Below the pieces are notes generated by a model, which saw nothing but the letters and a program-made list of their open reading frames with translations, made no database searches and was not told the origin of the DNA. The translations under genes were made by a program, and so were the position numbers. Positions 1 to 64,000 of a stretch of DNA of 64,000 nucleotides are shown piece after piece. The stretch is from Metallosphaera hakonensis JCM 8857 = DSM 7519 (GTDB lineage: Archaea > Thermoproteota > Thermoprotei_A > Sulfolobales > Sulfolobaceae), in the NCBI RefSeq assembly GCF_003201675.2, contig NZ_CP029287.2, forward strand, positions 2,220,001 to 2,284,000, given 5' to 3'. Each line of letters begins with the position of its first letter. Position 1 is the stretch's first letter.

Positions 1-78
1 TTTACTGGGGATGAGGAGCGGGAGCCGACTTCTACTCCCGCAATACCGGGGGGTGTCTACGAAGTTGAGTTTAAGAAT

Positions 79-1566
79 ATGAGGACGAACGTAGTTCGTC
101 TCCTTCCAAATGGTTCGCAACGTAAAAAACTACTGAAGTTAGCGGACACTTCTGCGAAGTTGTTCAACGAGATAAACTACGAGAGGAGGCAACAGTTCTT
201 CCGAGAAGGAAAGGTGGACTTCAAGGGGACGTGGGGTAAGTGCTACGAGAAGTACAAGGGTGTACTTGGTGTCAACGCTCAGGCTGTGATGAAGAACAAC
301 GAGGCGTGGTCGTCCTTCTTCTCCCTTCTGAAGCTGAAGAAACAGGGAAAGTTACCGCCCCGCATGGGTCACGTTTCTCCTCCACGTTATTGGAAGGACA
401 GGGAGAGCAAGGAGAGGGAGAAGATACTGGTGGTTAGGCAAGACCGTTATGAAGTGGATGAGGAGAGTCATAAGATCGTCCTCAAGGACTTCATGGAGAT
501 CGATTTTGAAGGTAGGCTTAGGTGGTACGGTAAGCAAGGTAGGCTGGAGATAATTTACCATGAGGACACGGACAGGTGGTACGCCCACATACCCGTTGAG
601 GTAGGCGTTGAGACCACTAAGAGAGGTAAAAAGTCTAAACACGTAGTTCACGGTGAGAGGAGGTCAATTCAAGTTTCACCGAAAGGTAATAAGGTAGCTT
701 CCATTGATCTGGGTGTAAACGTTTTGGCAAGTGCAGTGGTGGACGACGGCACTTGGTTGTTATACAAGGGTATTAGGGCAAAGGAGGACTACTTTCACTT
801 CGAGAAGAGGGTTGCTGAAGTTCAATCACTTGCCCACAAAGCTAGAAACGTAGGTGAGTGTGAGGCTTACGAGGAGTTAACGAGAGAGAAGAGGAGGCTG
901 TTCAAGAAGTTAGAGAGGAGGTTCCTCCATCTATACAGAACATTGGCGAGAGGTATCGTTGAGGAACTTCATAAGTTGGGCGTATCCACCCTCTACCTGG
1001 GCTATCCTTACAACATTGGGCAAGATAAGGGTAGCAAGTACGCTGTGAACGCATGGTCTTACCGTAAGCTCATTGACGCAATCGAACTTAAGGCTCAGGA
1101 GTACGGCATGAAGGTGTATGAGGTAGTTGAGTACAACACGTCCAGACTATGCGCTTATCATAACGTTGAGGTGAGGAGGAAACCTAGGGGAGTAATAACG
1201 TGACGATGTCCGGAATGCAAATATTTCGACGAAAATATTGATATAGAAACAAGAATTTTTCTAGGTATAAGGTTATATCTGGATAACCTGTAAACCGTCT
1301 ATCGTGAGACCCCATTCCCCGAGATAGATGATCCGAATTACCGGTAGAAAAATGATAAAAACATAAATATTTTCTACAATATAAATTGAATTTTTTACAT
1401 TCCGGACATTCTCACGTGCCCACTCAACCACAAATTACACAGCGACTTGAACGCCTTGAACATTCTGAAAAAGGCCACGGGAAAGGTCATCAACGCGGTA
1501 AAGAAGCCTCTCTCCTTCATCGTAGACCATAACCGAATAGCTCCCGTAAAGGGGAGTAACCCTTGA
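79..1566 (+). pseudogene. tnpB: TnpB nuclease of an IS200/IS605-type element, interrupted by a MITE
   Basis: The reading frame gives 374 residues to a TGA at 1201-1203. RuvC-I lies around Asp210 (SIDLGVN), and the sequence stops at NTSRLCAYHNVEVRRKPRG, just before the expected C-terminal zinc-ribbon/RuvC-III block. That block (TCPLNHKLHSDLNALNIL) reappears in frame at 1414-1566 after a 212-bp insertion. Removing 1202-1413 plus one copy of the 4-bp duplication gives one continuous 423-codon gene. TnpB proteins are RNA-guided nucleases. The usual second acidic residue is not obvious here (LYLGYPYNI), as I recall for other Sulfolobales TnpBs. No tnpA is visible, although only 78 bases precede the gene. 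Confidence 0.9.
1202..1413. mobile_element. MITE family B, copy 1 (212 bp) inside tnpB
   Basis: This non-coding AT-rich element has inverted ends GACGATGTCCGGAATG (left) and GAGAATGTCCGGAATG (right end, reverse complement). It is flanked by the 4-bp direct repeat ACGT (1198-1201 and 1414-1417). A second copy at 52187-52397 is nearly the same length and similar along its whole length. The insertion places TGA directly after codon 374 of tnpB. No open frame of useful size lies inside, so it must depend on a transposase supplied in trans. The best candidate relative in this window is the IS5-like element at 39792-41165. Confidence 0.88.
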
Positions 1567-1591
1567 GACCTCGGGGAACCATCGCCCTTTA

Positions 1592-2818
1592 CGGTAGACC
1601 CCAAAATCACCTCCGTAAAAATAAATCTATCTTGTTATTAAGTGTTTTCTCAAGAGTAAATATAAAATCCTTGAGATCCGATAGATCGTCTAGAAAGCAG
1701 AGGATGAGCAGCAACCTGAACTCCTCCCTTCTCATGACGTCCTTGAACACGGTGTAAAGCGAGTAGAAGACCATGGCCAGCACGAAGATCAACTCGCGGA
1801 AGACGAACTTGGTGGAGCTCGTGAAGGGAAGGAAGGCCTTGATGTTCCTGTAAGACGTCTCAATGGGACCCCTAACCTTGTTGTACAGCTTCAGCACTTC
1901 CCTCTTGGTTAGGTTGAGGTTGGTCGCCCTCGCGAAGTACACCACGGTCTTCCTCTTCTTCTTAACGATTTCCTTACCATACACCAGAAGTCTGAAGTTG
2001 ACCTGCTCTTCCTTCTTACGTCTCTTGCTATTGGTCGCGTACTCCCCGTCGAACTCCTCGTATATCTTCACGTCCCCCACGGGGACTCCTATCACGTACT
2101 TGAACTGCGATATGAACCTGAGGACTTCCACGGTGTAGAAGCCCGCGTCCAGGGTTACGAGCCTCACCTTGAAGCCCATTCCCGCAATTTGCTCCACGAG
2201 GAACTTCACGATCTCGTCCTTGGTCATCCCGTTAACTTGGGGAACGAAGGCCAGGAGGAGCACCATTCCCTGATACTTCGTGGTCGCGGTGGCGTAGTTC
2301 CACGAGCTCCCCTTGGCCGAACTACCCAACCCGTTCACCGGCTTACCGTACCACGTCTTCGTGGTCCAATCTATGGAAACGTCGACCTCCTTCACTCCCT
2401 TGAGCATCTCCATGGAAATCCTCCTCATGGACTCCAGGAGCTTCTCCACAACCTCGTTTCCCTGCTCCTCCACGTAGTTCCTCACGGTCTGAGGTGACAC
2501 GTTGTACCCGTTGGACCTGCCCTCCACGGAGTCCTTCCATAAGCACGCGGAGACCAGGACTCTCGCTACCTCCTCCGCCCTTCTCCCCTTGAAGGTTAAC
2601 ATGGAAAGTAATTTATATCCTATTTGTTGTAGATTATTTTGGTGAGGAAGACCCGGTGTTACCACCTTAGGTTCACCACGTGATAATACCGGGTTCCTCG
2701 CCTTAAACCTTTCTTCAATTTGTTGCGCTCTTGACAAAGCAATAAATTCTATTACTTTTTACGAATCTGATACTACCCAACCAGAATTATTTTTCGTAAA
2801 ATGATTTTGGGTCTACCG
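1592..2818 (-). mobile_element. ISH3-like (IS4 superfamily) insertion sequence, 1227 bp
   Basis: The ends are imperfect inverted repeats of about 30 bp, beginning CGGTAGACCCCAAAATC on the left and CGGTAGACCCAAAATC on the reverse-complemented right. The 4-bp direct repeat TTTA flanks the element (1588-1591 and 2819-2822). It carries one transposase gene on the minus strand. The size resembles ISC1225-type Sulfolobales elements, but I cannot confirm the subfamily. It sits 25 bp past the tnpB stop, inside the hairpin that forms the right end of the tnpB element, so it is a nested insertion. Confidence 0.87.
1607..2737 (-). CDS. DDE transposase of the ISH3-like element
   Basis: The protein has 376 residues from a TTG start. 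It cuts and rejoins the ends of its own element. A DDE triad can be proposed from context: Asp123 in SIDWTTKTWYG, Asp197 in LVTLDAGFY and Glu293 in GPIETSYRNIKAF, which is the usual IS4/ISH3 spacing with the Y..(K) signature after the Glu. The N-terminal third is helical and probably binds DNA. Length fits an intact ISH3 transposase, and no frameshift is seen, so the element may still be active. Codon use is more GC-rich than in most neighbouring genes. Confidence 0.85.
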   Translation of the reverse strand: MSRAQQIEERFKARNPVLSRGEPKVVTPGLPHQNNLQQIGYKLLSMLTFKGRRAEEVARVLVSACLWKDSVEGRSNGYNVSPQTVRNYVEEQGNEVVEKLLESMRRISMEMLKGVKEVDVSIDWTTKTWYGKPVNGLGSSAKGSSWNYATATTKYQGMVLLLAFVPQVNGMTKDEIVKFLVEQIAGMGFKVRLVTLDAGFYTVEVLRFISQFKYVIGVPVGDVKIYEEFDGEYATNSKRRKKEEQVNFRLLVYGKEIVKKKRKTVVYFARATNLNLTKREVLKLYNKVRGPIETSYRNIKAFLPFTSSTKFVFRELIFVLAMVFYSLYTVFKDVMRREEFRLLLILCFLDDLSDLKDFIFTLEKTLNNKIDLFLRR

Positions 2819-3048
2819 TTTAGGGCGGTGAGGAGGTCAGTGAACAAGTCTTATCCCTCTATGTCAAGATAGCGCTGATGATGCTGGATACTGGCTTTCA
2901 CTCCTTCAATATCTTTGGAGTACCTGGATCGATCCAACCTCTCATGGTAACCTCTCAGGGAAGGTTAAAGTTCAGGGATTATCGGAATATTTATGTATTT
3001 TATCTGAACATGACCTTATTTTTACTTTTATAATCTATACAGACAATC

Positions 3049-5013
3049 TTAATAAAACTTCATTTTTCTAACAAGGTATTTTTCACCCTTTCTCTCTATC
3101 AATTTCTTTCTCAATAACTCTCTAGCTACATCCCTACCGAACCTTTTCTCGACGTCTCCCAACGAAAACTCCTTGTCCTGAAGTTCCTGCAAAGCTCTTC
3201 TGACATCAAAGGCTACGGTATCGTTGGAATAAATTTCCCGACAAAGAACTTCCACCTGAATTCCATGTCTTCTCAGGTTATCCCTTAGTTCTCTAAGGCC
3301 GATCCTAATGCACATCTCCCTAAGATCCGTTATTCCAGACTTAACTAGATCTAAAGTCACGTCTCTAGGTATCCCCGCCTTAGCCAACTTAATCCCTTCC
3401 GACGGTACGCCGTACTTTAAGTTCTCATGGATTTCAAGGGCCCTTAAATATCTATTATCCCCCAAAGCCTTTAGTACTCTAAACATGGCAAAGGAAATCC
3501 ACCTGGCATTAGAAATGACTTCATTAACATCTTTAGTGGTCAATTTATCGCAAACGCCCTCAAGCGATTCTCCCCCCATCCACTTGGACAATAACTGAAC
3601 ACCATCCTTGCATCCCCTGAGCGATGGGGCCACTGCCGGAGATCCAACTATTGCAGATACCAGGTCTACTTTCTCGTCCTCTAGAGGGAAGCCGGATAAC
3701 GCCTTGACGTCTATGTAACTAACAGCTACCGCATGCCCCAATGACGTTACTGATATTCCGCGGTTAAGAACCACTAACTTCATCTCCTTAAGGCGGGAAA
3801 GCGAATATTCTATCTTGCTTGCTTCGATTCCGTTGAAATTGAATGTTGAGTTCAGTGAGGACCTGAACTCATCCATCTCAACCCCATCGTTCCAGGAGAT
3901 ATATGCCAGGGATAAAGTGTCCAGGTCAGGCTTCGCGTTTTGTGAAGTCATTGCCCCATGATAATATCTCTGCGCCAGGTCACGCGCGGTTCTTTCGGAA
4001 TTGGAGACTATGATTATCATCCCTTCACTGTCATATTTAGGTCTCCCAGCCCTCCCAGCCATTTGCCTAAACTCAGAAACAGTTACATCTTTCCATCCCT
4101 TGAATTCGCCTTTCTCATTGACGTCCGGTAACTTTAGCTCGTAAAAGAGCACTGCATAGACCGGAAGATTGACTCCCTGACCTAAAGCCGTGGTTGAAAC
4201 TACGACGTTGATATCGCCCTGCAATAACATATCGAGGACCTTGGTTCTCTCGTCATAGGGCATTCCACTGTGGTAATGATGAGCCCTGAAATCTCTCTTT
4301 CTAAGTTCTAGGGCTAAGGATTCGGCAGATCTCCTACTCTTTACAAAGACCAATGCGTTTTTACCTTTTCCCGTTATCTTTTCCAATACTTGGACGAGTA
4401 CCTCAAATCTAGGCCGGGTTAATTTATGGGGACTAAAGGTCTCCTCCCAGTCGCCACATTTCAAGACATAGGGGTAAGCCACGCATTCGTGGAGGGGGAC
4501 AGTTCTCTTCTGGTGAGAAATCATCTTCGCGTTTAGCCAAGACGTGTACTTATCTGGATTACTTAGGGTAGCGCTCAGTGAAATCGTGGGCACATGTCTT
4601 GCCTTGGCCCAAAGAACTATGTTCTCCAGTGCCAATCCCCTGGATGTTTCGACGTTGTGAACTTCATCTATGACTAGTCTTGAGACCTTCTCTAACCATG
4701 GATAACCGTGCCTTATTGAACTGTCGAATTTCTCATATGTTAAGAGAAGAACATCAGAGCTTATTCTCCTGAGATCGTCTTCGTAGGCATCGGTATCCAC
4801 TAAAAGAGCCCTAGTCCTGTTCCTTAGTGAACTGTAAACCTCCCTGGATAGAGCCTTCAGTGGAGACACGTAAACTGATAGTCCGTCGCTCTTAGCTAAG
4901 ACCCTCTTAGCTATATGCGTTTTACCACTACCTGTTGGCGCGGATACCAAGTAATTCCTAGAGGGATCAGAGTTGTATTCGCTGAAGAATAGCTCAGCTA
5001 GGGGAAATGACAT
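3049..5013 (-). CDS. Ski2-like superfamily 2 helicase (DEVH box)
   Basis: This 654-residue ATP-dependent helicase begins almost directly with the Walker A motif (APTGSGKT, residues 25-32). It then has TYEKFD, the Walker B box DEVH (116-119), SAT (147-149), a GQGVNLP motif and motif VI QMAGRAGRP. A winged-helix and helical C-terminus follows. The order matches Ski2/Hel308-type helicases, but the Q-motif region before Walker A is nearly absent and the C-terminus lacks a clear helix-hairpin-helix. True Hel308 is encoded separately at 60112. It is probably a paralogue acting on nucleic acid during repair or RNA processing, with substrate unknown. ATG start at 5013. Confidence 0.8.
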   Translation of the reverse strand: MSFPLAELFFSEYNSDPSRNYLVSAPTGSGKTHIAKRVLAKSDGLSVYVSPLKALSREVYSSLRNRTRALLVDTDAYEDDLRRISSDVLLLTYEKFDSSIRHGYPWLEKVSRLVIDEVHNVETSRGLALENIVLWAKARHVPTISLSATLSNPDKYTSWLNAKMISHQKRTVPLHECVAYPYVLKCGDWEETFSPHKLTRPRFEVLVQVLEKITGKGKNALVFVKSRRSAESLALELRKRDFRAHHYHSGMPYDERTKVLDMLLQGDINVVVSTTALGQGVNLPVYAVLFYELKLPDVNEKGEFKGWKDVTVSEFRQMAGRAGRPKYDSEGMIIIVSNSERTARDLAQRYYHGAMTSQNAKPDLDTLSLAYISWNDGVEMDEFRSSLNSTFNFNGIEASKIEYSLSRLKEMKLVVLNRGISVTSLGHAVAVSYIDVKALSGFPLEDEKVDLVSAIVGSPAVAPSLRGCKDGVQLLSKWMGGESLEGVCDKLTTKDVNEVISNARWISFAMFRVLKALGDNRYLRALEIHENLKYGVPSEGIKLAKAGIPRDVTLDLVKSGITDLREMCIRIGLRELRDNLRRHGIQVEVLCREIYSNDTVAFDVRRALQELQDKEFSLGDVEKRFGRDVARELLRKKLIERKGEKYLVRKMKFY

Positions 5014-5136
5014 TCAAGTTAGTAAGGTGATAATGAAAATAACGTTTACTGAAAAGGGTTACCAAATATAGTTGTGTATTTAATCAAAAACGGGCTATCT
5101 ATACATCTATACATGTAAGCCTCTCTGAAAATGGTA

Positions 5137-5955
5137 TCAGTGGTTCAGAAAGTTCCAACACCTTACCTGACTTTCACCCACAGATATCAAAGGGGGCTTC
5201 TCGAGCCTGCATTTCCTTTGCAACTCCCTGCTCCTCCTCATCACGTCACAGTAATCATGAAATCTGCAACCGCTTCCGCTTCCTCTTCCAACCTCCACAA
5301 CGTTTACCTTCTCGCCTTTTCTCCCTATCCTTATTGTTGAGTTCGCTATAGTCATGGAGTACGGGTGTAAAAGTTTAGATCCCGTTTCAACCACCTCGTC
5401 CTCATACATAACAAAGACGGAGGAACATGGGGGGAGGAGGTCCGTGGAACTTACGAACAAGAGGGCATCGAGGCCCCTTGATTTAATTATCTTAGAAAGC
5501 ACTCTCAGAACCTTGAGTTTGCCCTGTTCCTCAACTTGTTGGAAAATGTCTTCAACAATCGAGAACTTAGTTCTGTTCAGGAAGAGCGGGGTAAAGTATA
5601 CCTTCGCCAAGTTGAGGTCGCTCAACTCGTCAAGGAAGTCATCTGGTATGTCCAAAAGGAACATGATCTCCTCAACTCTCTTGCTCGATTTGAACCAGGC
5701 AGAAATCAAGTCCTTTGCCTTTATTCTTCCCCGCTCAAGGTGACTGGGTATCAGGTAAGTTGATCTGATTGCCTCTTTCCTCGAGATGTATTCTCCCGTG
5801 AAAGGATCTATGTACTGAGCTTCCAACTGTCCCTTCTTCAATTTCTTTGACAACTCTTGTTTATAACTGTCCCATTCTCCGAGGACGCAAGTGATATCTT
5901 TGATCTCTGATATAGGCGATCCCTTGATCTTGATCAAGCCAGTCTCACCTCTCAA
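5137..5955 (-). CDS. Degenerate oligopeptide ABC transporter ATPase (OppF/DppF-like)
   Basis: The protein has 272 residues. The C-terminal half is recognisable as the OppF/DppF type: VMYEDEVVETG, then LLHPYS, then the cysteine-rich tail (C..H...C, later CRLEKPP and VRCW) typical of oligopeptide ABC ATPases. No Walker A P-loop, LSGGQ signature or catalytic Asp-Glu pair can be found, and the N-terminus starts past the place where the P-loop should be. Upstream genes encode its OppD-like partner and two permeases, with only a few bases between. The start is TTG. Either it is a structural pseudo-ATPase or the operon is decaying. Confidence 0.7.
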   Translation of the reverse strand: MRGETGLIKIKGSPISEIKDITCVLGEWDSYKQELSKKLKKGQLEAQYIDPFTGEYISRKEAIRSTYLIPSHLERGRIKAKDLISAWFKSSKRVEEIMFLLDIPDDFLDELSDLNLAKVYFTPLFLNRTKFSIVEDIFQQVEEQGKLKVLRVLSKIIKSRGLDALLFVSSTDLLPPCSSVFVMYEDEVVETGSKLLHPYSMTIANSTIRIGRKGEKVNVVEVGRGSGSGCRFHDYCDVMRRSRELQRKCRLEKPPLISVGESQVRCWNFLNH

Positions 5956-5959
5956 CGGA

Positions 5960-6814
5960 TTAAGCTCCCGTAGTATATGCCACGCATCTTACCCTTTGGT
6001 TCCCCAGGGTCAACCAAGGTATTTCTCCAAGGCACTTGGGAGTCGCGTGCCTGCATTCGCCAGAGTAAGGGCACCCTTTCGCCTTTCTTTTCTTGTCTTT
6101 TATCTCACCCGCGATCAGGTCCACAGTGTAGGGATGTAAAGGTGTTATTAAGACGTCTTTACCTTCCTCCACCATCTCCCCGCTGTACAGAACTACTATA
6201 CGGTCGCTGAGTCTTGAGAGTATACCTGGGTTATTTTCCAGGATCATGAAGGAGCTTCTCACAGAACCCATCAGATCAATCAGAGAATTCACCACGGCTG
6301 CCCTTCCTATATCACCTAGGCCGAACTCCAAATCGTCAATGATAACGTGATCAGGCTCAAGGAATGTAGCCAAGGCTATGGCGACCTTCTTGAGTTGTAC
6401 CGGTGATAATTGATGAGGTAACTTCTCCATTACTTCCTTTTCGACTCCCAAAACTTTTAGGAACTCAATTCCAGTCTCAATTCCGTACTCTGGATTCCCC
6501 ATCTCGTGAGACACAACTATTTCTGCAAAGTGCGAACCAATGTCATATATGGGATTAAACATTGATGCTGGATCGTAGAAAACTGCAGATATTTTCTCCC
6601 ATCTAGCTTTCAAGAGGATATCCTTGGACTTAACTAGGTCAGTTCCGTCCAGTAGGATAGATCCACTAACGTTGCTGAGCAGTCCTAAGGTGGCTGGAAT
6701 TATTACCTCCTTTCCGCTATCTTTCTCGCCTAGAACTCCAATCGATTCCTTCCCTAAAGTAACGTTAAAGCACTTCAGAGATTCGCCCACAGTAAGACAT
6801 CTGTATTCTAGCAT
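5960..6814 (-). CDS. Degenerate oligopeptide ABC transporter ATPase (OppD/DppD-like)
   Basis: The 284 residues keep the full length and fold order of an OppD/DppD ATPase, but every core motif is altered. The P-loop is GEKDSGKE (29-36) with Glu where Ser/Thr should follow Lys. The signature is LSPVQ (136-140) instead of LSGGQ. Walker B reads HVIIDD (156-161) with Asp in place of the catalytic Glu. The tail has LHPYTVDLI and the usual cysteine cluster (CPYSGEC, then CLGEIPW and VRC). In an active transporter this subunit would hydrolyse ATP in the cytoplasm to drive peptide import. Activity here is doubtful. Confidence 0.75.
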   Translation of the reverse strand: MLEYRCLTVGESLKCFNVTLGKESIGVLGEKDSGKEVIIPATLGLLSNVSGSILLDGTDLVKSKDILLKARWEKISAVFYDPASMFNPIYDIGSHFAEIVVSHEMGNPEYGIETGIEFLKVLGVEKEVMEKLPHQLSPVQLKKVAIALATFLEPDHVIIDDLEFGLGDIGRAAVVNSLIDLMGSVRSSFMILENNPGILSRLSDRIVVLYSGEMVEEGKDVLITPLHPYTVDLIAGEIKDKKRKAKGCPYSGECRHATPKCLGEIPWLTLGNQRVRCVAYTTGA

Positions 6815-7564
6815 TCATTTCACCACATAATCCGAAAGTAAAAACACAAGTACCAGGAGGATTGCCCTAAAACCCGCTGGGGGAAGAAATAACCACCAAT
6901 ACTCAAACAACCTTGAACTATTGAGAAGAGTTGTTAGTGTGGGGAAGTTCGGGTCTCCAACTCCAGCGATCACTCCAAGCGCAGTGTACACTGCAATCCC
7001 ATCTATAACCGATGGTAAAAGATAGCGTCTGGCCAAACTCTTCCCAATCTCTGTAGAGGCCTTGAGTCTTTGCATCAAAGAAATTTCCTCTATCCTCGAG
7101 AGCGGATTTCCCTTACATACGGCCTCAGAGACTTGCCTGGATATCACGGACCATCCTGTAAGTCCCACGGCTATGGCAGTCAAGAAGAAGTTGGCTTTAA
7201 CAAAGGTTACCTCGGGTACGGCGAAGAAAATTATGACGGCCATAAGCAACGGTACCCTTGGTAAGGACGTGAAACCATCAGCTATTCTCATTAACAGGGA
7301 TCGTAACGAACCGCATGAACTCCCAGCCAGAATCCCGTATGACACACCTAACCCAACTTCGACTGCGGATACTAGAAAGCCAAAGAGCAGAGTATCTACC
7401 ACAGCCCTCGCGTTAACGTTAATCATGTTTTGACCGTTGATGTAAGTTCCCAATGGAAATGATGAGGAAGGAGGCAGTAGCGGAGAAGAGCCTGGAAGCT
7501 GATAAAAAGTAAACATCAATCCCCAAGCTAAATAGACAAGGAACGGTATTGCAAACCATTTCAT
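6815..7564 (-). CDS. ABC transporter permease, DppC/OppC type
   Basis: This 249-residue membrane protein has an N-terminal anchor followed by about five more hydrophobic segments, matching the BPD_transp_1 permease fold. DppC/OppC proteins usually reach 280-300 residues, so this one is short. It starts by overlapping the end of the upstream permease gene (7561-7564), which implies translational coupling, and it abuts the OppD-like ATPase gene. The EAA loop, which docks the ATPase, is only loosely conserved (residues around 150-170, ISRQVSEAVCKGNPLSRIEE). Together with its neighbours it would form a peptide or sugar importer. Confidence 0.7.
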   Translation of the reverse strand: MKWFAIPFLVYLAWGLMFTFYQLPGSSPLLPPSSSFPLGTYINGQNMINVNARAVVDTLLFGFLVSAVEVGLGVSYGILAGSSCGSLRSLLMRIADGFTSLPRVPLLMAVIIFFAVPEVTFVKANFFLTAIAVGLTGWSVISRQVSEAVCKGNPLSRIEEISLMQRLKASTEIGKSLARRYLLPSVIDGIAVYTALGVIAGVGDPNFPTLTTLLNSSRLFEYWWLFLPPAGFRAILLVLVFLLSDYVVK

Positions 7565-8763
7565 CGTCTCACCCTTGGATCAACGAAACCGTAGAAAATA
7601 TCCCCCACTAGGCTTGATAATAGTACTATCGTAGAGTAAAATATTAGAACTCCCTCAACTACCTTGAAATCTCCATACACAGCTCCCTCTCTAAGGAGGA
7701 GTCCCAGGCCAGGCCAATAGAAAATTGATTCTACGAGGAACTCCGCGATCAGCATATCAATGAACGCAGCTGAGATCGTAGATAGAGCCACAACTGACGT
7801 ACTCCCTAAAACATGTCTATATACTAGGATAGCTCTAGAGAGCCCTTTTGCCTTAAAGGAATCCTGCACCTTATACGGTAGGAATAACCTATTGGCGAAC
7901 GTGCCTATGAAGGGGAAGAATAAGGAAATCAATGGAAATATCAAGTTCACCCCTTTCTCTACATCTAAATGAAAACCGTAAATTAGTGAAAGAGCAATGA
8001 TCCAGGATGCCAACGCGTTACCTATATACTTCCATTTTGTTATCAATTTAGTGAGTGGTCCACTCTGGGCTATCCCTCTCACAGCAAGGAACGTTCCCAA
8101 GTATACGGAGAGAGCAAAGGATATTCCCGAGAGAACGCTGGTGTATGGTAGTGAGGACAGGAGAAGAGAATCAACAGCTATATCGTAACGTCTGCTTAGA
8201 CCGAAATTTAACGTAATGAGTTCAATAATTACCTTAAGTATGCTCTCCCCATGAGCTATCTCTAGGAAACCAGTTATGGAAGTAATTATGATCATAGAGA
8301 TGATAAATGAGAGTAACCTCTTCATCACATATGATTTGATGGATCCTTCTCCCTCAGAATTCGCTAAATTCCCAATAGTTCTTTCTTGAACTAAAAGCAC
8401 CATTCCTCTGAATCCCATAGCGGTTCCCATGAACACTAAAAGTATTCCGGCCAAGGATAGAGGCGCTAGGCTCTCTACGTATCCTGATACAACATAAACA
8501 TAAAACGACGTCGAGTTTAAGGGGAAGTCCTTAATTTCATTCAAATTGATTGTATGACTGCCATTCACAATGACCTCGGCCGTGGGACTCCCATGGGAAA
8601 GTACGGCCCAGTACTGTGATTCCCAGTTAGGTGGTGGGATGGCGCATTTTCCAAATCCGTATGATATCGTGGAGAAGTATGAACTCTCAGACGCTATAAG
8701 TGACACCCCTATTCCGATCATTATTAAGATAACCGATGTAACTACTAGGGTCCAGGCTCTCAT
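7561..8763 (-). CDS. ABC transporter permease, DppB/OppB type
   Basis: The 400-residue protein has an N-terminal signal-anchor (VVTSVILIMIGIGVSLIA), an extracytoplasmic loop of roughly 70 residues, and about six further membrane spans with the DppB-type ending (FYGFVDPRVRR). It is the first gene of a four-gene operon with the DppC-like permease and two degenerate ATPases. No substrate-binding protein gene is next to it, although such a lipoprotein normally accompanies Opp/Dpp operons. The substrate is unknown. The upstream sequence (8764-8800) has a TTTAAA-like box suitable for an archaeal promoter. Confidence 0.7.
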   Translation of the reverse strand: MRAWTLVVTSVILIMIGIGVSLIASESSYFSTISYGFGKCAIPPPNWESQYWAVLSHGSPTAEVIVNGSHTINLNEIKDFPLNSTSFYVYVVSGYVESLAPLSLAGILLVFMGTAMGFRGMVLLVQERTIGNLANSEGEGSIKSYVMKRLLSFIISMIIITSITGFLEIAHGESILKVIIELITLNFGLSRRYDIAVDSLLLSSLPYTSVLSGISFALSVYLGTFLAVRGIAQSGPLTKLITKWKYIGNALASWIIALSLIYGFHLDVEKGVNLIFPLISLFFPFIGTFANRLFLPYKVQDSFKAKGLSRAILVYRHVLGSTSVVALSTISAAFIDMLIAEFLVESIFYWPGLGLLLREGAVYGDFKVVEGVLIFYSTIVLLSSLVGDIFYGFVDPRVRR

Positions 8764-8932
8764 TTTTAGGAATCCTCCTAAATCAAGTTTAAAAAATTTG
8801 TGTCATGTTTAATTTAATAGGAAAAAAGAACTCATATATTTCTTCAGCATAGGCTTTAGAAATCTACAATATCAAAGATAGAATTTGTAATTATTCTATT
8901 ATATTAGGGTTCTATAACTAAAAAGGGAAAAA

Positions 8933-8938
8933 CTTAAA
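8933..8938 (+). promoter_or_regulatory. TATA box of the vWA gene
   Basis: CTTAAA is centred about 26 bases before the ATG at 8962. That is the distance expected for a leaderless Sulfolobales transcript, and A-rich sequence resembling a BRE lies just upstream. Confidence 0.5.
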
Positions 8939-8961
8939 CGTAACGACACCTATTTACTTGC

Positions 8962-10107
8962 ATGGGCTTATCAGTGCTATTTAACGTAAGCCATAGCAAG
9001 AGCTTCACCGAGGAAATTAGGGCCTTGTTAAGGATCACTCTCGTTCCAGAGTCCAAGTTCGATGCTAAGAACTTCCACTACATTATTCTTATTGACAGAA
9101 GTTACTCTATGAAAGGAGAAAAATTGGATATGGCAAAGGAGGGAGCGAGACTTTTAATTGAAAATCTACCAAAGGATAGTTACTTCTCTCTTTTGACCTT
9201 CAATGAGAAGATTGACATTATAAAGGAACACGTTCATCCGTCTCCCGTAAATTTAGATCAAGTGAAGGTTGGGAGCGGGACAGCAATGTATAAGGCACTT
9301 CAAGAGGCCTTCTCGTTGGCATCTAAGTATAATCAACCTACTTTTGCGATTTTGCTCACGGATGGCGAACCTTCCGACATGGGTTGTATGCCTGGTCTGT
9401 CTAGAAAGTTTAACCTGGCTAAATGTCTACCAGTATATCAAGGTCTCACTGTTCCGGAAAACGTTCAGATAATATCCTTTGGCTTGGGCGAGGAGTATAG
9501 CGAAGCCATATTGACGGAGGTATCAGAGAAGGGAAGGGGATTTTTCTATCACGTCACTGATCCCTCAGAGATACCGGACAAGATGCCTAAACTCGCCAAG
9601 TCCCAGATAGCTGCTAGCAATGTGGTAGTTGACCTGATCTCTGAGTCCCCGGTCAAGTTACTTAACTATAGTGAGTTACCAGTTAGGATTAACGCTGTAG
9701 AAGGGGTAGTGAAGATATACGGTGAAACTGTTATCCCTAGGGGATACGAAGGGAAGTTTATAACGCTCAAGTTGAATTACGATGACGAGAACGGAAGACA
9801 AAACAAAGTAATTGAGTTTTCCTTAAAGAGAGCCCAGTCTCAACAGGACTTTGTTTCTGGGTTAAATAGGGACTTACTAATGGAATATGAATACCTGAGA
9901 ACCCTTCAGGACTACTCAAGAGACGTTGAGGCAAACAATCTGGTAGAAGCTACCAAGAAGTTGGACAGACTAAAGGAGATTGCCGAACAGACTAGGAGAC
10001 AGGATCTTCAGGAGACTGCGCTTGAGTTAACCAGAAAGATGAGCTCAGGGGAAGGCTCGAAAGAGATAGCGAGCGAAGTGACCAGGAAAATGAGAAGCCA
10101 AGAATGA
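8962..10107 (+). CDS. von Willebrand factor A domain protein
   Basis: This 381-residue protein is probably cytoplasmic. The vWA domain occupies about residues 35-215 and has a complete MIDAS metal site: DRSYS (45-49), Thr107 in GSGTAM and Asp134 in LTDGEPSD. A beta-rich segment follows, then a charged helical tail from about residue 300. No signal peptide is seen. The next genes encode an SRPBCC protein and an XdhC-like protein, a set reminiscent of the accessory genes of molybdenum hydroxylases (CoxE, CoxG, CoxF/XdhC). A role in enzyme assembly is inferred from that context only, since CoxE proteins usually carry vWA near the C-terminus. Confidence 0.8.
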   Translation: MGLSVLFNVSHSKSFTEEIRALLRITLVPESKFDAKNFHYIILIDRSYSMKGEKLDMAKEGARLLIENLPKDSYFSLLTFNEKIDIIKEHVHPSPVNLDQVKVGSGTAMYKALQEAFSLASKYNQPTFAILLTDGEPSDMGCMPGLSRKFNLAKCLPVYQGLTVPENVQIISFGLGEEYSEAILTEVSEKGRGFFYHVTDPSEIPDKMPKLAKSQIAASNVVVDLISESPVKLLNYSELPVRINAVEGVVKIYGETVIPRGYEGKFITLKLNYDDENGRQNKVIEFSLKRAQSQQDFVSGLNRDLLMEYEYLRTLQDYSRDVEANNLVEATKKLDRLKEIAEQTRRQDLQETALELTRKMSSGEGSKEIASEVTRKMRSQE

Positions 10108-10119
10108 GAGCTACTTGGT

Positions 10120-10542
10120 GTGAAACTCATGATCAGTTTTTCAGTGAGTAAGACCTTCTCCCCGGAATTAAGGGAAGAAATCTGGGAGATTGTTAAGGAT
10201 ATAAATTCTATGCCGAAATATTGGAAGGGAATTCGGGAGCTAAATGTGAACCAGGTCTCCCATAACGTCTTTGAGGGCAGTGTCAGATTTGCGTTCCCGT
10301 CAACGTCTAGAGTGAGAATTCAGGTCCTCGATTACGCTGTCTTGGTCTCTTTCCTCAATGGTATACTGAGCGGAGAGAATAGGATAGAGGTCGGACAAGG
10401 CGAGCTTAGATCTACTTGGAATGTGGAAATGCCTTTCTATATGAGACCATTCGAGGGAAGAAATAAGGAGCACTTCATGGAAGGTGCAGAGCATGCCCTA
10501 GAGAGAATCATTGCTGAAGCCATTGGGAAACTCTCAAACTAG
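10120..10542 (+). CDS. SRPBCC/CoxG-like protein
   Basis: The protein has about 140 residues from GTG, or 137 from the ATG three codons on. It shows the alternating strand pattern of the START-like SRPBCC fold: an N-terminal strand (MISFSVSKTF), a helix ending near MPKYWKGI, repeated beta strands, and a long C-terminal helix (HALERIIAEAIGKL). CoxG-type members help mature or anchor molybdenum CO-dehydrogenase-like enzymes, but the fold also binds many hydrophobic ligands. It lies 12 bases after the vWA gene and is probably co-transcribed. The ligand cannot be read from the sequence. Confidence 0.55.
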   Translation: MKLMISFSVSKTFSPELREEIWEIVKDINSMPKYWKGIRELNVNQVSHNVFEGSVRFAFPSTSRVRIQVLDYAVLVSFLNGILSGENRIEVGQGELRSTWNVEMPFYMRPFEGRNKEHFMEGAEHALERIIAEAIGKLSN

Positions 10543-10617
10543 AATAATTAGAAACGGTTTGAGACATATTAGGCGCATGTTTAAATTTTTGAGATAAGCA
10601 GTTGATATGTGGTATCA

Positions 10618-11193
10618 ATGGATGTTCTAATATTCTCATCAAGTCGAGAGGCAGAGATGGAGGAGCCCGTTTTCTGTGACAGAGATACCGTTAAGGTTGA
10701 CGAGAGCAGATGTAAGGGTAAATCCTTGGGGGTAGCCCCGGCGGTCTCTAGGATGCTGAAGATGTTAGGCTATAAGGTTACTATAGTCGATCCGTTCGCC
10801 GAGGATGGTGATTATGAGGCTGACGAGGTAATAAGAGGGAGCACTTTCCAGATATCAGATGATGTGGTCAAGGACAAGTATGTATTGGTAGCTACAAAAC
10901 ATGTTTACGATACGTGGGCCCTTATGAAGGCAATTCTGGGAGGAGCAAAAGAAGTGTCAGCTGTGATGAGTGTTAAGAGAGCTAAGGTAATTTTAAAGAG
11001 GCTTTTACAGGCCGGCATTCCAAAGGAGAAACTTCTCACTTTGAGGATTCCTGCAGGGCTCGATCTAAATGGGGAACAGGAAAATGAGATAGCCCTAAGT
11101 ATTGTGGCGGAGATAGTGGCGGTATCTAGGGGAGGAACTGGAGTTCCTTTAAGAGACAAGAAAGGTTTAGCGAAAGTAGTGGAAGAGCTTTGA
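10618..11193 (+). CDS. XdhC/CoxF-like molybdenum hydroxylase accessory protein
   Basis: The protein has 191 residues from the ATG at 10618; a GTG three codons earlier is possible. A Rossmann-like core includes SGFQ-like strands and KYVLVATKHVYDTWALMKAIL. The C-terminal block GLDLNGEQENEIALSIVAEIVAV matches the XdhC_C signature. XdhC proteins bind the molybdenum cofactor and help its sulfuration before insertion into hydroxylases of the xanthine/CO dehydrogenase family. No such enzyme lies in the window, so the client is encoded elsewhere. The gene ends by overlapping the start of trmO. Confidence 0.65.
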   Translation: MDVLIFSSSREAEMEEPVFCDRDTVKVDESRCKGKSLGVAPAVSRMLKMLGYKVTIVDPFAEDGDYEADEVIRGSTFQISDDVVKDKYVLVATKHVYDTWALMKAILGGAKEVSAVMSVKRAKVILKRLLQAGIPKEKLLTLRIPAGLDLNGEQENEIALSIVAEIVAVSRGGTGVPLRDKKGLAKVVEEL

Positions 11194-11588
11194 TTAGTTA
11201 CGAGCCCATCGGCTATGTGGAGATTTCTGGAGAACCGTCTAGAGAGAAAGAGTCGACTGTGGTTATCTTCGAGAGGTTCAAGGAGGGATTAGTAGGTTTA
11301 GATCAATTCTCCAATGCAATCGTCCTATATCATTTACATTTGTCTAGCTTTTCTGGTCTTGTCAAGGAAAGAAACGGAGTAAGAGTTGGAATTTTCGCTA
11401 CCAGAAGTCCCAATAGGCCTAACCCCATCGGTTTGTCCGTGGTGGAGGTTCTGGAGATAAGGGGAACCAAGATCAAGGTTAAAGGACTCAATGCGTTTAA
11501 TGGTACACCCGTACTGGACGTGAAACCTTATGATAAATGGGACTGTGTGCCGAATCCCAGAGTACCCAAATGGCATCAAGTTCAGTAA
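11190..11588 (+). CDS. trmO: tRNA (N6-threonylcarbamoyl-A37) methyltransferase TrmO-like
   Basis: The 132 residues cover the TsaA/TrmO beta-barrel: YEPIGYVE at the N-terminus, then GLVGLDQFSNAIVLYHLH, the SAM-binding signature RSPNRPNPIGLSVVEVL, and LDVKPYDKWD near the end. TrmO methylates t6A37 in tRNA using S-adenosylmethionine. Only the core domain is present, as in other archaeal members. The TTG start overlaps the stop of the xdhC-like gene (TTGA), so the two are translationally coupled. It converges on the minus-strand tldD-like gene with a 7-base overlap. Confidence 0.8.
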   Translation: MISYEPIGYVEISGEPSREKESTVVIFERFKEGLVGLDQFSNAIVLYHLHLSSFSGLVKERNGVRVGIFATRSPNRPNPIGLSVVEVLEIRGTKIKVKGLNAFNGTPVLDVKPYDKWDCVPNPRVPKWHQVQ

Positions 11589-12598
11589 AGGAGTCTACCA
11601 CTTACCCTAATAAAGGGAGCCACTGCGCCATGGTCCTCGTCAAGATATACAAGTCTGGTATCACCAGTGATTGCATCCAAGGTACTAAGATCTGAGAAGG
11701 GTATGGCTATCTCCCTTATCATTAGTTCTCCATTACCCAGATGAACGACCTTTCCTGGTTTGATCCTGATGCTTTTCCGCACGACCTCAGAACCTCTTGC
11801 TCCTAGAATAAGGAAACCGTTCCTCGTTTCATCCATTAGCTCATGTATTTTCCAATCACCTGGTTTAAGAACCGCATTAAAGAAATCTGGTTTGGGATAG
11901 ATTCCTCTCCCGTTACCCTCACTACCCAAATAGAGCGTTCCAAGGTAATCAAGGACCTGCCCGTTCCCCACTAGCTCCTTTCTTTTAGTCTTAACTCCTT
12001 CGTCGTCGAACGTGTAAAATACATGCGAGTAGGGTATCAGAGGATCGTCGTATAACGTTATATCTGGCAGTCCTCTCTCCTCTTTACTCAGGAGGCGGGA
12101 GTCTCCCTTAAGCATTTCCATGAGGGCTCTCAATAGGAATCCAGTTGCTTCTGGGTCTAAGATTAATGTTCCTCTATCCATGAATAAGGTAGTGGGCCTG
12201 AACTCGCTACTCTCCTTTAGGAACTCCAATACGCTAGGTATGTCTGTTGGGTCTCCCGTAAAAGCGAAAGTCCTTCCCTTCAATGTAACGAAGTTAACGA
12301 TCTTCTCCTCAACGCAAGTATGATCAGCCCACGATATCTCTCTCCTTACCTTACGTACTTCTACTCGTTCACCTTCTTTTAGGCTCTCAAGGACATGAGA
12401 CGCCTTCTCCCACTTGTTTAAAGACGGATGGGTGAACGACTCACATAGGGAAACCGGCTTTCTGTCTTCTCCCTGGGAGCTCCAGCCAGTCTTACTGAGA
12501 TATCTATCCGAACTTATGACTCTCTTTGAACTGTAAATTATCCAATCATGTGCAGATTTCTCCTTAATCAGAGATTCAGTCTCAAGCGTAAACTTCAT
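11582..12598 (-). CDS. TldD/PmbA family protein without an obvious zinc motif
   Basis: This 338-residue protein resembles TldD/PmbA (TldE) in its second half, notably TFDDEGVKTKRKELVGNGQVLDYL, which corresponds to the FDDEG..R..L..NG segment. TldD/E heterodimers cleave peptides, but only TldD has the HExxxH zinc motif. Here the equivalent stretch reads LDPEATGFLLRALMEM, with no histidines, so the protein is probably the non-catalytic type or has changed function. It is shorter than the usual 440-450 residues. No partner gene is adjacent. Confidence 0.65.
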   Translation of the reverse strand: MKFTLETESLIKEKSAHDWIIYSSKRVISSDRYLSKTGWSSQGEDRKPVSLCESFTHPSLNKWEKASHVLESLKEGERVEVRKVRREISWADHTCVEEKIVNFVTLKGRTFAFTGDPTDIPSVLEFLKESSEFRPTTLFMDRGTLILDPEATGFLLRALMEMLKGDSRLLSKEERGLPDITLYDDPLIPYSHVFYTFDDEGVKTKRKELVGNGQVLDYLGTLYLGSEGNGRGIYPKPDFFNAVLKPGDWKIHELMDETRNGFLILGARGSEVVRKSIRIKPGKVVHLGNGELMIREIAIPFSDLSTLDAITGDTRLVYLDEDHGAVAPFIRVSGRLLY

Positions 12599-12717
12599 AA
12601 GTATACTATGTTAGCACAACTTGAAAAGAATTCGTATAACTTATGAAGGTGAAAACTTTGGGATTTTCCTCTTACACTTTTCACATCAAACATTTTGGTT
12701 TAGTTAATGTCCTAAAA

Positions 12718-12725
12718 GTTTAAAC
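12718..12725 (+). promoter_or_regulatory. TATA box of the sugar kinase gene
   Basis: GTTTAAAC is centred 27-28 bases before the ATG at 12749, with A-rich sequence upstream. This is the layout of a leaderless Sulfolobales promoter. Confidence 0.5.
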
Positions 12726-12748
12726 CCTATGATAGCCTACAATCTTTC

Positions 12749-13642
12749 ATGATTGTAGTAGGAGTAGATGGTGGTGGTACTAAGACAAGGGCCACCGCAG
12801 TTGAATGTGTCAACGGAAAGGGAAAAGTTCTAGGAACCTACGAAACTGAGGGATCAAATTTTCACAATGTAGGCATAAGGAGGGCCTCACAAAGGATTCG
12901 TGAGGCAGTTACCAGGAGTGCCAATGATCAATTCCCAGATCTAGTTGTCTTGGGTCTGGCGGGATTAGATTCCAAGTATGACTATCAAGTGTTGTGGGAA
13001 AATCTAAATGATGTGGGAAAAGAGGTCATCATGGACAACGATTCGTTCTTCCTTCTATATAGCGAAACGGGAGGGGGAAAAGGAGTTATTACAATATCCG
13101 GGACAGGGAGCATTGTCCTTGGGATGGACGGAGAGCGTAAGGTAAGAGCAGAGGGGGCGGGCTGGTTTCTCTCTGACACGGGTTCCGCATACTGGGTTGG
13201 AAGAGAGGCCTTGAGATATCTGTCGAAAACTTTGCAGGGTATGGAAAAAGAAACTCCTCTAGTTAAAATGATCATGAAAACCCTAAAACTCAAGGACATA
13301 GACGACTTGATATACTGGGTTTATCATAGGGGTCATAGAATTGAGAGGGTTGCTTCAATAGCAAAGATAGTCGATAGGGCCTCAAGGAAAGGGGACGATA
13401 TGGCCAAGACGATCTTGCTGAGAGGGTCTAAGGAGTTGGGCGAGATATCGGCTCATGTGGCTAGGCAGATAAACGTGAGACAAGTTTACGTTGTTGGAGG
13501 AATGTTCAATTCAAGGGTTTATATGAAGGGATTTAGAGAAACCTTGACTCGGTGGAAAATGGAGCCGATCAAGACTAACAAAGATCCATCTATCGGATCC
13601 CTCATGTTCGGTCTAAATAAGGTGGAGTGCAAGCTAGATTAG
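12749..13642 (+). CDS. ATP-dependent hexokinase / N-acetylglucosamine kinase (BadF/BadG family)
   Basis: The 297-residue kinase begins with the actin-fold phosphate loop GVDGGGTKTRA. The second phosphate motif is TISGTGSIVLG, followed by GAGWFLSDTGSAYWVGREAL and the adenosine motif VYVVGGMF near the C-terminus. This is the order of the BadF/BadG/BcrA/BcrD ATPase family. Length and motifs fit the broad-specificity hexokinase known from Sulfolobus tokodaii, which phosphorylates glucose, mannose and amino sugars. It is probably a single-gene leaderless transcript. Confidence 0.78.
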   Translation: MIVVGVDGGGTKTRATAVECVNGKGKVLGTYETEGSNFHNVGIRRASQRIREAVTRSANDQFPDLVVLGLAGLDSKYDYQVLWENLNDVGKEVIMDNDSFFLLYSETGGGKGVITISGTGSIVLGMDGERKVRAEGAGWFLSDTGSAYWVGREALRYLSKTLQGMEKETPLVKMIMKTLKLKDIDDLIYWVYHRGHRIERVASIAKIVDRASRKGDDMAKTILLRGSKELGEISAHVARQINVRQVYVVGGMFNSRVYMKGFRETLTRWKMEPIKTNKDPSIGSLMFGLNKVECKLD

Positions 13643-14137
13643 CTTCCCCCCTTGGTAGGCCCCTTGATAGACCTTTTCGGTGGGAGACTCGAGTCTAGAG
13701 AAGAGTAAGTGTATTACACCCATTCCTTTCTTCAGTTTTCCACCTCTAAGCGTACTTAAGGCAATAATTATTTTGCCTTTGTAACCCGCGTCGATGACTG
13801 TGGGAGGTGCAATGAAGCCGTTTCTTGCTAGCGTGCTCCTTAAGGTCATTATTCCTATCGTGTCTGAAGGCATACTCACTTCCTCACAGCTCTCGAATAA
13901 GTAAGTGTTATTGGGTTCAAGGATGGCGTAATTGTCAAATTTCAATTCCTCTAGACTTGACTTAATCTCGGGGAGTTCTGCCTGTCCAATCACTCTCCAG
14001 TACTTATCTCCACATATTCTTAGGTCATATCCGTTCTCCTTGACGTTCTCTTTTTCATAATTTAAGATCATTGTTCCAAGAGACTTTAATAACGATTGAT
14101 GATTGTAGAACATAAATTTCTCATTGGCGTGGAACAC
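13634..14137 (-). CDS. dCTP deaminase / dUTPase family protein
   Basis: The 167 residues show the trimeric dUTPase/Dcd fold. Motifs visible are the N-terminal DLRICGD region, RSTLARNGFIAPPTVIDAGYKGKI (the R-S...G and D-x-G-Y-x-G motifs), and the C-terminal YQGAYQGGKL, which closes over the nucleotide. Such enzymes remove dUTP or deaminate dCTP to protect DNA from uracil. The sequence does not decide between the two activities. A start at an internal ATG (14113) is also possible. The 3' end overlaps the convergent sugar kinase by 9 bases. Confidence 0.7.
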   Translation of the reverse strand: MFHANEKFMFYNHQSLLKSLGTMILNYEKENVKENGYDLRICGDKYWRVIGQAELPEIKSSLEELKFDNYAILEPNNTYLFESCEEVSMPSDTIGIMTLRSTLARNGFIAPPTVIDAGYKGKIIIALSTLRGGKLKKGMGVIHLLFSRLESPTEKVYQGAYQGGKLI

Positions 14138-14163
14138 TTTTAAGAGAGATTACCTAATCAACG

Positions 14164-14706
14164 TCAATCTGCTTTATTCCTAATTCTCCTTATCCTGCTC
14201 TTGAGGGACTCTACATCAAATCTCAGGTTATCCAAGAGTTTGCCCAAATCCCCTAGGTCCTCTAGAAACGGGACCGATTGAAGGAAAAGACTCTCCTCAG
14301 CTTCCAGTAGGTCCAGCGCAGATGACTTAAGGTCTACATCCAGGTCAACATCTTGGTTGTTGACAAGGGCCAAAACATAGGCTACACTTACTGTCTTGAA
14401 TACTTCCTCAAGTCTATCTATTTCGCTCAATTTCTCTAATATCTCGGATATCTCTCTAGCCGTATCATACTTTCCTTGGGCTATAAGGAGTTGAAGTCTC
14501 TGAGTAAGCATAGTCGAAATCACCCTCTTCATTTCCTCAGAGGATTTTATGACCCCCTCCGCCTCAGGTATTTTCAGGAATATAACAGTTCCAAAAACAT
14601 CATCGCAAGTGTTGAGGGGTATGTCCTCTAAGTATTCTCTGAAATTTAAGTAGTGTTCTGCACGTCTCTTGTACATCGATAAATCTTTGAATGCCGTTAT
14701 GCTCAT
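14164..14706 (-). CDS. Hypothetical helical protein
   Basis: I do not recognise a family. About 180 mainly helical residues are seen from the ATG at 14706, with heptad-like leucines in the last third (LGDLGKLLDNLRFDVESLKSRIRRI), which suggests a coiled coil or helix bundle. Acidic residues cluster around DVDLDVDL. No signal peptide or clear membrane span is seen if this start is used. The longer frame from 14757 would add a hydrophobic N-terminus (FNIFITLNKDIMIIM) that I consider untranslated. It lies between the dUTPase-family gene and an M28 peptidase gene on the same strand. Confidence 0.5.
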   Translation of the reverse strand: MSITAFKDLSMYKRRAEHYLNFREYLEDIPLNTCDDVFGTVIFLKIPEAEGVIKSSEEMKRVISTMLTQRLQLLIAQGKYDTAREISEILEKLSEIDRLEEVFKTVSVAYVLALVNNQDVDLDVDLKSSALDLLEAEESLFLQSVPFLEDLGDLGKLLDNLRFDVESLKSRIRRIRNKAD

Positions 14707-14803
14707 TATTATCATTATATCTTTGTTCAAGGTTATAAAGATATTGAAAGACGTCACAAACCCTTTTCGTTTGTTTTTAGTTCAACGACCAGTTAAGGTA
14801 ACA

Positions 14804-15886
14804 TTATTTTCTGAACTTGGATGTGAGGTTTTCCAGATCGGGTATTATTGAGCCTTCTCTTTTGTCTCCTGAATATCCGCTCTCCCTCGCCACCCTCATG
14901 AATTCCTTGTAGAGCCTCTCCTCTGTGGTAGAATCTAGTTCAAGGATTGCCTTCACTAGGCTCTCCTTTAGGTTCTCCTTGTATGTAACATCCTCTTGAA
15001 GAGGTAGATCTACATTGGAATGATAGACCCCTATCATATCGTCGTTATATAGAACTAAACCTGGGATACCTCTCTGAACGAAAGGAAAATGATCAGAGAA
15101 GGGGGTTGGCATTTCAATTCTCTTTATCCTGAAATGCCTAGACAGGAACCATAAATCTGGAGTTGAGGAGAAGACTACCCTTGATGGGTATAAGGCATCC
15201 AACGATATGATCGCAAAGACGTCCTTCATGGGGTATTGTGAGGAACCCATACAACACCTCGGTCCTTCCTCCGAAGAGAAAAAGGCTATCTTAAGACCGT
15301 GTTTCAGCTTGATCTTTTCAAGGACTGCTTTCATCTCTGCAAGGATTTCAACAGAGAGAAGATTATCGTGATATCCAGTTAGCCAATGATCCACATGCGC
15401 GCCTAAAACAATGTATGAGTCTCCGTTCCTAACCTTAACTTCTACGTTCCTGGATTCGGTATCTGTCAATCTGGCGGAAGAACAAACTTCTGCATATCCT
15501 TCGACCTTCCGATCTAGGAAAAATGAAGGGGGAGATCCAGGTGGAAGAGTGATTCTTCTGAGCTTATTTTCTTCATAGAATAGGGCAACTTCATGGTTAG
15601 AGATAGGAAGGTTCTTCACCGCGAAGGGATGAGGTGGCATTTGATAGAGCCCAATTTCCCTTCCTATCTTACCACGGGCACAGCCCGAGGTATAGGGCAT
15701 AGCTACAGACTTAACTAACTTGTTATTAATTCTTACTTCTTCATGTTCAATATTCCAGTATTTAGTTGTAACTGGGATACTAACGTGATCTGGAAAGATC
15801 TCCTCTAATCTACTTAGGATCGAGGACTCCACGGGCCCACCATGTATCGCCTCACCTAGGTTTAAGAATTCCCTTGCAAGAGCCAC
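14804..15886 (-). CDS. M28 family aminopeptidase-like zinc metallopeptidase
   Basis: The 360 residues include a zinc peptidase core: His164/Asp166 in AHVDHW, Asp174 in GYHDNLLS, the catalytic Glu pair 206-207 in SSEEGPR, an Asp in SLDALYPS and a late His in VYHSNVD. This is the M28 order of metal ligands. An N-terminal domain of about 150 residues precedes the core. No signal peptide is seen, so a cytoplasmic role in peptide breakdown is likely. A typical M28 has an acidic ligand pair bridging two zinc ions, and all needed positions seem to be kept. Confidence 0.72.
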   Translation of the reverse strand: MALAREFLNLGEAIHGGPVESSILSRLEEIFPDHVSIPVTTKYWNIEHEEVRINNKLVKSVAMPYTSGCARGKIGREIGLYQMPPHPFAVKNLPISNHEVALFYEENKLRRITLPPGSPPSFFLDRKVEGYAEVCSSARLTDTESRNVEVKVRNGDSYIVLGAHVDHWLTGYHDNLLSVEILAEMKAVLEKIKLKHGLKIAFFSSEEGPRCCMGSSQYPMKDVFAIISLDALYPSRVVFSSTPDLWFLSRHFRIKRIEMPTPFSDHFPFVQRGIPGLVLYNDDMIGVYHSNVDLPLQEDVTYKENLKESLVKAILELDSTTEERLYKEFMRVARESGYSGDKREGSIIPDLENLTSKFRK

Positions 15887-16067
15887 GAATTAACTTATCA
15901 ACAAGGTCCAATATTAAACATAGTTTCAATCTTTAACTCCATGTGAGTTTAGGTGGTGAAGTCTTCGTCATATGATGAACTGATAATCCTAAAAATTTCG
16001 ATTAAATTGAAATTTTTTACAAGAAAATGTATATAGGAAATTGGGATCGTCTCCAACCGTAGAGGTC

Positions 16068-16131
16068 TTGTGAATATCGGGAAAACCCCACGACGACACG
16101 GTCACCCCGTCCTCGAAGCGATAATTCACAA
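16068..16131. repeat. Inverted repeat with GC-rich core between genes
   Basis: The arms are TTGTGAATATCG (16068-16079) and CGATAATTCACAA (16119-16131), which pair with one bulge. They enclose a GC-rich stretch that can form an inner stem, CGACGACACGG with CCCCGTCCTCG. The surrounding intergenic DNA is AT-rich, so this block stands out. It could be a structured RNA, a terminator-like element or a small mobile-element relic. I see no second copy in the window. Confidence 0.4.
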
Positions 16132-16146
16132 TGGATTTTAGATATC

Positions 16147-16707
16147 CTAATTCGTCTCTTTTTCTAAGATAGTTACGAATCTTCTAACCGTCCAATATGT
16201 GACTGGTTTCTTGTTCCTTCTTAAGTCTCGAGTGGTAGCAAACAGTTCACAAACTTCTCCCCCTATTCTACTTCTACAGCATTCCATAACTTCCGAGTCT
16301 GATAGTGGAATTACACCGTCTTTACAGCATTGTGACATAATGTAAGACCTTATACCTCTGTACAAATTGTTTGTAGACGATATTTCATCTTGCCTGGCTA
16401 AACCACCCAGACTAAGTTTGGCCTGACTTCTTGAGTACTGAAGTAATTTTTGACATGTAGTATGCGTCGTCTTAAAGTGTATATCAGGAATCTTTCCACA
16501 TATGATCCTCGAATCGTAAAGCAGGTGATAGCATAAAGGTTCCCCGCTTTCACATATTATTTTCAACTGAGTTTCATTTAGAATCACTGGTGAAAAACCA
16601 AGTGACGCGAGTTCCAGCAGAACTTCCTTCCTATCACTCAGAGCAAATACGTTTATGTCCGAGATTCCCTCTACGTAATCCTCTCTAGTATAGGAACCGA
16701 AGAACAA
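16147..16707 (-). CDS. Nucleotidyltransferase-fold protein
   Basis: Translation from the only usual start codon, a TTG at 16707, gives 186 residues beginning FFGSYTREDYVEGISDIN, a minimal nucleotidyltransferase signature (GS, then DxD, here DIN). The open frame extends 17 codons further upstream (AHLEQGLRELCGKVSALL), up to the TGA of the preceding gene, and this extra segment looks like the helix that normally precedes the GS motif. No ATG, GTG or TTG lies in it, so the true start is uncertain. The C-terminal half is helical and cysteine-rich. The second acidic residue is replaced by Asn, which may weaken catalysis. Confidence 0.6.
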   Translation of the reverse strand: MFFGSYTREDYVEGISDINVFALSDRKEVLLELASLGFSPVILNETQLKIICESGEPLCYHLLYDSRIICGKIPDIHFKTTHTTCQKLLQYSRSQAKLSLGGLARQDEISSTNNLYRGIRSYIMSQCCKDGVIPLSDSEVMECCRSRIGGEVCELFATTRDLRRNKKPVTYWTVRRFVTILEKETN

Positions 16708-16758
16708 GAGGGCACTAACCTTGCCACATAATTCACGGAGACCTTGTTCCAGATGAGC

Positions 16759-17076
16759 TCACTTGAAGTAAACTAACATGTTATCCTTATCTAATTTGTG
16801 GCTAAAGAGTACCGTGACACTGGAACCACTGAAGGCGGATTTTGCGGCGGAGGCAAAGGTGTTCTCTGAACCCAAGTGATCCCTAGACAGTACTATAACA
16901 ATCTTTGAGGTATTCTTGGGGAGGATTAGACCTAACATCTTGCCTAGATTTGAAACAGCCTTCAGAGGGACTTTCTTTGGTGTCGAATTTACGCCAAGTG
17001 ATGATATGATAAACTCCAGCAACTCTGGTTCAAGATCTTCACTCCCCCCTCTAATCACAATATCAGCCATCAACAT
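16759..17076 (-). CDS. Hypothetical protein, 105 residues
   Basis: I do not recognise the family. The sequence suggests a compact alpha/beta protein with repeated hydrophobic strands (KIVIVLSRD, VTVLFSHKL, MLVYF) and no membrane span. It lies directly upstream of, and in the same frame as, the nucleotidyltransferase gene, with only its TGA between the two. The pair is probably one transcript, and the function may be linked. A start at the ATG two codons downstream (17070) is possible. Confidence 0.5.
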   Translation of the reverse strand: MLMADIVIRGGSEDLEPELLEFIISSLGVNSTPKKVPLKAVSNLGKMLGLILPKNTSKIVIVLSRDHLGSENTFASAAKSAFSGSSVTVLFSHKLDKDNMLVYFK

Positions 17077-17331
17077 TTATCACCGCTGAATTTGCAAGGG
17101 ATATGGGTTATAGCCTCCTTTAATCAGACTATTTGTATCTGAATAAAATTTAAAGATTGCGCTAAGAAGTAGTGGTACTTTGATGCTATAATTAGTATGG
17201 GTATTAATTTAGTGTAAACTAAACAATTCAAAGAGAATAAAAGAGGGAGAAAAATGTGATAAGAAAACTTATCTACTTTCAATGGCCGGAGTTTCCTCCA
17301 AGGTATATTGGTTCAGGTCAAAGGGTAATGC

Positions 17332-17634
17332 CTACCCCTTAACCAAACCAATAACTAAGCCTATGATGAAGGCTATGGAATTGTATGGCAAAAGATCGAT
17401 GTATGCGGTGACCTTCGACTCTGCCTGAGTTGCGCTTTGGCCAAATTGCATCAGGGCATTTTCCACAGTTGTTGGTGAGAGTGCTCCCACTGCTATGAGG
17501 ATGATAATGATAGCCAGTACGATTATACCTACTTTCACTATATTTTTTACAAGCAAACCAACAAGTAAACCTAGAATGAAGGCAACAATTAACGTGATTA
17601 TGGACGTTTCAGTTATTCCAGCCGGAATAGTCAT
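17332..17634 (-). CDS. Small membrane protein, Sulfolobales type
   Basis: The 100 residues have two strongly hydrophobic N-terminal spans (ITLIVAFILGLLVGLLV and VGIIVLAIIIILIAVGAL), a short polar linker rich in Ser/Thr/Gln, and a third span at the C-terminus (SIAFIIGLVIGLV). GxxxG-like glycine patterns in the spans suggest tight helix packing or oligomers. No catalytic motif is seen. It is divergent from the next gene, with only 33 bases between them, so both may share a control region. Function unknown. Confidence 0.6.
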   Translation of the reverse strand: MTIPAGITETSIITLIVAFILGLLVGLLVKNIVKVGIIVLAIIIILIAVGALSPTTVENALMQFGQSATQAESKVTAYIDLLPYNSIAFIIGLVIGLVKG

Positions 17635-17667
17635 AATATCTAATCAAAAAGGTGACTTTTAATCTTT

Positions 17668-18015
17668 GTGACAATAAATCAGCTCATGAAAGTCGTAAAA
17701 TATGAACTCGAGGGAAAGATTGAAATCAATGGTAAAACAACCACAATTAAACGAAAATATAGACACCTTAAGAGTGCCAAGGACTATATCAGGGAGATTA
17801 CCGGTTCAGAGGTCAAATGGTCTGAAGATAAAGACAAAGTAATTGCTGAACGTAAGGGGCAAGGGGTTACCATGACCTTTGAGATAAAGAGAACCAGGTT
17901 AGTTAAGCCGAAGAAAGAAAAGCAGGAGAAGCAAGAGAAACAGCCCCCTAAGGAAGAGAAAAAGGAAGATCAAAAACCAGTTGAAAATAGTCCGGCGGAA
18001 GAGAAGAAATCTTAA
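17668..18015 (+). CDS. Hypothetical basic protein with a charged low-complexity tail
   Basis: The 115 residues start at GTG. Residues 1-80 form a small alpha/beta domain with repeated basic strands (KIEINGKTTTIKRKYRHLKSAKDYI). The last 35 residues are almost only Lys, Glu, Gln and Pro and are probably disordered. A nucleic-acid or protein-binding role is possible but not shown. It converges on the Lrs14-like gene with 2 bases between stops. Confidence 0.5.
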   Translation: MTINQLMKVVKYELEGKIEINGKTTTIKRKYRHLKSAKDYIREITGSEVKWSEDKDKVIAERKGQGVTMTFEIKRTRLVKPKKEKQEKQEKQPPKEEKKEDQKPVENSPAEEKKS

Positions 18016-18017
18016 AT

Positions 18018-18413
18018 TTATGCCGGAATCACAGCTAATTGAACGTGATTCTTAAAGTCGTTTTTCATTGTCTCAGCCAATTTCTCCATATCAGCAATAA
18101 CTCTATCATATAAGTCGTCCCTATTTACCCAGTACATGTAAGCTGGTCTACCTTTCCTTTTCTCATCTTCAGTTACCTTCTCTCTGTTTATCAGTCCCTT
18201 GTATAACAAGTTATTAATGGACTTACTTATGGAAGCCTTGGTTACCTTTAATGCTTCAGCCAATTCCTCTGTGGACATCTTACTCCCCTTGCAAGTTAAC
18301 GTATGTAATACTTCTACGTCGCTTCTCGATAGTCCGTAAAGGAATGCTATTACATCCTGAATATCAACTTCTCTTCCATCTGGGAATCTTATCTTATTTG
18401 TTATCTTGTTCAT
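18018..18413 (-). CDS. Lrs14-like winged-helix transcription regulator
   Basis: The 131 residues form a single winged helix-turn-helix: LSRSDVEVLHTLTCKG, then TEELAEALKVTKASISKSINNLLYKGLI as the HTH, then the wing REKVTEDEKRKGRPAYMYWV. A C-terminal helix (VIADMEKLAETMKNDF) probably forms an antiparallel dimer coiled coil. This is the pattern of the Lrs14 family found in Sulfolobales, which includes biofilm and stress regulators such as AbfR1. Family members often bind their own promoter. The upstream region (18414-18480) is AT-rich. Confidence 0.75.
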   Translation of the reverse strand: MNKITNKIRFPDGREVDIQDVIAFLYGLSRSDVEVLHTLTCKGSKMSTEELAEALKVTKASISKSINNLLYKGLINREKVTEDEKRKGRPAYMYWVNRDDLYDRVIADMEKLAETMKNDFKNHVQLAVIPA

Positions 18414-18874
18414 TTCTTTCTCACTAAAAGAGAGTAGGCTTAACTTGATTAAAAAATGTATATATGTTAATGTTTAAAACAATATGAAAATATACACTTA
18501 TATGCAAAAAGGTACATGTTTGTGCTGGAACTTGAACAAAAATGTTTAAGGATGTTAAAGATTCATTGGAGGTGTCATGGAAACTAGTGCTTTTAGTTTT
18601 TCAGAAAAGCAGGTTACGCTGAATACGACACGGGATCACAGAACATAGCTGTATGCGCTGTCCTCGAAATAACGTTATATACACGTCTATACCAAGGAGC
18701 TTCCGACTTCTCCTCTTTTAAACTTTTCATTGATGTATATAATTCTATTTTCCATAGTTTATCTGTATCAATTGGATTTTCGAAATGACTGTCAGTTCTT
18801 ATTAACAGGGTTAACTGCTATCTCGAGTCTCTATCTACAAAATAGATAATTTTCCTCAAGGAGATATTTGTATT
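18414..18874. other. 461-bp intergenic region, possible gene remnant
   Basis: No full gene is visible. At 18577 an ATG preceded by GGAGGTG opens a 23-codon frame (METSAFSFSEKQVTLNTTRD) that ends at TAG. The good ribosome-binding site suggests the start of a gene whose remainder is lost, but I cannot name it. The rest is AT-rich and includes likely promoters for the flanking regulators. Confidence 0.3.
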
Positions 18875-19198
18875 ATGAAATGGGAAACACCTTGTGAACA
18901 AGCCTTCAGCACTGTAGTCCCTTATCTTAGGGTTGCAATCATGAGGAAGCTGGTGGAAAGAAAGATCCCAGTTAAGAAGGCATCAAGGATTATTGGCCTC
19001 TCTGCTACTTCGTATGAAAAAAGAGTAAAAGACGAACAAAGACTCAACCTTCTCATAAAGGATCCCGACATCTCAGACATGATAGAGGGGATAGTGAGCA
19101 GAATCATGTCGGGTGAAAAAGTAGAGGAGACTAGTTTTTGCCTTCTCTGCTCCAGGTCAAGAAAACTCTTCGGCCTGCCTCCATGCACGCTATACTAA
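18875..19198 (+). CDS. HTH regulator with C-terminal cysteine cluster (paralogue of 51428-51778)
   Basis: The 107 residues are predicted to have an N-terminal Cys (TPCEQAF), a helix-turn-helix (VKKASRIIGLSATSYEKRVK), and a C-terminal cluster CLLCSRSRKLFGLPPC. The Cys pattern CxxC..(L)..C could bind a metal or an Fe-S cluster. The paralogue at 51428-51778 has the same layout (PCESAM, SQAASILGLTPAEISYYL, CPLCSLARKKLGMMDYTC). Such archaeal XRE-type regulators have been seen in Sulfolobales genomes, but the effector is not known to me. A redox or metal response is an inference. Confidence 0.6.
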   Translation: MKWETPCEQAFSTVVPYLRVAIMRKLVERKIPVKKASRIIGLSATSYEKRVKDEQRLNLLIKDPDISDMIEGIVSRIMSGEKVEETSFCLLCSRSRKLFGLPPCTLY

Positions 19199-19640
19199 TA
19201 CCGATCGTAAGATCTTCTATGGCCTTACCGAATACCATCTTCTTAAATTTTTGAAAGTCTACAAATAATGGATCATCTTATCACTCTTCCGCGACCGTCG
19301 TTTCTGGGAAATTATCCAGGGACCAGACTTGTTCAAGCCAAATAGAACTTATCAGAAATGCTAACGTATTCATCAGCCCAGTTATGGTTGGATCCGAGGC
19401 AACCACTACTACATCTCTCTAAACAATTTTTTAAAAAGCGTTTACCTAAGCATTGTTGGAATTTCACTCCTCACAGTAGTTAGCTGTTGGTTAAGGCAGG
19501 GTCGTGAAGCAGGGAGGTCTCTTTAGGAGGGGTTAAAGTTACTGGATCGTATTCAAGACTGAAAACTCTTTCTACACTATCCGGTTCCTAGTAGTCAGGA
19601 GGCAGTGCCCGGTCTCCCGATACTAAATTAAATCACGAGC
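19199..19640. other. 442-bp intergenic region without an intact gene
   Basis: I see no gene longer than about 30 codons. Scattered short frames, for example one reading ISPVMVGSEATTTTSL before 19424, could be decayed coding DNA. No inverted repeat or clear mobile-element end is found. Confidence 0.3.
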
Positions 19641-21623
19641 CTAGAAGGTTACCCTTACATCTACGGCGAAGGCACCTCTTTCATTAACTATTAACGGGTT
19701 AATGTCCATCTCCTTTACGTTTAGGTCTAAAACGAGTCTAGATACATTGGATACGGTCCTGATCACAGACCCTTCGTCGTATCCTCTCTTCCTTGACCTT
19801 ATCATATCAAGTATTTTACTCTCCTTAATCATCTCCAGGGCCTCATCTTCGTATACTGGGGCGATCCCGTAGCTCACACTCTTTAATACCTCGACGTAAA
19901 TTCCTCCAACCCCAACTAGAACAGTATGTCCAAACACCGGATCCCTCAATCCTCCCACATATGCTTCCAGACCGGTCAATTGCTCTTGAACCATTACCCT
20001 CTTCGATATTTTAGTGAGGTCTGTGAAGACTTCCTTGACCATGTCCTTCTCAACGTTCATGTATACGCCCTTGAGCTCTGTTTTATGAACAGGTTGATCA
20101 GTGGAGATCTTCATGACCACGGGATACCCTATGGAGTCTGCTAGACGTTGAGCCTCTTCATAATTATTAGCAATTCCCCATTTCGGAGTCCTTATTCCGT
20201 AGAGTTCCATAAGTTTGAGCCCTTCATAGTCGCTCAAGGCTGTCTTCCCTCTGATGAGCTCTTGTGCAGAGTTGACTGGTTGGGGCACTCTTACCTTTTT
20301 ACGCGGTGATGGTTTTCTCACTAACTTACTCACTGCGTTGACTGCCTCCTCTGGGAATGAGAAGACTGGGATTGACGCCGATTCAAGAATTCTCGAAGCC
20401 GCGTCCTCGTCATAGCCCATAGTTACTCCAACAATTCCCTTACCCTTGAAGTTCAAAAGGACCTTGGATACCTCAGTGCAACTAATGAAAGGTAAGGATT
20501 GGACTACAACTAATTTGGTACAGTCCAGATCGGAGACTATCTTCAGAGCATTGAGATATCTTTCCCTTCCAGCGTCTCCAGAAAGATCTAAGGGATTTCT
20601 AGGCAAACTCTGAGGCGGAAGAACTTTCCTGAGTTCGCCGTTAAGTCTCTCAGGAATCTTCACTAGGGAGAGTCCGGCCCTTGAGATGGCGTCGGAAGTA
20701 AGTACCCCATGACCACCAGAGTTAGTTATTACCAGAATTTGGTCTCTAATGGGCTCTGACGAGTTCACTAACTTTGATAAATTTAAGAAGTCCTTCAGGT
20801 TCTCCACGAATATACCCCCAACAGTTCTAATTGCTGCTTTGAACACGTCGTATGAACCTGCTAAGCTACCCGTATGTGTCTTAACCGCCTCGGAGCTTTG
20901 AGCAGTAGCTCCACCCTTAATGAAGATCACCGGTTTCCTGATTGTGGCTTCAGGAATAAGATCCAGGAACCTTTCCCCGTCAGAAACCCCCTCAATGTAA
21001 ACGAAGATTGCCTTAGTCTCTGGGTCCTTGGACAAGTAATCTATTACTTCAAACTCCTTAATATCGGTCTGATTTCCTAGGCTGACCAGGAAGCTAATTC
21101 CTGTCCTAGATTTTTGGGCCCAATTGAGCATGTAAGCGCCAATGCCACCACTTTGCACAACCAGGGCAATTTCACCCCTCTTTACGTCAGCAAAGGCGAA
21201 GGTTCCATTATAGTCAGGGGTGAGAAGTCCCATGGTGTTTGGACCTAGGAACCTGATACCGTACTTCTTTGCTGTATTGGTTAGTTCCCTCTCTAGTTTC
21301 TCGCCTTCCTCACCTACTTCCCTAAAACCGGACGTGATTACTATAGCAGATTTAACGCCCTTTTCTCCAGCCTCTTCCATTACCTGTGAGACTGACTCCC
21401 TTGGTACTGAGATTATTGCAACGTCTACATCGTCCTGTATGTCCTTAATCGATTTAAATGACTGGACTCCTTCTATAATCTCTGACTTGTTATTTACAGG
21501 ATAGACTTTACCCCTGAATGTAGACGAGACGTTCCTGAAGATTACGTTTCCTACCTTCTCTCTATTTCTAGAGGCGCCTATTATTGCAATTGATTTGGGT
21601 CTGAAAAGGTAATCAAGCGACAT
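19641..21623 (-). CDS. Acetyl/acyl-CoA synthetase (ADP-forming), alpha and beta domains fused
   Basis: The protein makes acetate (or another acid) plus ATP from the acyl-CoA, ADP and phosphate, or the reverse. With the ATG at 21623, about 660 residues are read. Order: CoA-binding Rossmann domain (YLFRPKSIAIIGASRN), ligase-CoA domains with the phosphorylated His in VKTHTGSLAG (His254 in the longer frame), then an ATP-grasp domain (LMELYGIRTPKWGI, PVVMKI) and a C-terminal DINPLIV motif. This single-chain form is common in archaea. Substrate range cannot be told from sequence. A TTG at 21635 is the alternative start. Confidence 0.85.
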   Translation of the reverse strand: MSLDYLFRPKSIAIIGASRNREKVGNVIFRNVSSTFRGKVYPVNNKSEIIEGVQSFKSIKDIQDDVDVAIISVPRESVSQVMEEAGEKGVKSAIVITSGFREVGEEGEKLERELTNTAKKYGIRFLGPNTMGLLTPDYNGTFAFADVKRGEIALVVQSGGIGAYMLNWAQKSRTGISFLVSLGNQTDIKEFEVIDYLSKDPETKAIFVYIEGVSDGERFLDLIPEATIRKPVIFIKGGATAQSSEAVKTHTGSLAGSYDVFKAAIRTVGGIFVENLKDFLNLSKLVNSSEPIRDQILVITNSGGHGVLTSDAISRAGLSLVKIPERLNGELRKVLPPQSLPRNPLDLSGDAGRERYLNALKIVSDLDCTKLVVVQSLPFISCTEVSKVLLNFKGKGIVGVTMGYDEDAASRILESASIPVFSFPEEAVNAVSKLVRKPSPRKKVRVPQPVNSAQELIRGKTALSDYEGLKLMELYGIRTPKWGIANNYEEAQRLADSIGYPVVMKISTDQPVHKTELKGVYMNVEKDMVKEVFTDLTKISKRVMVQEQLTGLEAYVGGLRDPVFGHTVLVGVGGIYVEVLKSVSYGIAPVYEDEALEMIKESKILDMIRSRKRGYDEGSVIRTVSNVSRLVLDLNVKEMDINPLIVNERGAFAVDVRVTF

Positions 21624-21721
21624 TATAGATAACAATTCACCATAGTTTATATTGAAGCAGTTAATTGGTCTCCCTTAATTAAGTGGACAGTGTTAAATTG
21701 ATTTGTGAGTCACTGGTAATC

Positions 21722-22726
21722 ATGAAAGCAGTATGTATGAAGTGCGGGAAGCAAAGAGAAGGTAATGAGATAAGATGCAAGTGTGGAGGCGTATTCAAGA
21801 TAGATGTGGATATTCCGTTCTCTAAGGAGCTGAGAGAGAATTTCCCATACGTCAGGAAATGGATATCTCTCAGAGAGTGGAATACGCCCTCGATTAAGGT
21901 CCAAGGTATGACTCTCAAGTTGGACTTCTTGAATCCCACCGGTTCGTATAAGGATAGAGGATCCGTAACCCTCGTTTCCTCTCTCGCCCAGAGAGGTATA
22001 AGGGAGATATCGGAGGATTCCTCGGGGAACGCAGGTTCTTCAATTGCTGCCTACGGTGCCATGGCAGGTATTAAGGTAAAGATATTCGTACCTTCTACTG
22101 CAAGGGGCGGTAAGCTTAAACAGATTGAGGCCTATGGTGCCGAAGTGGTCAAGATAGATGGAACCAGGGAAGACGTCTCTAGAGCAGCTGAGAGTTCTGG
22201 AGCTTATTATGCCTCTCATGTACTTCAACCAGAGTTTAGGGATGGAATAAGATCCTTAGCATACGAGTTGGCTCGGGATAATAGGTGGAAGTCCCCTGGT
22301 GAGGTCTTCCTTCCAACGTCTGCCGGCACACTTCTTTTGGGTATTTATGAAGGTTTTAAGCATCTTCTGAGCGAGGGGATCGTGGATAGGATGCCGAAAT
22401 TGGTAGCAGTTCAGACAGAGCAAGTGAGTCCACTGTGTTCCAGAATTAGGGGACTGAAGTATTCACCGCCACCTAGAATTACATCCGTTGCAGACGCCCT
22501 AGTTTCAACTAACCCAGTCCTAATGGATCAAATGACCCGAGTTCTAGAAGAGACAGGTGATTGTGTAATAGTGAATGAGAAGGAAATCATGGAGTCATGG
22601 ACATATCTTGCTCGCAAAGGGATCTTAGTTGAGTATAGCTCCGCAGTAGCTCTAGCAGGGGCTAGAAAATATGAGGTAACAGATCCAGTAATTGTTTTGA
22701 CAGGTAACGGTCTAAAGGTTCTGTGA
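21722..22726 (+). CDS. thrC: Threonine synthase
   Basis: About 334 residues from the ATG at 21722; a GTG 13 codons earlier is less likely because the conserved Cys region starts after it. An N-terminal zinc-ribbon-like CMKCGKQ...CKCGG is followed by the PLP-binding lysine in [11 protein letters not shown] and the glycine-rich SSGNAGSS, then TSAGTLLLG near the phosphate site. The enzyme converts O-phosphohomoserine to threonine. The archaeal short form is typical. It is divergent from the acyl-CoA synthetase gene with a short shared promoter region. Confidence 0.82.
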
Positions 22727-22897
22727 GCTTATGTTAGGTTAATCAATCGAATGCAATCAAATTCTATATCCTTTATTTCTAAAAACCGAATTAAAAATAA
22801 ATGTTCAATCATTGTTATAATGTAAAGCCCTTATGAGGCTATTTGGGTCTTGTATTTTATTCATGTAGATCGATTATAAACTTGACTTGCGAACCAA

Positions 22898-23059
22898 GGG
22901 CGACTCAGAGACTTATCGGGAATTTAGTTTATTTATAGAAATAGAATGATTTTAATTGAAATCGCTCCCACGGTCTAGGTGAAGATTAATGCTTAACAAT
23001 TTCCTTTATTTCATCTTTCTTAGTCATAATTATAATTAGTAGTTGACATCTGAATCACC
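22898..23059 (+). mobile_element. MITE family A, copy 1 (162 bp)
   Basis: The ends are GGGCGACTCAGAG (left) and, in reverse complement, TGGTGATTCAGATG (right). The interior aligns with copies at 30055-30220 and 51999-52162, including the shared blocks TTTAATTGAA and ATGCTTAACAATTTCC. No open frame is contained. The ends resemble the terminal repeat of the IS256-like element at 56210-57464. It lies in the 585-bp gap between thrC and the parA-like gene, which otherwise holds only AT-rich DNA. Confidence 0.7.
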
Positions 23060-23123
23060 AAACCGAGGCAAATATTATCAATCTCATAAAGTATTTTTAT
23101 AAAACCTTTAAATACAAATTTAT

Positions 23124-23269
23124 TATATAATCTAGGAGTTGCAAATATCAATCCTATATATCTCGCTCATATATAATCTTTAAAAATTTCTAGCTTAGTT
23201 TAAGAAGACCTTCAAGATCTACTTAAGATTTGCTGAGATAATAGACATGTAAAAAGACTTATATAATCT
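23124..23269 (+). repeat. Three direct repeats TATATAATCT upstream of parA
   Basis: TATATAATCT occurs exactly at 23124-23133, 23170-23179 and 23260-23269, with spacings of 46 and 90 bases, in the AT-rich region before the ParA-like gene. Such repeats could be binding sites for a partition or regulatory protein, or overlapping promoter elements. A TATA-like block TCTATATAAAG follows at 23282. Confidence 0.4.
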
Positions 23270-23311
23270 TATTATGATATCTCTATATAAAGAGGTCAAA
23301 TAGGGATTTCT

Positions 23312-24010
23312 ATGATCAGGTTCTCGGTCTTAGGATTTAAGGGAGGGGTTGGAAAATCTACCATTGCATTTCTACTGGCTAAAGAGTTGGCGAGAAAATA
23401 CAAGGTGCTGTTGGTAGATAGAGATAACGTAAACACCATAAGTAATTTATTTGGCATAAGGGACGGACTAATCAACGCTTTAGAGGAAGAGAGGCCAGGA
23501 AGCTATATGGTAACTATAGGTAATCTGAGAGTCCTGAATCTAACTGCGTTATTTCCAAGATACCTTCCTTCTTTAGAACGCATAGTACCGGAGTACAAGA
23601 GAGTTATAGGCGACGCAGACATTTTAATAACAGATAATCCTCCTAACCTCGACGAAATTTGTGAACTCGAGTTCAAGGCGTATAGGCTAGCCACAGGAGA
23701 GGCCCATTGTAATAGTGTCTTTGTCACAACACCTGGAATAGCCCTCAGGTTAACCCTGACTCATATGAACGAAGTCCCCAAGATACTTAGAACATGGGTA
23801 CCCGATTTGGCCTATGCTAAACTTACGGCCCTTGTAATTAATATGGTTAAGGGTGAGGTTGGGGACATTCCTGTGGAGAGGAAGGTAATTATACCCTTCA
23901 AGAACGATCTTTTCTACTCGGGTTTGAGGATAGGAACTGAACTAGTAGAGATCGACCAATTGGTTAAATACGCTGAAGAGGCCATAGAGAACAATAATAG
24001 TGGCAAATGA
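23312..24010 (+). CDS. ParA/MinD-type P-loop ATPase
   Basis: The 232 residues start with a deviant Walker A KGGVGKST (residues 10-17) of the ParA/MinD class, followed by VLLVDRDNVNTIS (Walker A' Asp) and ADILITDNPPNLDE (Walker B). Typical ParA proteins switch between monomer and dimer with ATP and position DNA or protein cargo. No ParB gene is next to it. AT-rich, repeat-bearing DNA lies on both sides, so it may come from an integrated plasmid or may serve a chromosomal role. The C-terminus ends with a helix, without a MinD-type membrane anchor. Confidence 0.78.
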   Translation: MIRFSVLGFKGGVGKSTIAFLLAKELARKYKVLLVDRDNVNTISNLFGIRDGLINALEEERPGSYMVTIGNLRVLNLTALFPRYLPSLERIVPEYKRVIGDADILITDNPPNLDEICELEFKAYRLATGEAHCNSVFVTTPGIALRLTLTHMNEVPKILRTWVPDLAYAKLTALVINMVKGEVGDIPVERKVIIPFKNDLFYSGLRIGTELVEIDQLVKYAEEAIENNNSGK

Positions 24011-24426
24011 ATTATTAGATATTGTGAATATAGAAAGTCAAACTCATAATCAGAATTGTTTGTTAAAGGGTAAAGTCCTACGACTCATCACATCAAGATA
24101 ATCTTGTGAGATCACTCCGGATATTATTATAAATACAATAAGCGTAGAATAGTCATAAATTTTATCTTCATGACGATAAAAGATGAGACGTAAGACCTAA
24201 CTGCAAGGTATATAATTCCTTATCTTAAATATCTCTATATCTTCAAGAAAGTTTTAATTTAGACGCCATAAGTAAGGTTTAGATTTGGAGCTTACGTGGA
24301 GTAATCTGTGGGTCGTACGTAGAGGGCTCAGTATTAGTTAGCGTGAAACTTAGTAAGGTTAGAGAAGATTATGAAGCATAAGATTTAAAAGGGTAAACAT
24401 GTCACTATAGAGTTTAAGTGTAGCAA
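24011..24426. other. 416-bp AT-rich region after parA
   Basis: No intact gene is visible. A perfect 13-base palindrome CAAGATAATCTTG sits at 24094-24106 and could be an operator. The remainder is AT-rich with no recognised mobile-element end. Confidence 0.3.
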
Positions 24427-24606
24427 ATGCTGTACAGAAAAGTCTTTGAAGGCCTTGCATACTCCATTGTGGAGGACGATGAGGCATCAATAGTGTTCCT
24501 TGAGGGTAAGCCCATAGCGGGCTCTTGTATAGAACATGGAAACCACGATCTGTTTGATGTGAACTGTCCACACATGGAGAGGCTATTAAAGAAAGTTTTT
24601 TCGTAA
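24427..24606 (+). CDS. Small protein of 59 residues, unknown function
   Basis: This is a complete ATG-to-TAA frame of 59 codons starting LYRKVFEGLAYSIVEDDE and ending ERLLKKVFS. Composition looks coding: alternating hydrophobic and charged residues, two cysteines (GSCIEHG, VNCPHM) and a plausible strand-strand-helix order. It ends 3 bases before the stop of the convergent ridA gene. I do not recognise a family. The CxxH-type residues could bind a metal, but the spacing is loose. Confidence 0.5.
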   Translation: MLYRKVFEGLAYSIVEDDEASIVFLEGKPIAGSCIEHGNHDLFDVNCPHMERLLKKVFS

Positions 24607-24609
24607 AAA

Positions 24610-24990
24610 TCAGAACCTATACGCTATTAAGGCTATTTCAATTAGAGCTCCTCTAGGTAAATCTCCGACCTGGACTGTAACGCGAGCCGGTGCCTTTTCC
24701 CTAAAGTATGTTGAATAGATTTCATTGAATTTGGTAAAGTCCGACATGTTCTTGAGGTAAACGAAGCTCATGGTTACGTGGTCGAAGCTCATATTAGCAG
24801 ACTTCAGGATCTCCTTTAGATTTTCCATAACTTGTCTGGTTTGCTCCTCTATTCCTCCCTTCACCAACTCGTTGGTCTTGGGATCAATGGGTATTTGTCC
24901 TGAAACAAATAATATCTTATCTGCCATAATGGCCTGAGAATAGGGCCCGATAGGCCGAGGTGCCTGCCCGGAAAAGATAACTTCTTTCAT
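24610..24990 (-). CDS. ridA: RidA family reactive intermediate deaminase
   Basis: The 126 residues are full length for the trimeric YjgF/RidA fold: GPYSQAI near the N-terminus, [14 protein letters not shown], then [12 protein letters not shown], and the signature [19 protein letters not shown] containing the conserved Arg. The enzyme hydrolyses reactive imines formed by PLP enzymes such as threonine dehydratase. Single-gene transcript. Confidence 0.88.
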
Positions 24991-25197
24991 AAAGTTCCTG
25001 TTTGGAGTTGAGGTTAAATGAGTGCTGGTCGCTATTGCGTTACGGATTGCTCTAGAATTTTATAAGATTTTATGGCTAATATTCATTTTCTACTCAGGTA
25101 CTCCATCTATTTTCTCTAGAGATATATTTAATAGTTATGCTGGACATATCGTCAGACAATCTTCAATATTTAAATAATCAATTCATAATTATCTCAT

Positions 25198-25800
25198 GTG
25201 AACTTGAAAATATCATGGATTAGCGTTCCCTCAGAGGTTCTCCCACATGACAACTCCGATAGCGAGGGGGACATGGATGCCGTCTCCTCCGCTATTGCCG
25301 ATGCCTTGATCCAGAGTATGCCCTCTGAGATTATTGATTTAGATCCCGTTAAGTTAAATATAGCGTCTCTGTTATCTAGCAGGTTAATCGAGGGAATCCC
25401 CCTAAATCTTCAGGAGAAAAGATGGGGAGGGAAATACTATTCGGGCGATCTCTCAGCCTCCCTTGGAGAGACCATGGCCTTCGCTCTTCTGGAGAGGAAA
25501 TTCGACGTGAAGTTTGTAGATGTGATCCCATTGAGACAGGTAAAGTATCTCGGCTATTCCCCAGACGCAATTATCGAAATCGAGCGATATCCCAAGCTCT
25601 TGGAATTTGTGGGTGGTAAAGGTCTGCTTATCCTAAACGCTAGGGGTTCCTATAAATGGTCGAGATCTTGGCTAGTTAGAAATTTGAGAAGAGATTTGGT
25701 CCAGGTAGAGAAGATGAGATATCCAGACAATTTCGGCCTTCTCACATACTTTTATCGGGATAATGAGTGGAAAATGATGGTGGTGACGATTAAGCCTTGA
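25198..25800 (+). CDS. Hypothetical protein, 200 residues
   Basis: I do not recognise the family. The central part has the pattern GETMAFALLERKF...SPDAIIEIE...KGLLILNARGSY, which faintly recalls restriction-endonuclease-fold proteins (E, PD, ExK), but a clear PD-(D/E)xK set is not present. Further basic residues follow (RSWLVRNLRRDL). The GTG start overlaps no gene. The next gene starts 4 bases before its stop, so the two are translationally coupled and may act together. Confidence 0.5.
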   Translation: MNLKISWISVPSEVLPHDNSDSEGDMDAVSSAIADALIQSMPSEIIDLDPVKLNIASLLSSRLIEGIPLNLQEKRWGGKYYSGDLSASLGETMAFALLERKFDVKFVDVIPLRQVKYLGYSPDAIIEIERYPKLLEFVGGKGLLILNARGSYKWSRSWLVRNLRRDLVQVEKMRYPDNFGLLTYFYRDNEWKMMVVTIKP

Positions 25801-26273
25801 ACTGCATTGATGAAGTAAGGAAGGCGTTTTTCCTTTCTTGGGTTGGAGACAGGGAATATGTGGAGAGGGTCAGAAGAGAATGTAAAGATCAATTTGGTGA
25901 AACTGGTTTAAAGGAAAGAATAGCTAAGGCGATTGAAAAGGTAAGTTGGGATTGGGAGATACCGCTGGCCCTCAGGGATGACGGTATTGATTCAGCTCAA
26001 CTGGTTAGTGGAGCAATATCTGAGTTTCTAGAGAGGCTAAGTGCCACCACGGAATCCAGGGAAATTCATGAAAGTCATGGGGTAAGATATAGTGTTAGTG
26101 ACCTCGGAGTCATCCAGGTATTGAGAGGATATTGCGATAAATGCTTTGGATACAGATTTGAAAGAGAGGGGGGAGGGTTTGGAATAAGATATGAGAACCT
26201 CATTTACGTGGAGGGTTCAGAGGATCTAATAAAAATAATGCTGAAACTCTTGAAAGACAAACAATCAGAGTAA
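25797..26273 (+). CDS. Hypothetical protein, 158 residues, coupled to the upstream gene
   Basis: I do not recognise the family. The TTG start lies in the TTGA overlap with the preceding stop. The protein is mostly helical in residues 1-90 and has a C-terminal beta-rich part that includes GYCDKCFGYRFEREGGGFGIRY, where CDKC could be half of a zinc site. No membrane span. The partner and role are unknown. Archaeal clade-specific gene pairs like this often form complexes, which is speculation here. Confidence 0.5.
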   Translation: MNCIDEVRKAFFLSWVGDREYVERVRRECKDQFGETGLKERIAKAIEKVSWDWEIPLALRDDGIDSAQLVSGAISEFLERLSATTESREIHESHGVRYSVSDLGVIQVLRGYCDKCFGYRFEREGGGFGIRYENLIYVEGSEDLIKIMLKLLKDKQSE

Positions 26274-26635
26274 GCCTTCGATTGTCGTAATATGCGGTCC
26301 TAATTTTTCCATGAGACTACCTTCCGGCTAACCATCTTCCTCATGAAGGAGGGCCCTATCTTATGGGAAGTTCTTCTACTTTTCAGGAATTCGTTTACTA
26401 CGACTCTTATCTGCGAGAGAGCCCTGAGTTGGCAGCGGTGAATCTTACCTGTATAGATGTGTAGGAAACGTCATTTTCAGGCGAAATATACAACGATAGC
26501 TGGTAGCCCCAGTAGTCGGATGGTTTCTGATGAGGTGATCCTCAGCACCTGTCGAGCCATGCCCTCCAATCTTGGGACAGGCTAGGGCTACTAGATATGA
26601 AGCTCCTTAAGAAGGGATAGCCCAAGTAAATCAAG
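26274..26635 (-). other. 362-bp intergenic region, decayed coding DNA
   Basis: On the minus strand an open stretch of about 50 codons before the stop at about 26306 reads HRCQLRALSQIRVVVNEF, then KSRRTSHKIGPSFMRKM. It has the composition of a real protein C-terminus but no start. I cannot identify it. The right half has GC-rich inverted segments (AGGTGATCCTCAGCACCT). It is probably a remnant of an older gene or mobile element. Confidence 0.3.
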
Positions 26636-28261
26636 TCAGGCCGCATAAATTCCCTCTTCCGCAACATATTTCTCCCTTGCTAGATCCATAAGTTTCCTTG
26701 TGAAGAAGATAGAATATACAATAACAATTATTGCAAAAATGATGGATAACCATCCCACCACCGCCAGGTTGCCCTGACTATCTGCTAGAGCTAACTCCTT
26801 CATGAGACCTTGGTGAACCTGAAGGGTCCTTCCGTCAAATATGTTAGGCCAATATTCGCCTATAGCTAAACCACCCCAAGCACTATTTATTGTACTTGTC
26901 AACCCTGCCACAATATAGGGCATAGAGGATGGTACAACGACTCTCCTGAGCTTCTGCCAGAACGAAAGATTGAGGTTGTCCATCACTTCCCAGTACTCCT
27001 TGGGCATGTTCTTAATCCCCATCCAGTAGCTATAAAATACGTAATAGAAGGTTGATATAAACCCCAGTAACAGAACGTAAAACTCATCGGTTAAACCGCC
27101 AAGTACACTACTCATGAAAGGATATGTCACCCCGAACAGAAGAGGAAAGTAAGCGGGAGCGGGAAATGAGGCCACGGTTTGTATCAAAGGGATCAAGGTC
27201 TTCTCCAATTTAGAGTGAATTGATAACCAATATCCAAAAAATATGGCAATAACAAGGGATAACACTGAAATTATCGCTACCCTAAGATAATCTAGGCCGA
27301 TTAAAACAAGATCGGTTGGGGTAGAGGAAATTAACTCATACCAGGTACTGGGTTCTACTGAACGAATCACAGTGAAAACAGAATATGATATTCCCAGAAG
27401 GAAAATTGCAGCTATAACTATCCCGAGCCTTCCCCAAGGTCTCCTTTTTACCTCATCGACTTCATCCACATCAATTGTGGCGGGTTTGCTCCTGATAACA
27501 TATTTCGCAAGTTTAGTTACTGGAGTCACCGCATTGCTGATCTTCGCTGAATATCTTATCCTGAACCTACCCCTCCTCATGGCGTTAGTTGAGGTCTCTG
27601 TATCAAGGCCGTATCTCTGGACCGAGAAAGACGCGAACTCCCTCAGACCTAGAGTTATCAACGCGACAAATATGGCAAGTATTCCTAACGCGTAAAGGGC
27701 TTGATCATATAGCCCTCTCATGGTGAGATTGGAGATAAGGGATCCGATCCCAAATACAGCGTAGTTACTGTTTCCTACGCTGAACACTTCGCTAACGGTA
27801 ATGTAGAACATGGCATCAGCGAAGCTAGGGATGAGATTGGCTGCTATCCTAGGAATAGAGAAGGGTATATAAAGTTTGGCCATTTTGCCCAAAAAACCCA
27901 ATCTTAGATTCTCAGCTACCTCATGTAAGTTTTCGGGGACGGTCTTGAAGGCCTGATAAATTCCCATCCATATGTTCCAAACGACCGCTGTGAATACAAG
28001 GAATATGACTGCAAGCTCTGTCCCGAGTTGGCCCCCAATATCAGTAACGAAGAAGATTAACACGACCGGAAAGAACGAGATCACTGGAACCGACTCCAAG
28101 ACCTCCGATATGGAGATGTAGACGTTCTCAAAGGCTCTGCTCTTCAGTGCCAAGTAGCCTAGGAGCCAACCAGTCACAATAGAGAGAAGGATTGTGATGA
28201 AAACTCTTCCCACAGTGACCATGACCGCAGTAAGGGCAACTACAAGGAAAACAAACATCAC
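26636..28261 (-). CDS. Double ABC permease (nitrate/taurine type), two domains fused
   Basis: The 541 residues contain two binding-protein-dependent permease domains in tandem, about residues 5-215 and 280-530, joined by a hydrophilic linker. Each has five to six spans and an EAA-like loop: HEVAENLRLGFLGKMAKLYIP and WEVMDNLNLSFWQKLRRVVVP. Normal SsuC/TauC permeases have one domain and form homodimers. Here one chain would supply both halves. The ATPase gene overlaps upstream by 4 bases. No binding protein is nearby, so the substrate (nitrate, sulfonate, metal or other) is unknown. Confidence 0.8.
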   Translation of the reverse strand: MMFVFLVVALTAVMVTVGRVFITILLSIVTGWLLGYLALKSRAFENVYISISEVLESVPVISFFPVVLIFFVTDIGGQLGTELAVIFLVFTAVVWNIWMGIYQAFKTVPENLHEVAENLRLGFLGKMAKLYIPFSIPRIAANLIPSFADAMFYITVSEVFSVGNSNYAVFGIGSLISNLTMRGLYDQALYALGILAIFVALITLGLREFASFSVQRYGLDTETSTNAMRRGRFRIRYSAKISNAVTPVTKLAKYVIRSKPATIDVDEVDEVKRRPWGRLGIVIAAIFLLGISYSVFTVIRSVEPSTWYELISSTPTDLVLIGLDYLRVAIISVLSLVIAIFFGYWLSIHSKLEKTLIPLIQTVASFPAPAYFPLLFGVTYPFMSSVLGGLTDEFYVLLLGFISTFYYVFYSYWMGIKNMPKEYWEVMDNLNLSFWQKLRRVVVPSSMPYIVAGLTSTINSAWGGLAIGEYWPNIFDGRTLQVHQGLMKELALADSQGNLAVVGWLSIIFAIIVIVYSIFFTRKLMDLAREKYVAEEGIYAA

Positions 28262-29032
28262 TCCTTCACCTTTTTCTTGATGGGGGTTAGAAGTTTATAG
28301 AGGACATCAAGGTATTCTTGGAACTTTTGGTCCTTAGGATTTCTAGGTCTTTCTAGGTCAATAATCACTTCTCCTACTACAGTGGCTGGACTCCCGTTCA
28401 GAACGTAGACCTTGTCTGATAGTTCAACGACCTCGTTCATGTTGTGAGAGACCATAACTGCTGTCTTCAGTGATGTCTCCTCATTGAAAATTGTGGAGTA
28501 AATCTCTTGTCTTAAACCCTCGGCTGTAAGTTCGTCCAGGTGGGCGAAGGGCTCGTCCATGAGGAGAACGTATGGATCTGCAGCCAATGCCCTTGCAATC
28601 GCTACTCTCTGCCTCATCCCTCCGCTCATTTGCTTAGGGTAGAAGTCCTCGAATCCCTGAAGTCCTACGACCTCTAACATTTTCCTTGCGATCTTATCCT
28701 CTTCCTCCCTGGTTAGTTTCCTGTACTTTATACCGAGTTTAACGTTCTCAAGTGCGGTCAGCCAGGGAAAGGTGGCTATGGACTGATGGATTAAAGCTAT
28801 TCTAGGAGTGGGATGGGTAACCTTCTTGCCCATAAGCCTGACCTCCCCTTCAGTGGGTTTAACGAATCCTCCCAAAATCCTAAGCAAAGTAGATTTCCCT
28901 ACACCGGATGGACCAACTATGGCCGTCAACTGATTCTCCTCGGTCTTAAGCGTTACGTGCTCGAAGACCCTGTAATTATTGGAATACTGAAATACTAAAT
29001 TTATTCCCTCTAGGATTGTTCCATCTAACCAT
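28258..29032 (-). CDS. ABC transporter ATPase, nitrate/taurine type, with disrupted start
   Basis: Motifs are all intact: GPSGVGKST, the Q-loop (IHQS), the LSGGQ variant MSGGMRQRVAIARAL and Walker B VLLMDEPFAHLDE. It is the energy subunit for the fused permease. From the first canonical start in this frame (TTG at 28929) the protein lacks the N-terminal strand, yet the frame continues upstream with a normal ABC start region (NLVFQYSNNYRVFEHVTLKT). The nearest good ATG, at 29030-29032, follows AAAGGGG and lies in another frame. One base less near the GGG at about 29008-29010 would join them. This is a probable frameshift, real or technical. Confidence 0.75.
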
Positions 29033-29218
29033 CCCCTTTAGAAATTAAATGTAATTCTTAAAAGCTTAGCCTATCGTAAAGTCGTTTTCTTATTTAGATA
29101 GAACGTAAAATAACGACATATGAATCTTTGTATATATAATATTCTCATATAAAATAATCTTTAGAAAATTACTGGCGAACTCCCGCAAATCACGAGTCAT
29201 CTCTTGAAGAAGTCATCT

Positions 29219-29443
29219 TTACTTTCGCATAACGTATTCGTTAAAATATCTAATTGCCTCACTTCGAAGCCTATTTGCCTCGGAGACTGAAACGTGATCG
29301 CATAAACTAATTTCTGCCATTAACCTCATCCTCTCTATCTTCAGTGACTGTTCCACTTGATAGAGTTTAAATTCAAGCACAGATCTCTCGGATTCAACTT
29401 CAGCCAAAACTTTCAAAATTTTCACGCAATCATCTTCGAACAT
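29219..29443 (-). CDS. Hypothetical coiled-coil protein, 74 residues
   Basis: The residues are almost all helical (VKILKVLAEVESERSVLEFKLYQVEQSLKIERMRLM), with heptad spacing of Leu/Val typical of a coiled coil. It overlaps the preceding 51-residue gene by 22 bases in another frame. These two and the hyfE remnant are tightly packed on the same strand. Function unknown. Confidence 0.45.
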   Translation of the reverse strand: MFEDDCVKILKVLAEVESERSVLEFKLYQVEQSLKIERMRLMAEISLCDHVSVSEANRLRSEAIRYFNEYVMRK

Positions 29444-29577
29444 TCCTGTGCCCTCCTTTGTAGCTCATAAATAGTTTCGAGATCTTTGAGTTTCCTTTCA
29501 AGCTCTTTCCTCATCTCTTCGATTTCCATCCCTTTTTGAAAAATTTTCTGAGTTATTTTATCATTATCTCGGCACAT
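29422..29577 (-). CDS. Hypothetical coiled-coil protein, 51 residues
   Basis: A complete ATG-to-TGA frame of 51 codons, starting 1 base after the TGA of the upstream hyfE-like frame (TGAATG in reverse complement). The sequence is helical and charged (MEIEEMRKELERKLKDLETIYELQRR), a likely coiled coil. It is too short for certainty, but tight spacing with its neighbours supports translation. It may pair with the 74-residue protein. Function unknown. Confidence 0.45.
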   Translation of the reverse strand: MCRDNDKITQKIFQKGMEIEEMRKELERKLKDLETIYELQRRAQECSKMIA

Positions 29578-30054
29578 TCATCCCACCAACTCCTCTATAG
29601 GCTCGTGATCCTTTTTCTCCACAATTACAACCGAAGATATCACAACTAGACCCAATATGTCAAGGAAGACAGTGACATCGATAAGTAAAGGCGGTGGTAT
29701 CAGAGATATACCTAAAACAACCAGCGAGTTCTCCAGCTCCACGTAACCCAATATATGTGAGGTAGTGGACTTCCTTGATGCCATTAAGAATATACCTTGA
29801 AAGAATAGCATGAAGGGAATAACTAGAGTTAGGGAAGGATTTAGTATCTTATACAAAACAACATATGTTAACAGTAATGTAGTTGACAAAAAGAAACCAA
29901 GGTTCAACACAAACGCAGAGAGGACCTTCACCTTTTCCCTATCCCACTTGCGGAACTTCACTACTCTAAGTAGGACGAGAGGTGTAAGGAAAACTCTGGT
30001 GATTATCAGGATAATACCAAGGATAATGAAATCAATATCATGGGTTAGAAAGAA
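29578..30054 (-). pseudogene. HyfE-like hydrogenase-4 membrane subunit, 5' end cut by a MITE
   Basis: The first GTG gives 127 residues, but the frame is open up to the edge of the MITE at 30054 and adds one more span (DFIILGIILIITRVFLTPLVLLRVV), which belongs to the family. The order RVVKFRKWDRE, FMLFFQGIFLMASRK, then HILGYVELENSLVVLGISL matches HyfE/NuoK-like subunits, which carry protons in complex-I-like hydrogenases and oxidoreductases. HyfE usually has about 210 residues, so an N-terminal third is missing. No other Hyf genes are seen in the window. This is a relic, or at best a shortened gene. Confidence 0.6.
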
Positions 30055-30220
30055 GTGGGCGATTCAGGCTCCTTTTGCGAATTCAGTTTATTTAGAGAAA
30101 TAGAACAAATTTAATTGAACACTCTCGCATCGACTAGCTAGGGATCACGCTTCATAGTTTCCTTTATTTGATCTGTCCTAGCCATAATTACAATTCGCAA
30201 TTGACACCTGAATTACCCAC
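30055..30220 (+). mobile_element. MITE family A, copy 2 (166 bp)
   Basis: The inverted ends are GTGGGCGATTCAGG on the left and GTGGGTAATTCAGG on the right (reverse complement). A second shared block, TTGCGAATT, begins 20 bases from each end. The TTGCGAATT and GGGCG..TCAGG segments match the IS256-like element at 56210-57464. The interior aligns with copy 1 and copy 3. No target duplication is obvious. Its left edge forms the cut in the hyfE-like gene. Confidence 0.75.
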
Positions 30221-30588
30221 CTTATATTTAAACACATCTTTTTCTCATTTTAGTGATGTTGATGACGCTCCCCCAAGCTCGATTGAGGGCATAATGGGAC
30301 TGTGGGAGGGTAACTATCACGATGACTTTCTTCTCTTAAGGGACTAGACGTAATGGATTAAAGTCCCTCTCCTTTTAGATGGGAGTGGGTCTATGCCTTA
30401 CTCTACTGACCACCGAATGAGAGATGTAAACCCGAATCGATGGTGGGGACGATGAACTCCTCATGGAGGAACCTCACCTCTATGAACCTGGAGGAAGTCA
30501 GAACCCATAACTAAACCCATAATCGCCCAGTTTTTTCGATGGATACCAGGAAACTTCATAACTCGTTCTTGAGTGTTGGCACTTCCAC
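30221..30588. other. 368-bp intergenic region with a possible IS200/IS605 end relic
   Basis: No intact gene is seen. Positions 30451-30503 read GATGAACTCCTCATGGAGGA, then ACCTCACC and GAGGAAGTCAG, which resembles the right-end hairpin of the tnpB element at the window start (GGAACC and GAGGAGGTCAG). I take it as a fossil end of an IS200/IS605-type element, with low certainty. Confidence 0.3.
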
Positions 30589-31650
30589 CTACCTCAATCT
30601 CTTGGAGGCCTCCTCATACACCGGATCTAGGAAATGATAGTCACTTATCAGACTCAGTTTCTCTAGAGAATGTAATATGTTGGCTAGGACGCTAGAGGAA
30701 ATCGTGCTCTTTTCAGTCTCTTCTAGACATATTTTCAATTTAGCCCAGGAGTCCGAACCTTCGGCTAAACATCTTAATGCAGCTTTGTATCTCCTTCCGG
30801 CTATACCTGAAGACGCGTCCTTGAATTTTATTAAACTCTCCAGTTCGGATTGTGCTACCCTTACTGCTATCTCCGCGACAACCCTTAAATCTCTCTCCCT
30901 AGCATATCTAATCCCTGCGAAAGCAAGCCATCCCGGTATGCCATCGAATAGGTTTATCAGTTCATCGATCTCATCGTCTCCCACTTCTACTCCCAGTTCC
31001 TGGAAGCCTGTCTCAAGGAATTTACGACTATCCTCCCTACTAAACCTCTCCAGGACCACTTCGTGATAGTAACGTCCAAATAGGGGAGATTCTTGGTCCT
31101 CTATTCCAAGGAAGTCGTGCAGTAGCCCCACTTCTGAACCAGTTAAGATGAAGGACAGGTTTCTGTCGTAGTCGTAAGCATGAGCTATTGCCTCCCTTAC
31201 CTCTCTAGATAGAGGTCCCCTCAACCTTTGAGCCTCGTCCACTGCTATTACGAGCCTCCTCTCATTCAAGTGATCGAAAAGGTCAGCTAAGCTTAGGTAA
31301 TTCCTCCCTCCCCAACTAATTTCCACCGAATTACCCATTATCTGAATCCCGTGAATCTTCTTGAGCACATCCCGTAGCCTGTCCAATCTCCTGGTTAGGG
31401 AGGAGGAGAGCAGGGCGTAGAGATCTCTCCTCCCGTAGTTTTCCTTCAATTTCCTGCAGTCTATGAGTATGAAATCACGTTTGATCTCGTTTAGGGTTAC
31501 CTGCATGACGGAAGTCTTTCCTATCCTCCTTACTCCTGTCAGGAGAATCAGGGGCCTGTCTATGTTATTTTTTATCTCTTCAATTTCCTTAGCCCTATCG
31601 AATAACTCTCCTCTGTTCTCTTTAGGTCTCTCGTCGAAGAGCAACTTCAC
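30589..31650 (-). CDS. Archaeal AAA-type ATPase
   Basis: About 353 residues from the GTG at 31650 (VKLLFDERP), preferred over a longer frame from 31719 because the family begins with the LFDRAKEIEEI region. Walker A is LTGVRRIGKTSV, Walker B RRLVIAVDEAQRL, then a sensor ILTGSEVG, and an LFGRYYHEVVLERFSREDS segment. A winged-helix tail (SSSVLANILHSLEKLSLISDYHF) ends the protein. This is the archaeal ATPase family (PF01637 type), widespread and often linked to mobile DNA. Function is generally unknown. Confidence 0.78.
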   Translation of the reverse strand: MKLLFDERPKENRGELFDRAKEIEEIKNNIDRPLILLTGVRRIGKTSVMQVTLNEIKRDFILIDCRKLKENYGRRDLYALLSSSLTRRLDRLRDVLKKIHGIQIMGNSVEISWGGRNYLSLADLFDHLNERRLVIAVDEAQRLRGPLSREVREAIAHAYDYDRNLSFILTGSEVGLLHDFLGIEDQESPLFGRYYHEVVLERFSREDSRKFLETGFQELGVEVGDDEIDELINLFDGIPGWLAFAGIRYARERDLRVVAEIAVRVAQSELESLIKFKDASSGIAGRRYKAALRCLAEGSDSWAKLKICLEETEKSTISSSVLANILHSLEKLSLISDYHFLDPVYEEASKRLR

Positions 31651-31719
31651 CCCCAGAATAATAGTCAACCCCCAGAAGTTATAAATCGATGCGGAGTGAA
31701 CAGCTCTATTTATGGGCAA

Positions 31720-32036
31720 GACTTCCTTCTTCTAGGTCACACCTTATTCGTAGCGAAGTACCAGAAGAAGACGGATCCTAACAGGGGTTAGGGCTTCATA
31801 GGATTTCATGAAGCTTCATCTCAATCCTCAGCCCTTGGACTTACCGAAGTCGCGGGGCATAGCCCGCTCATCCTTCTCCGTCCCTTTAGCGGGGTAACCC
31901 CGACCCATATCCGAGGTATTTCGGGGACGTAGGGAAACCTGGACGTCTTGAGATGTTTAGAGATACGCTCAGTTCTTTCTTATTTCTACCGAAACCTAAC
32001 GGATCTAACTTAGAGTTGACCTATTGTTGGTCCCCA
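31720..32036. other. 317-bp region with several GC-rich hairpins
   Basis: No gene is visible. Between about 31850 and 31930 three short hairpins follow each other (GCGGGGCATAGCCCGC, GCGGGGTAACCCCG, CCGAGGTATTTCGG). Such clusters of hairpins are common at the ends of IS200/IS605-type elements. The segment recalls the reverse complement of the first 40 bases of the window, but only weakly. Likely a mobile-element relic. Confidence 0.35.
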
Positions 32037-33035
32037 TTATGGTCTCATGACCACCTTCCCTACCTTATGTTTATCCTTAAGGATTTCATATCCTTTATCT
32101 ATCTCCTCTATGCTAATAGTACCGGCTATTACAGGGTTTATTTTACCCTCGGCTGTTAGTCTCAGAGCTCCTTCGGCATCTCTCCTTGTAGCGGAGGCGT
32201 GACCGATAATAGCGATGTCCTTCAAGATCGTATAACCCAGCCTGAGTTGGTAAGACTGCGTCGGATCAACGTTCCCTATCTGAACTATCCTGCCACCCAT
32301 CCAGAGAGATCGTAGGCTTTCGTCGAAGGTAGGCGTGCCTACGGTGTCAATAACCACATTTATGTCCTCTTTTCTGGCCTCCTCAGAAAACTTTGAGCCC
32401 ACTATAACTCTATCTGCGTACTTCCCAACCACTGAAGCCTTTTCCTCTGAGGTTGTGACTCCAATCACCCTAGCGCCCATAGCCTTAGCTACTTGCAACG
32501 CATGTATTCCTACACCACCACTGGCTCCAGTTACTAGAACTGTCTCACCTTCCCGCAAATTCGCTCTCCTCAGTCCCCGATAAACCATTCCAGTTACGCA
32601 TGGCACCATAACCGCTCCCTCATCTGATGCACCGTCAGGAACCTTAATCAAGCTAGTAACCTTAACCTTAGCTTGTTCAGCAAAGAACCCATCAAGCTCC
32701 TCAGAATACCCTAACCTAGAGTGGCAATAGGCTTCCTCACCCTGCTTACAGTAGTGACAAGTCCCATCTGGAGCGTAGAGGAGAGATATTACCCTGTTCC
32801 CTCTAGCGAATTGAGTTACCCCTTCCCCAACTTCTGTAACCTCACCTACCATTTCATGACCCAAAATCACAGGATACTTCATCCTTGGATAGAACCCTTG
32901 TAACTGAAGGAGATCCCTATAACAGAGGGCTGCCCTCCTTATCTGAACCACTACCTCTCCTCTTTCCGGCTTAGGATCAGGAATATCTCTAACTTCATAT
33001 CCCTGCTTGTTCCCCTTGACAACAACGGCCTTCAT
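32037..33035 (-). CDS. Acryloyl-CoA reductase (NADPH)
   Basis: The 332-residue enzyme is a zinc-type medium-chain dehydrogenase. It closely follows the acryloyl-CoA reductase known from Metallosphaera sedula and Sulfolobus tokodaii, with AALCYRDLLQLQGFYPRM, GHEMVGEVTEVGEGV, the Cys loop DGTCHYCKQGEEAYCH and the NADPH loop VTGASGGVGIHALQVAKA. It reduces acryloyl-CoA to propionyl-CoA in the 3-hydroxypropionate part of the carbon fixation cycle, in the cytoplasm. A TTTTAAAT promoter-like block lies upstream. Neighbours include other genes of the cycle. Confidence 0.87.
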   Translation of the reverse strand: MKAVVVKGNKQGYEVRDIPDPKPERGEVVVQIRRAALCYRDLLQLQGFYPRMKYPVILGHEMVGEVTEVGEGVTQFARGNRVISLLYAPDGTCHYCKQGEEAYCHSRLGYSEELDGFFAEQAKVKVTSLIKVPDGASDEGAVMVPCVTGMVYRGLRRANLREGETVLVTGASGGVGIHALQVAKAMGARVIGVTTSEEKASVVGKYADRVIVGSKFSEEARKEDINVVIDTVGTPTFDESLRSLWMGGRIVQIGNVDPTQSYQLRLGYTILKDIAIIGHASATRRDAEGALRLTAEGKINPVIAGTISIEEIDKGYEILKDKHKVGKVVMRP

Positions 33036-33288
33036 TACTTTAAACCATTTAAAATAACTTAAAAATTAGAGTGTTGTAAATCGTATTTCGTTCCATTTCC
33101 CCTCATCTGGAATCGAAATGAAAACGAGATCAAAGTTAGTTTTTTGGAAAGAGAATGAAGAAAAGACCCACATGGAACCTCGTCTATATCGCAAAGCTTT
33201 AGTTTGAAGGACATTAAGGAGAACTTGATAGTTCATCGTCCTTTAAGATCGACGAAGTTTATTATCTTTATTCACTATTACACAAATA

Positions 33289-33678
33289 ATGATTGTGAAA
33301 GAACTTATCTCAAGAGATCCCGTAACCATAGACCCTGATTCAGATCTCATAACTGCGTCAAAACTGATGAAAAAGGAGGGCGTTGGTTCATTATTGGTAA
33401 CTGAAGGAGACGAGCCCAAGGGAATAATATCTGAAAGAGACATTATTAGTGCCATAGCTTCTGATCTGCCCCTGAAGACCAAGGTTAGAGACGTCATGAG
33501 CACTAACCTAGTCACAGCAGATGCAGGAACCGAAATCGGGGAAGCAGCCATCCTCATGGTAAGTAGGGGGATAAGACATCTAGTTGTCATGGAAAAGGGA
33601 AAGGTTATAGGTGTGATATCTCTTCGGGACGTAGCAAGAAGCCTGGGTTTGATAACAACCGATCTAAGTATTTGGTAA
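33289..33678 (+). CDS. CBS-domain pair protein
   Basis: The 129 residues are two CBS domains in tandem: ELISRDPVTIDPDSDLITASKLMKKEGVGSLLV, with GIISERDI at the end of the first, and MSTNLVTADAGTEIGEAAILMVSRGIRHLVV, with GVISLRDVARSLG at the end of the second. Tandem CBS domains bind adenosine nucleotides and sense energy state. Position between acryloyl-CoA reductase and the alcohol dehydrogenase gene suggests a role in tuning that pathway, which is inference. ATG start, about 250 bases downstream of the divergent reductase promoter. Confidence 0.82.
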   Translation: MIVKELISRDPVTIDPDSDLITASKLMKKEGVGSLLVTEGDEPKGIISERDIISAIASDLPLKTKVRDVMSTNLVTADAGTEIGEAAILMVSRGIRHLVVMEKGKVIGVISLRDVARSLGLITTDLSIW

Positions 33679-33683
33679 ACTTC

Positions 33684-34766
33684 TCACGGCACGATCAGGC
33701 TTCTGATGGCTTCACCCTGCTCAAGTAATTTTACTGCCTCATTTATTTCCTCCAATTTGTACCTTCCGGTCACCAATCTCGATGGATCGTATCTTCCAAG
33801 TTTCATTAATTCCAAAAGCTTCGGCATGTCAACCCTAGGTCTCCCACCATAGTTTCCAACTACCTCTATCCCGCCTCTAACAATGGAAGCCACTTTCAGA
33901 GGAATCAATGAGTTCGCTGGAGGTAAACCTACAAGAACTACTCTACCACCGATTCTCACTGCATCCAAAGCCATGTGGATTGTGTCCTCGTTCCCACCCG
34001 CCTCTATCACTACCTGTGGACCTCCTCCCGTGATCTCCTTCAGAGCTTTTACTGGATCTGTCTCCTTTGAGTTAACGACATCGGTAGCTCCCAGTTCCAA
34101 TGCTCTCTCCAGTTTCCATTTCTTAGTGCCAACTGCTATTATTCTCCCAGCTCCAGATGCCTTCAGCAACTGGATGGTGGACAATCCAACTCCTCCCACA
34201 CCTATCACCGCAACCGTATCCCCTGGTTCTATCTTAGATGACGTTATCGCTCCGTAACCCGTCAATCCCGCACATCCTAGAACCGCTACCTTCTCCAAGT
34301 CCATATCGTCAGGGACCTTGGTTAGGGCATTCTCCCCTACTATAGCATATTCTGCAAATCCTCCCCCAAGGAACGTCCTGATCTCCTTCCCGTCCTTTGA
34401 TAATCTACTGGTTCCATCAGGCATCACTCCCTTTAATCTTACCTGTGAGAAGGTTTCGCATAGGTTCTCCTTCCCGGATACACAGTTACTGCATTTTCCA
34501 CACGGGTGGATGAAGGCTGAGATGACCCTATCTCCGGGCTTCACCCTTGACACTCCTGGACCCACTTCTTCAACCACTCCAGATATTTCGTGCCCAGCTA
34601 CCACTGGCGGAGGAACGGGCGTCTTTCCCTCAAATACGTTAACGTCTGAATGGCATAGTCCTGTTGCCTTGATCTTGATCTTCACTTCGCCCATCTTGGG
34701 TTCAGATATTGTTACATCCTCTATGGTTAGAGGTTCCTTATACTCGTTAAGAACTGCCGCTTTCAT
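33684..34766 (-). CDS. Zinc-dependent alcohol dehydrogenase, probable succinic semialdehyde reductase
   Basis: The 360-residue enzyme has catalytic zinc ligands in GLCHSDV and [12 protein letters not shown], the structural zinc loop [15 protein letters not shown] and the NAD(P) loop [16 protein letters not shown]. In Metallosphaera the succinic semialdehyde reductase gene is found two genes from acryloyl-CoA reductase, with the same arrangement as here. The enzyme reduces succinic semialdehyde to 4-hydroxybutyrate with NADPH. Assignment rests on the family plus synteny from memory, so other alcohol substrates remain possible. Confidence 0.7.
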
Positions 34767-34819
34767 GATATACAGTATCCTCTGGGGTTTAAAATGTTTA
34801 AAGTGTAAAAGTAGAACTC

Positions 34820-34827
34820 TTTTTAAT
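34820..34827 (+). promoter_or_regulatory. TATA box of the 3-hydroxyacyl-CoA dehydrogenase gene
   Basis: TTTTTAAT lies about 24 bases before the ATG at 34848, fitting a leaderless transcript. The divergent alcohol dehydrogenase gene starts at 34766, so this 81-bp gap holds both promoters. Confidence 0.45.
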
Positions 34828-34847
34828 CACCTATCATTGTTACTCGC

Positions 34848-36017
34848 ATGCAAATCGCTGTTGTTGGTTCGGGAACCATGGGCCATGGCATAGCCGAAGT
34901 CGCTGCCATGGCTGGAATGGAGGTAAAGTTAATTGACATCTCTTGGGACATCCTAAACAAGGCCAAGGAAAGAATGTATGACTCCCTTAAGAGACTTCAT
35001 GAAAGAGGAACCATCAAGGAAACCCCAGACTCGGTGTTGTCGAGGGTGGAGATGTCCACAAGCTATGAAATTGCAAGGCAATCTGACTTCGCTATCGAGG
35101 CAGTTCCGGAGATATTGGACCTAAAGAGAAAGGTGTTTCAGGAACTCGATAAGGTAGTTCCTAAGGACTCGATCTTAGCCACTAACACGAGCTCCATACC
35201 CATTAGTGATATCGGTGAGATCACGTCTAGAAAAGAGAGGGTAATAGGGATGCATTTTTTCAATCCGCCACCTCTCATGAAACTGGTCGAAGTAATACCA
35301 AGCAAATATACTGACCCAGATGTAACTAACTTCACCGTAGACCTTGCTAAGAAGATGGGTAAGACTCCAGTTAGGCTCAGGGTTGAGGTACCAGGTTTCG
35401 TAAGCAATAGGATATTCTTGAGATTGTTACAGGAGGCTTGCAGGGAAGTTGAGTCCAGAGAGGCGACCGTAGAGGAAGTAGATTCCTCAGCCAGAAATAA
35501 ACTCAAGCTACCCATGGGAGTATTTGAGCTAGCGGATTACGTTGGGCTTGACGTTGTGGTCGACCTTTGGAAAGTGATAGTGGAGAGAGGAGGTACAGAC
35601 GTGAAGTGCTCTAGCTACAAGGAGAAAGTGGAGAGGAAGGAACTAGGAGTGAAGAGCGGGAAGGGATTCTACGCCTATCCTAGTCCTGGTAAGTACTCAA
35701 AGGTACAATTGCCTCCAGAGAGCAAGGTTCCACCGGAGAGGATAATATCGCTGGCAGTTAACGAGGGGGCATGGCTAATCGAGAACAATATAGTTAACGC
35801 ACAGGAGATCGATACAGTCATGAAACTCGGTTTCAATTTTCCAAAGGGGCTTCTGGAGATGGCCGACGAGATTGGCTTGGACAAGATTCTAAATCAGCTG
35901 AGAGAGATCTCAGATATGGGATATCAAGCTTACCTACCTAATCCCGTTCTGGTCAAAATGGTATCCTCAGGTGAAATAGGGGTAAGATCTGGGAAAGGGT
36001 TCTACGTTTATAAATAG
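34848..36017 (+). CDS. 3-hydroxyacyl-CoA dehydrogenase
   Basis: The 389 residues start with an NAD-binding loop [19 protein letters not shown], and the catalytic His is in [17 protein letters not shown]. Two copies of the C-terminal domain follow, each ending in SGKGFYAY or SGKGFYVY. No enoyl-CoA hydratase domain is fused. It oxidises (S)-3-hydroxyacyl-CoA with NAD. In 4-hydroxybutyrate-cycle organisms such an enzyme may act on 3-hydroxybutyryl-CoA, but a bifunctional hydratase/dehydrogenase usually does that, so the exact substrate is open. It belongs to a group of pathway genes here. Confidence 0.82.
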
Positions 36018-36025
36018 ACTTAAAG

Positions 36026-36033
36026 TTTTTAAA
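36026..36033 (+). promoter_or_regulatory. TATA box of the acyl-CoA ligase gene
   Basis: TTTTTAAA is centred about 26 bases before the ATG at 36055. Separate promoters for this gene and the dehydrogenase upstream are therefore likely. Confidence 0.45.
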
Positions 36034-36054
36034 TTATTTAAACATCTTACAACC

Positions 36055-37470
36055 ATGACAGTTCTTCAGGAGTATGAAAGTATCCATCAAGAGTTAAGAA
36101 ACGAGGGTTACATATCCCAATACCCTATCAACCCAGGAGAGCCAATCTGGAATAGGAAAATACTTACAATGAAGAGAGAGGAACTAGATAAACTCAAGTC
36201 CTTCAGGCTTAGAAGGATCGTGAAGTGGGCATGGGAGAACGTTCCTTTCTATAGAAACTTCTGGAAATCTAAGGGTTTTGATCCTGATCAAGTGAGAGAT
36301 TGGAAGGATATAGTTAAGATACCGATCCTCAGAAAGGACGAATTTAGAAAGGATCTCTCCGCTAATCCACCCTTCGGATCCATAATGGTTCCTGAGCTTG
36401 CGAAGAGGATAAGATTCGTCGGGGCAACATCGGGCTCCACCGGACTACCTACGTTTCAGGGTTGGGGGGCTCTTGAACTAGATTACTTCGAAGAGGCTCA
36501 GGCTAGGTATCTCTGGACTTTTGCGGGAGTTAAGCCCACAACGGTTTACGCTAATTACCTTAACATGAGTGGGTTCTATAGCTGGGGCCCACCGGTAGTC
36601 GAGACCGCGATGTGGAGATGTGGAGCCACTGCGATTGCAGGTGGAGGAGAGACTTATTTCTCATGGAAGGCCAGACATAACCTGATCTTCAGATTATGGA
36701 AAGTAGATGTTCTAGCTACCACGCCTTGGCTTCATAGGCTCATAGGAGAGGAAGCAAAAGCTGAAGGATGGGAATCTCCCTTTAAGGTTCTCCTACTCCA
36801 CGGTGGAGCTGCAGCAGAGAACACAAAGAAGAAACTTTTCCAGGTCCACCCCAATGCGAAGGAGGCCATAAGTGTTTGGGGAACTACTGACGGTCATATG
36901 GCAGTGGAGGTACCTGGGCTTGAGGGACAACTTGTTGTGTGGGAGGATATGGAGATCTTTGACATTGTGGACCCAAAGACAGACGAACCCGCGTCACAGG
37001 GTGAACGTGGAGAACTTATTGCAACGCTACTGAATCACTTTACAATGCCTTTAATCAGATATAGTCTCGGAGACTACGTTAAAAACGAATTTACCAACGA
37101 TCCTGATCCAACCTATGGAATAACCCACTCTAGATTCGTGGAACCAATACCTGGTAGAGTTGAATGGATGTTCAAGGTCAAGGGTAAGCTCCTCTTACCA
37201 ATTTACGTCGAGGATGCAGTTAACGAGATCCCTGAAACCACTGGGATGTTCAATGTTATAATTTACGGCAACGAAATGGATAAGCTCAAGATAAGGGTCG
37301 AAACCAGAAGGAACCTTGTGGACTCGTCCTATGACGGAAAGGCTAGGGAGATCCTAGCTGAGAGGATAGGTCTGAATAAGGATGATGTGGAAATAGAATG
37401 GGTGGAGCCCGGGAAGACAGTGTGGACTGGCTACAAGCTACAGGTCTTCCTTGATCAAAGGAAGAAATAG
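36055..37470 (+). CDS. PaaK-type AMP-forming acyl-CoA ligase
   Basis: The 471 residues belong to the phenylacetate-CoA ligase-like adenylate-forming family. The P-loop is [12 protein letters not shown], then GGGAT-like [10 protein letters not shown], the adenine motif SVWGTTDGH, and the hinge [13 protein letters not shown]-terminal lid follows. A similar gene (proposed as 4-hydroxybutyryl-CoA synthetase) is adjacent to the same dehydrogenase in Metallosphaera sedula, as I recall. It would activate a carboxylic acid with ATP and CoA. The substrate is not proven; phenylacetate or other acids remain possible. Confidence 0.75.
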
Positions 37471-37539
37471 AAAGTAGCTCTTGAGAGGTTAACCGTCTTT
37501 TATGAAATAACCCCACAAGCGATGGAGAAGACCTTGTTT

Positions 37540-39375
37540 TCATGAGAAATTAATAATGTTTCTTAATGCCCTGTTTACTTCAGCGACGCTCCATGCTTGA
37601 GCAATGCAACCTCCCTTCCTGAATGGTGGTATGTCCTCGAAAAGCTCTGGTAAATATCCCCCTTCCCTAGATGCGAGGGTCAGTAGTGGACTGAACTGAT
37701 TTAAAAGGTTCTTTATCTTTAAGGAGTCATACTCGAAGTTCAACTTTGCGCTCACATAGGCACCAATTAACCAGGGCCATATGGGCCCATTGTGATAGGC
37801 CCTGTCCCTGCTGGCTCTCCCTCCCCTATAATAGGGTGTATAACCCTTTTCCCTTTTAGATAGAGTACTTAGACCGTAAGGTCTTAACAATTCAAGTTCC
37901 ACAATCTCTAAGACCTTCATTGCAATGTCCTTAGTTACCACAGGAAAGGGGAGAGACAGGGCAAAAAGCTGGTTTGGTCTTACTTCCATGTGAGGTCTTT
38001 CATCCAAGTCTATATAATCGTAGAGTCCACTTTCTGAGGGAAACTTCTCCATGAATGCGGACTTCACTTTCTCAGCTTTCTCAGCGAACTCGTTCTCCTT
38101 CATTCCGAGCCTTTTCGATAACTGGTCCATGATCATGAGCGCGTTATACCATAGGGCATTGATCTCAACTGCAGCCCCCTCTCTAGGCGTCACTATCTCA
38201 CCATCGAATTGAGCGTCCATCCAAGTCCTCGGGGCGCCCACATGATAGAGTAAGTTTCCCCTATTTGTCACTACTCCATTACCTTTCCAATACCAGTCCA
38301 CGACCTCCAACATTCTAGGAAAGATCTTCTTTAGGAACTCTTGATCATTTGTGTATTGATAATATCTATACATAGCATTTATTCCCCAAAGGGACACGTC
38401 AACGCCCTTATACGAGATCGCATCGTTACCAAGAAAACTATTGGGCATCATTCCCTTGTTAAGGGCATCAAAGTACCTAAGTAGGATGTTTCTTGCCTGT
38501 TCATAGAGTCCGTTCAATAGGAGTATTCCTTCAAGGGAGATCATGGTGTCCCTGCCCCATTCATCAAACCAGTGATACCCTGCAATTATTGCATAGCTCC
38601 CTTGACCCTTCACCACGAAACTCATGGCTCCGACGGAAAGTAAACCCATGATTTCCCTTGGGCTGAGGGAAGGTTTATCCGGTTTAAAGTCATCCCAGAA
38701 AAAGTCCACCTCGAATGTGTTCCCCTTACTCACAAAACAGAACGGATTATACAGGTCCTCAAGGTAATTGGTTCCTCTCTCGTAATCATGTCGATAAAAG
38801 AAGTTATAATACCAATAACCCGTTCTGTCTATCGTGTAATTACCCTTAGGCCTGACTTTAAGGAATGGAATCCCATTAGCAGATAGAACCATCTCATCAT
38901 TGTTCTCTTTATATGAAATAATGGGATGCTTTTCCTTAGTTGTAACGTGATGGCTTCTATACGTCACCAGGGGACATATTCTAAATATGCCCTTATGAGA
39001 CCGATAGGATAGGGTTATGGCATTGTATCCCCGATGCACAAGAAGCATCTTCTCTACTCTAGCGTTGCCGAAGACGTAAATCCAGGTAATGAAGTTCTGA
39101 CCCCTTTCCACATCGCGAAGGAACTTATACCCTTCGGGGTAGAATACGTCGTTCAAGTAATGGTTAGTAGACATGGGATATTCTTGTCCGTCAGTGATAA
39201 GGAAGTCTTCAACCTTGGCCAATGTCATGAATCTCCTATGCGGGGGATCCTGGGGAATTGTGAGAAGTCCGTGATATGTCCTAGAGTTTACCCCACACAT
39301 TGTTGAAGAGGAGTAGCCTCCCGTTCCCGTTGGTATTAGCCACTCCCTGTCCTCGCACTCTATGGGATCTAGCAT
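37540..39375 (-). CDS. Glycogen debranching enzyme (amylo-alpha-1,6-glucosidase type)
   Basis: The 611 residues start with the archaeal/bacterial GDE N-terminal domain (EWLIPTGTGGYSSSTMCGVNSRTYHGLL). The catalytic (alpha/alpha)6 barrel of the GH133/GH63-like type includes YHWFDEWGRDTMISLEGILL, where the acid residues lie, and NGPIWPWLIGAY. It removes alpha-1,6 branches from glycogen. It lies 4 bases downstream of the glucoamylase gene in one operon with a sugar nucleotidyltransferase, and the IS insertion in glucoamylase is expected to reduce its transcription from the operon promoter. Confidence 0.85.
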   Translation of the reverse strand: MLDPIECEDREWLIPTGTGGYSSSTMCGVNSRTYHGLLTIPQDPPHRRFMTLAKVEDFLITDGQEYPMSTNHYLNDVFYPEGYKFLRDVERGQNFITWIYVFGNARVEKMLLVHRGYNAITLSYRSHKGIFRICPLVTYRSHHVTTKEKHPIISYKENNDEMVLSANGIPFLKVRPKGNYTIDRTGYWYYNFFYRHDYERGTNYLEDLYNPFCFVSKGNTFEVDFFWDDFKPDKPSLSPREIMGLLSVGAMSFVVKGQGSYAIIAGYHWFDEWGRDTMISLEGILLLNGLYEQARNILLRYFDALNKGMMPNSFLGNDAISYKGVDVSLWGINAMYRYYQYTNDQEFLKKIFPRMLEVVDWYWKGNGVVTNRGNLLYHVGAPRTWMDAQFDGEIVTPREGAAVEINALWYNALMIMDQLSKRLGMKENEFAEKAEKVKSAFMEKFPSESGLYDYIDLDERPHMEVRPNQLFALSLPFPVVTKDIAMKVLEIVELELLRPYGLSTLSKREKGYTPYYRGGRASRDRAYHNGPIWPWLIGAYVSAKLNFEYDSLKIKNLLNQFSPLLTLASREGGYLPELFEDIPPFRKGGCIAQAWSVAEVNRALRNIINFS

Positions 39376-39791
39376 TGGCTAGTATTTACCGTGGTATTTA
39401 TTTAATGTAATTATGAGCTCAGCGTGGGACCAGACTAACGGCATTACAGAAGTCGATTCGAAGGTCTCCGGATCCACTTGTTCAGGAAGGAAACCTGAGG
39501 GAGTAGCCCTCTTCATGACCCACCCCAGTAGTTCCTTCGCCTTATCTAACCTTGAAACGTCTATCATGTACTGGGCTAGCCATAGGGTTGTAATTATCCA
39601 AGGGTTAGGTTTGGATCTCCTTCTCTGATACATATCGTTGTCATACCTAGCTATTCCTCCATTCACAAGGAGTCTCTGTTCTATGGCTTCGGAGGTGGAT
39701 ATCATGATTGGGTGATTTGGCTCAACCATTCCAAAGAAGTAGGGAGCATACATGCTTGCGTCAACTGTCCTATCTGGCTGGTAATTCTCGT

Positions 39792-41165
39792 GACGTTGTC
39801 CAGGTTAAGCAAAATTGAAATATTATTATAACTATAATATTTCGAATCATGTTATTATACACTAAATATAATCGTGATGAACAATATAATCTGGGTTAAC
39901 GAATTTGATTTAAATAATTGTGCAGGGGGCAATAAATTCTCTGAACGAGTTGAACGGGTCGTCGAGGTCGGAACCTCAATTTGAGGGTAATATTAATAGG
40001 GGATTGGGTCGAGGTAATATCATGGAAAAGGTGCTCCATACCGAGAAGGACGTCCTGTTGAAGGCGAATGGGGTTTTCCCGTGGGAGAAGTTCAGGGAGA
40101 GGTTGGAGTCGCTCTACCGCAGAAAGCCCAAGTGGGACGTGATCCTGCTCTTCAAGACCCTCCTGATCAAGTACGTCTACGACATATCCTGGAACAACCT
40201 GGAGGGGGAGATAAGGGATAGTCAGAAGTTCAGGGAGTTCCTTGGGGAGAAGGTACCTCCCAAGAGCACGGTCTTCCTGTTCTACAAGAAGCTTCATGAG
40301 ACCGTGAAGGGAGAGGAGGTCATGTGGACCACGCTCATGGTCGAGCTCAACTCGGCCCTCGATGAGGTCATAAAAAGGTACCAAGAGAAGGGCTTCGAAC
40401 TGCAGGTGGGGAGAGAAAAAACGACGAGTACGAAGAGTACTACGTGATGGACACGTTCTTCCGGGAGGCCTATCCAGGAAAGAGGAGCCTCCAGACAGGG
40501 CTCGAGAAGATCTCCCTTGACATAAGGGAGACCCGGTTCCCAGACGAACTATCCCTCATGGCCCACTCGGTCAACAAGCTCAAGCACTTCGCGACCTCAA
40601 GGAAGTACAGGGGGAGTTGGGGCATGAAGCGGGGCAAAGCCTACTACGGTCATAAGGTATGCAACCTTGTGGAGAGGAAAACTAACCTGGTGAGGGACTT
40701 CAAGGTAGGGTTAGCGAACCTCAGCGACCTCAAGTTCTCCTTCCCCAAGGACAAGCTCCTGGGGGACAGGGCGTGGTCCTCGAGGAAGGACGTCCTGGTC
40801 AAGGGAGTGAGCGCTGCGAGACTACCTGTGGAGGGGAGCGGTGTGAGGATCAGGGAAGGCGTGGCCTCTTCGACCACCGAGAGGGGAGAGGTCGTGGAGG
40901 TCTTCTTCCTGAACCTCTATCGCGACCTCGAGGTACTCCTGACCAGGATCAGGACTAAGATCGCGATCAATTGACGTACGCCTCCTCGAGATCCTCCTCA
41001 GCCAGGGGCATTGAAAAATTTATCTCAAAATTGTACAATTATTTCTATATGATCTGAAGAATATAGATTATATTACTCGTTATAGTTAAATTTTATACAT
41101 AATTACATGAAATGAAATATTATAGTCACGATAATATTTCAATTTTGCTTAACCTGGACAACGTC
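39792..41165 (+). mobile_element. IS5-like insertion sequence, 1374 bp, in glucoamylase
   Basis: The ends are inverted repeats of about 35 bp, starting GACGTTGTCCAGGTTAAG on both sides. The 4-bp direct repeat TCGT flanks the element (39788-39791 and 41166-41169). The transposase is split into two overlapping frames. The outer 12 bases resemble the MITE family B ends (GACGATGTCCGG), and the target duplication has the same W-CG-W form. It is a clean recent insertion, judging by the perfect gene reconstruction. Confidence 0.88.
40022..40974 (+). CDS. IS5-like transposase, two frames joined by probable -1 frameshift
   Basis: The first frame (ATG 40022 to TGA 40447) has the N-terminal helical domain (WDVILLFKTLLIKYVYDISWNNLEGEI). 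The second (about 40410-40974) has the catalytic part (YVMDTFFREA, a KAYYGHKVCNLVERKTN block, DKLLGDRAWSS). They overlap, and the shift lies in a run of six A at about 40417-40422 (GAGAAAAAAC). Reading -1 there joins both parts. Several IS5-group elements use such programmed frameshifts. A simple one-base mutation would give the same picture. Confidence 0.75.
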
Positions 41166-42614
41166 TCGTCTAACCTTCTTAGGAATCTCTTCCCGTCTGA
41201 AAGTCTAGCCAGAGCCTGCTCCTTCATTGTATTAGCTACATCCTTGGCATCTTCAGCCAAGCTTTCATCTCCCATGCCCCTTGCCAGTTCTGCACCCATC
41301 ATGAGTCCGCCGAAAACCGCGGAAACAGTGTAAATGTGAACTCCGTATCTCTCTTCCCAGAGATCGAAACTTGGCTTGGGAAGACCGTCCTCGGTAAACC
41401 TCATCATGAACTGTATTGCAGGCTTAACAAATCTCCTGTAGATCTCGGTTAGCTCGTCTAGGTCCTTATATCTCTTGAAGTGACTTCCTATTGCCCAGAC
41501 CTCAAGGGCCGTTTCGTCCTCTTGAATTGGCAATATCCTCTTTCCGTTATATAACCAAGGATGCCAAGAGCTTGCCAGGGTTCTATTGGGATTGTATTTA
41601 TGGTAAAGGTAACCCTCAGGGGTAGATATGTCCTTTACGAAGTTAAAGTGCCTCATGGCCAGCTCTCCATATCCCGCGATATCGAGGGCGTGGGCAGCTA
41701 TGGCTCCGTCTCTGGGCCAAAAGTATTGATAGGAATCACCATATAGGTTTACGAAGGAGAAGTCGGATGACGCGATTATTGATCCGTTTACGTCCATGTG
41801 ATTTTTGACAGTGATCAGACTTACGTTATATAACCAGCTTTCGTGATCTGACGTCCAACTACCCTTAGAAAGCCAGCTCCTCCAATATTGGAACGCAGAA
41901 ACGAAGTTGCTCTCTATGGTAGCGGGATTTACACCTCCCATTACTTTCCTTAAATCCTCTAAGTTTCTCGACGCACCTATAACGTAATAGGCCTTGACGA
42001 AAGACTTACTACCTAGATTGAGCTCTACCCCCACAGCCGACTTTACGTCTCCGTGAGAAATGGAGCTTCCGTCCAAGTAGCCATCCTTAACGTCGTCCAG
42101 GGGATTGCCCTTAGTTGCGGAAAATTCCATTGGGTTCATGTCAATTGACATTAACTTTATTCCAACGTATCTTTTGGACTTATAGTGTACCATGGACCAT
42201 GTACTCGGATCTAGAAAGGCAGTATCACCAAAGGGATTCGAATAAATGTTCAGATCATGAACAAAGAACAACTTGAATTTCCCTTGTGTACCGTTCTTGG
42301 ACAGTACCTTCAAGATGGAGTACATGATAGGTTCGCTCACGTCAACGAAGTTATACGAGGAGATCTCAAGTCCAACGTTATCCAGAGTCCATCTGACTTC
42401 AACAAGATTAGTTCCATCCTCGTAAGAGACCTCAGCCTTCCATGCCTCATCAAAGAAGACGTTCTTTCCGTCCCAAAGAGCTACCCTCACGGGAATACCG
42501 GATGTTTGGTTTTCCATACCCACGTAAGGGTAATATAGGTCTACAATCCTTCCATGTTCGTCGAAATTTACTAGCATACGACCGTTTCCAATACTCGCGA
42601 GCCTCATAGGGACA

Positions 42615-43859
42615 TCAAGTCAGTATTGTGTCGTGGATTTTGCTATTGGCGTTTATAACCTTATGCGGATATATCCTTGAGTTAACAATTTCTGTGTCGG
42701 CGTCTATGACCACGTCATCACCTATTACGCTCCTGATAATTTTTGCTCCCCCCCTTATCTCCACGTGCCTAGCTATAACCGAATCCTCTATGACTACTCC
42801 CTCTCCTACGAAAGCCCTATCCATGATCGCGCTTCTGACAACTCTCACGTTGTTCTTTAAGATCGAGAAATTGTCTATGGTAGAGTTCTCTATGTAAACG
42901 TTATTTCCTATTTGACAATGTCTACCAATGAGAACACTTCCTTCTACCTTTAACCTCCCTTTCCTATACTTCATTGCAATTACATTTCTCCTTCGAATGG
43001 AGTCCAGACTGGTTCCCTGAACGAATATCCTCTTACTGACGTCCATTTTCTTTGCTCCCATTTCCTTCTCCTCAAGGCTTCCTAGGAGAACCTTCATGGC
43101 GTCCAAATATCTTTCTGGTGTCCCCACGTCGAACCAAAGGGAGTCGGTCACGTAACCGTAAACCGGGTAACCCTTGGTAATTAGGTAGGGTATAATGTCC
43201 TTTCCGAAGTCCATTCTACCTTCCTCTCTCATTGTCGAGACCTCCTCACTTGCGAAAATGTCCTTGATCTTTGGTGATAGAACGTAAACTCCAGTGTTTA
43301 TGAGATTCGAAGGAGCCTCTCCTTCCTTGGGCTTCTCCACAAATCTCTTTATTTTCATGTCTTCAGAAAGTTCCGCCACGCCGAACTCGCGCACATCGTT
43401 CCACTTCTTCAAGACTATGGTCATTATAGCTCCCTTAGCTAGATGATAGTCAATTAGACTCCTCAAATCGAGCTTTATCAGGTTATCTCCCTGAATAACT
43501 AAGGTAACGTCATCTATCCTGTAACAGTCCATGTTAATTCTAACAGAATCTGCATTACCGATGCTGTCGACCCTGGGCTGATACTTGAAGTGAACCCTTG
43601 GCTTTATCCTGTATCTAGCTGAGAATCCTATTCCTTCCTTAAACGTATCGAAAAGGGATTTGTAATTTATGTAACCCTTAACCCCAAAAATGAATTCTTT
43701 TACCCCTTGTTTAGCTAACTCCAGGATCGGGAACTCCAACAGCGGTCTGTTCAGTAGTCTCACAGTCGCCTTTGATGTCTCAACGGTCAACGGTCTCATT
43801 CTCGTCGCTTCTCCTCCGATGGGGATAACTACTTTTATGTCTTCTGGAGACCATTGCAT
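42615..43859 (-). CDS. Sugar-1-phosphate nucleotidyltransferase with left-handed beta-helix
   Basis: The 414 residues have an N-terminal nucleotidyltransferase domain ([46 protein letters not shown]) and a C-terminal repeat region of hexapeptides ([37 protein letters not shown]) typical of mannose-1-phosphate guanylyltransferase or glucose-1-phosphate adenylyl/uridylyltransferase. It makes an NDP-sugar from a sugar phosphate. Position as first gene of the operon with glucoamylase and debranching enzyme, and divergent from glycogen synthase genes, suggests supply of the glucosyl donor, or its use elsewhere for glycoproteins. Confidence 0.8.
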
Positions 43860-43893
43860 GCTTTTTATTTATCTGTTCTCTCTTAAGTATATT

Positions 43894-45228
43894 ATGACGA
43901 GCAAGTTAGTGATGGGTTTTGAAGTTCACCAACCCTTTAGGATTAGAAAGGACGCCTTTTGGAACCCTAGATTCAAAGGACCGATTCAGGAAAAGTATTT
44001 TGACAATGAACTTAACAAGGCAATATTCGAAAGGGTGAAAGCTAAGTGTTACATCCCAGCAACTAGCATTATCCTAGAAGAAATAGAGGCTGGTGAGGAG
44101 GAGGGTAGAGACGTAAAATTCTTCTTTTCCATATCGGGAACACTCCTGGAACAGGCCGAGAGATGGGGGAGAGACTTAATTGAGTTATTTCAGTTATTGA
44201 CGTCCACAAGAAAAGTCGAGTTCTTGGCTCAAACATATTACCACTCTGTGTCCTCCCTTTGGGAGGATAGGACGGAGTGGAGGGAGCAGGTTAAACTTCA
44301 CAGGGAGACCGTAACGAGTCTCTTGGGACAATCTCCCGTAACCTTTGAGAACACAGAATTACTCACTAACCCCGTAATCCTGGAGGAGGCGGAGAAAATG
44401 GGCTTCAAGGGATTCATGATGGAAGGTAAGGAGAGCGTTCTTAAGGGCAGATCGCCGAACTTCGTCTTCAGGAGAAAGAACGGTAGTATCTCGATCCTTC
44501 CTAGGAATTACATGTTGAGTGACGATCTGGCGTTCAGGTTTTCAAACCAGGCGTGGGACCAATATCCTCTAACAGCCGAGAAGTACGCTTCATGGATTAA
44601 GGCCTCCCCAGGTCAATTGGTAACCATCTTCGTTGATTACGAGACCTTTGGAGAACATCAGTGGAAAGAGAGTGGAATCCTCGAGTTTCTGAGATGGTTG
44701 CCAAGGGAACTTCATAGGGCTGGAGTCGAGATGAGCCTACCCAGAGAGGTAGAGGACAGTCCATATTACGATTTGGAGGTGAACGGTATCTCGTCATGGG
44801 CAGACATTAGAAAGGATCACACCAGTTGGCTGGGAAACATTATGCAATGGGCCTATGATGAGGCCGTGAGAAGGGCTGAAATGCCGTCTAAAGAGCTTGA
44901 GGGGGAATATTTGAAAACATGGAGGTACTTCACAATCAGTGATAACTACTATTACCTTTTCACAGAGGGAGGGGGACCGGGTGAGGTACACTCCTATTTC
45001 AACGCCTATAATTCTCCAATTGATGCATTTCTGAACGAGTTCTATGCAGTGAACTCTTTCCTTCAGGAGGAGCTCCAAGCCCTCGGAGTTAGGAACGAGC
45101 CCTTCTTCTTCTATAAGGACGGAAAGAGAGTTAACGTTGCATGGAATGAGAAACAGTTTAGAGAGGTCCTAAAAAGGGATGAATCTTTGAGGGATAACCT
45201 GAAGTACCTTAGGGAGTGGTTAAGTTGA
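43894..45228 (+). CDS. GH57 alpha-amylase-like glycoside hydrolase
   Basis: About 444 residues from the ATG at 43894; a longer frame upstream overlaps the divergent gene and is not used. Conserved region 1 is GFEVHQPFR, then the catalytic region around TFENTELLTN and the acid region FVDYETFGEHQW, followed by a helical C-terminal domain. It hydrolyses or rearranges alpha-1,4 glucans inside the cell (no signal peptide). The ATG is 34 bases from the divergent start of the nucleotidyltransferase, so both share a compact control region. Glycogen synthase follows with a 13-base overlap. Confidence 0.82.
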   Translation: MTSKLVMGFEVHQPFRIRKDAFWNPRFKGPIQEKYFDNELNKAIFERVKAKCYIPATSIILEEIEAGEEEGRDVKFFFSISGTLLEQAERWGRDLIELFQLLTSTRKVEFLAQTYYHSVSSLWEDRTEWREQVKLHRETVTSLLGQSPVTFENTELLTNPVILEEAEKMGFKGFMMEGKESVLKGRSPNFVFRRKNGSISILPRNYMLSDDLAFRFSNQAWDQYPLTAEKYASWIKASPGQLVTIFVDYETFGEHQWKESGILEFLRWLPRELHRAGVEMSLPREVEDSPYYDLEVNGISSWADIRKDHTSWLGNIMQWAYDEAVRRAEMPSKELEGEYLKTWRYFTISDNYYYLFTEGGGPGEVHSYFNAYNSPIDAFLNEFYAVNSFLQEELQALGVRNEPFFFYKDGKRVNVAWNEKQFREVLKRDESLRDNLKYLREWLS

Positions 45229-46919
45229 AGAGAGTTGAATCCTTCTGGATCCCAGATTCGATTCAAAGTGTCTGGATGATAGCCTTTGAGTTCAAGGGAA
45301 TAACCAGTTCTGGGGGACTCGGTGCAGCAGTTTACGCGTTGAGCACTTCGTTAGTCAAGAAAGGAATAAGGGTGAACGTAATAATGCCAAGTCACGGGAG
45401 GCACATGGACGGAATATTCAGAAGCAAATTGAAGCTTCAAGAAATCCCAACTTCTACCAGCGGAGTGAGGAAGGGGGCTGATGGGGGGAGCTATCCGTTT
45501 AGGTTGGGGTTTGAGCGAGGGGAAATTGAGGGCGTAGAGATAACCATGGTAAAGGGCCTGGACTTCAATACTGGAAGAATCATGGACTCCTGGGGGGTCT
45601 ACGATTACGCTATGGAGAAATCATCCCTCTTAACTAGGGGAATTGAGCACTTAATTTCAGGGCTTACTTTAGAGGAAGTTCCTTCACTTATTCATGCCCA
45701 CGACTGGCACGCTGTGGTACCAGGGGTGAAGGCGAAAATGAGCCTAGAGGAAAGAAGGATAATAGTCCCTCTGGTCTACACAGTACATCTCCTAAATAAG
45801 GTTGGGGCCCCATGGCACTTCGGATCAGAGGATTGGTCAGGGCTAGAAAACTGCGGACATTACATCTGGACGGTTTCAAAGCACGTGTTGAAAAATACAA
45901 GAGAGTTATGGGATTCCTGTGATGGCAAGATCGAGAGGTTCGGTCTCTATGAAGCTGACTTGATTACCACAGTAAGCAAAAATTACCTCCTCAACGACGT
46001 ACTTCCGTTTCTGGGAAATTTCGCAGAAAACAAGTCATGTGTGATCTATAATGGAACCGACTGGGACGTGGACCAGATAAGGAATTACGCTGTAGCCACT
46101 CTGGGGTCAGATAACAGAGCAATCGTAAGGGAGAAGCTCTTTCAATCATTAAAGGCCAACAAATTTATACCGTCAGACTATAACGTAGGGAATATCCTAT
46201 GGGCTAATAGGAGTAGATTGGGTATAAGGGACGACTGGAGTTACGAGCCCTTAGATAAGGGGCAATTGGTCCTCTTTGCTGGAAGGTTAGTGTATCAAAA
46301 GGGTATTGACATATTATTGAGGGCTTTCAGAGGAGTGATCGATAGAATTCCTGATGCAAGGCTTGTTATTTTAGGGATTCCGTCCGACGATTATGGACTA
46401 ATCCAAGACTTAGTTGACAGGGCTTCAGAACTCAGGGACAACGTGAGGCTCCTCGCCCTAAGCACAATGGACCAAAACCTGTTCAAGTTATGGCATTATT
46501 CGGCTTCAGTTATGGGAATGCCCTCTAGATGGGAACCATTTGGAATAACCGCAATAGAGGCGATGGCGTCAGGAACACCAGTGGTGGCCTCGGCTACAGG
46601 CGGTTTAGTTGAAATTATTGATGATCTCAGGGTCAGCAATGAGGGAAACGGTTTTCTGGTTGAGAAGGAAAACATTGAGTCCCTAAGGTCTGCTCTGATC
46701 GATTCTCTTCTCCTCTCTACCTCCAGCGAAACTGGGGACAAGTCCATTCAAGACCAGGTCTCTCTCGGAGTCAGGGAGAGATCATGGGATAAAGTGAGAC
46801 TAAACGCCATTGCTAAGGTTAACTCCACGTTCAGATGGGGAACAATTGCCGATCAAGCTCAGGAGTGCTACTCCAAGGCGTTACTCATGGCCAAGTATAG
46901 GGCATCAGCCTATCTCTAG
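45216..46919 (+). CDS. Glycogen synthase (GT5-type glycosyltransferase)
   Basis: The 567 residues contain the donor-binding SSGGLGAAVYALS (KxGGL variant), LIHAHDWHAVVPGV, the second Rossmann half with VLFAGRLVYQKGIDILL, and the EPFGITAIEAMASGTPVVAS nucleotide-sugar motif. It extends alpha-1,4 glucan chains from ADP- or UDP-glucose in the cytoplasm. The GTG start overlaps the end of the GH57 gene, implying coupled translation. Archaeal GT5 enzymes of this length are common in Sulfolobales. Confidence 0.83.
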   Translation: MVKLKRVESFWIPDSIQSVWMIAFEFKGITSSGGLGAAVYALSTSLVKKGIRVNVIMPSHGRHMDGIFRSKLKLQEIPTSTSGVRKGADGGSYPFRLGFERGEIEGVEITMVKGLDFNTGRIMDSWGVYDYAMEKSSLLTRGIEHLISGLTLEEVPSLIHAHDWHAVVPGVKAKMSLEERRIIVPLVYTVHLLNKVGAPWHFGSEDWSGLENCGHYIWTVSKHVLKNTRELWDSCDGKIERFGLYEADLITTVSKNYLLNDVLPFLGNFAENKSCVIYNGTDWDVDQIRNYAVATLGSDNRAIVREKLFQSLKANKFIPSDYNVGNILWANRSRLGIRDDWSYEPLDKGQLVLFAGRLVYQKGIDILLRAFRGVIDRIPDARLVILGIPSDDYGLIQDLVDRASELRDNVRLLALSTMDQNLFKLWHYSASVMGMPSRWEPFGITAIEAMASGTPVVASATGGLVEIIDDLRVSNEGNGFLVEKENIESLRSALIDSLLLSTSSETGDKSIQDQVSLGVRERSWDKVRLNAIAKVNSTFRWGTIADQAQECYSKALLMAKYRASAYL

Positions 46920-47135
46920 GTGGTTAACGTGATAATCACGGTGTACCTGGCAAGAGAAAGGAAAGAGAAGACAATAGAATTGAACCAAAATTCCACTGTG
47001 CAAGACCTAGTGAAAAGGTTGAACCTCACTGTTCAGGGGGCAGTGGTTTTAAGAGACGGACTACCTGTACTGGAAGAAGAGAGACTGATCGATGGGGAAA
47101 GACTCATTGTGGTCCAGACGGCCTCAGGTGGTTGA
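46920..47135 (+). CDS. MoaD/ThiS-like ubiquitin-fold protein
   Basis: The 71 residues show the beta-grasp fold: VNVIITVYLARERKEKTIEL, then VQDLVKRLNLTVQGAVVLRDGLPVLEEERLIDGERLIVVQ, ending in SGG. The terminal Gly-Gly is the site for thiocarboxylation or conjugation, so it may carry sulfur for tRNA, molybdopterin or thiamine, or serve as a SAMP modifier. GTG start directly after the glycogen synthase stop (TAGGTGG), so it is part of the same transcript. The next genes are a HEAT protein and an FAD oxidoreductase. Confidence 0.8.
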   Translation: MVNVIITVYLARERKEKTIELNQNSTVQDLVKRLNLTVQGAVVLRDGLPVLEEERLIDGERLIVVQTASGG

Positions 47136-47136
47136 G

Positions 47137-47760
47137 GTGAAACTGTACAGGCTCAAGAGCCTAGACCCAAGGTTAAGACAGTTGGAGTGGTCCAATCTTG
47201 AAAGGGAGATCGATGCGAACCCGAAGAAATTTATGAGGTATAGGCTATACCTTAGATCGCTTCTCTGGAGTAGGGTACAGGGTATAAGGGAGGAAGCGTG
47301 GAGACACCTTCACGTTTACAAAAAGCTTAATGCGTCTGGAATTGAGAGAGCCTTCGAGTCTAGATCGGACAGGATCAAAATAACAGCGTGGGAACATGCC
47401 AAGGAAGCAATTGACATGGACCTAGTCTCCAGGGAAGAGATGGTCAAGTTAAGTCAACACTTCTGGAGATTGCTCAGAAGTTATTATCCAACAGTGAGGA
47501 AAAAAGCATGGAAAGTATTTCCGACTCTAGTTCAGCTTAATATCATTAGGAAGAAGGACATACCTAGATTCATGCAATTCCTCAAATATGCTAAGCCCGG
47601 CGTCAGAGTGATGGCATGGAATGCGGTTAAATTTCTCCTGGATTCTCAAATAATAACCAAAGAAGACCTGACACAATACCTTCCATATCTTGTGGAGTTA
47701 ACCAATCGGGATTCCGTGGTAGCTAGGAGGGCTAAGAACATATTGGTGAATCTTAATTGA
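47137..47760 (+). CDS. HEAT-like repeat protein with repeated Ala-Trp helices
   Basis: About 207 residues from the GTG at 47137, right after the MoaD/ThiS-like stop. At least four helical repeats of roughly 36-40 residues carry an AW or EAW pair at the same place: IREEAWRHLHVYKKL, IKITAWEHAKEAI, VRKKAWKVFPTLVQL and VRVMAWNAVKFLLDS. This is an alpha-solenoid scaffold for protein binding. A GTG at 47128 is possible as well. It is coupled to the FAD oxidoreductase gene by a 4-base overlap. Confidence 0.65.
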   Translation: MKLYRLKSLDPRLRQLEWSNLEREIDANPKKFMRYRLYLRSLLWSRVQGIREEAWRHLHVYKKLNASGIERAFESRSDRIKITAWEHAKEAIDMDLVSREEMVKLSQHFWRLLRSYYPTVRKKAWKVFPTLVQLNIIRKKDIPRFMQFLKYAKPGVRVMAWNAVKFLLDSQIITKEDLTQYLPYLVELTNRDSVVARRAKNILVNLN

Positions 47761-48860
47761 AGGTAGCCATAATAGGTGGGGGAATAATAGGGCTAATGAC
47801 GGCGTATTACCTGGCCAAAGAGGGCACTAATGTAACCGTCTTTGACCCATCACCAGGGAAGTTCTCGATTCATGCAGCCGGGCTAATTGAGCCGTATCGA
47901 TTTGATAGGATTAATACCAGTGCCATGATATATAAGATGTTAAAGTATATGAAAAGGGGAGTTACAGAGGTTAGACAACTGAACAGGTTGTGGATTAGGG
48001 AATTACTCTTGAACCTAAATAAATCCCCTCCTGAGGAGGCCTGGGAAACCATGAGGGCCATGGCGAAGTTCTCTCTCGACGCTTACTCTAAATTTGCAGA
48101 GGAAAAGAACGACTTCGACTACGCGAATGACGGTCTGCTGGAAATATACTCTAAGAAGGATGACCTAGAGAAGGGTGTTGAGGAGGAAAAGAGGAGTCCC
48201 TTCTCCCCAAAAACTGAGATCGTCGACGTACCTGGATTTGCCGGAGGAATTTACTTCCCTGAACTCAGCAGGATAGCTACCGAGAAGTTCACCAGAAGAA
48301 TCATTTCTGAGGTAGAGAATATGAAAGTTAAATTTCAACAAAAAAAGGTCGTGCCAGATCTAGAAAAATTCAAGATTGGAAACCTGAAATTTGATAAGAT
48401 AGTTTTAGCGAATGGGGTCTGGATCACATCTACTCTAAAACTACCGGTTACTAGCTTTAAGGGATACGGACTATGGATTAAGGGGACGACAAAATTGAAG
48501 GAGGCATTCGTAACCGTAGATGAGGGTATAGCTGTGTCTCCGCTTTCAGATCATGTAAAGGTCACGGGAGGCTTTTCGGCAGACTTCACTGAAGAATGGA
48601 AGGGGGATAGAATACTTGACAAGATTTCCTCTTTGCTCAAGGTTGAAGATATAATTGAAAGAAATATGGGATTCAGGCCTTGTTCTCCCGACGGATTTCC
48701 TATCCTCGGAGAGAAGGGGAATGTGATCGTTGCTACCGGAGCGTGTAGATTGGGATGGAGCTACGGTCCGGCGATGGGCTACTACGCCAGCGAACTAGCT
48801 TTGGACAAAATAGAGTCGCTTGGTTACCTCTCTAGATATGTAGAGTCCTTGGAATATTGA
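47757..48860 (+). CDS. FAD-dependent oxidoreductase (DAO/glycine oxidase type)
   Basis: The 367-residue protein starts at TTG in the TTGA overlap. The FAD loop IIGGGIIGLMTAYYLAKEG and the later ATGACRLGWSYGPAMG segment of the DAO family are present. ThiO glycine oxidases and D-amino-acid dehydrogenases are relatives. Because a ThiS/MoaD-like gene lies two genes upstream, a ThiO-like role in thiamine or sulfur metabolism is possible but unproven. The remainder of the protein is typical of cytoplasmic flavoenzymes. Confidence 0.75.
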   Translation: MKVAIIGGGIIGLMTAYYLAKEGTNVTVFDPSPGKFSIHAAGLIEPYRFDRINTSAMIYKMLKYMKRGVTEVRQLNRLWIRELLLNLNKSPPEEAWETMRAMAKFSLDAYSKFAEEKNDFDYANDGLLEIYSKKDDLEKGVEEEKRSPFSPKTEIVDVPGFAGGIYFPELSRIATEKFTRRIISEVENMKVKFQQKKVVPDLEKFKIGNLKFDKIVLANGVWITSTLKLPVTSFKGYGLWIKGTTKLKEAFVTVDEGIAVSPLSDHVKVTGGFSADFTEEWKGDRILDKISSLLKVEDIIERNMGFRPCSPDGFPILGEKGNVIVATGACRLGWSYGPAMGYYASELALDKIESLGYLSRYVESLEY

Positions 48861-49024
48861 TAATGTCTCAACTCTTCCCTGGATTAGATCTTATCCTTCT
48901 TCTCATATACTGCTTGTCCAAGTTAATAATTCTAAGAACTGAAGACCTTTTGAGGGTGACAAGGAAAAGTAGTTAAAATTAATTATGGTATAACCTATTA
49001 ATCCGTGTTACTCAAATATTACTC

Positions 49025-49537
49025 ATGGTATCGGAAGGAAGCAGGGAATTAACTAAATCCCTTATGGAGGCCAAAGAGAGAATAATTTCAGGTGACGTGA
49101 AGCAGGGGATAGATATAATAGGTAAAGTTGTAAATTCATCGAACATCAAGGAAACAAACTGGATAATTTGTAATATAGTGGACGCAGCTGATTGCCCCTA
49201 CGTGGTGGAGACCCTTAAATCTATCGGAAAAATATTCGATATTTCGAGCTGTGGAAATCTCAAGAGAATCGTAACATGTTTCATAAAATCTGGGGTCGAT
49301 TCGGAGCTCGTGGATATAGCCCTCTCAGCGATGGTGTCTAGGGGTAAGTCTGACCAACTGGACAAGATAGTTCAGGAGATAAATGACATACCTCCCATCT
49401 TCTTAATGAAACTTGCAACAGCGTATCACAAATCTGGGAATCTGAAAAAGGAGGAGGAACTCCTCAAGCAAGCGTGCAACAAGGGATTGAAGGAGGCTTG
49501 TAGAAATATTAACCAGGTCTTCTCAAGAATAACATGA
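49025..49537 (+). CDS. Hypothetical helical-repeat protein, 170 residues
   Basis: The sequence is an alpha-solenoid of about five helix pairs, with a TPR-like end (MKLATAYHKSGNLKKEEELLKQACNKGLKEACRNI). Four cysteines (ICNIVDAADCPYV, SSCGNLKRIVTCF) are notable. No known enzyme motif. It overlaps the pyruvate kinase start by 4 bases (ATGA), so it probably shares the transcript. Role unknown; a protein-protein scaffold is an inference. Confidence 0.55.
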   Translation: MVSEGSRELTKSLMEAKERIISGDVKQGIDIIGKVVNSSNIKETNWIICNIVDAADCPYVVETLKSIGKIFDISSCGNLKRIVTCFIKSGVDSELVDIALSAMVSRGKSDQLDKIVQEINDIPPIFLMKLATAYHKSGNLKKEEELLKQACNKGLKEACRNINQVFSRIT

Positions 49538-50886
49538 GAAGACGAACAAAAATCATTGCAACTTTAGGCCCCTCATCGGAGAACTTGATATCCAGTTTGA
49601 AGGATAAAGTAGATATTTTCAGGGTTAATTTAGCTCATGGGGATACAGAATCCCACTCAAAATATTTTGAGCTCATAAAGACGCAGGCCCCTACTTCCTC
49701 CATTCTCGTGGATCTACCTGGACCCAAACTTAGGGTCGGAGATATAGGGAAAGTTGAGCTGAGAGCAGGGCAGGAAATTCTTTTTTCCATGAACGAGGGA
49801 ATAGTAGTACAAGAGCCCCTCTTCTACAGAAGCGTTAGGCCCGGATCAGAGATACTTCTGGCTGACGGTATAATAAAGGTAAGAGTGACTGAAGTTTCCA
49901 ATGATCAAGTGAAAGCCATAGTCGAAACTTCAGGCATACTTACGTCGAGGAAGGGGATAAATATTCCCGACATGGTGCTTGAAACTGGCCTTACAGATAA
50001 CGACTTCAGATTGATGGATGAAGCCCTATCGTTAGGTGCTGATTACATCGGTCTTTCGTTCGTGTTAAGCGAGAACGACGTGATAAAGGCTAAATCTAAG
50101 ATCCAAGGGAGAGCGTGGGTTATCTCTAAGATCGAGAAGAGCCAAGCGGTTCAAAGGCTATTCAGGATCGTTGAAGAGAGCGATGGAGTAATGGTGGCCA
50201 GAGGTGACCTCGGAGTCGAGATAGGGCTAGAGAACTTACCTTACATTCAGAGAAAGATAATCCGTACCTCCAAGCTCCTGGGTAAACCAGTAATATTAGC
50301 AACTCAGGTCTTGGAATCCATGGTTAACAGCCCACTTCCCTCAAGGGCCGAGGTCATAGACGTTGCCAATTCAGTTTATCAAGGCGTTGACGCCATAATG
50401 TTAAGCGATGAAACAGCCGCAGGGCACTACCCCGTTGAGGCAGTTCAGTATTTGGACGAGATAATAACTTCCTCTGAGGATAAGGTAAAACCCCTGAGAC
50501 CCTCTCCCATGAGGAGTCCGGATGACGCCATAGCTTACGCAGCTCTGTCCCTATCTGAACTGTCTAGATCTGATTTCATCGCGGTTCATAGTAGGAGTGG
50601 GATGTCGGTGATTAGGGTCTCTAGGCTGAGACCGAAGGCCACAATCCTGGCCTTTACCCCAGATCCGAGCGTAGCTAGAAAATTGAAGTTGTGCTGGGGG
50701 GTCGTACCTCTATCCATTGAGGAGAACGTTGGAGATTTAAACGAGTTGGTCTCGATCCTAGATAAGAAATGCAGGGAACTTGGAGTTAAGGGTAACGTAG
50801 TGATGGTCGCTGGCGATCCCAAAATGGAGTCTGGAAGAACCAATCTCCTCAAACTGCATTCAATCGACTCTAGTCTATACCCATAG
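49534..50886 (+). CDS. pyk: Pyruvate kinase
   Basis: The 450 residues are full length for the archaeal enzyme. Signature pieces are TKIIATLGPSSEN, FRVNLAHGD, VDLPGPKLRVG, WVISKIEKSQAV with the conserved Lys, MVARGDLGVEIG, and TQVLESM. The enzyme turns phosphoenolpyruvate and ADP into pyruvate and ATP in the lower glycolytic pathway. It begins within the stop of the upstream helical-repeat gene. Position next to glycogen metabolism fits a role in glucan use. Confidence 0.9.
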   Translation: MRRRTKIIATLGPSSENLISSLKDKVDIFRVNLAHGDTESHSKYFELIKTQAPTSSILVDLPGPKLRVGDIGKVELRAGQEILFSMNEGIVVQEPLFYRSVRPGSEILLADGIIKVRVTEVSNDQVKAIVETSGILTSRKGINIPDMVLETGLTDNDFRLMDEALSLGADYIGLSFVLSENDVIKAKSKIQGRAWVISKIEKSQAVQRLFRIVEESDGVMVARGDLGVEIGLENLPYIQRKIIRTSKLLGKPVILATQVLESMVNSPLPSRAEVIDVANSVYQGVDAIMLSDETAAGHYPVEAVQYLDEIITSSEDKVKPLRPSPMRSPDDAIAYAALSLSELSRSDFIAVHSRSGMSVIRVSRLRPKATILAFTPDPSVARKLKLCWGVVPLSIEENVGDLNELVSILDKKCRELGVKGNVVMVAGDPKMESGRTNLLKLHSIDSSLYP

Positions 50887-50924
50887 GGAACAAGGTTTAA
50901 ATTCTAGTATATTTACTTAAACTT

Positions 50925-51377
50925 ATGTCGGAGAGTATAAACGTGCCCCTGACAATAAGGGAAGCGGAGAGAAAAGATATAGAAGGAGTTTATCAGCTAT
51001 ACCAGTCCCTAACTCCTGAAGACCTTTACATGAGATTTTTCACCTTCCACAAGGTATCTCATGAGGAGATAGAGCAACTGTTCAGTAGACAAGACCACGT
51101 AACGCTTCTGGCTGAAATAGACGGTAGAATAGTTGGAGAGGCAACGTTATACGAAGATGGAGAATTCTCCGTGGCAGTGGATCCAAGGGAAAGGAGAGGG
51201 GGAATTGGTACAGCGCTGGTAGCAGAGCTCATTAAAAGAGGAGCTTCTTCAGGGATGAAGAAGATTAAGTTCTATACCCTACCTGAAAACTATCCCATGA
51301 TAAGAATAGGGAAGAAACTTGGCTTCAAACTAGACTTTGATGAGGAGCAAGTAAAGGGGGTTCTGGAGTTAAATTAG
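50925..51377 (+). CDS. GNAT acetyltransferase
   Basis: The 150 residues have the GNAT fold. The N-terminal IREAERKDIEGVYQLYQSLTPEDLYMRFF is followed by the acetyl-CoA loop VDPRERRGGIGTALVAELIKRG (R/Q-x-x-G-x-G/A) and a C-terminal IRIGKKLGFKLDF. The pattern resembles the Pat-type protein acetyltransferases of Sulfolobales, one of which modifies Alba, but the target cannot be told. ATG start, probably separately transcribed with a TTTAAA-like box 25 bases upstream. Confidence 0.7.
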   Translation: MSESINVPLTIREAERKDIEGVYQLYQSLTPEDLYMRFFTFHKVSHEEIEQLFSRQDHVTLLAEIDGRIVGEATLYEDGEFSVAVDPRERRGGIGTALVAELIKRGASSGMKKIKFYTLPENYPMIRIGKKLGFKLDFDEEQVKGVLELN

Positions 51378-51427
51378 CGCGCTAGTTAATCTGTAGTATT
51401 AGTTCTAAATTGAAAACGATCTTCGAA

Positions 51428-51778
51428 TCACCAATCATAGGGGCACGTATAGTCCATCATTCCTAGCTTCTTCCTGGCTAAACTACATAGAGGACAAATA
51501 TTTACCGTATCAGTTTCACCAAGCCTAACGGAATAATGCCTTATCATTTCCATGAATTCTTCATCGTTTTCTAGGACCGACTTGTACTTTCCATCTGCCC
51601 TCTTTCCTTTTAGATAATAGCTTATTTCAGCTGGGGTTAATCCAAGAATCGAAGCGGCCTGGGACTGCGAAATTCCGTTGCTCACCAATTGGGTAACCAG
51701 CAGAGCCTTTATTGCTGGGATTATATCACGCATAGCCGATTCGCATGGGATAATAAGTTTCCTCGATTCGTTTCTCAT
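51428..51778 (-). CDS. HTH regulator with C-terminal cysteine cluster
   Basis: The 116 residues repeat the plan of the protein at 18875-19198: N-terminal Cys (IPCESAM), helix-turn-helix (ISQSQAASILGLTPAEISYYLKG) and a C-terminal CPLCSLARKKLGMMDYTCPYDW with four cysteines. An XRE-like DNA-binding domain is clear. The cysteines could bind zinc or an Fe-S cluster for sensing. Its promoter lies within 51779-51830. Two paralogues in one window suggest a family with separate signals. Confidence 0.65.
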   Translation of the reverse strand: MRNESRKLIIPCESAMRDIIPAIKALLVTQLVSNGISQSQAASILGLTPAEISYYLKGKRADGKYKSVLENDEEFMEMIRHYSVRLGETDTVNICPLCSLARKKLGMMDYTCPYDW

Positions 51779-51998
51779 TAATTATATATATTCATTAACA
51801 GGATTTAAACCCTTCCTTCACTCCAGATATTTTGCCTTAAGGGCGGTCAAGCACTAAGATCACTAGAGTGATAGGAGACCAAAAAATTTGGTTCTTTTAA
51901 ATCATAAAAGTCAAATTATCGTATTATCTTAATATTATATTTCATTGGCATGAATATTAATTTAAAAAATGGAAAAAGTAGTTTACATTATCAGCGCT

Positions 51999-52162
51999 GG
52001 GCAATTCAGGTGTCAATTGCTAATTGTAATTACTGCAAAGATGAATCAAACCGAGGGAATTGTTAAGCATGAATACCTACCCGGTTAGTACGAGAGAATT
52101 CAATTAAATTCATTCTATTTAGCTAGATAAACCGAATTCGCAAAGAAGACCTGAATCGCTCC
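51999..52162 (-). mobile_element. MITE family A, copy 3 (164 bp)
   Basis: It lies in reverse orientation to copies 1 and 2. The end GGGCAATTCAGG at 51999-52010 and the reverse complement GGAGCGATTCAGG at the far end are the inverted repeats. Inner blocks TTGCGAATTCGG, TAGAATGAATTTAATTG and GCTTAACAATTCCC align with the other copies. It lies only 24 bp from MITE B copy 2, in a gene-free region of about 900 bp. Confidence 0.75.
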
Positions 52163-52186
52163 AACACTACGTTATTTAAATGACGA

Positions 52187-52397
52187 GAGAATGTCCGGAA
52201 TGCAAGTATTTCGACGAAACTATTGATATAATAACGAGAATTATTCTGGATATAAGGTTATATCTGGATGTTCTGTAAACCTTCTATCATGATACTCCTT
52301 CACAAGATAGATGATTTGTATTTACTGGTAGAAAATATGGAAAAACATAAATCCCTTTATCAATATAAATTGAATTTTTTACATTCCGGACATTCTC
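52187..52397 (+). mobile_element. MITE family B, copy 2 (211 bp)
   Basis: Perfect inverted ends GAGAATGTCCGGAATG are flanked by the direct repeat ACGA (52183-52186 and 52398-52401). Same orientation and similar along its whole length to the copy in tnpB. The internal segments GATATAAGGTTATATCTGGA and TAAATTGAATTTTTTACATT are shared. No frame inside. Its target duplication, like those of copy 1 and the IS5-like element, has a central CG. Confidence 0.88.
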
Positions 52398-52689
52398 ACG
52401 AGCATTACTCTCGTGCAGGGATTCATGATTAGACCGATCTTAAGCCGTATCATCTGTGCAGGAAAGATTAGCGCATGAATTTGTAACATAATTATAAAAT
52501 TCTCCATATAAATATCAGTTTTATAGTAAATAGATACAGTTTAATTAAGAGGCCTCGCATATTGATGTATTTATAGAGAACATATGTTTTCTATTATAAG
52601 ATATATAAAGTGAATCATGGAAAAGAAAATACCTTTGAATCAAAAAGATAATTTTTTATCAAACAACATTCGAGTTTAAAGAGAATAGT

Positions 52690-53163
52690 ATGTCTCAAAA
52701 TCCAGATCCTCGATTTAACTACCTGAGATATGCAACTATTATCTCCTACTTCTTCTCCTCGATAGCTGCTGTGGCGTTCATGACGCTGGCAATCATAAGA
52801 GCCACTTTCGAGGCAGCATATACGTATGATGTTTCTGGGTTATTCGTGGTTCCAAATATTGTACTTCTAGCAATAGAAGTGGGAACACCAATATTTTCAG
52901 TAATGTTTGACGCAGTAGTCATACTTGGTATCCAACTGATGCTTAACAGAATATATGTCATGAACACTATAAAGTCCATTATTGTTATTGTGCTGATGGC
53001 TATTATCTTCGCCTCCGTCCTTGGACACAAACCCGACAACCCATTTGCTCAAGCTACTGAACTGCCCTTCTTGGGAAGTGGGGCTGTGGCTGTAATTTTC
53101 AACGCCGTTCCAATTGGCACCTCATTAGCGATGAGAAATATTGAGAGGAAGATGTATGGATGA
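52690..53163 (+). CDS. Hypothetical four-span membrane protein
   Basis: The 157 residues have four hydrophobic segments (ISYFFSSIAAVAFMTLAII, LFVVPNIVLLAIEVGTPIF then VMFDAVVILGIQLML, IIVIVLMAIIFASVLGH, GSGAVAVIFNAVPIG). No family is recognised. The ATG at 52690 has a GTTTAAAG box 10-17 bases upstream, close to the start. It is the first of three genes that overlap by 4 bases each. All function is unknown. Confidence 0.55.
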   Translation: MSQNPDPRFNYLRYATIISYFFSSIAAVAFMTLAIIRATFEAAYTYDVSGLFVVPNIVLLAIEVGTPIFSVMFDAVVILGIQLMLNRIYVMNTIKSIIVIVLMAIIFASVLGHKPDNPFAQATELPFLGSGAVAVIFNAVPIGTSLAMRNIERKMYG

Positions 53164-53468
53164 TAATAAAGCCATCAATCCAGTGGCAAGCTACGCCTTC
53201 TTTGAGGGCACCCTTTATATATTGGAAGGACGTAATAGTGATTCTTGAAAACCCAAGTAAGGTTCTAGTGGTTGATGCATGGCGAGAACAACTGGGAAGA
53301 TATAAGGCTCCTCCCCAAGTATCAATATTCAAGTTTACCTACAAGATTGGGCAAGTAGACGATGAGAGTACTAAATACCTGGAATGCATAGCTGATACAT
53401 TGCAAACTAAATTAAAACCACTTATAGTGAGAAAATACGAATGTAAGGACGTAGTGGTGATATTATGA
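53160..53468 (+). CDS. Hypothetical protein, 102 residues
   Basis: Second gene of the unknown operon, starting in the ATGATAA overlap of the previous stop. It looks beta-rich (KDVIVILENPSKVLVVDAW, VSIFKFTYKIGQVDD, KYECKDVVVIL). No membrane span or recognised motif. Compact size and strong coupling suggest it binds one of the two partners. Confidence 0.5.
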   Translation: MIIKPSIQWQATPSLRAPFIYWKDVIVILENPSKVLVVDAWREQLGRYKAPPQVSIFKFTYKIGQVDDESTKYLECIADTLQTKLKPLIVRKYECKDVVVIL

Positions 53469-53764
53469 TAGACATTGATGGATTTCTAAGGTGTATGGGG
53501 AAAACTGTAGAGGTAAAGAAAGTATCTGACTTGGTGTGGTCATTTAAGATGAGAGATGCCATCATGTTATCTGGCACACTAAAAGTGAACCCAGGAATTG
53601 TCACTGAAATAGAGATCAGGTTCAGGAGTCCTGACGGTATTGGAACAGTAAAGATAACCAAGGGGACTGTGATAGAAGCGAGTTACGATGGGATATTATC
53701 ACACCAGTTTAAGCCGAAAATTGTATCCTGCTCAAAGATACTCATTAGCAAGGAGTTAACTTGA
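53465..53764 (+). CDS. Hypothetical protein, 99 residues
   Basis: Third gene, starting in the ATGA overlap of its predecessor. Alternating strands (KTVEVKKVSDLVWSFKMRDAIMLSGTLKV, EIEIRFRSPDGIGTVKITKG) point to a beta-sandwich or SRPBCC-like fold, unproven. A C-terminal basic segment follows. It converges on the creatininase-family gene with a 9-base overlap. Confidence 0.5.
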   Translation: MIDIDGFLRCMGKTVEVKKVSDLVWSFKMRDAIMLSGTLKVNPGIVTEIEIRFRSPDGIGTVKITKGTVIEASYDGILSHQFKPKIVSCSKILISKELT

Positions 53765-54460
53765 ATTAATGATTGTTTTTAGGTCTCGGACTGCTCCTAG
53801 AGCTAGTTCTACCATTTCCTGAAACGCTCTCTTCCCAAGATTGGTGTCAGGTTTCATTTCACAACTACTAACAACCCCGTCATCTCCACCCATTTCAGAG
53901 GTTAAGATATTGAAGGTGAAACTAGAGAACTTAGTTACCTTGGGTATCTTATCTAAGCGTATTAGATCTGGCCTTAGATACATCATTATCGATGTTTCCA
54001 CGTTTCCTGCATGAAGATCTCCGTATTCCTTAAATATGGGTGCACTTGGGAGATTAACTACAATTACCCTAGGTCTCCCCACGGTGAAGTTAACTCTTCT
54101 AGCAACCGCGGTTAGAAGATGAGAGTTGCCTCCGTGACCGTTAATTATCACAACTCCTTTCATCCCTATCCTCGGAGTAGAAGAGATTATGTCCTCAATA
54201 AAGTCCATAAAGTGCGTATCCTTAACGGAGATGTGAGGAAGACTACCGTGTTCGAAGGAACAGCCGTAATGTACTGTCGGTAAGAGAGTTAATCCCTCTA
54301 TCCTAGAAACTTCCCGCGCAATCTCTTCTGCAATTATTGAATCAGTTCCCAAGGGCAAGTGTGGGCCATGTTGCTCCAGGCTCCCCACAGGGAGCGCTCC
54401 CACTGGATTTATGGGATCGTCCTTGGTAAATCCCTGTAGATGCATGAACTCTAATTTCAT
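53756..54460 (-). CDS. Creatininase family amidohydrolase
   Basis: The 234 residues show the metal-binding motifs GSLEQHGPHLPLGTD, the INGHGGN loop and DLHAGNVETS of this family, and the Glu/His/Asp ligands are in place. Related members cleave creatinine, remove formyl groups from FAPy in archaeal flavin synthesis, or process mycofactocin peptide. Sequence does not select one. In archaea the FAPy deformylase role (riboflavin/F420 path) is plausible. ATG at 54460. Confidence 0.75.
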   Translation of the reverse strand: MKLEFMHLQGFTKDDPINPVGALPVGSLEQHGPHLPLGTDSIIAEEIAREVSRIEGLTLLPTVHYGCSFEHGSLPHISVKDTHFMDFIEDIISSTPRIGMKGVVIINGHGGNSHLLTAVARRVNFTVGRPRVIVVNLPSAPIFKEYGDLHAGNVETSIMMYLRPDLIRLDKIPKVTKFSSFTFNILTSEMGGDDGVVSSCEMKPDTNLGKRAFQEMVELALGAVRDLKTIINSS

Positions 54461-54812
54461 TAGAAAATATTATTCTCTCTGTGATTTGTTTAGAGATGAT
54501 GACCTTCCAGGCTCATTGAGCTGTGATGTATAGGTTGCAAGAACTGAATAGGAGGCGCATGAACTTAACGTAGTTCTAGCGTTGGGGGCTCTGATATGGA
54601 TGTGGCAGGAAAGCTATCGACAAAACTCACCCCGGCCCCGACCGGTAAACTCAAAATTTATTTAAAGATTCATAGTGAATATAATTGTACTATCATAATA
54701 ACTAGGTAAAGATTCACGCTTAACAATTTCCTTATATTTGACCTAACTTATGACTACTTCAGTTACTAAATGGTAACTAAATTCCCCTTCCCCAAAATAT
54801 AGAAAAATATAA
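54461..54812. other. 352-bp intergenic region with a MITE A fragment
   Basis: No gene is visible. Positions 54702-54755 (GATTCACGCTTAACAATTTCC and following bases) match the middle of MITE family A, so a short fragment remains here. A GC-rich run around 54635 (CCCCGGCCCCGACCGG) precedes an AT-rich part. Confidence 0.35.
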
Positions 54813-55976
54813 TCAGAAAAAGTAAAAATTCATTTTAAATCTTTTAGATAGTGATTCCCCCGTCAAATTTAAAATGAAATCTAATACGTTGCGATAGAAG
54901 AGCGCTCCATCCATAAGCTGTAGGATCCGACGGTCCTTAACACTGGCATAGGCTTTTCCTAGGGCCATTGCGATTTTATCTGTATAAAACAAGAATGCGC
55001 CCTCCTTGAGAATTTCGTCCAATACAACGAATAGAATATCCGGTCTATCTAAAAAATTCATGAACCAGATCCCAATTTCGGTTTTTTCAGTACCTTTTGA
55101 CTTATGAAAGGCTTCCAAAGCGATATCTAAGTATCTTTGGTTCTTGGTGTATGCATAGGCCGTGCTAGCGGAAATCGCACGTAGCATAAGATCCCCTTGT
55201 TTATCTCCCCGTTTAACAATTTCTATGGTATCAATTAACTTGTCAACCTCGTCAATTTCTTTGAAAATAGAGTAATAGCTTACTAACGACAGAGCGGATA
55301 AATCGAACTCATGATTGGATTTCTTTAGACCTTCCCTCAGACTCTCAATGAACTTCTCGCTTTCCTTATTTTTTCCTAGACTTCTTAAGGCTACTGCCAA
55401 AGTGTAATTATTTTGAATTTTTTCCTCCTTGTCTGTTTTTACTCTTTCATTAAGTATGAGGGCATCTTCAACCAATTCCGGTCTGCCAGGTTCCGTATCG
55501 GTTCTCATTGCTATATTTTGTAGGAATTTTGAAATATTGGGTTCACTATTATAAGATGGGTTATCTCTCAACAATCTCATGAAATCCTGCATGGGATCGT
55601 AATCGTCTAATAGATGGGAACATTCAGCTATTACGTTGGTCATAGCTAACCTGTTATACGTAGGCCTCTTTCCACCAAGACACTCCAGTAGGATGAGGGA
55701 ATTAGAGACCAGAACATGATCCTCTACATCCCTCTTACCCCTCTCTAATATTGTAGCCGAAGTGTCCTTGTCACCCATTATTAGGTAAACCTCTGCAAGT
55801 TTGACTAGGTGATCCATGGAGTGAGACCTCTTCTTTAAGATCTTATAGTACTCGTCCAGCTCATCTTTAGTTAGGCTATTTTCCGAAGCCCTGTATAGAT
55901 AATAGTAAATCTCAGAAAATCTCCTTTCATAGGCACCCATACCCCTTGTGAGTTTCTCAAGATCTTGGAAGTCCAT
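54813..55976 (-). CDS. Hypothetical TPR-like alpha-solenoid protein
   Basis: The 387 residues consist of about ten helical pairs with TPR spacing, for example VKLAEVYLIMGDKDTSATILERG, NYTLAVALRSLGKNKESEKFIESLREGL and SAYAYTKNQ-type repeats. No enzymatic domain. It is probably an adaptor for a protein complex. The ATG start is followed by a helical N-terminus (DFQDLEKLTRGMGAYERRF). Only mobile DNA lies upstream, so it is alone in its transcript. Confidence 0.55.
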   Translation of the reverse strand: MDFQDLEKLTRGMGAYERRFSEIYYYLYRASENSLTKDELDEYYKILKKRSHSMDHLVKLAEVYLIMGDKDTSATILERGKRDVEDHVLVSNSLILLECLGGKRPTYNRLAMTNVIAECSHLLDDYDPMQDFMRLLRDNPSYNSEPNISKFLQNIAMRTDTEPGRPELVEDALILNERVKTDKEEKIQNNYTLAVALRSLGKNKESEKFIESLREGLKKSNHEFDLSALSLVSYYSIFKEIDEVDKLIDTIEIVKRGDKQGDLMLRAISASTAYAYTKNQRYLDIALEAFHKSKGTEKTEIGIWFMNFLDRPDILFVVLDEILKEGAFLFYTDKIAMALGKAYASVKDRRILQLMDGALFYRNVLDFILNLTGESLSKRFKMNFYFF

Positions 55977-56030
55977 GGATATATGGTGTGAATGATAGGA
56001 AAAATATTTTTCAGAATTTTTGCTGAGAAA

Positions 56031-56184
56031 GGGTAGTTAATTTTGCGAATTATGTTACATGAGTAAATTATGAAATAGGGAGTAATCCACCGGGCGAGAA
56101 TCCTTGGGTCATCGTATAATATTCAATTAGATTCGTTCTATTTCTTTCAACGAAATTAATTCGCAAAGATACGTGAATAGCTCG
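56031..56184 (-). mobile_element. MITE family A, degenerate copy 4
   Basis: About 154 bp, same orientation as copy 3. The right end (reverse complement GCTATTCACGTATCTTTGCGAATT shortened here to GCTATTCACG and TTTGCGAATT) and the block AGAAATAGAACGAATCTAAT match the family, while the left part is diverged. The IS256-like element starts 26 bp to the right. It marks this as an old insertion hot spot. Confidence 0.45.
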
Positions 56185-56209
56185 TTAATTAACTTTCTAA
56201 CCTTTTATG

Positions 56210-57464
56210 GGGCGGCTCAGGAGTCCATTGCGAATTGTATTTTCTAGCTTTGAATTAGACTTATCCAATGTACAAATTATTGGGTATATTTCGGATAAAG
56301 TGAGAGGAATGAAGAAGACTGTAATATTATTACAGTGATGAGAAAATAGGCCGATAGGTTGTAGTAGAGCGCTATGGCCCGCGCGAGCTGTAGTATCCTC
56401 CAGGGAGAGTGAAACAACCCGAACCTCCTCCTCTCCAGGAGGGAGTTGAAGGACTCGACCAGGTTGTTGGACTTTAACTTCCAGAGCTTCTTGTCGGCGA
56501 TGAGGTAGCTTAGAAGAGTCGGGTTGGTCTCGGGCTTGATCTTGCCGAGCTCGGCTGACGAGGTGATTGCGTCCAGGGCCTCCCTTTCCTCCTTGGTCGC
56601 GCGACGCTTCAGGTGGACCAGGCAGCCTTGCCTCCCCACGTGAAGTTCAGCTAGGGAGATCGCCCTGTCCAAGGCCTTGATCCCGTCAGCTACCACCAGG
56701 ACGAAGCTGGTCTTCTTCCAGACCCTGACCAGGAGACTCCAATAGGCCATGGCGTCCTCAGCCTCGCTTATGATGACCTCGAGGACCGCCCTCTTTCCCT
56801 CCCGAGTTACGCCTATAGCCACGAGGAGGACCGCCTTTCGTCCCTTGAGCTTCACGTACTTCCCGTCAACTATAACGTACTTGAAGTCGTTGCCCGTTTC
56901 AATCTCGGGCATCCAGAGCTTGGCGTTCAACTTACCTCCCTTCACTGAGTAGACCAACATTAAGGACGCGAAGACCTTCCTCTCCTCCCTTAACAGAGTC
57001 TCCTCGACCTGGGTCCTCACCCTCCCTTCACCGTAAAGCACGGGCAGCTTCACCGATATCCACTCCAACTCGTACTTCGTCTCCCTCTCCTCCATCACGA
57101 TCTTGAACCCCTTGAGGAACCTGTAGCTCGCGTAACCCTTCCTCTTGACCTCCTTACCCCTTTGGTAGTTGGGACTAATCCTCTCAGCTTCCTCCCTCGC
57201 CATCCTCTCGATCTCCTGGACCGGTTTGTTTAATAAGGCGTAATCGGGTAATATCTTGGGGATGAGCGTGAGGGATATCTTCCCAGGTCCCTCTACGAGC
57301 TCCATAATCCGGACCCCGTAGAGGGTTACCTCGTTCACAGTTGATAGTTCCATGATATTACCTCATGCTCGTCCCCTATTAGTGTTACCGAAAATGTAGA
57401 ATCAATTTCTACTATCTAATTCTATAGAAATAAATTGAAATCGCAATGGACTCCTGAGCCGCCC
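56210..57464 (-). mobile_element. IS256-like insertion sequence, 1255 bp
   Basis: The inverted ends begin GGGCGGCTCAGGAGTCCA and continue TTGCGA in both, about 24 bp in total. One transposase gene lies inside. No exact direct repeat is visible at the borders, which may be due to a deletion on the left. The ends share GGGCG, TCAGG and TTGCGAATT with MITE family A. The right border cuts a surface-protein gene. Confidence 0.82.
56277..57353 (-). CDS. IS256 family transposase
   Basis: The 358 residues carry the IS256/Mutator-like catalytic pattern: first Asp in YVIVDGKYVKLKG, second in VLVVADGIKALDRAI, a C..H signature (QGCLVHLKRR) and the Glu in KSNNLVESFNSLLERRRFG. Intact, ATG start at 57353. 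Codon use is GC-richer than the neighbouring genes. It is a candidate source of transposase for MITE family A. Confidence 0.85.
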   Translation of the reverse strand: MELSTVNEVTLYGVRIMELVEGPGKISLTLIPKILPDYALLNKPVQEIERMAREEAERISPNYQRGKEVKRKGYASYRFLKGFKIVMEERETKYELEWISVKLPVLYGEGRVRTQVEETLLREERKVFASLMLVYSVKGGKLNAKLWMPEIETGNDFKYVIVDGKYVKLKGRKAVLLVAIGVTREGKRAVLEVIISEAEDAMAYWSLLVRVWKKTSFVLVVADGIKALDRAISLAELHVGRQGCLVHLKRRATKEEREALDAITSSAELGKIKPETNPTLLSYLIADKKLWKLKSNNLVESFNSLLERRRFGLFHSPWRILQLARAIALYYNLSAYFLITVIILQSSSFLSLYPKYTQ

Positions 57465-58156
57465 TATCAACCATATACTCTCCTTATAATCCAACCTCGA
57501 GTTGTGTTTACTATGACGGGTATACCTATGTGAATAACGGAAGTGGTACATTCATATTTCATGGCAATCAATCCATTTATCTGGGTGGTACCACCTTGTT
57601 TTTCTTCCAGAGACCTATATTAATTGGAGGAGGAGCAGGGATATACAAGGTAATGGAGCTTAACGGATCTTCAATCTTAAAATGTGTAGACGTGAAGGCA
57701 AATGATTTTACCACATGGAATACAATTGTGATCTGTAGAGGAGAGACTATAACACAGGATCAAAATTACACTAAAGTTACTAACTTTGAATGTCTTTCTC
57801 GTTCAGGAGTAGGAGATTTCATCGTATTTTCCAGTGTAAGTGAATTTGAAACAGCAGATCACACAGGATTTTCTTATAACGGGACAAATGTGGTAGTTGG
57901 TCTTCCTAAACTAATACCTATAAACTGGACCGACTCTAATCTTATAGGAGTATATAACACCTACCCCGTTTTACTTAATGAGGAGATCCTTAGGCCAATT
58001 AATGTCTACAACATTACTAATAACTCAATCAACGAATATAATATTAGTATTTCGGTAAATTCCTCTTCGGATTCGATAAATTACCAACTATTTATATTTC
58101 CTCTATTGTTGGCTTCCGTTGTGATTGGGCTTTTAAGGCTAAGAAAAGTATTATGA
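57465..58156 (+). pseudogene. Surface/secreted protein remnant, 5' end removed by the IS256-like element
   Basis: The frame is open from the IS border at 57467 (STIYSPYNPTSSCVYYDG) through the first GTG at 57530 to the stop at 58156. The sequence is rich in Asn, Ser, Thr and Gly with many NxS/T sites (FHGNQS, YNGTN, INWTDS, ITNNS), and it ends with a membrane span and a short basic tail (LLLASVVIGLLRLRKVL). This is typical of the C-terminal part of a glycosylated cell-surface protein, for example of thermopsin type, but no protease motif is seen. The N-terminal half and signal peptide are missing. Confidence 0.65.
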
Positions 58157-58243
58157 AAGAATCCCCTTAAGTGTCTCGCCCTTCCATCTTCATGGTCAAA
58201 GGAAAAAAGAGATAATAACATCTTTATCTACTTTCTCATACCA

Positions 58244-58294
58244 GTGATGACGAATCCGGGATCCGATCTGTGAGGGCCCATACGCGAACTCTGA
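58244..58294 (+). ncRNA. Candidate C/D box guide RNA
   Basis: The order fits an archaeal C/D box RNA. C box GTGATGA is at 58244-58250, then a 12-13-base guide (CGAATCCGGGATC), a weak D' CCGA, a C'-like GTGAGGG, a second guide (CCCATACGCGAA) and the D box CTGA at 58291-58294. Total about 51-58 bases. The inner D' and C' boxes are imperfect, as is common. The guides should pair with rRNA or tRNA for 2'-O-methylation, and the target could not be checked here. Confidence 0.45.
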
Positions 58295-58404
58295 GGAACG
58301 AATATACCTAGCATCATAATTATAAAAAATCATCATAGGATAAAATCCTAATGTTTAAATGGTAAAAATTTTAAGAGGGAACTTGTAATAGGTAATGAGC
58401 AGAT

Positions 58405-59979
58405 ATGACTACAGCTTTTGAGAAACCGGAAATGTCTAAGTTAATTGAGGAATTGAAAAACCTTAAGGCGAAAGCTTATCAAGGTGGAGGAGACGAAAGG
58501 ATTCAGGCCCAACACAACAAAGGTAAGCTCACAGCTAGGGAAAGGATAAATCTACTGTTTGATGAGGGGACCTTCAACGAAGTCATGACGTTCGCAACAA
58601 CTAGGGCAACAGAGTTCGGGCTGGATAAAAGCAAGGTATACGGTGACGGAGTGGTGACAGGATGGGGACAGGTAGAAGGTAGAACGGTTTTCGCTTACGC
58701 CCAGGACTTCACGTCTATAGGCGGTACCCTCGGAGAGACTCATGCGTCTAAAATAGCTAAAGTCTACGAGTTAGCTCTGAAGGTAGGGGCTCCAGTTATT
58801 GGTATAAACGATTCAGGGGGAGCCAGAATTCAGGAGGGCGCAGTGGCCTTAGAAGGATACGGAACTGTGTTTAAAGCTAACGTAATGGCCTCTGGAGTGG
58901 TTCCTCAGATCACCATTATGGCCGGACCCGCAGCAGGTGGTGCGGTGTATTCCCCGGCCCTAACGGACTTCATTATCATGATAAAGGGAGACGCCTATTA
59001 CATGTTCGTAACAGGTCCCGAGATCACTAAGGTAGTTTTAGGTGAAGACGTCTCCTTCCAGGATCTAGGCGGGGCAGTTATACATGCCACTAAATCTGGG
59101 GTAGTTCATTTCATTGCTGAAAACGAGCAGGACTCCATTAATATTACAAAGAGACTCCTCTCCTACTTGCCCTCAAATAACATGGAGGAACCACCTTTCA
59201 TGGATACAGGAGATCCAGCTGATAGGGAAATGAAAGACGTTGAGGATGTTGTACCCACGGACACCGTTAAGCCCTTTGATATCAGGGAGGTGATTTACAG
59301 GACTGTGGATAACGGAGAGTTCATGGAGGTTCACAAGCACTGGGCACAGAACATGGTTGTGGGCTTCGCTAGAATCGCAGGAAATGTTGTGGGTATCGTG
59401 GCTAACAACTCGGCTCACTTGGGTGCAGCCATAGACATCGACGCATCGGACAAGGCGGCCAGATTCATAAGGTTCTGCGATGCGTTCAATATTCCAGTCA
59501 TCAGCTTGGTGGACACTCCCGGTTACATGCCAGGAACAGATCAAGAATACAAAGGGATTATAAGGCACGGTGCCAAAATGTTGTATGCCTTCGCCGAGGC
59601 CACAGTGCCCAAGGTTACCGTTGTGGTGAGGAGGTCTTACGGAGGAGCTCACATAGCCATGAGCATTAAGAGCTTAGGTGCAGATTTGATTTACGCGTGG
59701 CCCTCAGCTGAGATCGCCGTGACTGGACCAGAGGGTGCGGTAAGAATTCTCTACAGGAGAGAGATCCAGAACAGCGCTAATCCAGACGATATAATAAAGG
59801 AGAGAATAGCGGAGTATAAGAGACTCTTCGCCAACCCATATTGGGCTGCCGAGAAAGGACTCATAGACGATGTAATAGAGCCCAAGGATACCAGAAAGGT
59901 AGTAGCCTCAGCCCTGAGGATGCTTAAGAACAAGAGGGAGTTTAGACATCCAAAGAAGCATGGAAATATACCCCTCTAG
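58405..59979 (+). CDS. pccB: Acetyl-/propionyl-CoA carboxylase, carboxyltransferase subunit
   Basis: The 524 residues are a full carboxyltransferase: N-terminal ARERINLLFDEGTFNEV, the first oxyanion loop GINDSGGARIQEG, AGPAAGGAVYSPAL, and the second half with LVDTPGYMPGTDQE, RRSYGGAHIAM and a late IDDVIEP. It transfers carboxyl from biotin to acetyl-CoA and propionyl-CoA, the two carboxylations of the 3-hydroxypropionate cycle. In Metallosphaera this gene stands apart from the biotin carboxylase and carrier genes, as it does here. A TTTAAAT box lies about 46 bases upstream. Confidence 0.9.
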   Translation: MTTAFEKPEMSKLIEELKNLKAKAYQGGGDERIQAQHNKGKLTARERINLLFDEGTFNEVMTFATTRATEFGLDKSKVYGDGVVTGWGQVEGRTVFAYAQDFTSIGGTLGETHASKIAKVYELALKVGAPVIGINDSGGARIQEGAVALEGYGTVFKANVMASGVVPQITIMAGPAAGGAVYSPALTDFIIMIKGDAYYMFVTGPEITKVVLGEDVSFQDLGGAVIHATKSGVVHFIAENEQDSINITKRLLSYLPSNNMEEPPFMDTGDPADREMKDVEDVVPTDTVKPFDIREVIYRTVDNGEFMEVHKHWAQNMVVGFARIAGNVVGIVANNSAHLGAAIDIDASDKAARFIRFCDAFNIPVISLVDTPGYMPGTDQEYKGIIRHGAKMLYAFAEATVPKVTVVVRRSYGGAHIAMSIKSLGADLIYAWPSAEIAVTGPEGAVRILYRREIQNSANPDDIIKERIAEYKRLFANPYWAAEKGLIDDVIEPKDTRKVVASALRMLKNKREFRHPKKHGNIPL

Positions 59980-60161
59980 GGTCTTCTTTTTCTAACTGTT
60001 AGTTTTCCATTTTCTATCTTGCTCTCTTGGGAAAACGCCCTTAATATGAGATCCAGTTTCCTTAAAGTTTCCTCATCTGCGTGAAAGGAAAGTTCCTGAT
60101 CGTCCTTAGCCCTAAAGAACTCCTCCAATAATTCTTGCAGCTTCTTTGACAATCCTCTCAC
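59976..60161 (-). CDS. Hypothetical small protein behind hel308
   Basis: The 61 residues are helical at first ([21 protein letters not shown]) then turn basic ([12 protein letters not shown]). It starts inside the end of hel308, overlapping it by about 50 bases in another frame, and its stop overlaps the stop of pccB on the other strand. Close packing suggests translation with hel308. No family recognised. Confidence 0.5.
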
Positions 60162-62211
60162 CTATTTTGTCTCCCAGCAAGGACTTGACCTTACCTGGGT
60201 CCATAATTAAGTCCTCCGGTTTTCTGAGCCCGTTCTCGTAGAGAAGCCTTCCCCTCTTTCTACCAACTCCAGGGACACGGACTAGGTCCAGAAGCTCCTC
60301 TTTAACACCGTCTGAGACTCTCTTGTTCAACTTGAGCATGATCTCAGCGTGGGATTCCCAGTCCAGGGCCAGGGAGACTTGATAACCAGAGTACGTTAAC
60401 CAGTCCATGGTCTCCACAATTGACCTAAGGTCACCTGATCCCAACCCGTACTTAGACAGGATCGCGTCCTCCTCCACCTCCTCTATCCAGTCGTGAACTA
60501 CCAACGCTATCTTTAAGGCAGAAAAGTACTGATAGGCCTCTTCCTCCTCGTCTGGAACCTCCATAAATGTAGCGCACGGCGAGGAGTCCAGGAGATCCTC
60601 CTCTTCTGCCTTACCAATGCTGGCAAGGGGACCGTCTGGAGTCAAGGCTAACATGTGGAGGTAAGGGATGTCGCAGTTCTCAGGTCCGCTCATGGAGAGG
60701 ACGTCCTTAATGGTCTTTGCTGTGAATGGATTGATGTACAGATCCGCTACCTTCCTTCCAAACTTGGTTAATTTCACTCCTTCGCCAAAGAAGCCGTTCT
60801 CCCTTAGCCAAAGGATACCGTTCTCAACATACGTCTTGACTATTTCTTTATCCAAGAAGACCTCGTTGGTCATGGATCTAACGCTTTCTTCGGTCGCATC
60901 TTCGGAAGCTAAACCCAGTAGGAATGAATAGAAAGCCGACTCGTTTCCCAGCTTGGACTCCAGCGGTTCTGGAGGCGACAGGATGTATTTCTTTGCCACT
61001 CTTTCAGCATCCCTCTTATTCCTTACCACAATCACGGCTTCACCCTCACTGTCGAAGCCGGGTCTACCTGCCCTTCCGCTCATTTGCTTGTACTCCATCA
61101 CTGAAATCTCCTCTTGATAACCCAATATCTTCCGGTTAAACCTATAGATATCCCCCACCACCACAGCCCTGGCTGGCAAGTTCACTCCTGCGGCTAACGT
61201 TGGTGTAGCTGTAATAACCTTAATGAGTCTCCTTCGGAAACCGTCCTCGATTACGTCCCTCAATCCCTTGGATAGACCAGCGTGATGAAAGGCAACTCCC
61301 TTCCTGAGTAACTCAATCAAATCCGACTTCTCGCTGGATCCCGCGTCCTCAACTTCCTCCAGCCTAGAGGCCAGTTCCTCAATTTCCTTCTTTTTTAGAT
61401 TGAACTCAAGTTCTGCGATCTTCCATGCTGTAGTTTCAGCCATTTTCCTAGAGTTCCTGAATACCAACACCTGACCTCCTTCCCCAACCACTTTTCTAGT
61501 GTAAGCTAGGATTCCATCAGTACCTTTGAGTTGAACTGAAGTCCCATCGGAGTAGGTAACTGCAATCCTTTTGTCAGCGACCAGGATTCCTTCCTTAAGG
61601 GGGACAGGTCTCCAGTTGGTTGTTACAGGTTCGGCGTTCAGCCAAGAGGCTATATCGCGGGAGTTACTGATCGTGGCGCTTAAGGCGAGCAGGTTTCTCC
61701 TCTTAGCCCTCACTGCAACGCTTTCCACTACTGGGCCTCTTTTCCCGTCATTGAGGTAATGGAACTCGTCCAGTACGAAGTAGTCAGCTTCCTTAAGCCA
61801 CTTGGGTCCATGACGCCAAAGAGAGTCCAATTTCTCGTACGTCGTCACTACGATATCGTATCTACTAAGGAAAGCGTCGTCTGTATCATAGTCACCTGAA
61901 GTTATCCCTACCTTGAAATTTAACAATTCCCAGTCCTTGAACGTGTTGTATTTCTCAGAGGTAAGAGCCCTCAACGGGGTAACATAGATTGCCCTAGCTC
62001 CTCCTCTTCTTAGATGGGAAATAATTCCCAGTTCTGCTATGAGAGTTTTACCCGATCCTGTAGGCGACGTTAAGAGTAGTCTTTTTCCTTCCAATAATCC
62101 TTTCTCAATGGCTTCAGACTGGACAGGATTTAAAGTAACGATGCCTCTCTTCCTAAGAACTTCTCTTACGCCGTCCTCCACAGGTAGATCGCTGACATCG
62201 ACCGAATTCAT
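60112..62211 (-). CDS. hel308: ATP-dependent DNA helicase Hel308
   Basis: About 699 residues from the ATG at 62211; an ATG eight codons upstream is possible. Motifs are the Q-region [11 protein letters not shown], Walker A SPTGSGKT, Walker B DEFH, SAT, and [15 protein letters not shown] in motif VI. A winged helix, a ratchet domain and a C-terminal helix-hairpin-helix ([18 protein letters not shown]) complete the Hel308 plan. It unwinds forked DNA at stalled replication forks, 3' to 5'. The DEFH box replaces the common DEVH/DEIH. Confidence 0.9.
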
Positions 62212-62396
62212 TGAGTTGAAGATAGTTGTATTCATTATTTAACCTAATTGGGTGGGCGAGATTGAAATGTAAAGGCCCATTGTTAGTGAAAATGGAAAGC
62301 AAAACAAATAATTTTGTTTGAACTAGAGATTGTTCGTTAAAATCCAATCAACTGTATTTTTCCCTAAAATATTAGAAGGTTTTAATATCTCTTACA

Positions 62397-63821
62397 ATGT
62401 ATCATATTTCTCGAATGTCTAAGGGATCTCAGGAGCAACGAAACGAAGAGCCTAAGAGGGTCATAGGAGTTCTCGATCTTATATTCCTTTCACTAGGGGG
62501 ACAATCGCCTTTCCTAAGCGTTTTAACGTACGGTGTGGAAGCCTATCTCATTATTGGCACGGGTGCCTCATTGGCCATAATCCTGGGCACGGTTCTGGTC
62601 TTGATCAATGGTATGGTAGTGTATATCCTTTCTCGAAAGTTTACAAAGGCCGGAGGGTACTACACCTACGCTTACTACAGTTTAACGAAAAGGTTGGGTT
62701 TTGAGACAGGTTGGCTCTACCTCTTGTACTCTTCAATGTACGGTTCAGCTTATGTTCTTGGAGCTTCATATATATTGTCCACTATAATCCCAGTTCCTGC
62801 AATTGTTATTGCTGCGATAATTCTAGGTGTTTCAAGCGCATTTGCTATCTTAGGTATAAAGCCAACAGCTAAGTACGCCATAGTAGCCAGTTTAATAGAA
62901 ATTACAATGATGACAGCTCTAGCGGTTCTCTTCATGGCATCAACTCGCTTCTATTTATATAATCCGATTCCTCCTCATCTTAACTTGTCCGAACTTACTC
63001 TGGCCATTCTTTTCGGATCTTCGATACCTACGGGATACGGTTCTATAGCACCTTTATCAGGGGAGGTGAAAAATCCAGAAAAGAGTGTGCCCAGGGCCAT
63101 AATTACTGTGATCCTTCTAGGCGGATTGTTAGCTGCATTCGATGTTTACGGAATTACGGATCACTTGATATACTTCCATATAACTGCCAATCAACTTAAC
63201 CTGGTTCAACTAATAGACGACAGATTCGGATTATTAACGTTGGTATTCGTTCTCTTCGCGGCTGCGAACGACGGAATTTTAGCCACTCTCACTTATATGA
63301 TGGCAACCTCAAGGACAGTGTTCGCTATGTCAAGGGGAGGATTTCTACCACAGGTTCTAGGAAAGTTGGAGTCTGGAAAGGGTCCCCTTAATGCTGTCTT
63401 CATAACGGTTTCGGTTTTTGCGCTTATTACAATCGGAGGTATTTTAGTTGCTGGACTTAACGCGTTTCTGGCTTTCACAATTACCGGTCTAGTGTCTCTG
63501 TTGGCAAACATTTTCGTTCATTTAGCTTCAGACTTTTCTCTGCTGAAGATATCCCTGGCCAAGATCAGCAGCAGGGTGAAATGGTTGATTCTATCTCTAG
63601 GTGGGATAACCTTCTCCTCCTATGAGCTTCTTAAATCGATCGGAAGTTCTTCACCCATTATAGTGTATTTCTTCATGGGTACTATAATCCTAGGTTTCCT
63701 GGCAGCTGAAATTATGGAGATGAGCAAAGATGAGGAAGAGGACAATCATGCTGGCAGGAAGGAAAACAACGTGAATTCGAATAAAGTCAGCCTAAAGGAG
63801 AAAAAAGAAAGTGTAACTTAG
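62397..63821 (+). CDS. APC family amino-acid permease
   Basis: The 474 residues hold 11-12 hydrophobic spans. The first is LIFLSLGGQSPFLSVLTYG, with the APC-type GTGASL and FSRKFTKAGGYYTYAY segments that form the substrate site. A charged Lys/Glu-rich tail (KDEEEDNHAGRKENN) ends the protein. It carries amino acids or related organic cations with protons. A start at the second Met (62415) is also possible. Its TAG overlaps the convergent nifX-like gene by 3 bases. Confidence 0.78.
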   Translation: MYHISRMSKGSQEQRNEEPKRVIGVLDLIFLSLGGQSPFLSVLTYGVEAYLIIGTGASLAIILGTVLVLINGMVVYILSRKFTKAGGYYTYAYYSLTKRLGFETGWLYLLYSSMYGSAYVLGASYILSTIIPVPAIVIAAIILGVSSAFAILGIKPTAKYAIVASLIEITMMTALAVLFMASTRFYLYNPIPPHLNLSELTLAILFGSSIPTGYGSIAPLSGEVKNPEKSVPRAIITVILLGGLLAAFDVYGITDHLIYFHITANQLNLVQLIDDRFGLLTLVFVLFAAANDGILATLTYMMATSRTVFAMSRGGFLPQVLGKLESGKGPLNAVFITVSVFALITIGGILVAGLNAFLAFTITGLVSLLANIFVHLASDFSLLKISLAKISSRVKWLILSLGGITFSSYELLKSIGSSSPIIVYFFMGTIILGFLAAEIMEMSKDEEEDNHAGRKENNVNSNKVSLKEKKESVT

Positions 63822-64000
63822 TGGTGCCCGTGATGTTCATGCATTTCTCCATGGGTAGGAACGTCGGTTTCCTTTAGTTTCCCTGCTATCAAATCACTAA
63901 GCGCATCGTCCACTCTCATGCCACTCGCAATGTAAATCTTTGCTTTCCCCTGTAGATACCTGACACCAGGTGCACCTATCTCTGCTACGAGGAATCCTGT
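63818..64000 (-). CDS. NifX/NifB-type dinitrogenase cofactor family protein, 3' part
   Basis: The last 60 codons are present. They read from FLVAEIGAPGVRYLQGKAKI through IASGMRVDDALSDLIAGKLK to a His-rich end (HEHHGHH). This matches the end of the dinitrogenase iron-molybdenum cofactor biosynthesis family (NifX/NifY/IssA type), with a metal-binding tail. These small proteins bind Fe-S or metal cofactors; organisms without nitrogenase also have them. The gene continues beyond the right border of the window. Confidence 0.65.
   Translation of the reverse strand, partial: TGFLVAEIGAPGVRYLQGKAKIYIASGMRVDDALSDLIAGKLKETDVPTHGEMHEHHGHH

Follow-up and report, generated by a model that had tools for sequence, protein, structure and literature searches.

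The genome of Metallosphaera hakonensis carries an oligopeptide-type ABC operon in which both nucleotide sites, as read from the alignments, lack the residues that bind and hydrolyze Mg-ATP, and the same is seen in all 17 orthologues. The comparative evidence supports the view that this ATPase-dead state is kept under selection for a non-catalytic role. On balance we lean towards an Opp-type B-C-D-F complex that would still be assembled, with neither ATP hydrolysis nor a binding protein, and a passive gated conduit is our first choice for what it does.

The operon lies on the minus strand, from 8763 down to 5137 of the window (the whole stretch of 64,000 nucleotides that was analyzed), at 2.23 Mb in a complete chromosome of 2.54 Mb. 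It is a tight set of OppB-, OppC-, OppD-, and OppF-like genes, here arranged head to tail. An AGGAGG that resembles a Shine-Dalgarno sequence stands upstream of the ATG of the OppB-like permease (7561..8763, 400 aa), whose stop has a 4-base overlap with the start of the OppC-like permease (6815..7564, 249 aa). The ATG of the OppD-like dead NBD (5960..6814, 284 aa) comes immediately 3′ of the OppC-like stop. The OppF-like dead NBD (5137..5955) has 272 aa as called, and its true start is probably not 5955 but the TTG at 5937 (266 aa), the position at which the Metallosphaera orthologues begin. All four frames are open at these coordinates, so the original prediction was right that both permeases are open and that both ATPase frames are intact with their family tails, which retain the HPY motif and four cysteines. 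By eye, the window also has mobile elements near the operon, one TnpB/OrfB-like (79-1203, plus strand) and one DDE-transposase-like (1607-2737, minus strand).

One feature of Opp/Dpp membership, a B-C-D-F gene set with an OppB-type permease and Opp-type NBD folds, is present. The OppD-like protein matches Opp/Dpp ATPases and passes PF00005 (35 bits), and a profile built from its alignment finds MtbOppD of M. tuberculosis with an E-value of 3e-54, DppD being matched too. As a single sequence, the OppF-like protein matches mainly through its tail, but its profile matches the dipeptide-transporter NBD 4fwi (DppD-type) over almost the full length (E-value 1e-17), and DppD, DppF, and OppF are among the top fold matches of its AF2 model (pLDDT 88.7). 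The AF2 model of the OppB-like protein (pLDDT 81) has E. coli OppB 8z21_A as its best fold match; the TM-scores of the fold matches of the operon proteins are moderate, 0.5-0.7. The BPD_transp_1 match of the OppB-like protein is confined to residues 220-400, and the OppC-like protein matches OppC/NikC profiles weakly. By name, the best NCBIfam match of the OppF-like protein is the MAG1360 family OppF-related protein NF045976, with 26.7 bits, far below the 200 bits that the family requires, and the match covers only residues 109-193; that model, of 777 positions, describes a different protein.

As controls for the catalytic motifs, we used 38 Opp-type ATPases of the same family from 19 canonical regions. 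These were chosen by the patterns GE[ST]G[SCA]GK[ST] and [LF]SGG[QME], so that their Walker A and signature partly reflect the filter; at the motif positions outside the filter, and at the four cysteines of the tail, the 38 are 95-100% conserved. The OppD-like protein here reads GEKDSGKE at the P-loop, YDP at the Q-loop, and LSPVQ at the signature, together with IIDDLE and LENNP, with DD for DE and N for H. None of the 17 orthologues has the third P-loop Gly, the Mg-ligand Ser/Thr, the Thr that follows, the Q-loop Gln, either signature Gly, the catalytic Glu, or the H-loop His, and the D-loop Asp occurs in a single one. The original prediction had taken D to have lost catalytic motifs. Its readings of GEKDSGKE, LSPVQ, and Asp for the catalytic Glu stand, but the P-loop is still there in altered form, with its Lys (K35) kept in 17/17. 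The Walker B Asp is kept in 13/17. What has replaced the lost residues is itself conserved: the third P-loop Gly is Asp, Asn, or Glu in nearly all orthologues, the Mg-binding Ser/Thr is Glu (Glu36) in 16/17, and Pro138 (15/17), Lys142 and Lys143 (16/17), Asp161 (17/17), and Asn194 (16/17) recur across the set. One genome (G072) has lost the remainder of the P-loop in an intact D gene.

The OppF-like protein has gone further. It lacks the Walker A, Q-loop, signature, catalytic Glu, and H-loop His, with only a relic, GEWDSYK, where the P-loop should be, which bears out the claim that it has neither P-loop nor signature. None of the 17 orthologues has the Q-loop Gln, whose segment has been deleted, and none has the signature GG, the Walker B Asp, the catalytic Glu, or the H-loop His; 11/17 still have the P-loop Lys. 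A set of catalytic motifs in each NBD (Walker A, signature, Walker B Glu, Q-loop, and H-loop), another feature of Opp/Dpp membership, is absent. Also absent is the one remaining consensus site of ABC proteins with a single degenerate site, as D and F both lack the Walker A and signature residues.

A separate observation is a new motif, SHFxEIxxSH, conserved just past the Q-loop of the dead D subunits (residues 91-103, window 6506-6544). Its S94, H95, E98, and H103 are all found in 17/17, and canonical subunits seldom have S94 or H95. The motif is a possible docking or metal site.

How widespread is the operon? Taking as orthologues matches to the OppB-like protein better than an E-value of 1e-25, all four genes are intact in 17 of the 31 Sulfolobaceae genomes and in 5 of the 11 genera, with C, D, and F beside B in each of the 17. 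The OppB-like orthologues have 35-73% identity, and the nearest named one is that of Metallosphaera javensis AS-7. In one genome (G150) the F gene is inverted and still adjoins the operon. In a search of 229 genomes of the class, the 17 reach 224-375 bits with a profile of the OppF-like protein and the next best reaches 104 bits; therefore, the set of 17 is sharply bounded. A maximum likelihood tree with the 38 canonical ATPases puts the dead D subunits in one clade (99/95) and the dead F subunits in another (100/99); there are long branches in it (G072 in both groups, and others meeting inside the dead F group), which bear less on the two groups as such than on the branching inside them, and we are unsure of the placement of G072.

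The loss of catalytic motifs from both subunits could be the mark of a pseudo-operon in decay whose frames have not broken yet. The evolutionary signal in the orthologues leaves that explanation practically no room. Aligning the orthologues, the check that the original prediction had proposed for itself, we found none with normal motifs and no internal stop or frameshift in the ORFs listed for the 17 genomes; a stop flagged for the F gene of G066 sits 5′ of its start codon. Most pairwise dN/dS values (Nei-Gojobori) are 0.03-0.17, with ranges of 0-0.10 for D, 0.055-0.28 for F (mostly <0.16), 0.03-0.12 for B, and 0.04-0.17 for C; ratios were taken only where dS was computable, several are imprecise with dS >1, and distant pairs are saturated and gave no ratio that we used. 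In one pair of loci (L066 and L067), the operon genes have dN/dS of 0.029-0.055, similar to the 0.008-0.068 of the flanking genes. In addition, random decay would scatter the replacements in D, whereas they are conserved in a subunit with a mean column identity of 60%. Identical altered residues shared by 17 species of five genera, and the gain of conserved residues, are likewise at odds with decay, which we rejected on the low dN/dS and the conserved replacements. The earlier suggestion of selection rather than decay is thus upheld.

What selection preserves appears to be assembly. The four Fe-S cysteines are invariant in 17/17 both in D (248, 254, 261, and 277) and in F (230, 236, 249, and 266), and the HPY motif is kept in both throughout, except in G072 D, where the Tyr is a Phe. 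ATPases whose oligo_HPY tail bears four Fe-S cysteines are a membership feature of Opp/Dpp; the feature is present, with Pfam scores below the cut-off in both (E-value 7e-4 for the OppF-like protein). In E. coli DppBCDF each ATPase carries a [4Fe-4S] cluster through these four cysteines, and mutating any one of them, or oxidizing the cluster, dissociates the complex (PMC12136057). Given cysteines that are invariant here and needed for assembly in Dpp, it is the assembly function that selection would be preserving. We infer that D and F here carry [4Fe-4S] clusters, and the conserved four-cysteine tails argue for a B-C-D-F assembly in the operon complex as well. The dead subunits also have extra cysteines, C6 and C15 in D (16/17) and C23 (14/17) and C177 (15/17) in F, that are absent or rare in canonical subunits and could form disulfides or an added metal site.

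The permeases have changed as well. In canonical OppB and DppB, a scoop after TM1 enters the binding protein, and in Dpp it binds DppA (PMC12136057). Compared with canonical permeases (a small set of 5 B and 4 C), the region after TM1 of the OppB-like protein is short and the scoop is lost. The protein has an extra N-terminal module (residues 1-145, window 8329..8763, minus strand), in which two TM helices surround an extracellular beta domain of ~70 residues (28-96), modeled by AF2 with a pLDDT of about 90 over residues 1-110. A search of 229 class genomes found the module in the same 17 genomes, plus one marginal match of 46 residues. We found no sequence relative of it in the PDB, and a Foldseek search with the whole OppB-like model gave good scores only for OppB/TMD-type matches. 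EAA coupling loops in both permeases, also a membership feature, are absent as a pair: the OppB-like loop is partly kept (KGL...RH), and the OppC-like one is lost, its coupling segment being gapped and variable relative to canonical OppC. Since B contacts D and C contacts F in Dpp (PMC12136057), more has been lost on the C-F side, from C and F alike.

A dedicated extracellular binding protein, SBP_bac_5, is a further membership feature, and it is absent near the operon, in agreement with the original prediction. The three SBP_bac_5 genes of M. hakonensis are at 0.83, 1.49, and 1.81 Mb, each by canonical Opp-type ATPase genes. Among the matches listed, none of the 17 operons has an SBP_bac_5 gene close to it, and in the relatives the nearest lie tens of kilobases off. 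We considered a binding protein upstream of the operon in relatives and rejected it, with no listed SBP_bac_5 match close by; the upstream ORFs in relatives look by eye like a P-type ATPase, an M32-type carboxypeptidase, a helicase, a DNA-binding regulator, and a 4-hydroxybutyryl-CoA-dehydratase-like enzyme. A link to sulfur oxidation through DoxA was uninformative, DoxA being present in 28 of the 31 genomes. The flanks of the operon vary by genus, and comparing them across genera we found no conserved regulator or kinase adjoining it.

Several neighbors are worth describing in their own right. Divergent from the operon (8962-11193, plus strand) are genes for a VWA protein with an ArnB C-terminal domain, an SRPBCC (polyketide cyclase-like) protein, and an XdhC-like protein, a cluster reminiscent of Cox-type maturation genes; SRPBCC relatives adjoin the operon also in the genera g2 and g5. 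In most Metallosphaera and in g2, OppF is followed immediately by a DEAD-type helicase gene (3049-5013, minus strand, in the window), and in G150 the helicase gene is upstream of OppB on the opposite strand.

We can now propose how such a complex may work. D and F would form a locked, Fe-S-clamped cytosolic base instead of acting as a motor, and D would remain docked on OppB, which keeps part of its coupling loop (KGL...RH). The solute that would cross the B/C pathway without ATP is probably a small molecule such as a peptide, and the OppB module would gate the conduit from outside. A fuller history, which we hold with slightly less belief than doubt, is that one ancestral event turned an ABC importer into an ATP- and binding-protein-independent conduit or receptor, with a Fe-S-clamped dead base and a new extracellular module replacing the dock. 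A passive conduit is favored only mildly over a receptor or a scaffold, on the grounds that the permease cores are well conserved (mean column identity of 58% for B and 60% for C versus 45% for F) and that there is no conserved regulator. A receptor made of the same parts is nearly as likely; the conduit is our first guess and the sensor our second. As a specific proposal, a membrane sensor is a possibility on the unlikely side: a ligand would bind to B/C and the OppB module, or redox state would be sensed by the two Fe-S domains, and a cytosolic partner would be signaled through the dead NBDs. The new extracellular module, conserved and unique to this operon, speaks for it, as do the invariant Fe-S cysteines, the dissociation of E. 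coli Dpp on cluster oxidation (PMC12136057), and the extra conserved cysteines in D and F. On the other hand, ordinary Opp ATPases conserve their Fe-S cysteines equally, and the flanks, which differ by genus, have no conserved regulator or kinase.

The lysine kept in D raises the question of whether nucleotide still binds. Non-hydrolytic binding of a nucleotide or phosphate by D through this lysine is possible from the sequence, and alternatively the lysine may be salt-bridged, given the acidic Asp32, Glu36, and Asp161 nearby. That the complex is a channel gated by ATP or ADP, in the manner of CFTR or SUR, seems improbable to us, in spite of K35 and the frequently retained Walker B Asp: the loop has become acidic through the replacement of the third Gly and the Mg ligand, F has lost the signature that would pair with it, and the D gene of G072 is intact without the rest of the loop. 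More improbable still is ATP-driven import with borrowed ATPases, in which B/C would pair with the canonical Opp NBDs, tails included, that the same genome encodes, leaving D and F as bystanders or regulators. Such an importer is hard to reconcile with an OppC-like permease that has lost its EAA loop, with the purifying selection on D and F, and with the absence of a scoop and of a spare binding protein.

Relative to the known DppBCDF and OppBCDF systems (E. coli; PDB 8z1v-8z21), the M. hakonensis operon shares the B-C-D-F set, the permease and NBD folds, the HPY motif, and a four-cysteine [4Fe-4S] tail on each ATPase. The known systems hydrolyze ATP with canonical motifs, have the scoop and EAA loops, and need DppA or OppA, whereas the NBD motifs, the scoop, the OppC EAA loop, and the binding protein are missing here and the OppB module is new. 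MtbOppABCD, which provides the best profile match for D and needs its Fe-S domain for assembly, differs in having fused NBDs, a binding protein, and an active ATPase. ABC proteins with one degenerate site are a familiar kind, and the heterodimeric ones, such as TmrAB, MRP1, CFTR, and SUR, also keep a degenerate site under selection in a structural role, but they are of the exporter type with one site active or ATP-binding, in contrast with an importer-type operon with both sites devoid of catalytic residues. One review treats degenerate sites as one of two, with an active partner site, and in the open-licence literature, searched non-exhaustively, we found no description of an importer-family complex with both sites degenerate. 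The operon is a natural experiment on what purpose an NBD dimer and its Fe-S domains serve when there is no hydrolysis. With an orthologue in the named species Metallosphaera javensis, the system is directly testable, and it bears on how pumps turn into channels or receptors.
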